Source of the DNA: Verrucomicrobiales bacterium | GTDB taxonomy: Bacteria; Verrucomicrobiota; Verrucomicrobiia; Limisphaerales; UBA9464 | Length of the DNA: 50,477 nt | NCBI GenBank assembly: GCA_027483345.1 | Contig: JAIXUV010000335.1 | Location: 1-50,477, forward strand | Direction: 5' to 3' | Part shown: positions 1 to 50,477 of the stretch, in pieces | Numbering within the stretch: position 1 is the stretch's first letter | How the letters are laid out: each line of letters starts with the position of its first letter | The notes under the pieces: model-generated | The model's database searches: none | Seen by the model: only the letters and a program-made list of their open reading frames with translations | Told to the model about the DNA's origin: nothing | Position numbers and translations under genes: made by a program

Positions 1-101
1 GAGAAGGAGCCCTCGAGAAGACGTGTCCCCTGCCTGACTGGACCGAAGAGCGCGAACCGGAGGCTGGTGGAGCCGGCATTGAGGACCAGGATGGGGTTCA
101 T
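1..101 (-). CDS. ackA: acetate kinase, N-terminal fragment (runs off the left edge)
   Basis: Reading the minus strand from the ATG at 101 gives MNPILVLNAGSTSLRFALFG and then VRQGTRLLEGSF, 33 codons before the window ends. The NAGSTSLRF block matches the conserved N-terminal phosphate-binding motif of acetate kinases (NxGSSSxKF). The family interconverts acetyl phosphate plus ADP with acetate plus ATP in the cytoplasm. A GGAG seven bases upstream of the ATG supports this start. The gene lies 40 bp downstream of the DUF2934-like gene on the same strand, so it may be the last member of the stress operon above it. Only the N-terminus is visible, so catalytic residues further in cannot be checked. 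Confidence 0.82.
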   Translation of the reverse strand, partial: MNPILVLNAGSTSLRFALFGPVRQGTRLLEGSF

Positions 102-141
102 CGGCGAACTCCGTCGACTCCCCACCCCGGGCCGGGGCCGG

Positions 142-606
142 TCACGACTTCCGGTCGTCGGACGGTTCCCCGTCCAGTTCCTCCTGGGCCCGGTCCTGGA
201 GGTCCCGTTCCGCGGCCGCCATGCCCTCCATCACGAGCATTTCCTGGTCGCTGCGTTCACGGTCGTCGAGCGCGGCGTCGGCCACCTCGTCATCGCGGGA
301 TTCGTCCATTTCCCGAAGGGCGCTTCCGAGGACGTACTCGTTCCTGTCGGCAGCGGATCCCTGCACGGTCCCGGGGACGTTCTCCGGGGAAAGCTGTCGC
401 CTGGCCTCGTCCCAATCCGACTTGCTGGCCTCGTGGGCCGGGCATCCCCGGACGGCGGCCAGCTGGGAAGCCCGGTCGCGGACCATGGCGCGGGTCACGG
501 GTCCGACGGAGGCCGGATTCAAGGCGGGGAATCCATGGGGCCTGGAAGACTTCGGCTTAGGAGAGGTCGGCTCCTCGCTGGGTGGACCGCCGGCGGGAAG
601 AGTCAT
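142..606 (-). CDS. DUF2934-like small acidic protein
   Basis: This is a 154-residue soluble protein with no signal peptide or membrane segment. Residues around 40-70 (RDRASQLAAVRGCPAHEASK, then SDWDEARRQL) resemble the short DUF2934 helix motif, in which an RAYELW-type helix is followed by a DW..AE.EL element. The function of that family is unknown. The rest is low-complexity and acidic, rich in E, D and R, and probably disordered. The ATG overlaps the Dps stop codon as ATGA, which indicates translational coupling and fixes the start at 606 instead of an upstream ATG lying inside dps. The operon position suggests a stress-related role, but that is inference. Confidence 0.7.
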   Translation of the reverse strand: MTLPAGGPPSEEPTSPKPKSSRPHGFPALNPASVGPVTRAMVRDRASQLAAVRGCPAHEASKSDWDEARRQLSPENVPGTVQGSAADRNEYVLGSALREMDESRDDEVADAALDDRERSDQEMLVMEGMAAAERDLQDRAQEELDGEPSDDRKS

Positions 607-1142
607 TGCTGGGGACCCTGGAAGTGGGCTTCGACCATCCAGAGCCATTTGTCCGTGCCCCGGGAGATCTCAGTGAAGACGTCGGCGGTGTCCACGTCGC
701 CGAGCTCGTCCGCCTGATCGATCGAGGTGCGGACCTCGCTGCCGAAGGTGGAGAGGGCGCGGGCCACGGTCTCGAGATGGGCCTGTTCGGTGTGCAGGCC
801 GAGGGGGTACTCGGCGAGGCGGGTCCTCGAAGCCGCCAGCCGCACCGTGCCTTCCGCCGTGCCGCCGAGCTGCACCAGGCGTTCCGCGAGCAGGTCGGCG
901 TAGGCCCTCACGTCCTCCTCGATCCGGTCGAACAGGCCGTGCAGCGCGATGAAGGTCGGTCCCTTCACGTTCCAGTGCGCCTGCTTCATCTGCAGCTGGA
1001 GGTCGATCGCGTCCGCGAGGCGCAGGTTCAGGAGCGGGATCAGCTCCCTCCGGCGCGTCAGGGAGATGTCGATCGCGGTCTGGTAGACGATGCCGCGATC
1101 CCGGATGTCGGTGACGGGCGGGTTCTGCTTCTTTGGTTTCAT
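603..1142 (-). CDS. dps: Dps-family ferritin-like DNA-protection protein
   Basis: The 179-residue product has the Dps signature: QAHWNVKGPTFIALHGLFDR followed by DLLAERLVQLGG. These supply the His, His, Asp and Asp/Glu ligands of the intersubunit ferroxidase centre. Dps dodecamers oxidise and store iron using peroxide, and they protect DNA in stationary phase and under oxidative stress. The protein is cytosolic. The basic N-terminus (MKPKKQ) could serve in DNA binding, as Lys-rich tails do in some Dps proteins. The ATG at 1142 overlaps the stop of the YqjK-like gene as ATGA. The frame stays open further upstream, but that stretch is a shadow of the yqj genes, so the start at 1142 is preferred. 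Confidence 0.93.
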   Translation of the reverse strand: MKPKKQNPPVTDIRDRGIVYQTAIDISLTRRRELIPLLNLRLADAIDLQLQMKQAHWNVKGPTFIALHGLFDRIEEDVRAYADLLAERLVQLGGTAEGTVRLAASRTRLAEYPLGLHTEQAHLETVARALSTFGSEVRTSIDQADELGDVDTADVFTEISRGTDKWLWMVEAHFQGPQQ

Positions 1143-1477
1143 GGGGATCGATCCGAGGTGTCGGCCCCTGGGCGGCGGGAATCCGCGGACGGCGCGGGCC
1201 GGAACGCCTGCCAGAGGTCCGCGGCCAGTCCGGCCCCCTTGAGGAGCCGGCGCAGCCAGGGGTGTGCGGAGCCGCGGCCGTCGGCGTCCGGAAGGATCGC
1301 CGTCGTGGCGCCGGTGAGGAGCACCACGGCGGAGGAGACCATCGAGCCGAGGCTGCCGGCGCGGGCCGAGGCCGAACGGAGGCCGCGGCGGAGGTCCCCC
1401 AGGTCGCGGGCCAGCAGCTCGCGGTTCCGTTCGCTCTCCTGGATCAGGACCCGTTTCCGGTCGGATAGGGGAGTCAC
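1139..1477 (-). CDS. YqjK-like small membrane protein
   Basis: The 112-residue protein has an N-terminal charged helix (residues 5-40, rich in R, E and L), a hydrophobic stretch near 44-66 (MVSSAVVLLTGATTAIL) and a hydrophilic tail. I assign it as YqjK-like from size, layout and position directly after yqjD and yqjE, as in the enterobacterial yqjCDEK cluster. Sequence similarity alone would not settle it. The start is GTG, overlapping the YqjE stop as GTGA, and its own stop overlaps the dps ATG. The product is probably in the inner membrane; its function is not known even in model bacteria. Confidence 0.65.
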   Translation of the reverse strand: MTPLSDRKRVLIQESERNRELLARDLGDLRRGLRSASARAGSLGSMVSSAVVLLTGATTAILPDADGRGSAHPWLRRLLKGAGLAADLWQAFRPAPSADSRRPGADTSDRSP

Positions 1478-1863
1478 GGCAGGCTCCGTTCCATGCGGGC
1501 CCGGTCCCTGCGGAGCTGTTCGAGAGAGTCGGGAAAGGTCTGCCAGTCCCGGAGGCAGCGGGACAGCCGCCGGCCGAGGGCGACCGCGGCGGCGCCATAG
1601 CCGATCGTGACCGCGGCCAGTGCGACGACCGGGGAATGGTTCCAGAGGAGGAGCACCAGCCCGGCGGTGAAGGTCATGCCCGCGAGCATGCCCAGGACGG
1701 CCACACCCAGGGCGAGGTGGATGGAGCGCAGGAGGTGCTCCCGCTCCTCCTGGACCTCCGCGCTGAGGAGGTCCAGCCGGTTGGCTCCGATCGCCAGGAG
1801 CTGGCGGAGGCTCCTGTCGAAGAGGTTCGCCAGCTGACGGAACCCTGGGGTGGACTCGTCCAT
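1474..1863 (-). CDS. yqjE: YqjE-like (phage-holin-superfamily) membrane protein
   Basis: The 129-residue protein has an amphipathic N-terminal helix with LSAEVQEEREHLLRSIHLAL, then two transmembrane helices around residues 48-72 and 76-95, and an Arg-rich tail. This is the layout of YqjE (DUF1469, holin-superfamily fold), a small inner-membrane protein of unknown function usually next to yqjD. The ATG at 1863 lies 7 bp after the yqjD stop. The longer upstream reading is Pro/Arg/Ser-rich and a shadow of yqjD. The stop overlaps the GTG of the next gene. Confidence 0.8.
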   Translation of the reverse strand: MDESTPGFRQLANLFDRSLRQLLAIGANRLDLLSAEVQEEREHLLRSIHLALGVAVLGMLAGMTFTAGLVLLLWNHSPVVALAAVTIGYGAAAVALGRRLSRCLRDWQTFPDSLEQLRRDRARMERSLP

Positions 1864-1870
1864 GGTGGGT

Positions 1871-2176
1871 TCAGTCGCGGTTGCAGCGGCAGCGGACGGC
1901 GAGCAGGTAACCGGCGATCGCCCCGAGGCCGACTCCGACCGCGATGGCCGGGTAGGGATTCTGGTGGACGAGCAGGTCGGTGGCGCGGGCGCCCTCGATC
2001 GCCTTGTCGCGGGCCTTCCCGCAGAGTTCGCGACCCTGGTCCAGGGCCTTGGCCAGCCGGGCGCGGGCCTCGGCGACGCGTTCGCCCGCGACGTCGGAGG
2101 TGGCCGCGAGCAGTGCACGGGCGTCGTCGGCAAGTTGGCCGACGTCGTGACCGACGGTTTCGATTTGTTTGTCCAT
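1871..2176 (-). CDS. yqjD: YqjD-family (DUF883) membrane-anchored protein
   Basis: The 101-residue protein has a long amphipathic helix (residues 10-65, A/E/R/K-rich) and a C-terminal glycine-zipper membrane anchor, NPYPAIAVGVGLGAIAGYLL. This matches DUF883/YqjD, where the tail anchors the protein in the inner membrane and the N-terminal part binds ribosomes in stationary phase in E. coli. The tail ends in CRCNRD, an unusual pair of cysteines. The gene lies 15 bp after the CBM48-like gene and 7 bp before yqjE, so it is probably cotranscribed with both. No clear Shine-Dalgarno site precedes the ATG. Confidence 0.87.
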   Translation of the reverse strand: MDKQIETVGHDVGQLADDARALLAATSDVAGERVAEARARLAKALDQGRELCGKARDKAIEGARATDLLVHQNPYPAIAVGVGLGAIAGYLLAVRCRCNRD

Positions 2177-2191
2177 AAGTTGTTCTTGGGG

Positions 2192-2557
2192 TCAGTGCGA
2201 TGTGGATTCGAAGGGAAGGTGTTCCGCGGCGTTCAGGTGGGCCGCCGTCTGGGACGCGGCCACCTTCAACACCGAATTCCGGCTGCCGTAGGGATTGGGA
2301 ACGGAGTCGCGGGCCGAGGGGTCCGACATCCATTCCCCGTCGACGACCATCCGGTACTCGTAGAGTCCCGCCGGCAGGGCGCTCTCGAGGGACCAGCGGC
2401 CGTCCCCGGACGGGAAGAGCACCGTCGAGTCCGGGTTCCAGCGGTTGAAACAGCCCGCGATGCAGACCGCCTTGGCGGTCGGATGGTCGAGCTCGAAGCG
2501 AACCGGGTAGAGGTGCGCTCCGGCGGATCCTGGAGTCTTTTTTCGGAGGGGCTTCAT
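2192..2557 (-). CDS. CBM48 / AMPK-beta-like glycogen-binding domain protein
   Basis: The 121-residue protein is essentially one early-set (E-set) domain. Residues 15-45 carry HLYPVRFELDHPTAKAVCIA and GCFNRWNPDS, residues 60-82 carry GLYEYRMVVDGEWMSDP, and residues 88-99 carry NPYGSRNSVLKV. This W..N pattern is that of CBM48/isoamylase-N domains, which bind alpha-glucans such as glycogen. No catalytic domain is attached, so it is likely a glycogen- or partner-binding adaptor in the cytoplasm. The start at 2557 is chosen because the sequence upstream of it is low-complexity. It is the probable first gene of the stress operon. Confidence 0.8.
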   Translation of the reverse strand: MKPLRKKTPGSAGAHLYPVRFELDHPTAKAVCIAGCFNRWNPDSTVLFPSGDGRWSLESALPAGLYEYRMVVDGEWMSDPSARDSVPNPYGSRNSVLKVAASQTAAHLNAAEHLPFESTSH

Positions 2558-2648
2558 GGCGTTGGAGGGGCTGATGGGAGGGATTGGGTCACCGCCGGAG
2601 GGAGGTGCCGGACCGATGGGATGACGGTATGTGTTCCTGGACTCCCCT

Positions 2649-2668
2649 CCATGGGGTGTTTCCCGCAC
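2649..2668. promoter_or_regulatory. partial copy of the island palindrome
   Basis: CCATGGGGTG here is identical to the left arm of the perfect palindrome at 9900-9923, and the right side (CCGCAC) keeps only part of CCCCAT. It lies about 95 bp upstream of the CBM48-like start, a plausible place for an operator. As a half-site it could be chance. Confidence 0.3.
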
Positions 2669-2812
2669 GGCGGTCCCGGGAAGGCCTGTTTCCGCTCCTC
2701 CGCTGGTCGCGGAGTTCGGCACCTTCGGTGGCTTACGCGGGGATCGCGGGCGCAATGCGGAGAAGGCCTTCATGAACCCTTGGGGTGGAGAGTCCGGACC
2801 GAAGCCACCCGG

Positions 2813-2848
2813 AAAAGGAAGCGGCCGGAGACGGTTCGTCTCCGGCCG
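2813..2848 (-). terminator. intrinsic terminator of the DUF11-repeat gene
   Basis: Positions 2822-2832 and 2838-2848 form a perfect 11-bp stem (CGGCCGGAGAC on the plus strand) with a 5-base loop. On the minus strand it is followed by TTCCTTTT. It lies 36 bp beyond the stop of the repeat-protein gene. Confidence 0.75.
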
Positions 2849-2883
2849 GCATGGAATGGCCCTTCAGACCGGGGGGCCTGGGA

Positions 2884-5800
2884 TCACGGGGTGAGGATGA
2901 CCCGGTAGAAGCGACGCGGAGTCGGGCCGACGACATCCGACTTCGTCGCGGTTTCACCCGAGGCGATCACGACGCCCGGGATGTCGATCCAGATGGGATC
3001 CTCGAAGGAGGCCTTGCACTGGAGGGTGTAGGTCGTGCCGGGGCTGGAGTCCCAGACGAGGGTGACGACGCCGCCCGCCTGGGTCGCGGAGCGGACATTC
3101 GGCGAGGGCGGCAGGCGGACGGGGCCGGAGCAGTCGACGCGTGCGAGCACCGTGCGGGCGAGGCAGGTGTCCTGGCCCGAGGCCTCGAGGAGGCCGCCGG
3201 CGGTGTTGGTGCCCGTCGCCGGGGGATGGTTCCCGGAGAACCGGGCGGTCTCGCCGGGGGCGAGTTCGACGGGGCCGAAGACGGCGACGCGCACGTTGCC
3301 GTCACGGATCCCGTGGACCATGACGTTGGTCAGGTTGACGTCCCCGTTGTTCGTGATGAGTCCCGAGAAGGCGGAGGGGTCGCCGAAGAGCGATCCGGTT
3401 CCGCAGGCCTGGGAGATGGAGATGGCCGGGTAGGTCGCCATCGGGCAGACGCTGGTCGAGCGCGCGCTGACCGAGGTGCCGGCGCAGCGGTCCCGTCCGG
3501 TCGCGGTCACGGTCTCCGTGATCTCGCAGCAGTCGAGGGGGGCGGTGAAGCTCCCGGTGAACGTTGCCGAGGCCCCCGGGGCGAGCGTGATCGGCCCGAG
3601 CACCGGGGTGCCGTTGGTCGGTTGGCTGTTGTGGACGAAGACATTCGTCAGGGTGACGTCGCCGATGTTCCACACCGTTCCCGTGAAGGTGTGGATCCCG
3701 CCACGGGGCGTCGGAAGCGACGGACAACCGAGGGCCACCAGGATCGCGGGCGAGGTGGCGGGCGCGAGGCAGGTCGTGGTCACGCTGCCGGTGACGGCGG
3801 TGCCGCAGGTGCTGGTCCCGCGGGCGGTCAGGGTGTCCGTCCCGCAGTAGTCGGGGTCGTTCACATAGGAGCCCGTGAACGCGGCGGATTCGCCGGGGGC
3901 GAGCGAGGTCGGTCCGAACACCGGGTTCCCGCCCGGGGAGCGGTCATTGAAGACCACGACGCCGACGAGCGTGATGTCGCCGGAATTGCGCACGGTGCCG
4001 GTGTAGCGGAACTGCGCGCCCGCCGGGACCGCCGTCGTGGGGCAGGTCTTGGTCACCTCGACCGCCGGCGTGGAACCGACGACGCAGGTGGTGGTGGAGG
4101 TGTCGGAGGTCGGGAGGCCGGAGCAGGCGTCGATTCCCGACGCGGTGGCCGTGCTGGAGACCGTGCAGCAGTCGAGGGGCACCCGGAACGAGCCCGAGTA
4201 GGACGCCGAGGCGCCCGGTGCCAGCGAGGCCAGGGTGAGGACGGGCGTCGGGCCGACGCCGCTGTTGCGGACGACGACGTTGGACAGGGTGGTGTCACCG
4301 GAGTTCCGCACGGTTCCCGTGAAGAGCAGGAGCCCACCGGGCACCGGGGCCAGCGTGGGACAGGCCTGGACGACGGTCAGGCCGGGCGTGGTCGCGACGG
4401 CGCAGGTGGTGGTCGTCGCGTGGGTGACCTCGTTGCCGCAGGCGCTTGCGGCGGTCGCGGTCGAGGTGGCGGTCACCGTGCAGTTCGTCGGCGACGTCGT
4501 CCGGACGCTGAAGGTGGCGACGGCTCCCGGCGCGAGCGTGGCGGCCGAGAACACGGGGCTGGAACCCGCGAGGCTGTTGCGCACGGTCACGTTGGTGAGG
4601 GTGACGTCGCCGGAGTTGCGGACGGTGCCGGCGAACACGAAGGACGATCCCGGGATGGGCGGCTGGGCCGGGCAGGCCTGGGTCACCTCGATGGACGGAT
4701 GGGTGACCAGTTCGCAGCGGACGCTGGCCGAGCCCGTGACCGGGGCCCCGAGGCAGGCGTCGGTGCCGCTGGCGACGACCGTGGTCGCCACCGAGCAGGC
4801 GTCGACCGGGGCGTTGAAGCCGGCGAGGAAGGTCATCACGCCGCCCGGCGCGAGCGTGGCGGCGCGGGCGAGGACGTTGGTTCCGTTCTGGGTGTGGACC
4901 ACGGTGACGTCGACCAGGGTGATGTCGCCCGAATTGCGGACGGAACCCCGGAAGACGATCGGACCGCCAGCCGTGGCGTTGGTGACGGGGCATTCCACGA
5001 CGACGACCAGGGCGGGAGCGGTGGCGACGGGGCAGGTGAGGACCGCGCGGTGCGTGGCCGTGGCGAGGTTGCAGGCGTCGCGTCCGCCGGCCTCGAGGGT
5101 GGTCGAGGTGGTGCAGACGTTGGTGCCGACCGTGTAGGTTCCGGTGAAGTCCGCGCCTTCGCCCGGGGCCAGGGATGCGATCGTGAACACGGGGGTGTTT
5201 GCGGCCGGGCGGTCGGCGGTGACCGTGACGTTGGTCAGGGTGACATCACCCGAGTTCAGCACCCGTCCGGAGTAGCGGAGGAGTCCGCCGGGAAGGACCG
5301 GGCCGGTCGGGCAGGCGGCGCTCACGACGAGCGCCGGCGTGGTCAGAAGGTCGCATGTCGCGGTCGCCGAGTGGGTGGCGATCGCGCCACAGGGGCTCAC
5401 GCCCGTGGCGGTCAGGGTGTCGGAGACCGAGCAGTTGGTCGGGGCGAGGTAGCTTCCCGAGAAGGGGACCGTCTGACCCGGGGCCAGCGAGGCGATGGTG
5501 AAGACGGGCGTCGCGGGTCCGGGCCTGGAGTTGAGCACCACCACGTTGGTGAGCGTGACGTCACCGGTGTTGGCGACGGTGCCGGTGAAGGTGAGCAGCC
5601 GGCCGGGGGCGACGGGGCTGGTGGGACAGGACTTCGTCACCAGGATGCCCGGGGTGAGGGTGTTCTCGCAGACCAGCGTGGCGGAGCTGGTGACCGTCCT
5701 CGGCGCGGTCGTGAACTGGTCGACCGCCATGACGGTCAGGACGGCGGAGTTGGGGCCGCAGGGGTTGGACGGGATCCAGCCTCCCGAGAAGGTCGCGACC

Positions 5801-6624
5801 TGGCCGATGGCGAGGTTGGTGATGAAGGTGACGTGTTGGCCTCCGCCGTTCACGAAGTTGGTGACGGAGACGCCGACCAGGGCCGTGTTGCCGCAGTTGG
5901 TGATGCTGCCGGTGAAGCGGATCAGCCCGCCCTCGCCCACGCCGCCGAAGCAGAGTGCGGAGAGCGCGACGCAGGGCAGGTTGACCTCGGTGTTGACCCC
6001 CTGGTCCCCGCCGCCCCGGCTGTTGGTGTCGTTCTGGTGGATGTTGCCGTCGTCGAAGGCCGTGGTCCTGACGGTCCCGTCCGAACGCAGGTCCTGCGCG
6101 CGGACCACGTAGGAGACCACGTTGGTGTAGTAGTCGAATTCACCGTTGCTGAGCGAGGTGCGGCGCAGCGTGATGAGGTTGGTAACCCCGTCCGGGGTGA
6201 CGATGCCCGCCACGATCTCCGAGGCGTCGCAGACGATCCTTCCCGTGCCGGCGAGTCCGTTGAAGACGGTGACGCTGTAGGTGAGGGTGTCCCCGATGTG
6301 GACGTCGGCGCTGCTGGTGAAGAGGTTGATCCCGAGTCCGCTGCCGGTGCAGCCCGGCGGACGGATCTGGGCGTCGAGGCGGGTCGGCCCGATGGCCAGG
6401 AGCCACAGCATCGGGAAGAGGCCGAGCCAATGGGCCGAGGCCTTGGAGGACAGCTTCAGGACCCGGCCGAGGACCGCCTCGCCTGCGCGTTGGAACCGGC
6501 TTCGCCCGGATCGTCCGGAGGGACATCGCGGGCCGGTGGAGAAGATGCGTTGGGGTGTGGGTGGCGATGGGATGAACACCCGGACACGGTGCCCGTGAAG
6601 GATCCGCGTCCGCCATGGGGTCAA
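2884..6624 (-). CDS. large secreted protein with nine DUF11-like repeats
   Basis: The 1,246-residue protein has a hydrophobic signal segment near residues 66-87 (WLGLFPMLWLLAIGPTRLDA), an N-terminal domain, and nine tandem units of roughly 100 residues. The units are marked by variants of FTGTVRNSGDVTLTNV and by ..LAPGxxxxFxGS. This is the DUF11/TIGR01451 repeat pattern of bacterial surface proteins, probably immunoglobulin-like. Most units begin with a CP.xP motif and end in a Cys, so disulfides are plausible. The last ~80 residues (VTLVWDSSPGTTYTLQCKAS and RFYRVILTP) are a C-terminal module common in Verrucomicrobia secreted proteins. The start is uncertain: about 60 residues precede the signal segment, and operator-like sequences lie inside or over them, so translation may begin further downstream. 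It sits 51 bp after the receiver gene. Function is unknown; an adhesive or cell-surface role is inferred. Confidence 0.8.
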   Translation of the reverse strand: MTPWRTRILHGHRVRVFIPSPPTPQRIFSTGPRCPSGRSGRSRFQRAGEAVLGRVLKLSSKASAHWLGLFPMLWLLAIGPTRLDAQIRPPGCTGSGLGINLFTSSADVHIGDTLTYSVTVFNGLAGTGRIVCDASEIVAGIVTPDGVTNLITLRRTSLSNGEFDYYTNVVSYVVRAQDLRSDGTVRTTAFDDGNIHQNDTNSRGGGDQGVNTEVNLPCVALSALCFGGVGEGGLIRFTGSITNCGNTALVGVSVTNFVNGGGQHVTFITNLAIGQVATFSGGWIPSNPCGPNSAVLTVMAVDQFTTAPRTVTSSATLVCENTLTPGILVTKSCPTSPVAPGRLLTFTGTVANTGDVTLTNVVVLNSRPGPATPVFTIASLAPGQTVPFSGSYLAPTNCSVSDTLTATGVSPCGAIATHSATATCDLLTTPALVVSAACPTGPVLPGGLLRYSGRVLNSGDVTLTNVTVTADRPAANTPVFTIASLAPGEGADFTGTYTVGTNVCTTSTTLEAGGRDACNLATATHRAVLTCPVATAPALVVVVECPVTNATAGGPIVFRGSVRNSGDITLVDVTVVHTQNGTNVLARAATLAPGGVMTFLAGFNAPVDACSVATTVVASGTDACLGAPVTGSASVRCELVTHPSIEVTQACPAQPPIPGSSFVFAGTVRNSGDVTLTNVTVRNSLAGSSPVFSAATLAPGAVATFSVRTTSPTNCTVTATSTATAASACGNEVTHATTTTCAVATTPGLTVVQACPTLAPVPGGLLLFTGTVRNSGDTTLSNVVVRNSGVGPTPVLTLASLAPGASASYSGSFRVPLDCCTVSSTATASGIDACSGLPTSDTSTTTCVVGSTPAVEVTKTCPTTAVPAGAQFRYTGTVRNSGDITLVGVVVFNDRSPGGNPVFGPTSLAPGESAAFTGSYVNDPDYCGTDTLTARGTSTCGTAVTGSVTTTCLAPATSPAILVALGCPSLPTPRGGIHTFTGTVWNIGDVTLTNVFVHNSQPTNGTPVLGPITLAPGASATFTGSFTAPLDCCEITETVTATGRDRCAGTSVSARSTSVCPMATYPAISISQACGTGSLFGDPSAFSGLITNNGDVNLTNVMVHGIRDGNVRVAVFGPVELAPGETARFSGNHPPATGTNTAGGLLEASGQDTCLARTVLARVDCSGPVRLPPSPNVRSATQAGGVVTLVWDSSPGTTYTLQCKASFEDPIWIDIPGVVIASGETATKSDVVGPTPRRFYRVILTP
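6567..6584. promoter_or_regulatory. partial copy of the island palindrome
   Basis: ATGGGATGAACACCC matches the perfect site at 9903-9917 at 14 of 15 positions, including the same TGAACA spacer, but the last three bases of the right arm are lost. It lies inside the 5' end of the repeat-protein gene as drawn. If that gene starts further downstream, the site would be in its promoter region. Confidence 0.35.
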
Positions 6625-6635
6625 CTACCCACCGG
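6612..6635. promoter_or_regulatory. partial copy of the island palindrome
   Basis: This stretch overlaps the annotated ATG of the repeat protein. It begins GCCATGGGGT, like the perfect site at 9900, and matches that site at 18 of 24 positions. It may be an operator for the repeat-protein gene. The degenerate right half keeps the confidence low. Confidence 0.35.
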
Positions 6636-6675
6636 ACCGGGGCCCCGGAGGAAACCGGGACGGGGGCGTCGGGTT

Positions 6676-7113
6676 TCAGGTCGGCTGGATGCCGACGGGC
6701 CGCGGCCTCGCTCCAAGCAGCAGGGCGGCCTCGACCGTCTGCATCAGCGCCGGGACCTCGAAGGGTTTCTGGAGGACGAAGTCCGGCCGCAGCCAAGGCC
6801 GGAGCCGGAAGGATTCCTCGGGCACCGAACCCGAGATCATGATCACCGGGATCAGGAGGGCCGCGGCACGGATCTTCGCCATCAGGTCGAGGCCCGAGAG
6901 ACGGGGCATCGCATTGTCCGTCACCAACAGGCGGTAGTTCACCCGGTTCAAGGCCTCCCAGGCTTTTTCCCCGTCGAAGGCCGTGTCCACGGAATGCCCC
7001 ATCCGCAGGAGGATCCGGACGCCCAGTTGCCGGATCTCGGGGTCGTCTTCTGCCAACAGGATCCGGATCGGGCGGTTCTCCCCGGAACAATGGGATGGTG
7101 AAGTCGGGTTCAT
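6676..7113 (-). CDS. stand-alone response-regulator receiver protein
   Basis: The 145-residue protein is a CheY-like receiver with a short N-terminal extension and no output domain. The acidic pair is in LLAEDDPEIRQ (residues 19-29), the phospho-acceptor is Asp66 in VTDNAMPRLSG, the switch Ser is in ISGS (about 94) and the conserved Lys is in LQKPF (about 116). Such proteins act in phosphorelays or by protein contact. The ATG at 7113 is preceded by GGAGGAGAACC, one of the clearest Shine-Dalgarno sites in the window, which decides against the upstream ATG. It lies 166 bp downstream of the LuxR-type regulator, and the gap holds a perfect copy of the palindrome, so it may have its own promoter. 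Confidence 0.88.
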   Translation of the reverse strand: MNPTSPSHCSGENRPIRILLAEDDPEIRQLGVRILLRMGHSVDTAFDGEKAWEALNRVNYRLLVTDNAMPRLSGLDLMAKIRAAALLIPVIMISGSVPEESFRLRPWLRPDFVLQKPFEVPALMQTVEAALLLGARPRPVGIQPT

Positions 7114-7154
7114 GGTTCTCCTCCGATCAGGAGACGGGGACTCCACCGCCTGCG

Positions 7155-7176
7155 GAATGGGGGATTCTCCCCATGC
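7155..7176. promoter_or_regulatory. perfect palindrome ATGGGG-N6-CCCCAT, candidate operator
   Basis: ATGGGG (7157-7162), GATTCT and CCCCAT (7169-7174) repeat the arms and spacing of the site at 9903-9920. The site lies 44 bp upstream of the receiver-gene ATG, in the gap between two signalling genes. That position fits an operator of the receiver promoter. Confidence 0.5.
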
Positions 7177-7279
7177 CTACCGGGCTCCAATCCCACGTCG
7201 AAGGGCCGTTCGGGAGCCTGCCTGTCACGACGGGCCCCCGGACTTGCGGGCGGCCGGTCCCCTTTGTGCGCCCCAGGCC

Positions 7280-7957
7280 TCAGAGGATGCTGACCTTGAC
7301 GTCGCACTCGACGATCCCGGCTCCGATCGCGTACCGGGTCAAACCGGCCGTGTCGTGGATGTCGAGCTTCTCCATCAGGTGCTCGCGATGCTTCTCCACC
7401 GTCTTCATCCCGATGCCGAGTTCGGCCGCGGTCTCCTTGTTGGCCCGCCCCTCGGCGATGAGCTGGAGCACCTCGAGTTCGCGGGAGGTGAGCGATGGAC
7501 GCTTCCTGTAGGTTCCTTCCAGCCGACGTGCGACGCCGTTGGCCAGGGAGTCCGCGGCGCGCTCGCCCGGCGTGGTGAAGTAGGTCCGTGAGACCTGCGC
7601 CTTGCGGATCGCGCTGCAGACGTCGATCGAGGACGCCTGCTTCAGGATGAAGCCGGCTGCCCCGGACTCCTGGGCGGAGCGGACATAGGCGTCGTCGTTG
7701 TGGGCGGAAAGGATGAGGATCCGTGCACCCGGCAGGGCCTCCAAGATCTGGCGTGTCGCCTCCAGTCCGTTCATGCGCGGCATGGCGAAGTCCATGAGGA
7801 TGACATCGGGCTTGAGCGCGGTGGCGAGGGCGACGGCCTTCCTGCCGTTCTCGGCCTGGCCCGCCACCTCCATCCCGCCGTCGAGGAGCAACATCCGGCA
7901 TAGGCCTTCACGGACGACGGCGTGATCTTCGACGACGAGTACTCGGATCTTTTTCAT
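7280..7957 (-). CDS. NarL/FixJ-family response regulator (receiver + LuxR HTH)
   Basis: The 225-residue protein has a receiver domain (residues 1-120) with the acidic pair in VVEDHAVVREG and the phospho-acceptor Asp56 in ILMDFAMPRMNG. Its LuxR-type helix-turn-helix covers residues 155-215 and contains LTSRELEVLQLIAEG and MKTVEKHREHLMEKL. Proteins of this family bind palindromic DNA as phosphorylated dimers. Its ATG overlaps the stop of the histidine-kinase gene as ATGA, so the two are translationally coupled and form a cognate pair. The palindromes at 7155 and 9900 are natural candidates for its binding sites, but that is inference. Confidence 0.95.
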   Translation of the reverse strand: MKKIRVLVVEDHAVVREGLCRMLLLDGGMEVAGQAENGRKAVALATALKPDVILMDFAMPRMNGLEATRQILEALPGARILILSAHNDDAYVRSAQESGAAGFILKQASSIDVCSAIRKAQVSRTYFTTPGERAADSLANGVARRLEGTYRKRPSLTSRELEVLQLIAEGRANKETAAELGIGMKTVEKHREHLMEKLDIHDTAGLTRYAIGAGIVECDVKVSIL

Positions 7958-9126
7958 GGCTCTGTCTGCGGAGGCTTACGGGACCGGCTGGACTTCGTGG
8001 GGGACTTCGGGGTCTGGGAATGGGGGTGCTTGAACGGGATGATCACCTCGACGGTGGTCCCGTTCCCCGGGGTGGAATCGATCGAGAAGGAGCCGCCGAT
8101 CATCTCGGCCCGCTCCTGCATGCCCAACAGACCGAGGCGGCGGCCCGCGTTGCAGTTCTGGACGGCCTGCACATCGAAGGCGTGGCCATCGTCGGTGATC
8201 CTCAGGCGCATCCGCCTTGGTAGGCGTTCGATCGAGATGGCGGCGTTCGACGCCTTGGAGTGCTTGGCGACGTTGGTGAGCGCCTCCTGGACGATGCGGT
8301 ACAGCGTGGTGCGCCGGAGCGTGTTCAGGGTGTTGAGTCCGACGAAGGCGGTGAGGCGGGTCCGGATCCCGGTCTCCATGGTGAAGTGCCGCAGGTAGGA
8401 CTGCAGCGCGGGCACCAGGCCGAGGTCGTCCAACGCCGCGGGCCGGAGTTCCCGTGCGAACTGGTGGACCGTGTCCACGGACCGTTCGACCAGCCTCTGG
8501 GTCCGCGCGATGTTCCGGTCGAGCGAGCGGGAATTCCTCGACGCCTCCAGCTTGAGGTTCGCCAGCTGCACGTTGATGCCGCTCAGGGTCTGGGCGATGA
8601 CGTCGTGCAGTTCGCGGCTGATCCGGCGTCGTTCGTCCTCCTGTGCCGAAAGGATCTGCCTTGAGAGGTTCCGCAGCTGGTTCTGGAGGCGCTTCGAGGC
8701 CTCCAGCATCCCGGCGTGCTGCTTCTCCCGGTTCCGCATGTTGGCCTCGGTGGCCTGATGTCGGTGTGCGGCCTCGACGAGACCCTGGTTGGCCGACGCC
8801 AGTTCCACGGCGTGTCGGCTCATGGCCACCATCAGGGCCTGGCGGAAGTCGGCCTTGGCGGCCCTCTCGTAGCCGGAGGGGCCTTCTACGGCGGCCAGGA
8901 ACTCCGCCGCCCGCAGGACCAGGACGTCCCGCATCCCCGGTTCAATCCGCGGCAGGAACTCCTTGAGGAGCATCCGTTCATGGACTTCCACGAGGTCCTT
9001 CGGGAGGCCAACACGTTTTGCCGTGGCTGCCGGCGGGTCGCCGGAGCCGTCCGTGACGACGGCCCGCCCGGAGGCGAGGTGGGCCCGGAGGGCCGCCCGG
9101 TATCGTCGGATCATCAGTTTGGACAT
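7954..9126 (-). CDS. soluble histidine kinase with RsbU_N-like sensor region
   Basis: The 390-residue protein has no membrane segment. Residues 1-105 resemble the N-terminal domain of RsbU-type stress phosphatases, a helical partner-binding module (AAEFLAAVEGPSGYERA near 73-89). A coiled coil follows (about 110-165), then a HisKA_3 dimerisation domain with EDERRRISRELHDVIAQTLS, where His174 is the phosphorylation site. The HATPase domain has QEALTNVAKHS (N box, 280-290), TDDGHAFD (G1, His where Gly is usual) and LGLLGMQERAEMIGGSFS (G2). Dimerisation and ATP-binding motifs are otherwise complete, so it should be active. It is paired with the LuxR-type regulator through a 4-base overlap and starts 5 bp after the degenerate paralogue upstream. 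Confidence 0.9.
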   Translation of the reverse strand: MSKLMIRRYRAALRAHLASGRAVVTDGSGDPPAATAKRVGLPKDLVEVHERMLLKEFLPRIEPGMRDVLVLRAAEFLAAVEGPSGYERAAKADFRQALMVAMSRHAVELASANQGLVEAAHRHQATEANMRNREKQHAGMLEASKRLQNQLRNLSRQILSAQEDERRRISRELHDVIAQTLSGINVQLANLKLEASRNSRSLDRNIARTQRLVERSVDTVHQFARELRPAALDDLGLVPALQSYLRHFTMETGIRTRLTAFVGLNTLNTLRRTTLYRIVQEALTNVAKHSKASNAAISIERLPRRMRLRITDDGHAFDVQAVQNCNAGRRLGLLGMQERAEMIGGSFSIDSTPGNGTTVEVIIPFKHPHSQTPKSPTKSSRSRKPPQTEP

Positions 9127-9131
9127 GCGCG

Positions 9132-9827
9132 TCAGGACTTGGGTGAGGGGGAGGGGAGGGTTCCCACCTTGGTGGCCGCCGCCGAGACGTCCATCCGCAC
9201 CTTCGAGATGCCGGTGGCCAGGCTCTCGGTGTTCCGCCGCGCCTCGGTCCGGAGTCCGCGCAGCCACAGGTTGATGCCAATCATGGACTGGGCGATGTCG
9301 TTCCGAAGGCGCGCACCGTCGGCCTGTCCCCGGCGCTCCTGGGTCTTCAGCATCCGCCGCGTGAGCCTCCGGAGTTCGTCGTGGACACGTCGGGTCTTCG
9401 CCTCGACGCCCGCGTGTCGGACCTTGGTGTCCCGGAGCTGTTCCGTGAGCACCCGGTTCCGGGCGGCTCCCTTGCGGAACTCCAGCCGGCTGGAGGCCAG
9501 CTGGAGGGTCCTCCTGGAAAGCGCCGAGCCCAGACGTGCCAGCTCGGCGCGGTAGTGCAGCGAGGTCCGATGCAGGAAGACCAGCGGCTCGATCGCCGCG
9601 GCGAAGAAGCGGGCCGATCTCCCCGAGTCCCGCGCCGTGATGCCGGGGCGAAGCCGGTCCACCGCCGACGCATGGATCCGGGCCAGGTCCGGCAGGGAGA
9701 CGCCATCCGCCGCGGCCTCGCGGCCCAATTCCAGCGCCTGGCGCGCCTGGGAGGAGGCGCCCGCCTTCAGGTGCAGTCCCAGTGCGGCCTCGTACCGGAG
9801 CGCCCAGGTTTCCTCGTTTGGTTTCAT
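9132..9827 (-). CDS. RsbU_N-like protein with degenerate HisKA_3 region, no ATPase domain
   Basis: The 231-residue protein has the same layout as the kinase downstream but stops before the catalytic domain. Residues 8-95 are RsbU_N-like (ALRYEAALGLHLKAG, LELGREAAADGVSLPDLARIH and SARFFAAAIEPLVFLHR), followed by a coiled coil (about 96-160). The region at 162-200 lines up with the kinase dimerisation domain: GARLRNDIAQSMIGINLWL against SRELHDVIAQTLSGINVQL. The phospho-accepting His is Arg175 and the adjacent Asp is Asn176, and no N, G1 or G2 box follows. It is therefore unlikely to be a kinase and may be a regulatory partner that dimerises with it. It is the first gene of the signalling operon. 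Confidence 0.78.
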   Translation of the reverse strand: MKPNEETWALRYEAALGLHLKAGASSQARQALELGREAAADGVSLPDLARIHASAVDRLRPGITARDSGRSARFFAAAIEPLVFLHRTSLHYRAELARLGSALSRRTLQLASSRLEFRKGAARNRVLTEQLRDTKVRHAGVEAKTRRVHDELRRLTRRMLKTQERRGQADGARLRNDIAQSMIGINLWLRGLRTEARRNTESLATGISKVRMDVSAAATKVGTLPSPSPKS

Positions 9828-10129
9828 TGGTATGCCGAACCGTCCACCGCGTCTGTCCGCGCGTGGCGGAACCAAGGTCGTCGTTCGGTTCGGGATCGGG
9901 CCATGGGGTGAACACCCCATGGCACCCCGGGGCGGCGGCTCCCACCGTCGCCTCCAACAAGGCAGCGTGCCGGCTCCGCCACAAGTCCCAATGGGCCGTC
10001 GCAGCGTCCACCGCGGCCCGGCGCCGGGAACGACGTCGACGCCGCGCCGCATCCGTGGCCGACGCGGCCCGGACGCGACCCCGCCTCCCGACGGAAGCGG
10101 TCTCCGAGCACCCCGACTTGAATCCGAGA
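9828..10129. other. divergent intergenic region, 302 bp
   Basis: This separates the minus-strand signalling operon from the plus-strand outer-membrane gene and should contain both promoters. The one striking element is the perfect palindrome at 9900-9923. I see no gene: the readings through it are Arg/Pro-rich in every frame. Confidence 0.65.
9900..9923. promoter_or_regulatory. perfect 11-bp-arm palindrome, candidate operator
   Basis: GCCATGGGGTG and CACCCCATGGC are exact reverse complements separated by AA. The site is 73 bp upstream of the sensor-like gene and about 206 bp upstream of the divergent outer-membrane gene. Its core, ATGGGG-N6-CCCCAT, recurs exactly at 7157-7174. This is the size and symmetry expected for a dimeric LuxR-type regulator; binding has not been shown. 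Confidence 0.6.
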
Positions 10130-11308
10130 ATGCCCACGAACCGGCCCCTGTTCTGGATCCCCTTCCTGGGACTCCTGATGTCCTCTCCGGTCCGGATGCA
10201 GGCCCAGCTGGATCCCTATCCACGCAGTCTCCTCCAGTTGGGTGTGGACCAGGCGGTCTCGGCGGTCGGTCCCCAGTCCCTGTACGCCTACTACTACTCC
10301 AACCATCCGTTCACCGGCGACAGCAACCGCGTCCTTCGCCTGGTGGTCGCCCCGCTCTTCGTCGACGGCGAGCTGGGGTTCCGCTCGCTGCTTTCGCCGG
10401 ACACCGACGTGGGCATCGGCTTCGGAGGCGGAGGCTATTCCGAGAACCAGTTCGAGATCCGGAAGGGGCGCTACATCCGCGAGGAGAGCTTCGACGGCCA
10501 TGGTGGCGGCGGTTCGCTGAGGCTCTACCACCGCATCAACCCGGGCGGCCGGATCCCGCTGAGCCTGGTGGTCCAGGGCGGTGCCCGCTTCTCGACCTTC
10601 GCCCGGACGGGCCGGACGGCGGAGGAGTTCATTCCGCCCGCGGACCGGGTCGAGGCGGACCTGCGCACGGGCCTGCGCCTCGCGGGCGCCGAGCCGCTGC
10701 TCTATCCCGACCTGGCGATGGAGATGTCGGTCTGGATCGAGCGCCGGTGGCGTCTGGATCCCGGCAGCTACGGCTATGACGGTTCCTTTGCCGTCCGGCC
10801 CCACTCGGACGTCGGGTGGATCCATGCGGCCCTGAACTATCCCTGGGTCCCGAGCGGAAACCAGATGACGGTGTCGTTGACGGCCGGGGGCACCATGGAC
10901 GCGGACCGGTTCAGCGCCTGGCGCCTGGGCGGGGTCCTGCCCTTGGGGTCGGAGACGCCGTTGGCCCTGCCCGGGTATTTCTACCGGGAACTTTCCGCCA
11001 CGCGCTTCGTCCATGCAGGCGCCACCTACGTGGCCCCGCTGTCCGGTTCCCACCGCTGGCAGCTCCGGCTCGCCGCCGCGGGCGCGGTGATCCGGTTCCT
11101 CCCCGGATTGGAGCAGTCCGGCCGGTGGCATGCCGGGGTGGGACCCGGTCTGGAGTACACCTCACGCAACCAGGTATGGCGGGTCGTGGTGCACTACGGC
11201 TACGGCGCCTTCGCACCGCGCGGGGAACGGCAGGGCGCCCACAGCGTCGGGCTGCTCTACCAGTTCAACTTCGAACGGCGGTCCGTCCGTCGGGAAGCGG
11301 CGCAGTGA
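10130..11308 (+). CDS. putative outer-membrane beta-barrel protein
   Basis: The 392-residue protein has a signal peptide (residues 1-25, WIPFLGLLMSSPVRMQA then Q). The rest alternates polar and hydrophobic residues and is rich in aromatic ones, with strands such as DVGIGFGGGGYSENQFEIRK and WRVVVHYGYGAFAPR, and it ends HSVGLLYQFNF, a typical C-terminal barrel strand with terminal Phe followed by a short basic tail. I do not recognise a specific family. The ATG at 10130 is chosen because it begins the signal peptide; the same frame is open upstream without coding character. It is divergent from the signalling operon and is followed by an entericidin-like and a BON gene on the same strand, so envelope stress is a reasonable context. 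Confidence 0.75.
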   Translation: MPTNRPLFWIPFLGLLMSSPVRMQAQLDPYPRSLLQLGVDQAVSAVGPQSLYAYYYSNHPFTGDSNRVLRLVVAPLFVDGELGFRSLLSPDTDVGIGFGGGGYSENQFEIRKGRYIREESFDGHGGGGSLRLYHRINPGGRIPLSLVVQGGARFSTFARTGRTAEEFIPPADRVEADLRTGLRLAGAEPLLYPDLAMEMSVWIERRWRLDPGSYGYDGSFAVRPHSDVGWIHAALNYPWVPSGNQMTVSLTAGGTMDADRFSAWRLGGVLPLGSETPLALPGYFYRELSATRFVHAGATYVAPLSGSHRWQLRLAAAGAVIRFLPGLEQSGRWHAGVGPGLEYTSRNQVWRVVVHYGYGAFAPRGERQGAHSVGLLYQFNFERRSVRREAAQ

Positions 11309-11366
11309 GGCGCCGGATCGGAGACCGTTTCGGTCCTGGACTTTCCGACGAAGACATCGGTTTCGG

Positions 11367-11525
11367 ATGAAAACCCACAACATGAGCCAACATCGATTGA
11401 AACGCATCGGCACGCTGGGCCTCGTGGTCCTGATTTTCGCCTCGGCCCTCGGCTGCAACACTGCGCAGGGCTTCAGCAAGGACATGGAGAAGGCCGGCCA
11501 GAAGATCCAGCAGGGGACCGATTGA
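11367..11525 (+). CDS. entericidin-like small lipoprotein
   Basis: The 52-residue protein has a signal sequence (LGLVVLIFASALG) with lipidation Cys30, followed by CNTAQGFSKDMEKAGQKIQQ. The CNTxxGxxxDxxxxGxxI pattern is that of entericidin A/B, small cell-envelope lipoproteins induced in stationary phase or by osmotic change in enterobacteria. The lipobox (SALGC) is acceptable but not optimal. There are two in-frame ATGs (11367 and 11382), and the second could be the true start. It lies 58 bp after the barrel gene and 175 bp before the BON gene. The role of entericidins is still debated. Confidence 0.8.
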   Translation: MKTHNMSQHRLKRIGTLGLVVLIFASALGCNTAQGFSKDMEKAGQKIQQGTD

Positions 11526-11643
11526 GTCCGTTTTCCGTCCGCGGAAAGCCGACCCGGCGACCGGTATCCCCGACCCGATCGCGAATGCGGGTCCGACGGC
11601 GGTCGGGTTAGACCTGATGGTTCCCCACCGGAGAGGGGGCTAG

Positions 11644-11687
11644 GTTCCGATGGTCCGGGACTCGGCTTGCCGGGCGGACATCGGAAC
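11644..11687 (+). promoter_or_regulatory. stem-loop in the leader of the BON gene
   Basis: GTTCCGATG plus TCCG (11644-11657, with one bulged G) is complementary to CGGA plus CATCGGAAC (11675-11687), giving a 13-bp stem around a 17-base loop. It ends 13 bp before the ATG. It could be an RNA structure that controls translation or mRNA stability, or a DNA operator. Confidence 0.5.
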
Positions 11688-11700
11688 GAAAGAAACCGCC

Positions 11701-12477
11701 ATGAGAAATCCCACATCCCTTCCCCTGCTGCTCGCCACCGGCACCCTGTTCCTCCTCAGCCACGCCGCCTTCGGCGCGGAGACCGACAACCGGATCGAGT
11801 CCTCGGCCAAGGCGTCCTACGTGTTCAAGACCTACCTTAAGGACGACGCGGTCCACACCGAATCCAAGGACGGCGTGGTCACCCTCACCGGGACGGTCTC
11901 GGATCCTTCGCATCGCCGGATGGCCGAGGACACGGTCGAGGGGCTCCCCGGGGTCAAGCGGGTCGAGAACCGGATCACGGTCACCGGCGAAGAGGTAGCG
12001 GAGCATTCGGACGCGTGGCTGGGCACCAAGGTGAAGGCTGCGCTCCTGTTCCATCGCAACGTCAGCGCTACTTCGACCGACGTGTTCGTGAAGGACGGCG
12101 TGGTGAGCCTCCGCGGTGAGGCCCAGAACGAGGCCCAGAAGGAGCTGACCGCCGAATACGCCTGGGACATCGAGGGGGTCAAGGAGGTGAAGAACGAGAT
12201 GACCCTCGCTGCCAAGCCCGTCGAGGTGAAGGTAAAGCTCAGCGAACGGATCGACGACGCCTCGATCACCGCCCAGGTGAAGGCTTCGTTGATGCTCCAC
12301 CGTTCCACCAGCGCGCTGAAGACCAAGGTCCAGACGACCGAGGGCGTTGTCACGGTCAGCGGTGTGGCTAAGAACCCCGCCGAAAAGAGCCTGGTCACGA
12401 AGCTCATCAGCGACATCCACGGAGTGCACGGCGTCGTCAACCAGATGACGGTGGCCGAGCCGGTGGCCAGCAACTGA
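11701..12477 (+). CDS. periplasmic triple-BON-domain protein (OsmY-like)
   Basis: The 258-residue protein has a signal peptide (residues 1-22, ending AAFGA) and three BON domains at about 28-95, 105-170 and 185-250. Each has an initial helix, a VHTESKDGVVTLTGTV-type strand pair and a G-V-x-x-V-x-N ending (GVKRVENRITV, GVKEVKNEMTL, GVHGVVNQMTV). BON domains occur in OsmY and DolP, periplasmic proteins linked to envelope integrity under osmotic or stationary-phase stress. The ATG at 11701 is chosen since it begins the signal peptide. The hairpin just upstream may regulate it. It is the last gene of the plus-strand envelope group and converges on the subtilase gene. Confidence 0.88.
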   Translation: MRNPTSLPLLLATGTLFLLSHAAFGAETDNRIESSAKASYVFKTYLKDDAVHTESKDGVVTLTGTVSDPSHRRMAEDTVEGLPGVKRVENRITVTGEEVAEHSDAWLGTKVKAALLFHRNVSATSTDVFVKDGVVSLRGEAQNEAQKELTAEYAWDIEGVKEVKNEMTLAAKPVEVKVKLSERIDDASITAQVKASLMLHRSTSALKTKVQTTEGVVTVSGVAKNPAEKSLVTKLISDIHGVHGVVNQMTVAEPVASN

Positions 12478-12586
12478 GCTGTCTTTCCCTACCGGAACCC
12501 GGGGGCACTCCCATGGAATCCGGTGGGGCCCGGTTCCGCGGAATCCTACGTCCATTCGTCTCCATCGCCGCGTACCGCCTCGCCGA

Positions 12587-12615
12587 GGATGGGGCGTCCC
12601 GAAGACGCCCCATCC
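12587..12615. terminator. bidirectional stem-loop between convergent genes
   Basis: GGATGGGGCGTC (12587-12598) and GACGCCCCATCC (12604-12615) form a perfect 12-bp stem with a CCGAA loop. It lies between the BON gene and the convergent subtilase gene. Neither side has a T-tract, so it may block read-through or stabilise 3' ends instead of acting as a classical terminator. Confidence 0.6.
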
Positions 12616-12626
12616 CGGCGGTGTGG

Positions 12627-15600
12627 TCACGGTTGGAAGAGACGGTAGTAGCGTTGCGAGGCCGTGGCCGGACGCGGGTCGCTCCATTCGACCGCGGAGG
12701 CACCCGACACCACCTCGCCGACGTTTTCCCAAGTGCCGCCGAGTTCGGTTGCCGACTGGACCTGCCAACGGCTGCCGGCCGGGCCGTGGATCCGGAGACG
12801 GGGCTGCGGCGCCGTGGCGAGCACCTCCAGACGGGGCTGTTCCGAAACCCCGTCCGTCCGCCATCCCAGGACGATCTCGCCTTCCGCCTGCAGGATCGAC
12901 GGCTCGGTGTAGAGGAAGCCGTCCACGGCGATGTGGTAGGTGGTTCCCGCGACGGCCGGGAAGGAGATCCGGCTCTGGAGCACCTCCGGGCCGAGGTCGT
13001 CGTTCTGGGCCACACGGGTGAGGGCTCCGAGGGATGTTCCGGTGTAGGCCGCCAGCACGGTGTCGAACCGGGATTCCACCGTCTCGAAGGTCACCGTGGC
13101 GCTACGCGGCGCGGTCCACGACCACCAGGCCGAGCGCGCACCGATGTTCGCCTCCGGCAGTCCGGCCGGCTGGTGGGTCGGCTCGCCCGGTTCCCGTGAG
13201 AAGTTGACGTTGCCGGCCATCGCCCGGCCGCTGGCGTTGGCGATGGCGAAGGCCGAGCCAAAGGCGTCGTTCACGCCGGAACAGTCGGCGCAGTTCCAGT
13301 TGAGGATGATGGCGCCCTCGGCTTGGAACACGGGATCGGTGTAGCGGAAGCCGTCGACGGCGAACCAGTACCGGACGCCCTGGACGGCCTCGAATTCCAC
13401 CTCGCTTTGCAGGAGGTCCGTGTCGATGTCGTCGTTCTGGGCCACGGGCTGGAGGGATCCGAGGACGTCGCCGGTGTACACCGCGAGCACGGTGTCGAAG
13501 GCGCTCCCGCGGGTGTTCACGGTGACCGTGCTGTTGGCGGGAGCGGTCCAGGACCACCACGCGGACCGCTGTCCGACATTGGCTGTGGGGAGGTTGGGCG
13601 GCTGGTGGGTGGGTTCACCGGCCTCGCGGGAGTAGCCGCCGCTGTCGCCGTTGGCGCGTCCGATGGCTCCCTCCAGCGGCGTGGCCTCCTCGAACCGGTC
13701 GTTGGAACGACGCCAATCCACGCGGAGCGAGTAGTCCGGGATCAGCGCGTTGGCGTCGTATTCGTTGACCCGGACCAGGTAGCGGCCGGGCGCCAGACCC
13801 GGGACCGAGATGCGTGAGAACAGGCTGCCGGGAATGTCGTCGTTGAAGGCGATCGGGTTGGTGGGAGCCGAGGCGGCGAAGAGGGTGACCTGGGTGTCGC
13901 CCGCGAGTCCCGCGGTCTCGATGACCACCTGACGCACCGTGCCGGTGATGTCGAAGTAGGCGAGGTCCGATTCCCCGGCGGCATGCAGCGAACGTCGCTG
14001 GGTCTCGCCGCTGCGGATGGGCTTCGCCTCGGCCGGGGTGTTGTCCGGCTCGAAGGTGTCCCCCGCGAGCACCGGCCGGACCTGCGACCTCAGCGACAGG
14101 GTGATCGGGCCGGATTCACCGCTGAAGCCGTCCACCGCGATCTGGTAGGCCGTCCCCGCCTGCGCATCCAACAGCACGCGGCTGGTGGTGTCGCCGTTCC
14201 CGTCGTCGTCCTGGGCGACCGGGGTCAGCGAACCCACGGCGGTTCCGGTGTAGATCCCCAGCAGCGTGTCGAAGGGCGAACCGGCCGTGGTCACGGCGAA
14301 GGTCCCGGTGGACGGTGCGGTCCAGGTCCACCAGACGGAACGTCCACCGGCATTCCCGGCGATCGTGGGTTCACCCGGTTCCCGACCGGCTCCCACGTTG
14401 CCGCCGGAGACGGTGACGTTGGTTCCGGCCAGGCTGATGCGGCCGGCGAAGAGGTCGTTGGACGGGACGGCGCCGTCCGCTGTCACGAGCAGTTCCAGGT
14501 CGAAGGTGCCGGATCCGGCGCCGAAGCCGTCGTTGCGTCCGTCGACGGCAACCTGGATCGGCACGCCAGCGGTGACGCGGAAGGCGAACACGGTGCCGCG
14601 GCCGACCGCGCTGCTGCCGGAGGCGACCTCGGTGAGCTGTCCCACGGCGGTGCCCGTGTAGGCGGCGAGGAGCGGGGCGAAGCCGGAATTGGTCAGGGTG
14701 ATGCGGGCAGTTCCGCTGATGGGCGGGGTCCAGGTCCACCAGACGGAGCGTCCGCCGAGGTTGGCCGCGTGCTGGGGTTCGCCCTCCTCACGCGTGGCGC
14801 CGACGTTCGTGGCCTGGATCTGGACCCTCGGGCCGGCGACCGCCAGGCGGTCGGCGAACCGGTCGTTCTGCGGGGCCGGCGGCGGGACGAACAGGCTGAT
14901 CCCGAGACGGACCCGGCCGAAGGCGCCGCCCGCGCCGTCCACCGCGATGACGTAGGTGGAGCCGGCGACGGCGTTGAACTCGACGCGGCTCTGCGGGCCT
15001 TCACCGCCGTCGTTGTCCGAGGCGACCGGGGTCAACGAGGCCAGCGACGTGCCGGAGTAGACCGCGAGCGTGGTGTCGAAGTCGCTGCCGTCGGTGGTGA
15101 AGGTCGCGACGCCGGAGGCGGGGGCGGTCCAGGACCACCACACCGAGCGGCTGGCGGCGAGGCCCGCATGGGCGGGTTCGCCGACCTCGGCGGTGGCGTT
15201 GGTGGAGGAGCCGAGAACCACCTCGTTGGTGCCGACCACCGGGACACGGCTGGCGAAGCGGTCGTTGCCCGGCGGCACCACGGAGACCGTCTGGTTCAGC
15301 GTCAGCTGGATGTCCCCCTCGGCGCCTCCGTATCCGTCCACCGCGATCTGGTAGGTCCGTCCTGAGATGGCGTTGAAGGAGACCCGGCTCGAGGTACCGT
15401 TGCCTCCGTCGTCGTTGCTGGCGACCTGGTTGAGCGCACCGACCGAGCTGCCCGTGTAGATGCCCAGGACCGTGTCGAAACTGCTGCCCACGGTGTGGAT
15501 CACCACCGGTCCGGCGGCCTGGGCGGTCCAACGCCACCAGACCGAGTGGGTGGCCAACGATCCTGCGTGGGAGGGCTCACCGGACTGCGAGGTCGCCCCG

Positions 15601-17579
15601 GTGTTCGCTCCGATGGTCTGGACGCTGGTGCCTTCGAGGACGGTGGCGGAGGCGAAGGCGTCGTTCAGGATCGGCCCGCGCACCTGGTAGACGACGGTGT
15701 TGGTCGTGGAGGCCACACCCGGCGCGCTGGCCTCGAGGACGAGGTTCAGGAGCGTGTTGGTTCCCGGGAGGACGATCTCGGCCGAGTAGGTTCCATCGGC
15801 TGCGGTGACATCGGGAGTCCGGCCGGTGTTGAGGAACCGGATCTCCGGTCGGCCGGCGATGCGTCCGATGACAGTCGCGTTGGTGACCGGGCCGTTGCCG
15901 GTGACCTGGACGAAGAACGGGCGGGTGGTCCCGGTGTCGAGGCGAACACTGGTCGCGGGGGAGACGGCGAGTTCGAGAAGGGGTTCCAGGTTGTCCGACA
16001 GGGCGCGGAAGGCGTTGACGCGTCCGCCCGTGGTGGTCTTGCCGCGGAGCGAGGGGATGCGGACGACGCTGGACAGGATGCGCTGGCGCACGGCCTGGGC
16101 GCCGAGTTCGGGGTACCGGGCGAGGATCAGCGCGGCGATGCCCGAGACGTGCGGCGTGGCCATGCTGGTGCCATTGAACGACGCATAGGCATCGTCGGAG
16201 CCCTTGATCGAGGAGTAGATGGCGACGCCGGGGGCTCCGACGTGCACCGAGGTGGCGCCGAAGTTGGAGAAGTCGGCCAGCTTGTCCTGGCGGTCGATCG
16301 CGGCGACGGAGATCACGTTGTCCGCCCGGAAGCTGGCCGGATAGGCGGGGCCGGTGTCGTTGTTGTTCGATTCATTTCCAGCGGCCGCGACGAACAGGAC
16401 GCCGCGGGCCCGGGCCCGGTTGATCGAGTCCAGCACCGCCTGGCTGAAGGGACCGCCACCCCAGCTGTTGCTGAGGATCCGGGCGCCCTTGCGGGTGGCG
16501 AAGTCGATGCACTTGATGGAATCCGAGGTCGCGCCGCTTCCGTTCGCGGCGAGGAACTTGCAGGCCATGATCTGGACCTTCCAGACGACGCCGACGTGGG
16601 GGCCCGATCCGTTCGCCGCCGCGCCGATCGTTCCGGCGCAGTGGGTGCCGTGGTTGTTGTCGTCGTTTGGATCCCCGGTGTTGTTAATGGCGTTGATGCC
16701 GAAAACGTTGTCCACGTAGCCATCGCCGTCGTCGTCGATGCGGTTGCCCGGGATCTCGCCGGGATTGCGCCACATCTGCGGCGCGAGGTCCTGGTGGGTG
16801 TAGCGCACGCCGGAGTCGATCACGGCCACGATGACGTTGGTGGATCCGGTGGTGATCTCCCAGGCGCGCACGGCGTCGATGTCGGCCCCGGCGACGCCTC
16901 CGGCGGCTCCCTGGTTGCGCAGGCCCCAGAGGGTGCCGTCGTTGAAGCCGGAATCCGTGGGGAGTTCCAATGCCCGCACGATGTAGTCGGGCTCGACGTA
17001 TTCGAAGAGGCCGGAGTTCTTGAGGCCCTTCATGCGGGTGACCAGTTCGGCGCCGAGACGCTTCGCCTCGGTCTCGTCGGCGACGGCTCCCGGCTTCGGG
17101 CCGAGCGTGTCGAGGATGAGCGCCCCGGAGTCGACGCGGCTGTCGACCTTGAGGAAGAGGTCGCCGAGGAGCTTCTCCCGCGGCTCGGACGGCCCGTTGC
17201 CGGAAAGCGGCTTGGCGATCAGGCGGGTCGGATGGACGCGGTGTCCGTCGATGATTGCGAAGGAGCGCTCCAGGTCGATGGGTGCCTGGGGATCGGAGTT
17301 GCCGGCGCCAGGGGTGACCTGAGCGGCCGACGTGGCGGAAGAGGGCAGAACCGTGGCGGTCGTGGCGGCGGAAACCGTGGGGGTCTCCGTCTTCGAGGAG
17401 GCACCCAGCGTCGCAGTTGGGGTCGGGATGGCGGAGGCCGAGGCGGTGGGCGAGGCAACCGCATTCGATCCTCGGGACGCTTGGGCAGCGGTCTCGGCCC
17501 GATCCGAAACGCGGATCTTGAGGGCCAATGCGGCGACGAAAAGGACGAGGAGGGCGGCGGCGAGGCGTCGGGTGGTCAT
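12627..17579 (-). CDS. secreted subtilisin-like serine protease with seven C-terminal modules
   Basis: The 1,650-residue protein has a signal peptide (residues 1-20), a Ser/Thr/Pro/Ala-rich linker (about 30-95), a propeptide-like region (100-205, ending VEPDYIVRAL) and an S8 catalytic domain (about 235-530). The catalytic triad is Asp255 in AVIDSGVRYTH, His310 in NNHGTHCAGT and Ser472 in NGTSMATPHVSG, with Asn402 as the oxyanion residue. Six modules with an SVWWxWTAP..FDTxLxxYTG..AVDG signature follow, and one classical PPC module (GDTFEPDNTPAEAKPI) sits between the fourth and fifth. The C-terminal ~65 residues (WQVQSATELGGTWENVG and YYRLFQP) resemble the end module of the DUF11-repeat protein. 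It probably acts outside the cell or on the surface. It stands alone, convergent with the BON gene. Confidence 0.93.
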   Translation of the reverse strand: MTTRRLAAALLVLFVAALALKIRVSDRAETAAQASRGSNAVASPTASASAIPTPTATLGASSKTETPTVSAATTATVLPSSATSAAQVTPGAGNSDPQAPIDLERSFAIIDGHRVHPTRLIAKPLSGNGPSEPREKLLGDLFLKVDSRVDSGALILDTLGPKPGAVADETEAKRLGAELVTRMKGLKNSGLFEYVEPDYIVRALELPTDSGFNDGTLWGLRNQGAAGGVAGADIDAVRAWEITTGSTNVIVAVIDSGVRYTHQDLAPQMWRNPGEIPGNRIDDDGDGYVDNVFGINAINNTGDPNDDNNHGTHCAGTIGAAANGSGPHVGVVWKVQIMACKFLAANGSGATSDSIKCIDFATRKGARILSNSWGGGPFSQAVLDSINRARARGVLFVAAAGNESNNNDTGPAYPASFRADNVISVAAIDRQDKLADFSNFGATSVHVGAPGVAIYSSIKGSDDAYASFNGTSMATPHVSGIAALILARYPELGAQAVRQRILSSVVRIPSLRGKTTTGGRVNAFRALSDNLEPLLELAVSPATSVRLDTGTTRPFFVQVTGNGPVTNATVIGRIAGRPEIRFLNTGRTPDVTAADGTYSAEIVLPGTNTLLNLVLEASAPGVASTTNTVVYQVRGPILNDAFASATVLEGTSVQTIGANTGATSQSGEPSHAGSLATHSVWWRWTAQAAGPVVIHTVGSSFDTVLGIYTGSSVGALNQVASNDDGGNGTSSRVSFNAISGRTYQIAVDGYGGAEGDIQLTLNQTVSVVPPGNDRFASRVPVVGTNEVVLGSSTNATAEVGEPAHAGLAASRSVWWSWTAPASGVATFTTDGSDFDTTLAVYSGTSLASLTPVASDNDGGEGPQSRVEFNAVAGSTYVIAVDGAGGAFGRVRLGISLFVPPPAPQNDRFADRLAVAGPRVQIQATNVGATREEGEPQHAANLGGRSVWWTWTPPISGTARITLTNSGFAPLLAAYTGTAVGQLTEVASGSSAVGRGTVFAFRVTAGVPIQVAVDGRNDGFGAGSGTFDLELLVTADGAVPSNDLFAGRISLAGTNVTVSGGNVGAGREPGEPTIAGNAGGRSVWWTWTAPSTGTFAVTTAGSPFDTLLGIYTGTAVGSLTPVAQDDDGNGDTTSRVLLDAQAGTAYQIAVDGFSGESGPITLSLRSQVRPVLAGDTFEPDNTPAEAKPIRSGETQRRSLHAAGESDLAYFDITGTVRQVVIETAGLAGDTQVTLFAASAPTNPIAFNDDIPGSLFSRISVPGLAPGRYLVRVNEYDANALIPDYSLRVDWRRSNDRFEEATPLEGAIGRANGDSGGYSREAGEPTHQPPNLPTANVGQRSAWWSWTAPANSTVTVNTRGSAFDTVLAVYTGDVLGSLQPVAQNDDIDTDLLQSEVEFEAVQGVRYWFAVDGFRYTDPVFQAEGAIILNWNCADCSGVNDAFGSAFAIANASGRAMAGNVNFSREPGEPTHQPAGLPEANIGARSAWWSWTAPRSATVTFETVESRFDTVLAAYTGTSLGALTRVAQNDDLGPEVLQSRISFPAVAGTTYHIAVDGFLYTEPSILQAEGEIVLGWRTDGVSEQPRLEVLATAPQPRLRIHGPAGSRWQVQSATELGGTWENVGEVVSGASAVEWSDPRPATASQRYYRLFQP

Positions 17580-18061
17580 GGGAGGAGGCCCCGGTCACAC
17601 AGCCCGGGATCCCAGAGTCCAAGGCAACGGCCGTCCCAAGGCAACCACCCATAATGAGGCCGTTCCATCCAATGGGAGCGGCGGCCTCACGCAAAATCGC
17701 AAAGACGCCAATGGGGAGCTGGATTCGGAGCCGAAGCGTCCGCCTCATGGCTCTTCAGAGGGCAGATCGTCGCACCCTTGGCGCCCTTGGTTGTGAAACG
17801 GGTCCCTTGCCTAGCGGACTTGGAGCGGCCCTTGGGCGACGGCTGGGCCGGAACGCTGCAGAAGGGATCGGCACGCAAAGGAGCCAAGCCGCTCGGGTAC
17901 GAGGCGAAATCAGCCGTGTTCCCGAAGCGGAATCGTGGACCGAACGCCGATCGCAGTTCCGGAGCCTCGCTTGGCGCCTTGGCGCATTTGCGTGAGGTCG
18001 GCTTCTGCTCCTGCTGGATCGTTACGGCTTCGTACGGCGCGCCTTGGTGGGTTCCGACCGT
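17580..18061. other. intergenic region, 482 bp, holding a repeat element
   Basis: This lies between two minus-strand genes. I find no convincing gene in it. Its main content is the inverted-repeat element at 17687-17996; the promoter of the subtilase gene should lie in the first ~100 bp. Confidence 0.65.
17687..17996. repeat. 310-bp intergenic element with 25-bp terminal inverted repeats
   Basis: The left end (17687-17711) starts TCACGCAAAATCGCAAAG. The right end, read on the other strand, starts TCACGCAAATGCGCCAAG, and the two ends match at 21 of 25 positions. Two related modules lie inside: TTGGCGCCCTTGG near 17779 and ACGCAAAGGAGCCAAG near 17872. A shorter relative lies at 33280-33417. 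It resembles a REP/MITE-like dispersed repeat and codes for nothing recognisable. Confidence 0.65.
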
Positions 18062-19504
18062 TCAGGCGAGGATGTCCTTCACCACGTTGCCGTGGATGTC
18101 GGTGAGGCGGTAGTCGCGTCCCTGGAAGCGGAAGGTGAGTCGGTCGTGCTGGATTCCCAGCAGGTGCATGGCCGTGGCCTGGAGGTCGTGCACGTGCACC
18201 GGGTTCTCCACGATGTTGTACCCGAAGTCGTCGGTGGCGCCGTAGGTCGTGCCGCCCCGGATCCCGCCGCCGGCCATCCAGATGGAGAAGCAGCGCGGAT
18301 GGTGGTCGCGTCCGTAGTCGGTCTTGGTGAGCTTCCCCTGGGAGTAGTTGGTCCGGCCGAACTCGCCACCCCAGATGACCAAGGTCTCGTCGAGCAGGCC
18401 CCGCTGCTTGAGGTCGGTGATCAAGGCGTAGCTGGCGCGGTCGACGTCCCCGCACTGGCGACGGATGCCGCCCGGCAGACCGCCATGCTGATCCCAGCCG
18501 GGATGGTAGAGCTGGATGAAGCGCACGTCCCGTTCGGCCAGGCGTCGCGCGAGCAGGCAGTTGGCGGCGAAGGTGCCGGGGTTCCGCGCCTCGGGTCCGT
18601 ACAGCTCGAAGACGCTTTCCGGTTCGCCGGAGAGGTTCATGACGTCCGGCACGCTGGTCTGCATCCGGTAGGCCATCTCGTACTGGGCGACCCGGGCGTT
18701 GATCTCGGGATCGCCGAGGTCCCGGTACTGCTGGTGCTCGAGCTCCGCCATGCGGTCGAGCATCCGGCGTCGCGAGGCGCCGTCGATGCCGGCGGGGTTC
18801 TGGAGGTAGAGGACCGGGTCCTTTCCGGAGCGGAACAGGACGCCCTGGTGCTGCGACGGCAGGAAGCCGTTGCCCCAGAGACGCGAGTAGAGCGGTTGGT
18901 CGATGCGGTCCTTGGAGATGAGGACCACGAAGGCGGGGAGGTTCTGGTTGGAAGACCCGAGTCCGTAGCTGAGCCAGGAACCGAAGCTGGGCCGGCCGGC
19001 GATCTGGGATCCGGTCTGGAAGAAGGTGATGGCCGGGTCGTGGTTGATGGCCTCGGTGTGGAGGGAACGCACGATGCAGAGGTCGTCGGCGACCTTGGCG
19101 GTCCACGGCAGGAGGTCGCTGATCCAGGCGCCGGAACGGCCGTATCGTTGGAATCCGAAGATGGAGCCGGCCATGGGCAGGTTGGCCTGCTGGGCGGACA
19201 TCCCGGTGAGGCGCTGGCCCATGCGGACGCTGGCCGGGAGGTCCTCGCCCGTGCGCCGGACGAGTTCCGGCTTGTGGTCGAAGGTCTCGAGCTGGGAGGG
19301 GCCTCCGCTCATGAAGAGGTAGATCACCCGCTTGGCCTTGGCCGGCAGGTGCCCTGCGGGAAGGATGCCGGAGAACGGCCCGGGCGCGGCGGCGCGGCCG
19401 TCGAGTGCGGCGAGGGAACCGAGTGCGGCCCCGCCGAGGCCGAGGCCGAACCGCCCGAAGAAGTCGCGGCGGTTCATGCGGAAGTTGATGTGGGAGCAGT
19501 TCAT
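18062..19504 (-). CDS. DUF1501 family protein with Tat-type signal
   Basis: The 480-residue protein begins with a twin-arginine signal (RRDFFGRFGLGLGGAALG, about residues 11-30) and continues as DUF1501, with RVIYLFMSGGPSQLETFDHK near 60, FIQLYHPGWDQHGG, VIWGGEFGRTNYSQG and DHHPRCFSIWMAGGGIRGG. DUF1501 belongs to the alkaline-phosphatase/sulfatase-like superfamily and is found mainly in Planctomycetes and Verrucomicrobia, where its substrate is unknown. It should be exported folded to the periplasm. It lies 12 bp downstream of the PSD1-type gene on the same strand; this pairing is very common, so the two probably work together. A second in-frame ATG, at residue 10, is an alternative start. 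Confidence 0.93.
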   Translation of the reverse strand: MNCSHINFRMNRRDFFGRFGLGLGGAALGSLAALDGRAAAPGPFSGILPAGHLPAKAKRVIYLFMSGGPSQLETFDHKPELVRRTGEDLPASVRMGQRLTGMSAQQANLPMAGSIFGFQRYGRSGAWISDLLPWTAKVADDLCIVRSLHTEAINHDPAITFFQTGSQIAGRPSFGSWLSYGLGSSNQNLPAFVVLISKDRIDQPLYSRLWGNGFLPSQHQGVLFRSGKDPVLYLQNPAGIDGASRRRMLDRMAELEHQQYRDLGDPEINARVAQYEMAYRMQTSVPDVMNLSGEPESVFELYGPEARNPGTFAANCLLARRLAERDVRFIQLYHPGWDQHGGLPGGIRRQCGDVDRASYALITDLKQRGLLDETLVIWGGEFGRTNYSQGKLTKTDYGRDHHPRCFSIWMAGGGIRGGTTYGATDDFGYNIVENPVHVHDLQATAMHLLGIQHDRLTFRFQGRDYRLTDIHGNVVKDILA

Positions 19505-19516
19505 GGTTCCTCGGGT

Positions 19517-22500
19517 TCAGCGCCGCATCACGGACTCGTCGTGGTTCAGGAGGGCCTTGGCCAGCACGGTGGCGGCGGCGAGCTGGTCCGGTGGATGTTC
19601 ACCGGGGACCGGCGTCTCTCCGACCTTCAGCAGCCGTTCCGCGGAATCCGGTTCCTTCCGGAACACGGCTTCCTGTTCCTCCAACAGGCGCTGTACGATC
19701 CCGGCCTCCTCGCGGGTTGGGCGTCTGCCCGTCACCAGGCGGAACGCGAACGCGGACCGGGTTGCCGCCGTGGCCCCGCCTTCGCGGAGGATCCGTCCGG
19801 CGACGTGGCGTGCGGCCTCGACCACCTGGGTGTCGTTCAACAGGGCCAACGCCTGCAGCGGGGTGCTCGTGCTCTGGCGCCGGACCACGCAGTAGCTCCG
19901 GTCCGCCGCGTCGAGGGCCATCATCGAAGGCGGCGGAACGGTCCGCTTCCAGAAGGTGTAGAGGCTGCGCCGATGCAGGTCGTCCCCCTTGCCGACCTCG
20001 TACCGGGCCCCGCCCATCGCCATCTCCCAGAGCCCCTCGGGCTGGTAGGGCTTCACGCTCGGTCCGCCGATCTTCTCGACCAGCAATCCCGAGGTGAACA
20101 GCGCCTGGTCCCGCAGCATCTCCGCCGTCAACCGACGGGCCGGGCCGCGGGCGAGCCAGCGGTTGTCGGGATCCCAGTCATGGAGCTTCTGGGTGACCCG
20201 CGACGACTGTCGGTAGGTCGCCGAGGTGACGATGAGTCGTTGGAGGTCCTGCACGTTCCACGGCCGGATGCCGAGGGCGGTGTCGCCCCGGGTGAAGGTC
20301 ACCGCGAGCCAGTCCAGCAGTTCCGGATGGGTCGGAGCGGCGCCTTGGAGACCGAAGTTGTCCGAGGTCTCGACGATCCCGCGTCCGAAGAACTGCTGCC
20401 ACAGCCGGTTCACCGTCACGCGGGCGAACAGGGGATTGGCTGGATCCAGCAGCCAGCGGGCGAGCCCGAGCCGGTTGCGCGGCGCTTCGGCGGGCAGGCG
20501 CCCCAAGGCCGCCGGGGTCTCCATGCCGACCTCCTCGCCCGGAGCGTCGTAGGCGCCCCGCTTCAGGATGTGCGCGGGCTTCGGCCGCTCCATTTCCTGC
20601 ATCACCATGATGTCCGGGATCGAGGTCACGAGGCTGTTCTGTTCGCGACGCGCCTTGCGCAGCGCGTCCGCCGCCTCGCGGTACGGGACATGGGCCGTCT
20701 GCAGGAAGTGTTCGAACGCCGCCTCCTCGCCTTCGGGCGGCGGGACCGAGGCGAGGCGGGCGGCGTCCAATGCCGTGATCGCCCGGTCGTACACCTGGAC
20801 CTCGTCGGCGCGTCCGCCCTTGAATCCGAAGTCGCGCATGCGCTGGCCCAGGGTGAGGTCGGGCTGGCCGTAGGTGATGTCCTTCCACAGGTTGTCCCGA
20901 ACCACCTCGACCTCGGCCTGTCTTCCGTCCAGGTAGACCTTGAGTCCGGAAGCCCGGCTGGAGCCGTCGTAGGAGAAGGCCACGTGGGACCAGGCATTGG
21001 TCGGCGCCTGACGGAGGGTCCGTACCTTGAGCGCGTTGCCGGGCCACATGTGGTGCAGCCCCACCGCGACATGGCCGTCCTCGAGCAGGATCTCGTAGCC
21101 ACGGCTCCCGGCGTCCATCCAGGCGTGGCTGTGGTGGATCACCGTCTGCCGTGGGACGTGCATCGCCGGTTGGATCCACAGGGCGAGGCTGAACGGATCG
21201 GCGCGGGTGAAATGGCCGACACCGGGGAATCCGATCCCATTCTCGCCGCTGAGCGCGACGGCCTTGCCGAGTCGGCCATCGACCGGTTGGGGGCCCTCGA
21301 AGGGCCTGGCCCCGGCTCCACCCCGCGAATTGGGGAAGAGGTTCGAGACCATCGTGTCGAACGAGTAGGCGGCCACCGGAAGGGGCGACGGCTCGGCGGG
21401 GCCGTTGGTGGCGAGCCATGCGGTGAAGGCGGGGCGCGCCGCCGCGGCAACCTCGCGCACGGCCGCTTCCTTCGCGGCGATGTCGGACTTCAACGCCGTC
21501 AGCTTCGTCTCCTGTTCCGCCGTGCTGAGCAGCAGCGTCGGCACGGGCATGATGTCCCCGAAATAGACGCTCTGGCCCGACTCGTCGATGTTCTGGAAGA
21601 AGGAGAACAACTGGTAGAACTCGCGCTGGCTGATCGGATCGTACTTGTGGTCGTGGCAGCGGGAGCACTCGAAGGTCAGTCCAAGGAACGCGGTGCCGAA
21701 GGTGTTCACGCGGTCCACGTTGTAGGCGACGCGGTATTCCTCCTCGACGATGCCGCCTTCCTCGTTCTGGAGGTGCAGCCGGTTGAAGGTGGTGGCGAGG
21801 CGCTGTTCCTGGGTCGCATCGGGGAGGAGGTCGCCGGCGAGCTGCCACAGGACGAACTGGTCGAAGGGCAGATGACGGTTGTAGGCCCCGATCACCCAGT
21901 CGCGCCACGGCCACACCGCCCGGTAGCGGTCCGCCTGGAAGCCGTGCGTGTCGGCGAATCGGCTCAGGTCGAGCCATTCCGTGGCCATGCGTTCCCCGTA
22001 GCGCGGGGAGGTGAGCAGGCGCTCCACCGTCCGACGGTACGATTCGTCCGAGGGATCCGACTCGAAGGCGGCGATCTCCGCAGGGGTCGGCGGCAGTCCG
22101 GTGAGGTCCAGGGTGACCCTCCTCAGGAGCCGGCCGGGCTCGGTCTGCGGAGACGGCTTCCGGCGGTTCTCCGCGAGACGGGCGGCGACGAAGGCGTCGA
22201 CGGGATTGCCCCCGCGCAGTCCCCGGACCTTGGGCACTTCCGGAAGCTTCGGAGCAACGAAGGACCAGTGCTGTCCCCACTGGCCGCCCTCGCTGATCCA
22301 GCGCTTGAGCAGCCGGACCTGTTCCGGCGAAAGCTTCCGGTGGGTCTCCGGCGGCGGCATGACCTCGTCCGGATCCGTCGACGTGATGCGGCGGAGCACC
22401 TCGCTCTCGTCCGCCTTCCCGGGAACGACCGCCGCCTTGCCGCTCTTTCCGTGGCCATGGGCGCCTTCACGCGTGTCCAGGCGGAGCCCTCCCTTTCGGC

Positions 22501-22654
22501 TGGTCTCGCCGGGGCCGTGGCACTGGTAGCAGTTCTCCGAGAGCAACGGCTGGATCTCGCGCGCGAAGTCGACCCCGGCCGCACCGAGCGGCCGGACGAA
22601 CAGGGCGAGCAACGAGGCCAGGATCCAACGGCGGGATGAGGAGGTCGTCGGCAT
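19517..22654 (-). CDS. secreted cytochrome-c/DUF1549/LamG/DUF1553 protein
   Basis: The 1,045-residue protein has a signal peptide (residues 1-25), then a PSC1-type cytochrome domain with one haem motif (CYQCHGPGE, residues 42-50) and MPPPETHRKL. DUF1549 follows (about 150-350, GLPPTPAEIAAF and FDQFVLWQLAGDLLPDATQE). A LamG-like concanavalin fold sits in the middle (about 480-640, ADEVQVYDRAITALDAARLA) and DUF1553 at the C-terminus (about 700-1000, PLFARVTVNRLWQQFFGRGI). Such proteins are abundant in Planctomycetes and Verrucomicrobia and are thought to take part in polysaccharide breakdown, but no reaction is established. It is upstream of the DUF1501 gene in a two-gene operon. Confidence 0.93.
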   Translation of the reverse strand: MPTTSSSRRWILASLLALFVRPLGAAGVDFAREIQPLLSENCYQCHGPGETSRKGGLRLDTREGAHGHGKSGKAAVVPGKADESEVLRRITSTDPDEVMPPPETHRKLSPEQVRLLKRWISEGGQWGQHWSFVAPKLPEVPKVRGLRGGNPVDAFVAARLAENRRKPSPQTEPGRLLRRVTLDLTGLPPTPAEIAAFESDPSDESYRRTVERLLTSPRYGERMATEWLDLSRFADTHGFQADRYRAVWPWRDWVIGAYNRHLPFDQFVLWQLAGDLLPDATQEQRLATTFNRLHLQNEEGGIVEEEYRVAYNVDRVNTFGTAFLGLTFECSRCHDHKYDPISQREFYQLFSFFQNIDESGQSVYFGDIMPVPTLLLSTAEQETKLTALKSDIAAKEAAVREVAAAARPAFTAWLATNGPAEPSPLPVAAYSFDTMVSNLFPNSRGGAGARPFEGPQPVDGRLGKAVALSGENGIGFPGVGHFTRADPFSLALWIQPAMHVPRQTVIHHSHAWMDAGSRGYEILLEDGHVAVGLHHMWPGNALKVRTLRQAPTNAWSHVAFSYDGSSRASGLKVYLDGRQAEVEVVRDNLWKDITYGQPDLTLGQRMRDFGFKGGRADEVQVYDRAITALDAARLASVPPPEGEEAAFEHFLQTAHVPYREAADALRKARREQNSLVTSIPDIMVMQEMERPKPAHILKRGAYDAPGEEVGMETPAALGRLPAEAPRNRLGLARWLLDPANPLFARVTVNRLWQQFFGRGIVETSDNFGLQGAAPTHPELLDWLAVTFTRGDTALGIRPWNVQDLQRLIVTSATYRQSSRVTQKLHDWDPDNRWLARGPARRLTAEMLRDQALFTSGLLVEKIGGPSVKPYQPEGLWEMAMGGARYEVGKGDDLHRRSLYTFWKRTVPPPSMMALDAADRSYCVVRRQSTSTPLQALALLNDTQVVEAARHVAGRILREGGATAATRSAFAFRLVTGRRPTREEAGIVQRLLEEQEAVFRKEPDSAERLLKVGETPVPGEHPPDQLAAATVLAKALLNHDESVMRR

Positions 22655-22819
22655 GGGGCTTGCGACGGCAACTCTGCTGCGGTCTTCAATCGGCGCGAAC
22701 AGAAATTCCGCGGACGGCCTGATCCTTCACGGGATCCTCCGAGGGCAAGGAAGGGCCGGACAGGGGATCGCCGCCGCGGACACGTTGACGCCGGGAAGCG
22801 GGTCCGGTTGCCTTGGCCC

Positions 22820-23680
22820 ATGAAGTTCCGCGGAAGTCTCGCCTGCCTGTCGGCCGCCGTCGCCGCCCTCACCACGTTGGGCGCGGATCTCCGGACGCTC
22901 GACGGCCGGGTCTTCCGCGAGGCGGAACCGAGGAAGCTCGACGAAGACCGGTTGACGGTGAAGCACTCGGGTGGGGAGGCGGTCCTGTTCTTCTACGAGA
23001 TCCCGGAGGTGGATCGGCGCGCCTTGGGGTACGACACGGATGCGGCGTTGAAGCGGCTTCTCCAGCAGGTCCAGGAGCTGCGGCGTTCGAAGGGATCCGG
23101 GGCCGAGGCGGTGTCCAACCCGGGTCCGAAGATGCTGACCCCGAAGCCGGCGGTCCCGGCGCCGTTCGCGGTGGCTCCGACCCCGACCCCGGCGCCTTCC
23201 GCTCCTCGGCTGCTTCCGGCGGCCGCCTCGATCGACACCGGTCGGGCCTCGCTCTGGAATGGCCTTCAGCCGCCGAAGCCCGCTTCGGAACTCCCGGTCG
23301 TCGGAACCGAGGACACCGTGACCTCCTGGGAACTCGTGAACCACTTCCGCTCGGACCCGCCGGCCGCCGCCGCGCGTTATGGCCGACGGACGTTCCGGGT
23401 CACCGGCGTCATCGAGCGCATCGACAAGAGCCTCGCGACCCGCCTGGTGCGGATCTTCCTGGAGACGCCTGATCCGGCGGTGAGACCGGTGATCGAGTGG
23501 CGTGTGGACGACCGGTACAACGCCTTCCACACCCAGCGGGACGGCCGGACGTTGGTAGGCCAGGACGGGCGGACCCGTTCGAAGCTGCTCGAGGCCGGCG
23601 AAACCGTGGTCTTCGAGGTCAAGGGTGGGCCCTTCGAGGACGGCGTGGTCGAGTTGAAGCAGGCGCGGCGTCGTCCTTGA
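22820..23680 (+). CDS. secreted protein with tRNA_anti-like (OB-fold) domain
   Basis: The 286-residue protein has a short signal peptide (residues 1-21), a region with LRTLDGRVFREAEPRKLDED (about 23-75), a Pro/Ala-rich linker (100-140) and a C-terminal OB-fold domain. The last begins SWELVNHFRSDPPAAAARYG and continues RRTFRVTGVIERIDKSL, which matches the tRNA_anti-like family (PF12869). That family is often found in exported proteins with no known nucleic-acid role, so the family name should not be read as a function. The start at 22820 is an ATG; a TTG 12 bases upstream is possible. It is divergent from the PSD1-type gene and may share its control region. Confidence 0.75.
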   Translation: MKFRGSLACLSAAVAALTTLGADLRTLDGRVFREAEPRKLDEDRLTVKHSGGEAVLFFYEIPEVDRRALGYDTDAALKRLLQQVQELRRSKGSGAEAVSNPGPKMLTPKPAVPAPFAVAPTPTPAPSAPRLLPAAASIDTGRASLWNGLQPPKPASELPVVGTEDTVTSWELVNHFRSDPPAAAARYGRRTFRVTGVIERIDKSLATRLVRIFLETPDPAVRPVIEWRVDDRYNAFHTQRDGRTLVGQDGRTRSKLLEAGETVVFEVKGGPFEDGVVELKQARRRP

Positions 23681-23824
23681 GTGGTCTCAAGCAGATGGGT
23701 TCCGTCCGTGCGGAGGGCTGTGGGGAGCAGGATCCGAAGCCGAACTGACCGCTGTTCTTGGTGCCAATCTGGGAGTCACAAGACCCATGGACTTCCTCCC
23801 GTTCCACGGCGGCCTTTCGAACCT

Positions 23825-23845
23825 GCCTGAGGGGCTCCTTCAGGC
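23825..23845 (-). terminator. short hairpin at the 3' end of the glycosyltransferase gene
   Basis: GCCTGAGGG and CCTTCAGGC pair over 9 bp with one G-T wobble and a 3-base loop, overlapping the stop codon of the minus-strand gene. There is no T-tract on the exit side, so it is only a weak terminator candidate. Confidence 0.35.
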
Positions 23846-24799
23846 GGGCACCGTGCCATCGGCATCCAGGAACCCGAGCACCGCGGAGGAAACCGTGTGC
23901 GGTTCGAGGTGCTGGAGTCCGTCCGGATGACGAAGGATGCGGACGTGCGGACCGCCGGGCTTCCAGATGTGTTCCAACGTCGGGCCCCAGAGCACGAAGG
24001 TGGGAGTGCCGACCGCGGCGGCGAGGTGGGAGATGCCGGAGTCATGTCCGACGAACGCGGCGCAACCGGCGAGGACCGTCGCCAGGCTGTCGAGTGGGAG
24101 TCCATGGAGAACCGTGACCCGGCGTTCGGGCAGCGACGGACGGAGTTGGGCCAAGGCCTCGTTTTCCGCCTCCCCGCCGACCAGGAGCAGCTCGACGTCC
24201 GATTCCGCGGTCCATCGGGTCAGGAGGGCCTGCCAGGATGGGATCGGCCAATTCTTCGACTTCCCGCCGCTGCCGGGATGGACCGCGATTCGCCGGGGAA
24301 CCCGGGCCGGCGGCTGCGACAACGGGAGCCGCGGGATCGGGTCGGGGTCGAAAATGCCCAACCTTTCCAGCGGCACCAGGAACTGGGACGCGGCCGACAT
24401 CGGCGAGGTCTCGAACGGCCGATGCGGGCCTTGGATCAGCTGGGCCCGGGACACCTTGCCGATGTTGGTCCGGAAGATCTCGTCCGGATCGAAGAGGTAG
24501 CTGAAGACGACGTCGGCTGAGGCGAACAACGCGGAGACGGCGGGATCCAGGGCGCCGATGCGGGCGAAGAAACCGGCGAGAGGACGTGTCTCGATGGGGT
24601 GCACGGCGTCCACCAATCCGCCGGCGACGGCGAGGCGTCCGATGTGGGTGTAGGCGAGGACCTCCAACCGGGCGGTCGGGAACTGTCGGCGGAGCGCGGA
24701 GAACACGGGGAGCGTGACCACGAAATCCCCGATCGCGCCGCCACGGACGACCAGGATCCGGCCGGTGCCGGAGGAGCGGGTGGGAGGCGCGTCGGACAT
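23840..24799 (-). CDS. glycosyltransferase family 9 (heptosyltransferase-like)
   Basis: The 319-residue protein has the GT9 pattern. The N-terminal Rossmann domain begins RILVVRGGAIGDFVVTLPVF. The C-terminal nucleotide-sugar domain has IAVHPGSGGKSKNWP, VELLLVGGEAE and FVGHDSGISHLAAAVGTPTF followed by VLWGP. Family members transfer heptose or related sugars from ADP-sugars to lipopolysaccharide core or other envelope glycans on the cytoplasmic face of the inner membrane. The acceptor cannot be told from sequence. The ATG at 24799 is preferred over a TTG at 24838. It stands alone, with no other LPS gene next to it. Confidence 0.9.
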   Translation of the reverse strand: MSDAPPTRSSGTGRILVVRGGAIGDFVVTLPVFSALRRQFPTARLEVLAYTHIGRLAVAGGLVDAVHPIETRPLAGFFARIGALDPAVSALFASADVVFSYLFDPDEIFRTNIGKVSRAQLIQGPHRPFETSPMSAASQFLVPLERLGIFDPDPIPRLPLSQPPARVPRRIAVHPGSGGKSKNWPIPSWQALLTRWTAESDVELLLVGGEAENEALAQLRPSLPERRVTVLHGLPLDSLATVLAGCAAFVGHDSGISHLAAAVGTPTFVLWGPTLEHIWKPGGPHVRILRHPDGLQHLEPHTVSSAVLGFLDADGTVPA

Positions 24800-24869
24800 G
24801 TCGTGGCCGGGTTTATCCGAGTCCGCGATCAGGACCAAGGACAGCCTGCCGCGGCTCCGGGGCCTGGAA

Positions 24870-24901
24870 ATGGAAAGGCCGCCCCGGATGAGGGGGGCGG
24901 C
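24870..24901 (-). terminator. intrinsic terminator of the charged secreted protein gene
   Basis: GCCGCCCC (24878-24885) pairs with GGGGCGGC (24894-24901) around an 8-base loop, and on the minus strand the stem is followed by TTTCCATTT. It lies 45 bp beyond the stop of the minus-strand gene at 24946. Confidence 0.65.
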
Positions 24902-24945
24902 GTGGGGCAGGGGGTCTCGGATCGACCGGCGGCCAGGGCGCGAGA

Positions 24946-25332
24946 CTACTTCTTCGCGGGCTCTTCCGGGGCGGGGCCTTCGGCCTTCTTGCCGCGGTCC
25001 GGACCCTTCTTCTCGCGGCCGGGTCCCTTCTTGGCACGTTCCTCGAGGCGCTCGAGCTGCTTTTCCTCGGCGGGCTTCAGGGATCCCGCCTTCTTCTTCT
25101 CACGCAGTTCCTTGAGGCGGGCGTCGGCCTTCTCGCGGCGTTCCTTGAGCTTCGCCTCGCGTTCCTCGCGGGAAAGTCCGGCCAGGTCTCCGCCCTTCTT
25201 GCCCTTGGCGGCGGGTTTGTCGGACTTTTCGGCCGTGGCCGATTCCTTGGAGGTTTTGGCGTCTTCCGCGGAAGCGGGGACCATCCAGAGCGTGGCGGCC
25301 AGCAGCGGGGACAGGATCAGGAATCTCTTCAT
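24946..25332 (-). CDS. small secreted Lys/Glu-rich protein
   Basis: The 128-residue protein has a clear signal peptide (residues 1-22, LILSPLLAATLWMVPASA), and the mature part is about half Lys, Glu and Arg. Residues 50-100 are predicted as one charged helix (SREEREAKLKERREKADARL and so on), ending in a KKGPGREKKGPDRGKK tail. I recognise no family. It may be a periplasmic coiled-coil or disordered protein that binds acidic polymers, but that is a guess. The ATG at 25332 is chosen because it begins the signal peptide. It is divergent from the TPR gene. Confidence 0.7.
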   Translation of the reverse strand: MKRFLILSPLLAATLWMVPASAEDAKTSKESATAEKSDKPAAKGKKGGDLAGLSREEREAKLKERREKADARLKELREKKKAGSLKPAEEKQLERLEERAKKGPGREKKGPDRGKKAEGPAPEEPAKK

Positions 25333-25467
25333 GTTCGGTTGGGGGAGGTTTTCTGGGACAGCGGCGAGCGGAGGGACGTGGGAAGACCCGGACAGGTTAC
25401 CGGCAGGGGACGGAGTCGGCAACGGCGAGCATTGGCCGTCCGGCCTGAGGCCTGTTAGGTTCCGGCC

Positions 25468-26445
25468 ATGAGCGACGTTCTTGTGGGGGCCTTGTCGTTG
25501 CTGTTGGCCACGAACAAGGCCACGGCCTTGACCAACCTCGTGGCCGAACGCACGGGATGGGTCGAACCCGTGGCGGCCACGAACGACCCGGTGGCGATGG
25601 AGTTCCAGGCGCTGCTGAAGGAGGACGACGTCGTCACCGAGCAGATCCAGAAGTGGCTCGACGCCTTTCCCACGGGGACGGAGATCCCGGCCGAGACCAA
25701 GAAGAAGATCGACGAACGCGAGGACGGACTGCGGCGGAAGTACGAGGACTTCCTGCTCAAGAACCCGCGTCATGCGGAGGCGACGATCGCGTTCGGCAGC
25801 TTCCTCGGGGACACCGGCGACGAGGCGGGCATGGTGGTCCAGTGGGAAAAGGCCCGTGAACTGGATCCGTCGAATCCGGCGATCTGGAACAACCTCGGCG
25901 GGCACTACGCGCATCGGGGCCCGATCGAGAAGGCCTTTCCCTACCTGGAGAAGGCGATCGAGCTGAATCCGAAGGAAGCCCAATACTGGCATGCCCTGGG
26001 CACCTTGACCTTCCTCTTCCGCCGGGATGCCGAGACCTACTACAAGCTCGATGAACCCGGCGTGTTCAAGAAGGCCTTCGAGTTCTACGACAAGGCCCTG
26101 GCGCTCCAACCGCTGAGCTTCAAGCTGGCGGCTGACGTGGCCCAGACGTGGTACGGCGTGCGCATTCCGGCCAAGCTCGCCGACGAGGAACGGAAGCTGG
26201 AGGAGGCCCGCATCGTGGAGTCCGGCCTCAAGGCCTGGACCAACGCCTTCCGTCTGGCGCTCGACGACAACGCCCGGGAGGCGGTCCGGTTGCATTACGC
26301 CCGCTGGCAGATCCGTGCCGGACAGTGGAACGCCGCGCGAACCAATCTCGACCTGGTCACCGATCCCGCCTTGGGGGAACTGAAGGGGCGACTTGAGCGG
26401 AACTGGAAGGAGAAGCAGGCGCCGAAGACCGAGCCGGCGAAGTAG
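25468..26445 (+). CDS. tetratricopeptide-repeat protein
   Basis: The 325-residue protein contains TPR units at about residues 105-180, for example HAEATIAFGSFLGDTGDEAG, NPAIWNNLGGHYAHRG, IEKAFPYLEKAIELNP and AQYWHALGTLTF, with weaker units further on to about 280. There is no signal peptide; the first 20 residues are mildly hydrophobic (LVGALSLLLA) and could be a membrane-proximal helix. TPRs mediate protein contacts, so a partner or complex is expected but not identifiable. It converges on the prepilin-like gene at 26467 with 21 bp between stops. Confidence 0.82.
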   Translation: MSDVLVGALSLLLATNKATALTNLVAERTGWVEPVAATNDPVAMEFQALLKEDDVVTEQIQKWLDAFPTGTEIPAETKKKIDEREDGLRRKYEDFLLKNPRHAEATIAFGSFLGDTGDEAGMVVQWEKARELDPSNPAIWNNLGGHYAHRGPIEKAFPYLEKAIELNPKEAQYWHALGTLTFLFRRDAETYYKLDEPGVFKKAFEFYDKALALQPLSFKLAADVAQTWYGVRIPAKLADEERKLEEARIVESGLKAWTNAFRLALDDNAREAVRLHYARWQIRAGQWNAARTNLDLVTDPALGELKGRLERNWKEKQAPKTEPAK

Positions 26446-26466
26446 GCGGCGAAGGAGGAAGGGAGT

Positions 26467-27636
26467 TCAACTCGCCCGGCCTGACGGCGAGTGGGAGACG
26501 AACGGCGTCTCGTGACGGGCTTCGTGGGCCAGCAGGGCGGCTGTGGCCGAGTCTTCCTGCGCCAGCCGGGCCCGACGGCGGCGTTCCTTGCGGAGGGTGT
26601 GGGCCGTTGTGAGGGCTCCGATCAGGACCATCAGCAGCCAGAGCCAGAAGAAATTGCGCCGGAACGATTCCTCCTCGGCGGTGAAGGTCGGGGCGGATTC
26701 GGTGACCGGGTCTGCCACGTTCGCCGGCGGCGCTGGGATCGGCTTCGCCTTCGGCCCCGCTACCGATTTGGGGGCGTCGGGGAGGGTCGATGACGTCGCC
26801 GGGATGGCGGAGGACCCCACGGGAAGCTCGCTGGATGCCCCGCCGGATACCGCCCTGGACTTCTGGAAATCCCCGAACTGGCCGCCGCCGCCGCCGCTGG
26901 AGTCGGAGGATCGGGCGCCGCCGCCGAATCCCAGGCCGCCGAGGTAGGGAGCCGCTCCGGGATAGCCGGGACGGGCGGCCGCAGGAGGGCGGATCACGCC
27001 GGGAAGTCCAACAGGGACCACCCGGATGTTCTGCCGGGATTCGACGTGGTAGTCCGCGAAGAGCGCCATGCCGCGTTCACCGTGGCGGACCGGTGTCCAG
27101 GAGAGGAACTCGTTGGTGGAGCGCCGGGTGGCCTGCAACGCCGGGATCGGGGGCGCGGAAAGGTTGTCGTCCACGACGAGTGGCGAATCCGATTCGCCAG
27201 GTCGGGGATGGAGGTTCGCCGCGTAGCTGACGTTCAACACGCTGAGCCGGTTCCAGCCCGGGGCCATGGTTCCACGCGTGCCGGGGCAAAGGAGGACACG
27301 GGGCGTGGACAATTCGTTGGAGAGCGCGAGGAACGTCCATGGATTGCGGAGGAACACGCCGCCATGGATCCAACCCGAGGTGTTCGACTCCGAGGAACCG
27401 CCCTCCCGGGACGAGACCATCCAGGGGAATTGACCGCGGTGGTCGTCGGCGAACGAGGCGAGGGAGACGCCGATCTGACGGAGATTGCTGCCGCACCAGA
27501 CCTGTCGAGCACGGGCCGAAGCCTTGGTGAGGGCCGGCAGCAGCAGAGCCGCCAGGATTGCGATGATGGCGATGACCACCAGCAGTTCCACCAAGGTGAA
27601 GGCGGTCGAGACCGGCTTGGAAGCTCTCGGGCGCAC
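26467..27636 (-). CDS. prepilin-like protein with extra C-terminal membrane anchor
   Basis: The 389-residue protein begins with a type IV prepilin leader, [20 protein letters not shown] (about residues 14-33), and continues as a DUF1559-like pseudopilin, with an HX9D variant of the H-X9-DG motif in [13 protein letters not shown]. After about residue 235 it has a Gly/Ser/Pro-rich linker ([20 protein letters not shown]) and near 335-360 a second hydrophobic helix, [20 protein letters not shown], followed by a KERRRRARL stop-transfer tail. This end is not usual for the family. The start is a GTG at 27636, as no ATG lies close to the leader. It is divergent from the other prepilin gene at 27902. 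Confidence 0.75.
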
Positions 27637-27704
27637 TTGTCGTACTAAGCAGGCGCAATGCCGGAATGGCAAGCCCCTGAACCCTGGGGCTCGGGTCGCT
27701 CGCG

Positions 27705-27822
27705 TGCACTTGTAGGAGACGACGTGAGGAATCTCTGGCCAGTCTGTCGGCTTGGGCGTCGAGGTATCAGGAAGGAGCTTGGGAGGGGGTGGAGACTCGT
27801 GACCTCGTCTCCTACAAGTGCA
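27705..27822. repeat. long imperfect inverted repeat between two prepilin genes
   Basis: A 31-bp arm starting TGCACTTGTAGGAGACGA (27705-27735) recurs inverted at 27792-27822, with 27 of 31 positions matching and 56 bp between. It lies in the 265-bp gap between divergent genes. It looks like a REP-type palindromic unit. Transcribed, it could form a strong hairpin. Confidence 0.7.
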
Positions 27823-27901
27823 GGTGACAGGATGGGCTCGGACCTGTGAATCCGACCCTCCGGGCTTCCAACCTTCCGCCGTCCGTCGATGATTCGTTCC
27901 C

Positions 27902-28723
27902 ATGCGAGGACCGAACCCCTTCTTGATGAGTTCCTGTCGGAAAACCGGTCGGCACGGCGGCTTCACCCTGATCGAGTTGCTGGTGGTCATCGCCATCATC
28001 GCGATCCTCGCTGGGATGCTCCTGCCGGCGTTGGGGAAGGCGAAGGCCAAGGCCAACCAGATCAAGTGCCTCGCCAACCTCAAGCAGATGGGCCTGGCGC
28101 ACACGCTCTACCTCGACGACCACCGGGGGACGATGCTGCCGTACACCGGGGATCAGAGCCTGTGGATGAACATGCTCATGAACTACCAGGGGAAGGCGCA
28201 TTTCGTGCGGTACTGTCCGGTCGCTCCCCAACCGCAGAGACGGATTTCCCGGAATCCCGCCAACCCGGACTACGGGACCGCGGATGAAACCTGGATCTGG
28301 CGGACCAATTCCACCTCCGGATTCCAGGGCTCCTATTGCTTCAACAGCTGGTTCTACTCGGCGCCACCGGTCGATCCTTCCAAGGCCTTCCTCAAGGAAA
28401 GCGGCGTGGACAACCCGAGCCAGTCGTTCGTGTTCGGCGACGGCATGTGGGTGGACGCGTGGCCGGAGGCCAACGACACGCCCGCCCGGAACCTGTATGA
28501 GGGCGACGGTGTCGGAGGCGGCATGGGGAGGTTCATGATCGGCCGGCATGGTTCCGGGCCCGTCGGAAAGGGTGCGCCCCGGCGTCTTGCCGCAGGCGAC
28601 AAGCTGCCCAACTCCATCAACCTCTCCGCGGCCGACGGCCATGCGGAGCTGGTCCAGTTGGAACGGCTCTGGTTCTACCCGTGGCACAAGGGGTACCAGA
28701 TCCCCGCCCAACGTCCCCGCTAG
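27902..28723 (+). CDS. prepilin-like protein (type II secretion/DUF1559-like)
   Basis: The 273-residue protein has a prepilin leader at residues 20-39 ([20 protein letters not shown]) with cleavage after Gly and Phe+1, followed by [20 protein letters not shown], a conserved linker in Verrucomicrobia prepilins. The C-terminal part ends [20 protein letters not shown], matching the DG-containing terminus of these proteins but without the strict H-X9-DG spacing. Function is unknown; such genes are present in many copies per genome in this phylum. The ATG at 27902 is the likely start, with ATG at 27926 an alternative. It is followed closely by the convergent phosphatase gene. Confidence 0.88.
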
Positions 28724-28738
28724 GCGCCTGCCGCCCGC

Positions 28739-29086
28739 TCAGGGCTCCGTTCCGAACTCGGCCGCGACCGCCTCGCGCAGCGAGTGGATCAACGACGGAT
28801 CGTCCAACTCGAACTCGTCCGGGATCCGCAGGTTGACGATGTGAAGACCCTCGGCCGCATCGGGATGTTCGCGGCTGAGGATGTCGGCATGGCGGCGTTC
28901 CATGACGAAGACCACCTCGGCCCAACGGAGCAGTCCGTCGCTCACCCGGATCCGGGCCGAAGGTTCGGTTCCCGCGGAACGCACCTGGTAGCGGGGATCC
29001 CCGTGGAACGCCGTTTCCGCAGTCAGGCTGCGTCGGCGATTCCTCGAACACACGAACAGGAGGCGGATCGGCTCCCCGTGCGGCAT
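28739..29086 (-). CDS. predicted protein tyrosine phosphatase (LMW-PTP-like)
   Basis: The 115-residue protein is a short form of the low-molecular-weight phosphatase fold. The phosphate-binding loop is CX5R-S, Cys13 to Arg19, in FVCSRNRRRSLTAE, and the typical general-acid region of larger enzymes is reduced. It resembles the COG4551 group of predicted phosphatases. The gene is 7 bp downstream of the ArgA-like gene on the same strand, so it is probably cotranscribed with it. What it dephosphorylates is unknown; a link to arginine synthesis is not implied by the family. Confidence 0.83.
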   Translation of the reverse strand: MPHGEPIRLLFVCSRNRRRSLTAETAFHGDPRYQVRSAGTEPSARIRVSDGLLRWAEVVFVMERRHADILSREHPDAAEGLHIVNLRIPDEFELDDPSLIHSLREAVAAEFGTEP

Positions 29087-29093
29087 CCTGGGG

Positions 29094-30380
29094 TCAGGGG
29101 GACTTGAGGCGCTTCACCAGCACCTTGGACCTGCGTCCGCTGGAGTCGTACTTCTCGCGGCGCGCCGGAGGCAGGTCGTCGGGCGTCCCCTCGTGGAATC
29201 CACCCTTGGAGATGAAGTAGGTGAAGGCCTGGGTGCTGAGGGTGATCAGCTCGGACAGCCCGAGTTCCCGGGCCCGTCGCTCGACGAACTGGATCAGCTT
29301 CACGCCGATGCCCTGGTTCTCGTGGCTGGGGGCGACGAAGAGGAACGCGAGCTCTCCCTTGTTCTGCTCCGGATAGATGTGGAGGGCCACGCAACCGACC
29401 GGATTCTTGTCGATCTCGAAGAGGAAGTAGTCGCCGACCTGCTTTTCCATGGAGGTGCGCGTCCGCTTCACCAGCTCCGCCGAGGCGACGGAGTTCTTGG
29501 TGAGGTTGAACAGCGCCCGGATGTCCTTCTTCAGCGCGCGACGGATCTGGGTGTATTCGTTGGCGTGGACCAACGTGCCGATGCCCTCGTTGGAGAACAC
29601 CTCCGCGAGCAGGCCCTCGTCGACCTCGCCGTTGATGATGTGCACGCGCTGGACGCCGGCCTCGCAGGCGGCGACGGCATGGCGCGCCTTGGAGACCAGG
29701 TTCGACGGCCAGTCGGCCTGGGGAGGCGTCAACAGGGCCTTGAGGTCGCCGACGAGGATCTGCCGGATCAGGACGCCCGACCGCGTCAGGCCGTCCACCG
29801 TGGTAAGGAAGATGAGCTTCGAGGCCCGGAGCTGGTCGGCGAGGGAGAAGGCGATGGCATCCGAGTTGACCCGGTAGGTCTTGCCGTCGCCGTCGAATCC
29901 CAGGGGCGGGATCACCGGCACGATCCCCTGGGAGAGCAGCGTCTGCAGCATCTCCACGTCGACCCGTTCCACCTTGCCGGTGAACTGGTGGTCCACGCCG
30001 CCGACGATGCCGAGCGGGTGGGCGATGATGGCGTTGGTCGAGACGGCGCGGAGGTCGTTCGCGGAGAGTCCCTCGAGGATCTCGTGGGTCAGGCGGTTGG
30101 CCGCGGTCAGGGAAACCTGGAGGGTGTTGGCGTCGGTGACGCCGGTGCCGTCGAGGTTGGAGGGCGTCAGCCCGCGTTCCGCCGCAAGTCCGGCGACCTG
30201 CTGCGCCGCGCCGTGCACGATCAGGATGCGGATGTTCAGCGAGCGCAGGACCGCGATGTCCAGGAGCAGGTTGGGGAAGTTGTCGTCCGTGACGATGGCG
30301 CCGTCGATGGCGAGGACGAACGTCTTCTCCCGGAATCGCGGGATGTAGCGGAGGATGACCCGCAGGTCGGTTGGTTTCAC
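29094..30380 (-). CDS. argA: N-acetylglutamate synthase-like, kinase-fold domain plus GNAT domain
   Basis: The 428-residue protein has an amino-acid-kinase fold (about residues 1-285) with FVLAIDGAIVTDDNFPNLLL, ILIVHGAAQQVAGLA and YRVNSDAIAFSLADQLRASK. A GNAT domain follows (about 295-428) with GELAFLFVAPSHENQGIGVK and LSELITLSTQAFTYFISKGG. This is the ArgA layout: acetyl-CoA plus glutamate gives N-acetylglutamate, the first step of arginine synthesis. The kinase-like part probably binds arginine as inhibitor. The start is a GTG at 30380; readings further upstream are Pro/Arg-rich. It is first in an operon with the phosphatase. Confidence 0.85.
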   Translation of the reverse strand: MKPTDLRVILRYIPRFREKTFVLAIDGAIVTDDNFPNLLLDIAVLRSLNIRILIVHGAAQQVAGLAAERGLTPSNLDGTGVTDANTLQVSLTAANRLTHEILEGLSANDLRAVSTNAIIAHPLGIVGGVDHQFTGKVERVDVEMLQTLLSQGIVPVIPPLGFDGDGKTYRVNSDAIAFSLADQLRASKLIFLTTVDGLTRSGVLIRQILVGDLKALLTPPQADWPSNLVSKARHAVAACEAGVQRVHIINGEVDEGLLAEVFSNEGIGTLVHANEYTQIRRALKKDIRALFNLTKNSVASAELVKRTRTSMEKQVGDYFLFEIDKNPVGCVALHIYPEQNKGELAFLFVAPSHENQGIGVKLIQFVERRARELGLSELITLSTQAFTYFISKGGFHEGTPDDLPPARREKYDSSGRRSKVLVKRLKSP

Positions 30381-30648
30381 TTCGTTCGGAGGTGGCGGCT
30401 GCGCCGTCCGGAAAGAACAGTCAGAGGTGGCCGGGTGGCAATCACGAAATCGGGCGCTTCGAAACGGTTGGATCGGAGCCGAGGCGTTGGCCCGGGCGGA
30501 AAAGCCAAGCCGCCAGGTCGCGGGGGAAGGCGGCGGGTTCGTGGACGGTGAACCGTTCTCCCGTCCGTCTTGACCGCGTTGGGATGACAAACTTTCGGCT
30601 CTTCGCCATCGGACACTTGGTCTCACCCGGGTTCTGGGGTAATGGCTC

Positions 30649-32157
30649 GTGGAGATGACGACCCATCAACCCGCAGGCTCGTCGGCGGACAACCGTTTCC
30701 CGCCGCAGATCAAGTACATCATCGGCAACGAGGCCTGCGAGCGGTTCAGCTTCTATGGGATGCGGAGCATCCTCACGCTCTACATCGCCAAGCAGCTCGG
30801 GATGGGGCCGTCTTCCGCCTCGGAGATCGTCCACCTGTTCGTCTTCGGTGTGTACTTCTTCCCGCTCTTCGGAGCCTGGCTCTCGGACCGCGTCCTGGGC
30901 CGCTACAAGACCATCCTCTACATCTCGATGTTCTACTGCATCGGCCACGCCGTCCTCGCGATGGCGGACCTGACCAGTTCGATCGAGATCAAGAAATGGC
31001 TGCTCTACGGCGGGTTGACCCTGATCTCGATCGGCGGTGGCGGCGTGAAGCCGTGCGTCTCGGCGTTCGTCGGCGACCAGTTCCATTCGGGCCAATCCCA
31101 CCTGCTCCAGAAGGCCTACGGACTCTTCTACTGGAGCATCAACTTCGGGTCCTTCTTCTCCTTCCTGGTGATCCCCCGGATCGCCAAGGAATACGGCTAT
31201 GGATGGGCGTTCGGTGTGCCCGGGATCTTCATGGCGCTGGCCACACTGATCTTCTGGATGGGCCGGGGGCACTACCGGCATGTGCCGCCGGACCCCGAAA
31301 GCCGCGGCGGATTCTGGGAGATGCTCTGGCACGCTCTGACCCACCTCGGGGACCGCAAGCCGGGCCGCGGCTTCTGGAGTTCGTGCGAAGGCCGGTTCAC
31401 CGACGAGGAAGTCGACGGCGCCCGGGCGGCCACGCGCGTGGCCGGCGTGTTCGCACTGATCCCGTTCTTCTGGGCGCTCTGGGACCAGAACAGCACCTCG
31501 TGGGTGATCCAGGGCGACAAGATGACCCCGTACATCTTCAGCGAAGGCGTGCTGAACATGCCGATCGTGGGCGGGGTGATCCGGTTCATCATCGGCGACC
31601 GCATCGCCGCGGAGCAGATGCAGTCGATGAACGCGCTGCTGGTCATGCTGATGGTCCCGCTCTTCACCCTCCTCGTCTTCCCGCTGTTCGAGAAGATCGG
31701 CACCCGGGTCACCACCTTGCGCCGCATCTCGACCGGCCTGTTCATGGCGGGGGCCTCCTTCGGGCTCATCGCGCTGATCGAACAGAAGGTCGCCGCCGGC
31801 GAGAAGCTGAGCGTGCTCTGGCAGACGATCCCCTACATCGTCCTGACCGCCGGTGAGGTGCTGGTTTCGAACACCGGCCTCGAGTTCGCCTTCCGCGAGG
31901 CCCCGCAGTCGATGCGGAGCACGATGATGAGCTTCTTCCTGCTCACCACCGCGGTTGGCAACCTGGCCATTTCCAAGGTGTTCGCCCTGAACGTGAAGGA
32001 ACGCCTGCCGGACGGCCGCGAGATACTCCATGTCGACGGCACCGCCTTCTTCAACCTCTGCGGCGGCATGCTGTTCCTGGTCGGAATCGCCTTCGTTTTC
32101 GTCGCCCTGCGCTATACCTATCGGGGAGACCAGTCGCCGAAATCCACAGCCCACTGA
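30649..32157 (+). CDS. POT-family proton-coupled oligopeptide transporter
   Basis: The 502-residue membrane protein has the PTR2 signatures: GNEACERFSFYGMRSILTLY (residues 26-45) contains the ExxERFxYYG proton-coupling motif, and GGGGVKPCVSAFVGDQF is the second family signature. Twelve or more transmembrane segments are visible. It imports di- and tripeptides with protons across the inner membrane. The start is uncertain: a GTG at 30649 lies about 10 bases after a GGGG, whereas the ATG at 30655 directly follows GGAG. It is divergent from the ArgA-like gene and lies 6 bp before the GYF-domain gene. Confidence 0.93.
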   Translation: MEMTTHQPAGSSADNRFPPQIKYIIGNEACERFSFYGMRSILTLYIAKQLGMGPSSASEIVHLFVFGVYFFPLFGAWLSDRVLGRYKTILYISMFYCIGHAVLAMADLTSSIEIKKWLLYGGLTLISIGGGGVKPCVSAFVGDQFHSGQSHLLQKAYGLFYWSINFGSFFSFLVIPRIAKEYGYGWAFGVPGIFMALATLIFWMGRGHYRHVPPDPESRGGFWEMLWHALTHLGDRKPGRGFWSSCEGRFTDEEVDGARAATRVAGVFALIPFFWALWDQNSTSWVIQGDKMTPYIFSEGVLNMPIVGGVIRFIIGDRIAAEQMQSMNALLVMLMVPLFTLLVFPLFEKIGTRVTTLRRISTGLFMAGASFGLIALIEQKVAAGEKLSVLWQTIPYIVLTAGEVLVSNTGLEFAFREAPQSMRSTMMSFFLLTTAVGNLAISKVFALNVKERLPDGREILHVDGTAFFNLCGGMLFLVGIAFVFVALRYTYRGDQSPKSTAH

Positions 32158-32163
32158 ACCGCC

Positions 32164-32790
32164 ATGTACTTCATCCAAGGTGCCGATCAGAAGCAGTACG
32201 GACCGATCTCGGCCGAACAGCTTCGCCAATGGATCTCCGAAAACCGGCTCAACCGGACCTCTCCCTGCCGGGCTGAGGCGGAGGAGATCTGGAAGACCTT
32301 GGGTGACTTCCCCGAGTTCGCGGACGCCTTCGGGGCGGTGCCGGCGGCTTCCACCCTGCCTTCGCCGTCCGGTCCCCTTGGTTCCGATCCGGCCTCGGAG
32401 GTCCGTGGCCCGGCGATCGGCATCCTCGTGACCGGCGTGCTCGGCGCGCTCATGAGCCTGATCGGACTCGTGATGAACCTCGCCGGGATGAACAAGGCGC
32501 AGGAGGTGCCGCCCGGCTTTCCCGAACAGTACCGGCAGATGTTCGAGTCCTACATGAAGTTCGTGGAGCAGTACGGCTCCATTTCAAACGTCTTGGTGCT
32601 GGTCCTGTCGGTCGTGACCATCCTGGCCGGCGTGCGCATGATGCAGTTGCGTTCCTACGGCCTGGTGATGGCCGGGGTCATCCTCTCCATGATCCCCTGC
32701 TGCAGCGGTTGCTGCTGCCTGGGCATCCCGTTCGGCATCTGGGCCCTCGTGGTGCTGAACCGGCCTTCGGTCAAGGCGTCGTTCCGCTGA
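32164..32790 (+). CDS. GYF_2-domain membrane protein
   Basis: The 208-residue protein begins with a GYF_2 (DUF4339) domain, YFIQGADQKQYGPISAEQLR and WISENRLN (residues 2-30), usually a peptide-binding module in exported or membrane proteins. Then come three or four hydrophobic segments at about 82-108, 140-160 and 168-200, the last containing a cysteine cluster (IPCCSGCCCLGIP). The ATG is 6 bp after the POT stop, so the genes may be cotranscribed. Partner and function are unknown. Confidence 0.82.
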   Translation: MYFIQGADQKQYGPISAEQLRQWISENRLNRTSPCRAEAEEIWKTLGDFPEFADAFGAVPAASTLPSPSGPLGSDPASEVRGPAIGILVTGVLGALMSLIGLVMNLAGMNKAQEVPPGFPEQYRQMFESYMKFVEQYGSISNVLVLVLSVVTILAGVRMMQLRSYGLVMAGVILSMIPCCSGCCCLGIPFGIWALVVLNRPSVKASFR

Positions 32791-32807
32791 ACGCCCGACG
32801 CCGTCCC

Positions 32808-33239
32808 ATGGAGACGCCGCCCGTCATCGTCGATTCCCCGGGTGGCGGCGGCGGCGGCGGCCGTCGCCACCTGCTGCCTTGGACCTTCCTTTCCCTCGCG
32901 TTGTTCGCCGGGACGCTCTGGCTGCTGCGCGAGGTCGAGCCGCGCGGGCAGTTCTTCTATCCGCGTTGCTGGATGTACGCGCTGACGGGAATCCAGTGTC
33001 CCGGCTGCGGCGGACTCCGGGCCACGCACGCCTTGCTCAACGGCGATCTGGCGACCGCGTGGCGGCTCAACCCTTTGGCGGTCTCCCTCGTCCCGGTGGC
33101 GGGCTGGGTGGCCTTGACCATCGGCCTGCGCCAGTGGCGCGGCGTTGTCCTCCCCAATCCCTTCGGACACCGCTACGCCATCGCCGTGCTCGTCGGCCTT
33201 TCGATCGCCTTCACCATCGGACGCAACTGGCCCCGCTGA
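32808..33239 (+). CDS. DUF2752 membrane protein
   Basis: The 143-residue protein has three hydrophobic helices and the DUF2752 signature QCPGCGGLRATHALLNGDLA followed by TAWRLNPLA (about residues 65-94). The Gly-rich run at residues 12-20 is a short disordered N-terminus. DUF2752 proteins are small membrane proteins of unknown function, often beside GYF- or CD225-type membrane genes, as here. The ATG at 32808 lies 17 bp after the GYF gene stop. The longer upstream reading overlaps that gene and is rejected. Confidence 0.88.
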   Translation: METPPVIVDSPGGGGGGGRRHLLPWTFLSLALFAGTLWLLREVEPRGQFFYPRCWMYALTGIQCPGCGGLRATHALLNGDLATAWRLNPLAVSLVPVAGWVALTIGLRQWRGVVLPNPFGHRYAIAVLVGLSIAFTIGRNWPR

Positions 33240-33279
33240 CCGGTGGCGGGCTCGGCGGGAACCCTGCGGAAAGGGGACT

Positions 33280-33417
33280 TCACGCAGGGACGCGAAAGCG
33301 CATCGGAACGGGAAGGGGCGGCGAGGGCTGTAGCGGTGGCCGGAGCGCACACCGGCCATGGTCGCCATTTCGGCTCCAGCCCCGGATTTCCTATGGCGCC
33401 TTTGCGAGTTTGCGTGA
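33280..33417. repeat. 138-bp relative of the 17.7-kb inverted-repeat element
   Basis: The right end, read on the minus strand, starts TCACGCAAACTCGCAAAG and matches the left end of the element at 17687 at 21 of 23 positions. The left end starts TCACGCAGGGACGCGAAAG and is more diverged (about 16 of 25). It fills most of the 205-bp gap between the convergent DUF2752 and phoH genes. Confidence 0.6.
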
Positions 33418-33444
33418 GGCCGGCACCGGTTCCGATGGAACGGC

Positions 33445-34410
33445 TCAGGCCTGCTGGTTCGTCCCGCGATGGCGCTCGTAGGCCTGGACGATGCGTTGGA
33501 CCAGCGGATGCCGGACGACGTCACGCTTCTCGAAACGAACGAGGGAGATGCCTTCCACCCCTTGGAGGGCACGTTCGGCTTCCACCAGTCCGCTCCGCTT
33601 GCTCGAAGGAAGGTCGATCTGGGTCGGGTCCCCGGTGACCACCGCCTTCGATCCGAACCCGAGCCGGGTGAGGAACATCAGCATCTGCTCGGCGGTCGTG
33701 TTCTGCGCCTCGTCGAGCACGATGAACGACTGGTTGAGGGTCCGTCCGCGCATGTAGGCGAGCGGGGCGATCTCGATCACGCCGCGTTCCATGTTCTTCT
33801 GGATCTCCTCCGCCGGCATCATGTCGTGCAGGGCGTCGTGCAGCGGACGCAGGTACGGATCGAGCTTCTGGTAGAGGTCGCCCGGCAGGAAACCGAGGGC
33901 CTCGCCGGCCTCGACCGCGGGACGGGTGAGGATGATCCGCCCCACCTTGGCGTCCTTCAGGGCGTTCACCGCCATGGCCATCGCGAGGTAGGTCTTGCCG
34001 GTGCCTGCGGGGCCGATGCCGAAGGTGATGTCGTGGTCCCGGATCGCCTCCACGTAGCGGCGCTGCCCGACCGTCTTGGGCGTGATGGTCGCCTTCTTCG
34101 TGGAGGTGCTGATCTTCTGGTGGAACAGCGCCTCCAACGCCGCCGCGCCGTCGTGCTTCACAACGTGCAGGGCATGGTGGAAGTCGCGGGACTTGATCGG
34201 CGATCCGTCCTTCTGCGCCGCGCCGAGCAGTTCGAAGAGCCGCTTGCTGCGCTCGACGTCCTCCGCCTCGCCCTCGAGCCGGATCCAGCCGTCGCGGGAG
34301 GCCGCCTTCACGCCCAGTTCCTTCTCGAGGGAATGGAGGTTGCGTTCGTCGCCCCCAAGCAGTTGGAGCGCGGCACGGGCGTTCTCGAAATGAAGCGTCT
34401 CGATGGTCAT
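33445..34410 (-). CDS. phoH: PhoH-like ATPase
   Basis: The 321-residue protein has a small N-terminal KH-like region (residues 1-65) and a PhoH ATPase domain. The Walker A motif is GPAGTGKT (133-140), Walker B is VLDEAQN (231-237), and TGDPTQIDLP is the sensor motif. PhoH/YbeZ proteins are cytosolic, work with the rRNA-maturation factor YbeY and are linked to phosphate and heat-stress responses. No ybeY gene is next to it here. The ATG at 34410 is chosen over one 15 codons upstream because family members start MTIE-like. Confidence 0.92.
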   Translation of the reverse strand: MTIETLHFENARAALQLLGGDERNLHSLEKELGVKAASRDGWIRLEGEAEDVERSKRLFELLGAAQKDGSPIKSRDFHHALHVVKHDGAAALEALFHQKISTSTKKATITPKTVGQRRYVEAIRDHDITFGIGPAGTGKTYLAMAMAVNALKDAKVGRIILTRPAVEAGEALGFLPGDLYQKLDPYLRPLHDALHDMMPAEEIQKNMERGVIEIAPLAYMRGRTLNQSFIVLDEAQNTTAEQMLMFLTRLGFGSKAVVTGDPTQIDLPSSKRSGLVEAERALQGVEGISLVRFEKRDVVRHPLVQRIVQAYERHRGTNQQA

Positions 34411-34518
34411 GGACCGGGAGGGAGGGGATAGCAGGGCCGGGGCGGACGCGGCCACGGAATTTCCGCGGGCTACGGTGTCGCCAACCCAACCGGGCGAACG
34501 CCTGCACCCGGTTTCGGT

Positions 34519-35028
34519 TCAACCTCCGGTGCGTCCGCTCCCGCCGTTGGCGCCATGGGACTCCGATGTCGCATCGGTCCCGGGTGCCGGAGACGTCGGA
34601 GCCGGGCTGGTCCGTGTGAAGAGGATCGCCGAGAGGCAGAGTCCGCGGAGGGTCCACCCCGCGGTCCGCCAGAGATTGGTGACGACCAGCTTCCGGATGG
34701 CGTCCGGGTCGTGACCCTGCGACAGCCTCAGGTGCAGCGGCACCTGGAAGAACCACGTCGATCCCCAGACCAGGGCCAATCCGGCGAGACTGAGCCAGAA
34801 GAGCCCCGAACGTTCGCCAAGGAACAGCAGCCAAACCGCGCTGCCAGCCTCCGTGAGCATCAGGGGCACGACCAGAGGTCCGATGCGGGACATGTGGCGT
34901 TCGTGGTATCCGTGGAAACGTTCGGGTCCCACCTCACCCAACGAGGGGTAGTGGACCACCTGGATCGTCCAGATCAGACCGACCAACGCCCAGGTGACGG
35001 CAAAATGGACCGCGAAGAGCAAGGCCAT
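34519..35028 (-). CDS. four-helix membrane protein, unknown function
   Basis: The 169-residue protein has four transmembrane segments (about residues 1-22, 53-72, 77-95 and 120-140). Conserved-looking polar residues between the first two include WTIQVVHYPSLGEVGPERFH and GYHERHMSRIG. The His-rich loop and size recall small DUF1772-like membrane proteins, but I cannot assign the family with confidence. The C-terminal ~30 residues are Ser/Gly/Pro-rich. The ATG at 35028 begins the first membrane helix. It lies 200 bp downstream of the ADOP permease. Confidence 0.75.
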   Translation of the reverse strand: MALLFAVHFAVTWALVGLIWTIQVVHYPSLGEVGPERFHGYHERHMSRIGPLVVPLMLTEAGSAVWLLFLGERSGLFWLSLAGLALVWGSTWFFQVPLHLRLSQGHDPDAIRKLVVTNLWRTAGWTLRGLCLSAILFTRTSPAPTSPAPGTDATSESHGANGGSGRTGG

Positions 35029-35131
35029 GGGAATGGGGAAATCGCGTGCTGAGGGACGATGGGTTGAGGCAGGTGGGGTCGCGAGCGATTTCCGGTGGGG
35101 TTGCCACACGCACGTAGGCCGAGAGCGGGGA

Positions 35132-35164
35132 GGGACACGGATTGGCACGGGCGGGCACGGATTT
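35132..35164. repeat. short tandem repeat of a CACGGATT-type unit
   Basis: GACACGGATTG, GCACGGGCGG and GCACGGATTTC follow one another, three ~11-base units with one degenerate. A further GCACGGATTG lies near 37686, on the other side of the permease gene. Such units are common in intergenic DNA of this phylum. It is small and may be decayed. Confidence 0.45.
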
Positions 35165-35227
35165 CCGGCTGCGGGCGGCTCCCGTCTGATGGTCTTGGAG
35201 ATCCGCCGGAGACCTCGGTGAGGCGGG

Positions 35228-37660
35228 TCAATCGGCGCGGAGTGCGACCATGGGATCAACCCGGGCAGCCCGGCGGGCCGGAATCCAGGTGGCCCCGGCC
35301 GCCGCCGCGGCCAGTACCAGGGACGCGGACAGGAAGGTGAACGGATCCCAAGGCTCGATCCCCAGGAGGAAGCCTCCAAGGAGTCGGGTGACGCCGAGCG
35401 CCCCCACCATGCCTGCGAGCAGGCCGATCCCGGCGATGGTCAGTCCATGGCGGAGGATCATGCCGAGGACTTCGCCGCGACCGGCGCCAAGCGCCATGCG
35501 GATCCCGATCTCCCGGGTGCGTCGGTTGACGAGGAAGGACATCAGTCCGTAGATCCCGAGCAAGGCGAGGGTGAGCGCGACGAGTCCGAGCAACGTGAGG
35601 AGCACCGCGGCGGTCCGGGGGACGAGGAAGGCCGGGGAGATGTACTGCTCCAGGTTCTGCATGGCATACGGGTTCACCTCCGGGGCGATCTTCTTCAGCG
35701 TCGCGGTCAGCAATCCCGCTCCGAGCTCCGCGTTGCCACGCATCCGGATCAGGGCCACGAGGTCGGTCTCGTTCCATTGGGCCTGGGGCACCCAGACCTG
35801 CAGGCGCGGGGATTCGCCCAGCGAACGGTACTTGCCGGCCTCGGCGACGCCGACGACTTCGCAGGTGCGTCCCCAGATCGCGCACTGGAGACCGAGAGGG
35901 CTCCGGCCGGGGAAGAGCAGTTCGGCGGCGGTCCGGTTGAGGATGATCCGTTGCGGCGCCTTGGAGTCGTCGCGGTCCTCGAAGTCGCGTCCTTCGAGGA
36001 TGGGAATCCGCAGCGTGGCGAAGTAGCCGGGGCTGACGCGATTGAGGAACGCCGAGCGGCCTTCCCCCTTGGGTGCCGGGTTTCCCGGAACCTCGACGGA
36101 GCCGCTGGCGCCGTCCTCGAATCCGAGGGGAAGGGTCTCCGCGAACCCGACGCTCGCCACGGCGGGATGTCCCTGGAGTTCCTCGCGCACCGATCGGGCG
36201 AAGCGGGTGGCCGCCGCGCCGTCGAGCCCGTGGGAATCGAGATGGAACGCGGCGACCCAGACGTTGTTGGGATCGATACCAAGCGGGACCCGTTTGGCGG
36301 CGGCGAAGCTGCGGACGCAGAGGGCGGAGGCGATGAGCAGGACCAGGGCGAGGGCGACCTGGGTCACCGCGAGGAAGCGGCGGAGCCATTGGCGTCCGCC
36401 GGCGGCCTCGGTGCCGCGTGCGCCTTCGTTCATGGCGGAGGTCAGCGGCGCCTTGGAAGCCTGGAGAGCCGGGATGAGGCCGAAGAGCAGGGCTGCGGCA
36501 ACGGCCAGCAGGAAGGTGGCGCCGGCGAGAAGCGGGTCGATCCGGAGCCCGACGGCGATCGGGAGGTGGGTCTTGGGGATGAAGTTGCCGAGGGCGTGGA
36601 CACCCCAGCTGGCGATGAGGAATCCGAGCCCGCCGCCCAACACGGACAGGACCAGGCTTTCGGTGAGCAATTGGCGGACGATGCGGGAGCGGCGTGCGCC
36701 GAGGGCGAGACGGACGGCGATCTCTCGGTGCCGGACGGTGGCGCGGCCGAGGAGGAGGTTGGCGAGGTTGGCCACGACCAATCCGAAGACGAGCAGCGAC
36801 GCGGCTGCCAGCGCGCGGAGCAGGGGCAGGAACACCGCGGGCGCCCCGAAGGGACATTCCCAGATCGGCACGACGGTGAATGCGGAGTCCTTGCCGACGG
36901 TGTCGGGGTGGGCGGCCTTGACGCGTTCCCCGACCAGTTCCGCCGCCGCGGCGGCCTGAGCCACGGAGACGCCGGGCTTGAGCCGGACGAGGGTGTGGAG
37001 GTTGTTCCAGCCCCGTTTGTCCGCCGGCGCACCGAACCCGATCTGATCGTGCATGGAGTGGGGGACCCACAGGTCGAAGGCCAGTCCCGGCATCAGCCCG
37101 TGGAAGTCGGCTCGGGCGATCCCGTGCACGGTGTAGGTGTGCTGGTTGATGCGCAGCGTCTTGCCGACCGCCGCCGGATCGGCGTTGAGGAACCGCTGCC
37201 AGAACCGCTCGCCGACCACGACAAGCGGCGCGGATCCGGGCTTGAGATCGCTGCCCTTGGGGAAGTCGGTGCGGCCGGCCACGGTCTCGACGCCGAGCAT
37301 CGGGAGGGCGTTGTCGGTGACCAGTTCGCACCAGGCCCACGAGGTCTTGTCACCCAACCGGACGTGCACCGAGCCCATCTCGGAACCGGCCGCGTCCTCG
37401 AACGCCGAGGATTCCGCGGCGACATCCCGCATGTTGGGATGGGACATGGTCTCGTTGACGCCCCAGCGGTTGCGGGTGGCGAGCACGGCGATGCGACCGG
37501 GTTCGCGGATGCCGGGGACCGCCTCCAGGAGGACGCCGCGGATCCATCCGAGCACGATGATGTTGGCGGCGATGCCGAGGGCCAGGGAAAGCACCGCCAC
37601 GGTGGTGAAGGTCGGCGACTTCAACAACTGGCGGAAGGCGAAGCGGAGGTCGTTCATCAT
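35228..37660 (-). CDS. ADOP-type ABC transporter permease (orphan)
   Basis: The 810-residue protein contains two MacB-like periplasmic domains and two FtsX-type permease regions, with about eight membrane helices. It starts MNDLRFAFRQLLKSPTFTTV, AVLSLALGIAANIIVL, the hallmark of ADOP (Acidobacterial duplicated orphan permease) proteins. The two halves each hold a VRLALGARRSRIVRQLLTES-type and a TREIGIRMALGAGRGEV-type coupling helix. No ATP-binding subunit is adjacent, as is normal for this group. Substrate is unknown. Of two adjacent ATGs, 37660 is used. Confidence 0.92.
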   Translation of the reverse strand: MMNDLRFAFRQLLKSPTFTTVAVLSLALGIAANIIVLGWIRGVLLEAVPGIREPGRIAVLATRNRWGVNETMSHPNMRDVAAESSAFEDAAGSEMGSVHVRLGDKTSWAWCELVTDNALPMLGVETVAGRTDFPKGSDLKPGSAPLVVVGERFWQRFLNADPAAVGKTLRINQHTYTVHGIARADFHGLMPGLAFDLWVPHSMHDQIGFGAPADKRGWNNLHTLVRLKPGVSVAQAAAAAELVGERVKAAHPDTVGKDSAFTVVPIWECPFGAPAVFLPLLRALAAASLLVFGLVVANLANLLLGRATVRHREIAVRLALGARRSRIVRQLLTESLVLSVLGGGLGFLIASWGVHALGNFIPKTHLPIAVGLRIDPLLAGATFLLAVAAALLFGLIPALQASKAPLTSAMNEGARGTEAAGGRQWLRRFLAVTQVALALVLLIASALCVRSFAAAKRVPLGIDPNNVWVAAFHLDSHGLDGAAATRFARSVREELQGHPAVASVGFAETLPLGFEDGASGSVEVPGNPAPKGEGRSAFLNRVSPGYFATLRIPILEGRDFEDRDDSKAPQRIILNRTAAELLFPGRSPLGLQCAIWGRTCEVVGVAEAGKYRSLGESPRLQVWVPQAQWNETDLVALIRMRGNAELGAGLLTATLKKIAPEVNPYAMQNLEQYISPAFLVPRTAAVLLTLLGLVALTLALLGIYGLMSFLVNRRTREIGIRMALGAGRGEVLGMILRHGLTIAGIGLLAGMVGALGVTRLLGGFLLGIEPWDPFTFLSASLVLAAAAAGATWIPARRAARVDPMVALRAD

Positions 37661-37850
37661 CGGAGTTCGGGCGACGCTCGGTTTGCACGGATTGTGCCAA
37701 GGGTCAAAGGAGGCCAATCGGGCCGGATTTCAACGGTCGGGTCCGGGAACTCCCGCTTTTCGCACCGGGCTGAGGACGGAATCGGGATCGGGTCTTCCCA
37801 AAAGCGGGACGGAGCATTGACCCGACGCCCGGGCTTCCGAGAGTGCGCGG

Positions 37851-38777
37851 ATGAATCGCCTCCGTCGCTCCTTCACCGTTGTCTTCGGCGTGGTCTGCCT
37901 GGCTTTCGTCCCGGCTTCGTCCGCGGCTCCAGCCCGGGTGCGGTTCGAGACCGGTGCGGCTCCGGAGACGGCGTCCTGGGCGGCCGCGGCGGAGATCTTG
38001 GCCAACGAATGGTACCCGCGCCTGGGCAATCTCCTCGCCTCGGGCACCGAGGTGGTCCTGCCGGACGTCGAGATCCGGGTCACACCCAGCTACGACGGCG
38101 TGGCGGCGGCCTCGGGCAACCGCATCGAGATGTCCGCCAAGCGGGTGGCGGCGCTGCCGGAGGACAGCCGCGGGGTGGTGATCCACGAGCTGGTCCATGT
38201 GGTTCAGGCGTATCCGGGCGGCTCGGAAGGCTGGTTGACCGAAGGGATCGCGGACTACCTCCGCTGCGCAGTGTACGAGTCGATGCCCCTGTCGGAGTTT
38301 CCGCGTCCCGCGAAGGACCGCGGCTACCGGGACTCGTACAAGGTGGCGGCGGGCTTCCTGTTCTGGCTGGAGTCGGGTCCGGCGCCCGGGGTGGTGCGCC
38401 AGCTGAACGCGGCGCTGCGTCGAGGCGAGTATCGTGAGTCGGTGTTCCGCGATCGTACCGGCCGGGATCTTGAGACGCTTTGGAGGGACTACTTAGCGGC
38501 GTTCCAGAAGTCCGGGCCGCTGCCGACCACCACTCAGGTGATGCGTCTTCGGAATGGGAGCTTCGAGCGGTTGAACGACGGTTCGTGGGGCGAGTTCCAG
38601 GATGGAAAGCGGATCTGGACCTTCCGCGAGGAGGCCCGGACCCCGGAGCACATCGACCTCTTGGACGAGGGACGCGGCCTGCGGTTGCGATTGACCGCAA
38701 ACGACGTGCTGCTGCGACAGGGGGACCGCTGGGGCACTCTTTACCGTGGCAACTGGGAGCCTGCGAAGTCCCCCTGA
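37851..38777 (+). CDS. secreted HExxH metallopeptidase (plant BSP-like family)
   Basis: The 308-residue protein has a signal peptide (residues 1-26, ending SSAAPA) and the zinc site HELVHVVQ (112-119) with a downstream Glu in TEGIADYLR (131). The order HExxHxxQ..GW..EGIADY is that of the plant basic-secretory-protein (BSP, PF04450) family of putative peptidases. The domain spans about 28-225, and a ~75-residue C-terminal region (ERLNDGSWGEFQDGKRIWTF) of unknown fold follows. It probably acts in the periplasm or outside. It is divergent from the permease gene and converges on mobA. Confidence 0.85.
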   Translation: MNRLRRSFTVVFGVVCLAFVPASSAAPARVRFETGAAPETASWAAAAEILANEWYPRLGNLLASGTEVVLPDVEIRVTPSYDGVAAASGNRIEMSAKRVAALPEDSRGVVIHELVHVVQAYPGGSEGWLTEGIADYLRCAVYESMPLSEFPRPAKDRGYRDSYKVAAGFLFWLESGPAPGVVRQLNAALRRGEYRESVFRDRTGRDLETLWRDYLAAFQKSGPLPTTTQVMRLRNGSFERLNDGSWGEFQDGKRIWTFREEARTPEHIDLLDEGRGLRLRLTANDVLLRQGDRWGTLYRGNWEPAKSP

Positions 38778-38804
38778 ACGGCCTTCGCCCGGTGCCTCGC
38801 CATC

Positions 38805-39419
38805 CTAGGCAGGCGACCAGTCCTGCGGTCTGTTCCAGTTGAGCAGGATCTCGGCTTCTCCGGCGGTGAGGGTCCATGGTTCGAGCCAACCCGCTTCGAG
38901 ACCTTCCCGGGCCCATTCCTGCACGGAGAGCCGACCCGATTGGAGCCGTACTCGTGCCGATGAAAGGGAGCTCCCGGGGTAGGCCGCGGCCAGGGGTTCC
39001 AATCGACCTTCGACCACCGGAACGGCTCCGACGCCGGTGCGACAGCGGTCGAGCAGGGAGCGGATCCAGTCTGGATGGATGCGCGGAAGGTCGACGGCGA
39101 TCACCACCAGGAGCCCGGCATCGGCGGCCTCGATTCCGGCGACGATTCCGGCGAGGGGACCGCAGTCGGGCTGGGAGTCACGCACCTCGATGGCTCCCGA
39201 GGGCGGGGGCCAGGCGACGGAATCGCCGAATGGGAGTCCGACGAACACCGGATCACCGACGGCCTCCCTGAGGATCCGGACCTGTCGGTCCACAAGGCGC
39301 TCGGAGCCGACCTGGAGCAGGGCCTTGTCCGAACCCATGCGCCGGGAGGCGCCGCCGGCCAGGACCAGGCCCGCGGATCTTGCGGGTGCGGCTGGGGGGC
39401 GGACTTGGCCGGTGGACAT
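38805..39419 (-). CDS. mobA: molybdenum cofactor guanylyltransferase
   Basis: The 204-residue protein has the MobA nucleotidyltransferase motif LVLAGGASRRMGSDKALL (residues 18-35), followed by the GDP-sugar-type core with GPLAGIVAGIEAADAG and VIAVDLPRIHPDWIRSLL. The enzyme attaches GMP to molybdopterin to give the guanine-dinucleotide cofactor. The Asp of DLPR replaces the usual DMP motif. No other cofactor-synthesis gene is adjacent; fdhD lies about 7 kb away. The start at 39419 is divergent from fabG by 110 bp. Confidence 0.88.
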   Translation of the reverse strand: MSTGQVRPPAAPARSAGLVLAGGASRRMGSDKALLQVGSERLVDRQVRILREAVGDPVFVGLPFGDSVAWPPPSGAIEVRDSQPDCGPLAGIVAGIEAADAGLLVVIAVDLPRIHPDWIRSLLDRCRTGVGAVPVVEGRLEPLAAAYPGSSLSSARVRLQSGRLSVQEWAREGLEAGWLEPWTLTAGEAEILLNWNRPQDWSPA

Positions 39420-39529
39420 GGGAGAAGGCTTCCGTCGGGACGGAAGGACGACAAGCCGTGGTTGCCGCGTCCGAGGGCGAACTGCACAAGGCTTGCGGTG
39501 GTCCGGTCGGCCGGGGTTTCCTCCCGGGC

Positions 39530-40273
39530 ATGTCATCGCTTGCCAATCAGGTTGCCGTCGTCACCGGTGCCGGCCGTGGAATCGGCCGCGCCATCGCCCT
39601 CCGTTTCGCCCAAGCCGGTGCGGACGTGGTCTGCGTTTCCCGGACCGTCGAGAACTCCAACCGGGTGGCCGACGAGGTCCGGGCCCTAGGCCGTCGGGCC
39701 TGGGCGTTGGCCGTGGACGTCTCCGACGCCACCGCGGTGCAGTCGGCCGCCGAACAGATCCTCGCTGAGCCGGGCAAGGTGGACATCCTGGTCAACAACG
39801 CCGGGGTCACCCGTGACGGGCTGCTGATGCGCATGAGCGACGCCGACTGGGATGCCGTGCTGAACACCAACCTCCGCGGGGCCTTCCTCTTCACCAAGGC
39901 CTTCACCCGCGCCTTCCTCAAGCAGCGCTCCGGAAGGATCATCAACGTCGCCAGCGTCATCGGCCTCATCGGCAACGCCGGTCAGTCCAACTACGCGGCC
40001 AGCAAGGCCGGCCTCATCGGCTTCACCAAGTCGGTGGCCAAGGAACTCGGTTCCCGCGGCGTCACCTGCAACGCGATCGCTCCCGGCTTCATCGAGACCG
40101 ACATGACCGCCGTGCTCAACGAGGTCCAGAAGGAGGCGATCACCAAGCAGGTCCCGTTGGGGACGCTGGGGCGCGCCGAGGACATCGCCGAGGCCGCGGC
40201 CTACCTGGCGGGACCCGGTGGACGCTATGTCACCGGCCAGGTCCTGACCGTGGACGGCGGCATGGTGATGTGA
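39530..40273 (+). CDS. fabG: 3-oxoacyl-ACP reductase
   Basis: The 247-residue protein is an SDR with GAGRGIGRAIAL (about residues 13-24), NNAGVTRDGLLMRM, NVASVIGLIGN and the catalytic Tyr and Lys in SNYAASKAG. The end reads RYVTGQVLTVDGGMVM. The pattern is characteristic of FabG, which reduces 3-oxoacyl-ACP with NADPH in fatty acid synthesis. It heads a cluster with an unknown gene, acpP and fabF, so the assignment is well supported by context. The start at 39530 is the only sensible ATG; a longer reading upstream is antisense to mobA. Confidence 0.95.
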   Translation: MSSLANQVAVVTGAGRGIGRAIALRFAQAGADVVCVSRTVENSNRVADEVRALGRRAWALAVDVSDATAVQSAAEQILAEPGKVDILVNNAGVTRDGLLMRMSDADWDAVLNTNLRGAFLFTKAFTRAFLKQRSGRIINVASVIGLIGNAGQSNYAASKAGLIGFTKSVAKELGSRGVTCNAIAPGFIETDMTAVLNEVQKEAITKQVPLGTLGRAEDIAEAAAYLAGPGGRYVTGQVLTVDGGMVM

Positions 40274-40302
40274 GTCGGGCCCATTGCCGAGTTCGCCGTC
40301 CC

Positions 40303-40794
40303 ATGGATTCCCTGGAGTTGCCACTCGATTGGTCCGGTGTGCCGTCGAGGTCGCCGGAGCCGATGGTCGGCGTCACGGAGCCCGTCGACGACGTCGGGCG
40401 CCTGCCGTGGTTGGAGCGGCTCGAAGCGGGGGACCGCAGGGCGGTGGGCGCCTTGGCGGCGGACAAGCGGCCGTTGTTGTTCCTAGTGGATCCCAGGAAC
40501 CGTTGGCATCTGGTGGAACCGCGGTTGCGGATCGCGGGTCTGGACGCCTCGGACCTCGTCGACCGTCCCGAAGGGGAGTTCCGCATGATGCTGGTCTCGG
40601 ACGTCGATCCGATGGACGTCGCGCACCTGTTGCGGACCTTCCGCGAATTGCGTCCGCCGCGGCCCGTGGTGACCGAGCGGATGCCCTTCGGGAGCCTTCA
40701 ACTGCAACGTCTGGCGTCCCTCGGGAATGAGGATCCGCGGGAGGTCAACACCCATCCTGAGGTACGCAGGAAAAATTCCGGAACAGGCGCTTGA
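40303..40794 (+). CDS. unknown protein between fabG and acpP
   Basis: I do not recognise this 163-residue protein. It is soluble, with LLFLVDPRNRWHLVEPRLRI and MMLVSDVDPMDVAHLLRTFR as its more conserved-looking parts, and it ends in a charged tail. No catalytic motif is evident. A GTG at 40270 overlaps the fabG stop as GTGA and would add 11 residues; I chose the ATG at 40303 because those residues look non-coding. The position suggests a role linked to fatty acid synthesis, but that is inference. Confidence 0.6.
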   Translation: MDSLELPLDWSGVPSRSPEPMVGVTEPVDDVGRLPWLERLEAGDRRAVGALAADKRPLLFLVDPRNRWHLVEPRLRIAGLDASDLVDRPEGEFRMMLVSDVDPMDVAHLLRTFRELRPPRPVVTERMPFGSLQLQRLASLGNEDPREVNTHPEVRRKNSGTGA

Positions 40795-40819
40795 CGCTTG
40801 GAACCCCCGCGCCTAGACA
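40791..40819 (+). promoter_or_regulatory. candidate sigma70-type promoter of acpP
   Basis: TTGACG (40791-40796), a 17-base spacer and TAGACA (40814-40819) give a good -35 and a fair -10, ending 24 bp before the acpP ATG. It overlaps the end of the unknown gene upstream. This would let acpP be expressed separately from fabG, as is common. Confidence 0.5.
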
Positions 40820-40843
40820 GGCCGCCGAAACGAGACACCTACC

Positions 40844-41089
40844 ATGGCTGAGAAAACCATCGAGCAGCGGATCAAGGACATCATCGTCGAGCAACTGGGC
40901 GTCAACGCGGACCAGGTCACCGCGGAGGCCAAGTTCATCGAGGATCTCGGCGCCGACTCGCTCGACACCGTGGAGTTGGTGATGGCCTTGGAGGAGGAAT
41001 TCGGGCTGGAGATCCCGGACGAGGAAGCCGAGAAGCTCCAGAGCGTCGGCGACGTCATCAAGTACGTCGAAGACGCCCAGGCCAAGTAG
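40844..41089 (+). CDS. acpP: acyl carrier protein
   Basis: The 81-residue acidic protein is a classical [23 protein letters not shown] contains the DSL motif, where Ser39 receives the 4'-phosphopantetheine arm. The rest is the usual four-helix pattern with VGDVIKYVE near the end. It carries growing acyl chains in type II fatty acid synthesis in the cytoplasm. It is preceded by a candidate promoter and followed by a strong terminator, which is consistent with a highly expressed single-gene transcript. Confidence 0.98.
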
Positions 41090-41107
41090 TCCCAACCACT
41101 TCAATGA

Positions 41108-41143
41108 GGGCAGCCCGGCACGCCCGAGCTGCCCTTTTTCTTT
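41108..41143 (+). terminator. intrinsic terminator of acpP
   Basis: GGGCAGC (41108-41114) pairs with GCTGCCC (41128-41134) around a 13-base loop and is followed directly by TTTTTCTTT. It is 18 bp after the acpP stop. Confidence 0.85.
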
Positions 41144-41234
41144 CCCACCGGTCCGACATCCGTAAAACCTGTCTCCAAGCCGGATTGACGCCGCTTGTGC
41201 CGTGACGGCGTCCCGGTAGACTTCTTACGTCCTT

Positions 41235-42494
41235 ATGCCGCACTCCTTCTCTGAACGTCGCGTCGTGGTCACCGGTCTCGGTTGCGCCTCTCCGCTGGGC
41301 TTGGATGCCGACACCGTGTGGAAGAACGTCCTCGCCGGCGTTTGCGGCATCGGCCGGGTCGAGCGGTTCGACATCACGGGCTACGACTGCCAGATCGCGG
41401 CGGAGGTGAAGGGGTTCGATCCGGTGCCGGCATTCCCGTCGCCGAAGGAAGTCCGGCGCACGGACCGTTTCTCGCACTTCGGCGTCTATGCCGGATGGGG
41501 TGCGTTGAAGGATTCGGGTCTCGACCTGAACTCGGAGGACCGCGACGAGATCGGGGTCTACATCGGGTCCGGTATCGGAGGCCTGCACACCACGGAGGAG
41601 CAGCACAAGATCCTCCTCGCCAAGGGACCTGGAAGGGTGACCCCGTTCATGATCCCGATGCTGATCCTGAACATGTCTTCCGGCCTGTTCGCGCTCTACA
41701 ACAACCTGAGGGGGCCGAATTTCGCGACCTGTTCGGCCTGCGCGACGAGCAACCACGCCATCGGCGAGGCCTGGTGGGCGATCAAGCGTGGTGACGCCAC
41801 GGTGATGTTCGCCGGCGGGACCGAGGCGACGGTGGTGCCGCTCGGCATGTCGGGCTTCGCCGCGATGAAGGCGATGTCCACCCGGAATTCCGATCCGCAG
41901 AAGGCGAGCCGTCCTTTCGACCGGGACCGCGACGGCTTCGTCATGGGCGAAGGGGCCGCGGTGCTGGTGCTCGAGGAGCTCGAACACGCGAAGAAGCGCG
42001 GTGCGAGGATCTATTGCGAGATCATCGGCTACGGCAACACCTGCGACGCGAACCACATGACCTCGCCCGATCCCGAGGGCGCCGGGGCCGCACGGGCGAT
42101 CCGGATGGGCCTGAAGCACGCGGGCATCGCCGCGGAGGAGATCGACTACATCAACGCTCACGCCACCAGCACGCCCGTCGGCGACGTGTGTGAGACCAAC
42201 GCCATCAAGCGGGTCTTCGGGGACCACGCCCGTCGGGTGGCCGTCAGCAGCACCAAGGGCGCGACCGGCCACATGCTCGGTGCGGCCGGCGGCATCGAAT
42301 CGCTCATCTGCTGCAAAGCCATGATGGATCAGGTGGCTCCGCCGACGATCAACCTGGACAGCCCGGACGAGCAGTGCGACCTCGACTACATCCCGCACAC
42401 CCCTCGCGAGATGAAGATCGATTGCTTCCTCAACAACTCCTTCGGTTTCGGCGGACACAACGCGATCTTGATCGGGCGTCGGTTCCGGGGTTGA
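41235..42494 (+). CDS. fabF: 3-oxoacyl-ACP synthase II
   Basis: The 419-residue protein has the condensing-enzyme fold, with VVVTGLGCASPLGLDADTVW at the start. The active Cys is in FATCSACATSNHAIGEAWW (about Cys169), and the two His are in NAHATSTPVGD and KGATGHMLGAAGG. It ends NNSFGFGGHNAIL. FabF elongates acyl-ACP with malonyl-ACP. It follows acpP with a terminator between them, so it needs its own promoter; the short TAGACT twelve bases before the ATG may be a -10, but no clear -35 is present. Confidence 0.97.
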   Translation: MPHSFSERRVVVTGLGCASPLGLDADTVWKNVLAGVCGIGRVERFDITGYDCQIAAEVKGFDPVPAFPSPKEVRRTDRFSHFGVYAGWGALKDSGLDLNSEDRDEIGVYIGSGIGGLHTTEEQHKILLAKGPGRVTPFMIPMLILNMSSGLFALYNNLRGPNFATCSACATSNHAIGEAWWAIKRGDATVMFAGGTEATVVPLGMSGFAAMKAMSTRNSDPQKASRPFDRDRDGFVMGEGAAVLVLEELEHAKKRGARIYCEIIGYGNTCDANHMTSPDPEGAGAARAIRMGLKHAGIAAEEIDYINAHATSTPVGDVCETNAIKRVFGDHARRVAVSSTKGATGHMLGAAGGIESLICCKAMMDQVAPPTINLDSPDEQCDLDYIPHTPREMKIDCFLNNSFGFGGHNAILIGRRFRG

Positions 42495-42525
42495 ACGTCC
42501 CGTTCGGACTGGTTCCGAAAAGCGA

Positions 42526-42551
42526 AAGGCCGCGGCGTTTGCCGCGGCCTT
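42526..42551. terminator. bidirectional terminator between fabF and a prepilin gene
   Basis: AAGGCCGCGGC (42526-42536) and GCCGCGGCCTT (42541-42551) form a perfect 11-bp stem with a GTTT loop. On the minus strand it is followed by TCGCTTTTCGG, on the plus strand by TGCTGCTTCC. It serves the convergent fabF and prepilin genes. Confidence 0.7.
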
Positions 42552-42609
42552 GCTGCTTCCATGGCTGACGGGAGTTCGGGACCGGATCGCCTTCGCTACG
42601 GTCCCGCGG

Positions 42610-43485
<876 letters not shown>

Positions 43486-43609
43486 GGGGCGGTAGGAGGG
43501 GACAGGAAACAAATGCCCTCGGCGACCGGTTCTGGCAAGGGGCGAGGCGGAAGGCGTCGGCGCGTGTTGACCGCGCTCTCCGCCCAGACACCCGGAAACG
43601 AAGGCCGTA

Positions 43610-45361
43610 TCAGTGCCCCTCGTGTTCCCGGATGTACTCCTGCTTGAGGCCGAGCGCCTCGGGGGCGTGCAACACGAGCATCTTCATGCGGATGTCCCCG
43701 GGCACGGACCCGGAGGTCAGGAACGACACCGCCACCATGAGCAGGATGGCAAGCGGCACGCACCAGATCGCCGGCTGTTCGCAGAGGATGCGGAGCAGGG
43801 GATGTCCCGACCAGAAGGCGGCGAGCGGCACCCAGCCGAGGTCGGAGAAGTTGGTGAGGGTGACCGCCAGTAGGGCGCTCACGCCGCCGGAGAGCATGCC
43901 CGTGGCGGCGCCGGCCATCGTCATGCCGCGCCACCACACGCTCATGAAGAGCAGGGGGAAGTAGCTGGCGGCGGCGATGGCGAAGGCCTGTCCGACCATG
44001 AAGTTGATCTGGAGCTGTTCGACGAAACATCCGAGCAGGGTCGCGACCCCGCCCACCAGCACCGCGCACCACTTGAACATCCGCATGCGGTCCGCCGGGG
44101 AGGATCCCGGGCGGAGGATGCGGCCGTAGACGTCGTGGGCCAGCGCGCCGGTCATCGAGACCAGCAGCCCTGAGAACGTGCTCATGAACGCGGCGAAGGC
44201 GCCGGCGCAGGTGATCCCGGAGAGGATGGAGCCCCAAGGCAGGCCGTCGCCGACAGCGGCGAGGACGCGTGGCAGCTCCAGGACGACCTTGTCCGAGCCC
44301 TTGGAGCCGGTGCCTTCGTACAGGGAAGGCAAGAGGTTTCGGCCCATCACCCCGAACACGGGAGGGAAGACGTAGAAGACGCCGATCAGGATCATGACCC
44401 ACATCGTGGTGCGCTTCGCCGCGACGCCGTCGGGGTTGGTGTAGAAGCGGACCAGGATGTGCGGCAGCCCAGCGGTGCCGCAGACGAGGGCGATGATGAG
44501 CGAGTAGGTGTAGAGCAGCGCGTAGGGCTTGGATTCCTCCGCTCCGAGCTTGGCCGCCTTGGCGGCCTTGGTGGTGAGGGGGCCGAAGGGGTTCAGCCAC
44601 GCGTCGTCCGCGGGGGCCTTCGCCGGCAGTTCCCGACGCAGCGCGGCGCCGGACCCGGATTCAGGAGCCGTAACGGCGGCGGCGGTGGCCGCTGCGACCG
44701 GCGTGGTCGACTTCCCGTTCAGCTCCAGTTGGCGGCCGTAGCTTCCGTGGACGCTCATCAGGACGAACACCGGCACGGAAATGGCGAACATTTTGGCCCA
44801 GTACTGGAAGGCCTGGACGAGGGTGATCCCCTTCATGCCGCCGACCGCGACGTTGAGCGTGATCACCGCCCCGACCAGGACGACGCCGACCCAGTAGGGC
44901 AATCCGGGGAAGATGTAGGCCAGAGTGGTTCCGGCGCCCTTCATCTGGGGCATGGTGTAGAAGCACCCGATGAAGAGCACGAAGACCACGGCGATCTTCC
45001 GGAAGAGGGGCGAGTCGAAGCGGCCTTCGGCGAAGTCGGGGATGGTGTACGCGCCGAACCGGCGGAGTGGACCGGCGATGAAGAGCAGGAGGAACAGGTA
45101 GCCGCAGGCGTAGCAGACCGGATACCACAGGGCATCGTAGCCGCTGGACATGACCATGCCGGCCACGCCCATGAACGAGGCCGCAGAGAGGTATTCGCCG
45201 GAAATGGCGGAGGCGTTCCAGCCCACGGAGACGCCGCGGCCCGCGACGAAGAAGTCTGAAGCGCTCTTCGCCTTGCCCGCGGCCCAGAAACCCATGCCGA
45301 TGGTGGCCAGCACCATCAGGGCGCTGAAGGAGAGGATCCACGGGTCAATGATCGCGAGCAT
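43610..45361 (-). CDS. sodium/solute symporter, acetate-permease-like
   Basis: The 583-residue membrane protein belongs to the SSS family. [20 protein letters not shown] then [15 protein letters not shown] (about residues 35-69) is the typical N-terminal signature of ActP-like transporters, and about 13 membrane segments follow. A large Ala/Thr-rich hydrophilic insert (about residues 195-265) lies between two membrane helices and is not usual for the family. The substrate is probably a short-chain monocarboxylate, but that is inferred only from the ActP-like layout. The ATG at 45361 is chosen over an upstream reading with a divergent gene behind it. Confidence 0.9.
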
Positions 45362-45496
45362 GGGTGTCTGCGACGCTAGGGTTCGCGTGTCGGAAGGGTC
45401 AATGGCCGAACGGTTCACGACGGTGCGAAGGCCCTCGATGGGGCGTCGTTTCCTCCTCCCTCCGGGAAGCCGTTCCCAGTACATCTGTCCCCACAC

Positions 45497-46303
45497 ATGA
45501 ATCTGTTCGACCTGTCGGGAGAGGTGGCCGTGGTGATCGGGGCCACCGGGGCTTTGGGTGGGGCCATGGCCAAGGCGCTAGGGTCCGCTGGTGCCGCCGT
45601 CGCCGTTGTCGGTCGCAACGCCGAGCGGGGGCTGGCCTGCGTGCAGGCGGTCCAGGCCGCCGGTGGAAGGGCGGCCTTCTTCACGGCCGACGCGCTGGTC
45701 CGCGAGGATCTCGTGCGCATCGAGCGGGAGATCACGGCCGCCTTCGGGGCGCCTTCGATCCTCGTCAACGCCGCAGGCGGCAACGACCCGAAGGCCACGG
45801 TCACCGCCGACCTCCGCTTCGAGGACATCGGCATCGACGCCTGGCGTGGCAACTTCGACCTCAACCTGGTCGGCGGCGTCCTGCTGCCCTGCCAGGTGTT
45901 CGGCCCGGGCCTTTGCGCCCGCGGACGCGGATCGGTCATCAACATCGCCAGCGTGTCGGCGCACATTCCGCTGTCCCGGGTGGTGAGCTATTCCGCGTCG
46001 AAGGCCGCGGTCCTCAGCCTCACCCAGTTCCTCGCACGGGAATGGGCGCCGAGCGGGGTCCGGGTCAATTCGCTGACCCCCGGCTTCTTCCCCGCGGAAC
46101 AGAACCGCCGGCTGCTCTTCCAGGAGGACGGTTCCCCGACCCCGCGCGCCCAGTCGATCCTCGGTCACACGCCGATGGGGCGGTTCGGCAAGGCGGACGA
46201 ACTGGCCGGCGCGACGATCTTCCTCGCCAGCGCCAAGGCCGCCGGGTTCGTCACCGGATCCGACGTCCGCGTGGACGGCGGGTTCCTTTCCCAGACGATC
46301 TGA
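45497..46303 (+). CDS. SDR oxidoreductase, D-mannonate oxidoreductase-like
   Basis: The 268-residue protein is an SDR with VIGATGALGGAMAKALG (about residues 13-29), NAAGGNDPKAT, NIASVSAHIPLSR and the catalytic Tyr and Lys in VSYSASKAAV. The end, GFVTGSDVRVDGGFLSQTI, and the NAAGGN motif resemble the SDR-type D-mannonate oxidoreductases of uronate breakdown (YjmF/UxuB-like). No other uronate gene is adjacent, so the substrate should be regarded as predicted. The stop is 11 bp before the fdhD start. Confidence 0.85.
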   Translation: MNLFDLSGEVAVVIGATGALGGAMAKALGSAGAAVAVVGRNAERGLACVQAVQAAGGRAAFFTADALVREDLVRIEREITAAFGAPSILVNAAGGNDPKATVTADLRFEDIGIDAWRGNFDLNLVGGVLLPCQVFGPGLCARGRGSVINIASVSAHIPLSRVVSYSASKAAVLSLTQFLAREWAPSGVRVNSLTPGFFPAEQNRRLLFQEDGSPTPRAQSILGHTPMGRFGKADELAGATIFLASAKAAGFVTGSDVRVDGGFLSQTI

Positions 46304-46314
46304 ACCGCCCAACC

Positions 46315-47142
46315 GTGTCGCGACTGGCACCACGAAGTCCGCGCGTTCCCGTGCGTCGATGGAACGGGGCGGGGCTGTCGCGGCCGGAGCCGGACGCGGT
46401 CACGTCGGAGGAGCCCTTGGAAGTCCGCATCGAGACCCGGCCGCTGGCGGTGATCATGCGGACGCCGGGTCACGACGAGGAACTCGCCGCGGGTTTCCTG
46501 GTCGCGGAAGGTCTCCTGCGCGAACGGAGCCAGCTCCGTGCGATCCGGCCGTACCCGAGGAATCCCGAGGGCAACGTGGTGGACGTGCACCTGGCCGACG
46601 GCGTGGTCCCGGACTTCGCCGACCTGGGACGGAAAATCGCCATGTCGTCCAGTTGCGGCCTGTGTGGGCGCTCCACGTTAGCCGCCGTGCGTCGCCGGTT
46701 TCCACGGATCACGGATTCTGTCCGCGTTGCCGGAAGCCTGCTCTTGGACCTTCCGGCGAAGCTTCGCCAAGGACAGGAGACGTTCGACGAGACGGGCGGA
46801 TTGCACGCCGCCGGGCTCTTCGCGGCGGACGGCTCGCTGTTGTGCCTGCGCGAGGATGTCGGCCGTCACAACGCGGTGGACAAGGTCCTCGGCCGGCGGT
46901 TCCTGGACGGGGCCCATCCCTCGAAGGGGACGGTGCTTGTCGTCTCGGGGAGGGTCTCGTTCGAGATCGTCGAGAAGGCCTTGGCGGCGGGGGTTCCGGT
47001 TTTGGCCGCGGTCTCGGCGCCGTCGTCGTTGGCGGTCGCGCTGGCCCGCAGCTCCGGGATGACCCTGGTGGGCTTCCTGCGTTCGGGGCGCTTCAATGTC
47101 TACGCTGGCCCTTCCCGGATCACCGGATCCCGAGGGCGATGA
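46315..47142 (+). CDS. fdhD: FdhD sulfurtransferase for formate dehydrogenase
   Basis: The 275-residue protein has the FdhD signature SSCGLCGRSTL, where Cys114 and Cys117 are the sulfur-transferring pair, along with PLAVIMRTPGHDEELAAGFL and CLREDVGRHNAVDKVLG, the latter a conserved FdhD motif. FdhD passes sulfur from IscS to the molybdenum (or tungsten) bis-MGD cofactor before it enters formate dehydrogenase. The start is the GTG at 46315. It is next to the SDR gene on the same strand; mobA, also needed for this cofactor, is about 7 kb away, but no formate dehydrogenase gene is in the window. Confidence 0.92.
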   Translation: MSRLAPRSPRVPVRRWNGAGLSRPEPDAVTSEEPLEVRIETRPLAVIMRTPGHDEELAAGFLVAEGLLRERSQLRAIRPYPRNPEGNVVDVHLADGVVPDFADLGRKIAMSSSCGLCGRSTLAAVRRRFPRITDSVRVAGSLLLDLPAKLRQGQETFDETGGLHAAGLFAADGSLLCLREDVGRHNAVDKVLGRRFLDGAHPSKGTVLVVSGRVSFEIVEKALAAGVPVLAAVSAPSSLAVALARSSGMTLVGFLRSGRFNVYAGPSRITGSRGR

Positions 47143-47225
47143 ACGATCCCGGCTCCGGCTGCTGGATCTGCGGATCGCGCCGACTTCTCCTCCCTTCGCC
47201 CCGGCTGGCCCGCTAGCCTTGCCGC

Positions 47226-48182
47226 GTGTCCGAGAATCCCGATCCCGTGCCGTCGGATCCTTTGGTGGAGCGGTTCCTGACGGACCTCGCCGCCGTCCGT
47301 GGCGCCTCGGAACACACCGTCCGCAACTACCGTCAGGCGTTGGAGGAGTTCGCCTCCTGGCACCGTTCCCTCGGAGGACGTCTGCCGGACTGGCCGGCCC
47401 TGCAACGGGACGCCTTTCGGCAGTATCTCCGGTGGCTCGGAAGGAAGGACCTCGGCCGCGCTTCGGTTCGGCTCCGCTTCAGCGCGCTCCGGACCTACTT
47501 CCGCTTCCTCCTTCGGGAAGGGCTGGTGGATAAGCTCCCGATCCGTGGTCTTGCGATGCCCAAGCGGGAGCGGCGATTGCCCCGGTTCCTGCCCGAGGAC
47601 GGCATGACCGCACTGCTGTCGGCGCCGCTGCGCGAGTTGGCCCGCGAACGCGACGCCGCCGGGGAGGGGAAGCCGGTGGACCCGGTGCCCCATCTGCGCG
47701 ACGCGGCGGTGCTCGAGCTCGTCTACTCGGCCGGGCTCCGCGTCAGCGAGGTGTGTGGGCTGCGGGTGGAGGAGATGGATGTCGGACAACGCCTGTTGCG
47801 GGTGCGCGGCAAGGGCAGGAAGGAGCGCCAGATCCCGTTCGGACGTCCTGCCTTGGCGGCGGTCGAAGCCTACTGGAAGGCGTGCGGCCATCCGCGTGAT
47901 CCGGGTTCGACGGTCTTCCTGGGGCCGGACGGTGCGCCGATGCTGGCTCGGACGGTGCAGCGACGGCTGAAGATCCACCTGGCCGCGGCGGGCCTGGACC
48001 CGGCGCTGACACCGCACAAGCTCCGGCACAGCTTCGCCACGCACCTGCTGGATCGCGGGGCCGACCTGCGGTCCGTCCAGGAACTGCTGGGTCATGCACG
48101 ACTGCAGACGACGGAGGTCTACACCCACGTGACGGCGGAGCGGTTGCAGCAGGTCTATCGTGACGCGCATCCGCGCGCCTGA
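47226..48182 (+). CDS. xerC: site-specific tyrosine recombinase XerC/XerD
   Basis: The 318-residue protein has a SAM-like N-terminal domain (residues 10-105) and the catalytic domain with all expected residues: Arg172 in GLRVSE, Lys196 in GKGRKER, His264 and Arg267 in HKLRHSF, His290 in LLGH and Tyr299 in VYTHVT. Xer recombinases resolve chromosome dimers at dif. A spacer of about 20 residues after 140 (ARERDAAGEGKPVDPVPHLR) is slightly longer than in E. coli XerC. The start is a GTG at 47226. No phage or integron genes accompany it, so it is the housekeeping recombinase. XerC versus XerD cannot be decided from sequence alone. Confidence 0.93.
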   Translation: MSENPDPVPSDPLVERFLTDLAAVRGASEHTVRNYRQALEEFASWHRSLGGRLPDWPALQRDAFRQYLRWLGRKDLGRASVRLRFSALRTYFRFLLREGLVDKLPIRGLAMPKRERRLPRFLPEDGMTALLSAPLRELARERDAAGEGKPVDPVPHLRDAAVLELVYSAGLRVSEVCGLRVEEMDVGQRLLRVRGKGRKERQIPFGRPALAAVEAYWKACGHPRDPGSTVFLGPDGAPMLARTVQRRLKIHLAAAGLDPALTPHKLRHSFATHLLDRGADLRSVQELLGHARLQTTEVYTHVTAERLQQVYRDAHPRA

Positions 48183-48287
48183 GGTCGCAACGAATCGCAT
48201 CCCGTCGGTTGCGTTTGGCGGGTCAAGCCCGAGGGTGGAAGACCCGATGACCTGTTGGGTGGACGTCGACTCTGTTCGGAAGAACTT

Positions 48288-48320
48288 TTGACGTCGAATC
48301 CGCCCCTCCACAGATTAGAT
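48288..48320 (+). promoter_or_regulatory. weak candidate promoter of clpC
   Basis: TTGACG (48288-48293) is a good -35, but the -10 is unclear: CAGATT lies at 17 bases and TTAGAT at 21. It is 40 bp or more upstream of the clpC start. I record it as a possibility only. Confidence 0.25.
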
Positions 48321-48359
48321 CCGCGTGCCGGGGGAGGTTTCCCGCGGCCGACCCATTCA

Positions 48360-50477
48360 ATGAGCGACGAATCCATGAACAACTTCACGCCCCGTGCGCA
48401 ACAGGTCCTGGCCCTGGCGCGCAAGGAGGCGGATCGCTTCAACCACAACTACGTCGGCACCGAGCATCTGCTCCTGGGGCTGATCAAGCTGGGGCAAGGC
48501 GTCGCGGTGAACGTGCTCCAGAAGATGGGTCTGGACCTCGATACGGTCCGGCAGGAGGTCGAGAAGGAAGTCAGCAGCGGCAAGGAGCAGAAGGCCGCCG
48601 GCAACATCCCGTACACCCCGCGGGTGAAGAAGGTGCTTTCGCTCGCGGCGAAGGAGGCCAAGGCGCTGAACCACACCTACGTGGGCACCGAGCACATCCT
48701 GCTCGGGCTGCTCCGCGAGGGCGACGGCGTGGCGGCGAAGGTGCTGAAGAACCTCGAGGTCGACATCGAGCAATGCCGTCAGGAGATCCTGAAGGAGCTC
48801 GATCCGCAGTTCCAGAACGCCGAGGGCGAGGAGGGGGCCCCGAAGGATCCGTCGAACGAGCCGGTCGAGGCCGGAAAGACCCCGCAGAAGGGCGACAAGA
48901 ACAAGGAGGTCAAGACCCCCGCGCTGAAGGCGTTCGGCCGCGACCTCACCGAGATCGCCAAGAAGGGCGAGATGGACCCGGTGATCGGCCGTGCGCAGGA
49001 GATCGAGCGGGTCATCCAGATCCTCTGCCGCCGCACCAAGAACAACCCGGTGCTGCTCGGCGAGGCCGGCGTGGGCAAGACCGCCATCGTCGAGGGACTC
49101 GCCCAGGAAATCTCCAAGGGCAACGTTCCCGAACTCCTGCTGAACAAGCGGGTGGTCACCCTGGACCTCGCCCTCATGGTCGCGGGAACCAAGTACCGCG
49201 GCCAGTTCGAGGAGCGCATCAAGGCGGTGATGGACGAGATCAAGAAGGCCCGGAACATCATCCTCTTCATCGACGAGCTGCACACCATCGTGGGCGCCGG
49301 CTCCGCCGAGGGCACGATGGACGCCTCGAACATCTTTAAGCCGGCCCTGAGCCGTGGCGAACTCCAGATCGTGGGCGCCACGACCCTCAGTGAGTACCGC
49401 AAGTACATCGAGAAGGACTCCGCGCTGGAACGCCGTTTCCAGACCGTGAAGGTCGAGCCGCCGTCCATCGACGACGCCATCACCATCCTCACCGGACTCA
49501 AGTGCAAGTACGAGGAGCACCACAAGGCGGAGTTCACCCAGGACGCCGTGGTCGCCTGCGTGAAGCTTTCCGACCGCTACATCACGGCCCGGTTCCTTCC
49601 CGACAAGGCCATCGACGTGCTCGACGAGGCCGGCTCGCGCGCCCGCATCGGGGCGATGCAGCGTCCGCCGAACCTCAAGGAGCTGGAGTTGGAGATCGAG
49701 TCCCTCAAGACCCGCAAGGAACAGGCGATCAAGGACCAGGACTTCGAGGGGGCCGCCCAGCTCCGCGACCGCGAAAAGGCCGCGAAGGAACGTCTCGAGA
49801 AGACCCTCGCCGACTGGAAGGTCGCCAAGGAGGAACGCCGGGTGACGGTCACCGAGGACGACATCCTCCATGTCGTTTCCAAGTGGACCGGCATTCCGCT
49901 GAACCGGATGGGCCAGTCCGACACGCAGAAGCTGCTCGCCGTAGAGGAGGAGCTTTCCAAGGTGGTGATCGGTCAGAAGGACGCCGTGGCCGCGCTGGCC
50001 AAGGCCCTGCGCCGTTCGCGCACCGACCTCAAGGATCCCAAGCGTCCCATCGGATGCTTCGGGCTGTTGGGGCCGACCGGTGTCGGCAAGACCCTTCTTG
50101 CCCGCACCCTTGCCGAGCAGATGTTCGGCAGCAACCAGGCCCTCATCCAGCTCGACATGTCCGAGTACATGGAGAAGTTCACGGTGAGCCGCCTTATCGG
50201 TTCCCCGCCGGGTTACGTCGGTCACGAGGAAGGTGGCCAGCTCACCGAGAAGGTGCGCCGCCAGCCCTACTCGGTGGTCCTCTTCGACGAGATCGAGAAG
50301 GCCCATCCCGACGTCATGAACATGCTCCTCCAGATCCTGGAGGAGGGTAAGCTGACCGATTCGCAGGGCCGCACGGTGGACTTCCGGAACACCATCATCC
50401 TGCTGACCTCGAACGTCGGCTCCGAGACCATCCGCAAGCAGTCGGTGATGGGCTTCTCCAAGTCGACCGACGACTCC
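48360..50477 (+). CDS. clpC: ClpC-type AAA+ unfoldase (runs off the right edge)
   Basis: 706 codons are visible with no stop. Residues 8-145 are two Clp_N repeats ([19 protein letters not shown] and [19 protein letters not shown]). A charged linker (150-190) follows, then AAA domain 1 with Walker A GEAGVGKT (234-241) and Walker [14 protein letters not shown]-type domain at about 440-475 ([19 protein letters not shown]) is the ClpC/MecB feature that separates it from ClpA and ClpB. AAA domain 2 has Walker A GPTGVGKT (571-578) and [11 protein letters not shown]. The protein unfolds substrates for ClpP. The ATG at 48360 is used; an ATG at 48375 is an alternative. The C-terminus is beyond the window. 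Confidence 0.97.

Follow-up and report, generated by a model that had tools for sequence, protein, structure and literature searches.

A Family of ATPase-less Kinase Paralogues Paired with HisKA_3 Histidine Kinases in Verrucomicrobia: a Candidate Brake on a Two-Component System

A kinase paralogue in a two-component operon

The window, by which we mean the whole stretch of 50,477 nucleotides that was analysed, carries on its minus strand an operon of at least three genes in the order A-B-C. The features on which the argument depends are the following.

9132..9827, minus strand: gene A, 231 aa; an open frame with a weak RsbU_N-like helical domain, a long coiled coil and a complete DHp domain, followed by a stop
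9301..9303, minus strand: codon 175 of A (counted from the ATG at 9827), Arg, replacing the phospho-accepting His of the ELHD motif
9298-9300, minus strand: codon 176 of A, Asn, replacing the Asp of the ELHD motif
9286..9288, minus strand: codon 180 of A, the Gln that ends the HisKA_3 phosphatase motif DxxxQ (NxxxQ in this protein)
7954..9126, minus strand: gene B, 390 aa; a cytoplasmic, soluble-looking HisKA_3 histidine kinase with an intact ELHD..Q motif and a HATPase_c domain
7280..7957, minus strand: gene C, 225 aa; a NarL/LuxR-type response regulator with the phosphorylation residues of its receiver present
6676..7146, minus strand: a receiver-only response regulator, after gene C
11650..12477, plus strand: a triple-BON-domain secreted protein, upstream of A and not in the operon; a possible target or stress context

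Genes A and B are separated by five bases (9127-9131), as the first-pass annotation had stated, and the start of C shares 4 bases with the end of B. The same annotation took A for a paralogue of the adjacent kinase, and BLASTP bears this out with 31% identity over 211 columns (A residues 11-211 against B residues 8-210, E = 5e-19). A ends where the linker of B toward its ATPase domain begins. In the alignment, the ELHD of B corresponds to RLRN in A, in agreement with the Arg and Asn that had been read at the His and Asp positions. The absence of the catalytic domain was equally well called: HATPase_c found no Pfam match in window A and matches B at 4.7e-15. Window A thus has neither the phospho-accepting His nor the HATPase_c domain that characterize an active HisKA_3 kinase, and on its sequence it would fit the description of a pseudohistidine kinase, i.e. 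a kinase-related protein without catalytic ability. It is not a split kinase in the strict sense, as A has no His while B possesses both the His and the ATPase domain.

Window A matches the RsbU_N domain (PF08673) proposed for it only weakly, at 19.0 bits and E 0.0016, which is under the Pfam cut-off of 25.5 bits, but 38 of 46 relatives match at E <= 0.01, the best of them at 5.3e-8. Similarly, HisKA_3 (PF07730) was not matched in Pfam by window A itself, whose kinship to B comes from BLAST, and is matched at E <= 0.01 by 43 of the 46 relatives. The Met-Lys start of A is conserved across the family. Among solved structures, DesK is the one closest to B; for A, a profile of 46 proteins hit no solved structure at E <= 0.01. 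The predicted structure of A, computed from an alignment of only three rows (the window proteins plus one locus), is all-helical, with a mean pLDDT of 74, a pTM of 0.40 and the DHp hairpin not formed.

Distribution and conservation of the A family

A single A protein compared with genome contigs matched only the sister metagenome-assembled genome (MAG), and whole-genome profile searches with A were used instead, covering 320 genomes of the order, 384 of the class and 388 of the phylum. Opposite-strand neighbour clusters proved to be shadow frames and were set aside. A search for conserved pairs had been suggested as a check, and the A-B layout indeed recurs in about 65 genomes across the Verrucomicrobia phylum, with about 50 A loci in the order and further ones in the class and in other classes of the phylum. 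Within the window's own genus, A occurs in only 2 of 19 genomes; the sister copy, from a MAG of that genus, shares 73% identity with window A.

Our sample comprised 67 A proteins with a readable DHp region. With the frames read at each locus, no member of this 67-protein family continues into an ATPase domain. Relatives retaining both the His and the ATPase domain in the same gene position had been named as the finding that would turn A into a decayed copy, and the ATPase domain was present at none of the loci. The A frames stop no further than about 15 residues from the end of the DHp domain, with two exceptions: in G154 the match breaks off inside the DHp domain and the frame continues for 71 unrelated residues, and in G248 (L083 2323-3879) the frame of A runs on into a fused CheB methylesterase domain. 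The phospho-site tells a different story. The lost His of the first-pass annotation is real in window A, where it is Arg, but 20 of the 67 relatives keep it, and we rejected His loss as the defining feature of the family. Loss of the ATPase domain is the universal trait; loss of the His is not.

The coupling of the genes is usually tighter than in the window. Among order-level pairs the A/B overlap is -4 in 25 cases and -11 in 8, and most pairs from the class and phylum offer start options of -4, -11 or -29, so the +5 spacing of the window is unusual. A LuxR-type regulator of one family then follows in 40 of 50 order-level loci. A receiver-only regulator like that at 6676..7146 stands after the operon in about nine other loci, and it may belong to the A-B-C system. 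Other partners occur as well. In G247, G245 and G269, a PAS-type HisKA_3 kinase directly follows A. CheB or CheB/CheR proteins come after A in G037, G152, G074 and G104, and three of these (G037, G152 and G104) have a HisKA_3 kinase further downstream. In G537, neither A nor B has the N-terminal domain, but the coil and the DHp domain are present in both. What unites the partners whose kinase could be read is the coil-DHp part, and we infer that the contact with A lies there. Additional HisKA_3 proteins with the motif ELHDNITQLL are encoded downstream near the operons at L069, L082, L093, L094, L142, L144 and L145.

The coil itself is strikingly uniform. Measured from a conserved Phe in the N-terminal domain to the Glu that opens the DHp domain, it spans exactly 89 residues in 60 of 62 A proteins and in 75 of 81 B proteins, and coil length is identical between A and B in 50 of 52 pairs. 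Such a fixed helix length, free of insertions, would fit a parallel coiled coil whose register has to be preserved. Taken with the gene overlaps, the equal coil length makes a mixed A-B dimer plausible; separate homodimers or shared ancestry would give the same picture.

To place A relative to B, a careful maximum-likelihood tree of both was built with the His, Asp and Gln columns left out. The A proteins form one side of a branch against B (support 100/99; 100% of bootstrap trees), which fits a single duplication of a B-like kinase and subsequent loss of the ATPase domain. B-type kinases without any A account for 25 of the 81 N-domain-bearing B proteins collected, although one of these, L100, is really an A-like frame. 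The branch of window A and its sister is very long, at 2.7 changes per column; the window pair is thus a fast-evolving, divergent and atypical member of the family. Pairwise dN/dS values of A range from 0.06 to 0.38, close to those of B in the same genomes, which argues that A is maintained under purifying selection and hence functional by its evolution. We also noted shortened or interrupted A genes beside intact kinases at four loci: stops fall within A in G728 (L153), and A is partial in G322 (L145), in the second copy of G338 (L136) and in G391 (L142). Thus, some lineages can lose A or retain it in reduced form. The idea that the A family as such consists of pseudogenes was discarded in view of its phylum-wide conservation, its dN/dS and its invariant columns.

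Only 8 of 227 columns of A are without change on the tree. Among polar DHp columns these are just the glutamine five residues after the His (Gln+5) and Glu-11; in the N-terminal domain G35, A38, H52 and F74 do not change within the A family. The phospho-site behaves quite differently from that glutamine. Over the 67 proteins, the His position is occupied by Q in 40, H in 20, R in 4, and K, V and F in one each, and the Asp position by D in 50, N in 15, and S and E in one each, whereas Gln+5 is Q in all 67 (and in 93 of 95 B proteins). The minimum number of changes on the A tree is 15 for His, 10 for Asp and zero for Gln; counted simply as His versus not-His, there are at least 12. Between positions +2 and +18 after the His, mean identity in paired proteins is nearly the same in A (0.756) and B (0.766). 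Elsewhere A is the less conserved partner: paired identity is 0.584 in A versus 0.805 in B for the helix before the His, and 0.521 versus 0.704 for alpha-2, and the coil follows the same trend. A proteins with the His have HD in 19 cases and HE in one, and those without it have D in 31, N in 15 and S in one, an association between His and the acidic neighbour with a Fisher p of 0.0016 that is uncorrected for relatedness. The Asp-to-Asn replacement was found solely in A proteins that lack the His, which suggests that the Asp may be kept mostly as a partner of the His.

Possible functions of A

The first-pass annotation saw in A a non-catalytic paralogous partner of the kinase, and the conservation of the two as a pair in many genomes supports this view; the heterodimers that it envisaged are plausible. 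As to what such a partner does, we favour, tentatively and with somewhat more doubt than trust, the reading that A is a brake acting through the phosphatase face of its DHp domain and through mixed dimers. A would be the dedicated non-kinase partner within the A-B-C operon, and the parallel coiled coil and the DHp four-helix bundle would join it to B in mixed dimers; alternatively, A might form dimers of its own. A is unable to bind ATP and, in most lineages, to carry phosphate, and autophosphorylation of a mixed dimer would be lowered as a result. The DHp surface and the glutamine of A, presented to C, would promote removal of phosphate, while the RsbU_N-like N-terminal domains would gate the extent of A-B association. 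The outcome would be a brake, or a set threshold, on the LuxR-type regulator C, which probably serves an envelope or osmotic stress response.

That A might favour dephosphorylation of C is proposed from the invariant glutamine, from the conserved helix and from published precedents: HisKA_3 kinases have DxxxQ as their phosphatase motif, and for NtrB and EnvZ, both HisKA kinases, the DHp domain alone suffices for phosphatase activity (PMC3510030, PMC8199190). Several points weaken the case for a brake. The DHp-alone precedents come from HisKA and not from HisKA_3 proteins, and the glutamine, being retained also in B, could be structural. NarX requires both the D and the Q of DxxxQ (PMC3510030), but Asn replaces the D in window A and in 14 relatives; the phosphatase activity of these members, the window protein included, may be weak or absent. 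Identical coil length would also be expected from shared ancestry or from separate homodimers, and in about a third of the family the intact His-Asp could be phosphorylated by B. The more far-reaching version, in which the ATPase-less DHp proteins of the entire phylum would be dedicated response-regulator phosphatase subunits of the neighbouring kinase, their His, its acidic neighbour and the CA domain discarded (the His repeatedly) and their glutamine face fully constrained, strikes us as conceivable but doubtful. In two cases it is the partner of A that departs at the glutamine. The B of the sister genome (L029, G030:C544, start of the kinase fragment) has Arg for the phosphatase Gln (HDVIARTL), and the A of that genome keeps Gln; the B of G182 has Ala at this position. 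Where B carries such an Arg or Ala, a division of labour between A and B is possible.

Much of the same evidence would suit a role for A as an allosteric partner in a heterodimer, where it would activate or tune B and feed in a second signal via its own N-terminal domain, the glutamine being incidental. The register-matched coil, the operon coupling of A and B and the unchanged G35, A38, H52 and F74 all point this way, as do the findings that FasC cut down to its transmembrane (TM) part and DHp still supports FasB and that DivL functions without its ATPase domain or phospho-site (PMC12675982, PMC9491836). Taken alone, however, this explanation leaves unaccounted for a glutamine that stays invariant on the phosphotransfer face while the neighbouring His and Asp vary, and we regard it as rather unlikely. 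The His-bearing minority raises another prospect, namely that A receives phosphate on its His from B in trans, in the manner of CheA3/CheA4, and that free A then acts as a phosphatase to give a switch-like response. All 20 of the 67 A proteins with a His have an acidic neighbour, Asp gives way to Asn only after the His is lost (with the same uncorrected p value), and there are described split kinases with phosphatase activity on the free partner (PMC3591291). Yet such a scheme is inapplicable to window A and the other 46 His-less members, and with its own intact His and ATPase domain in B nothing is split; we consider it improbable.

The N-terminal domain could instead bind an RsbT-like GHKL switch kinase, as RsbU does, with the DHp domain serving only as a dimeriser. 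RsbU_N matches in 38 of 46 members and the stress-type neighbours BON, OsmC, DUF883 and YflT are in keeping with regulation through such a partner, but the matches are weak, B and the kinases without A have the same kind of domain, and none of the genes noted in the operon is RsbT-like; we think this account highly improbable. Scarcely credible, finally, is that A is a decaying duplicate of B, kept by chance as a pseudogene in progress. The long branch of the window pair, the absence of A from 17 of 19 genomes of the genus, the partial copies in G322, G338 (second copy) and G391 and the internal stops in G728 would agree with decay; an open, full-length frame under purifying selection in most genomes, an identical truncation point everywhere and columns invariant over the whole phylum do not.

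Related systems and genomic setting

The first-pass annotation was aware of no described system of this type, a statement that is too strong, since DivL, RetS, FasC, ChrS_CA-fs and CheA3/CheA4 are close in kind. The FasB-FasC-FasA system of group A Streptococcus likewise combines adjacent kinase-like genes with a response regulator, and one partner, FasC, needs only its sensor and DHp parts (PMC12675982). Two-hybrid assays gave evidence of heterodimers there; FasC still has a dispensable kinase domain and needs its His246, and the Fas system uses membrane sensors and a response regulator of ComE type, unlike the NarL/LuxR-type C (PMC12675982). ChrS_CA-fs of Corynebacterium glutamicum resembles A in being of HisKA_3 type without a CA domain and in affecting signalling by a paralogous kinase with no need for its own His; it differs in that it arose once in laboratory evolution with no phylum-wide family, and in that the truncated form gave no two-hybrid heterodimer and raised output (PMC9491836). 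DivL of Caulobacter and RetS of Pseudomonas are kinase-dead or kinase-opposing relatives acting on CckA and GacS, but they are full-length proteins with ATPase-like domains, of HisKA type, and form no coupled gene pair with their partner. In the CheA3/CheA4 system of Rhodobacter, too, a protein without its own ATPase domain works with a second protein, and phosphatase activity is mainly on the free partner (PMC3591291); there, however, phospho-site and ATPase are divided, whereas B is complete and most A proteins are without a phospho-site. NarX and DesK belong to the same DHp sequence class as A and likewise have the phosphatase glutamine at position +5 from the His, but both are complete bifunctional kinases. 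The A family is a variant on known pseudohistidine-kinase and split-kinase systems, and new as such. Among open-licence PMC papers we found none on the A family and no literature on verrucomicrobial RsbU-type kinases.

In bifunctional histidine kinases one protein both phosphorylates and dephosphorylates, and the two functions are hard to separate. If A is a dedicated brake, nature would have made this separation within a HisKA_3 system, and the loss of the His a dozen or more times would reveal the DHp residues on which dephosphorylation depends when the kinase is absent. Such a brake would, moreover, provide a concrete regulator for the stress physiology of a poorly studied phylum, and small natural building blocks with which thresholds could be set in two-component circuits.

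Besides the triple-BON-domain protein of the window, BON-domain relatives lie near A in 12 loci, and OsmC, DUF883 and YflT-like proteins are also its neighbours in several; a weak entericidin match lies upstream of A in the window, at 11367-11525. As their relatives in Escherichia coli and Bacillus show, genes of these types are typical of osmotic or general stress, and a stress role for the A-B-C system is likely.

Three large or secreted proteins are encoded around the operon. Divergent from A, at 10130-11308 on the plus strand, is a 392-aa secreted, porin-like protein with no Pfam match. Beside the receiver-only regulator, 2884-6624 on the minus strand encodes 1246 aa made up of roughly ten repeats that resemble one another (FTGTVRNSGDVTLTNV...); the product is probably a surface protein rich in repeats. 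Further away, at 12627-17579 on the minus strand, a protein of 1650 aa consists of a subtilisin-like protease followed by repeated SVWWTWTAP modules.
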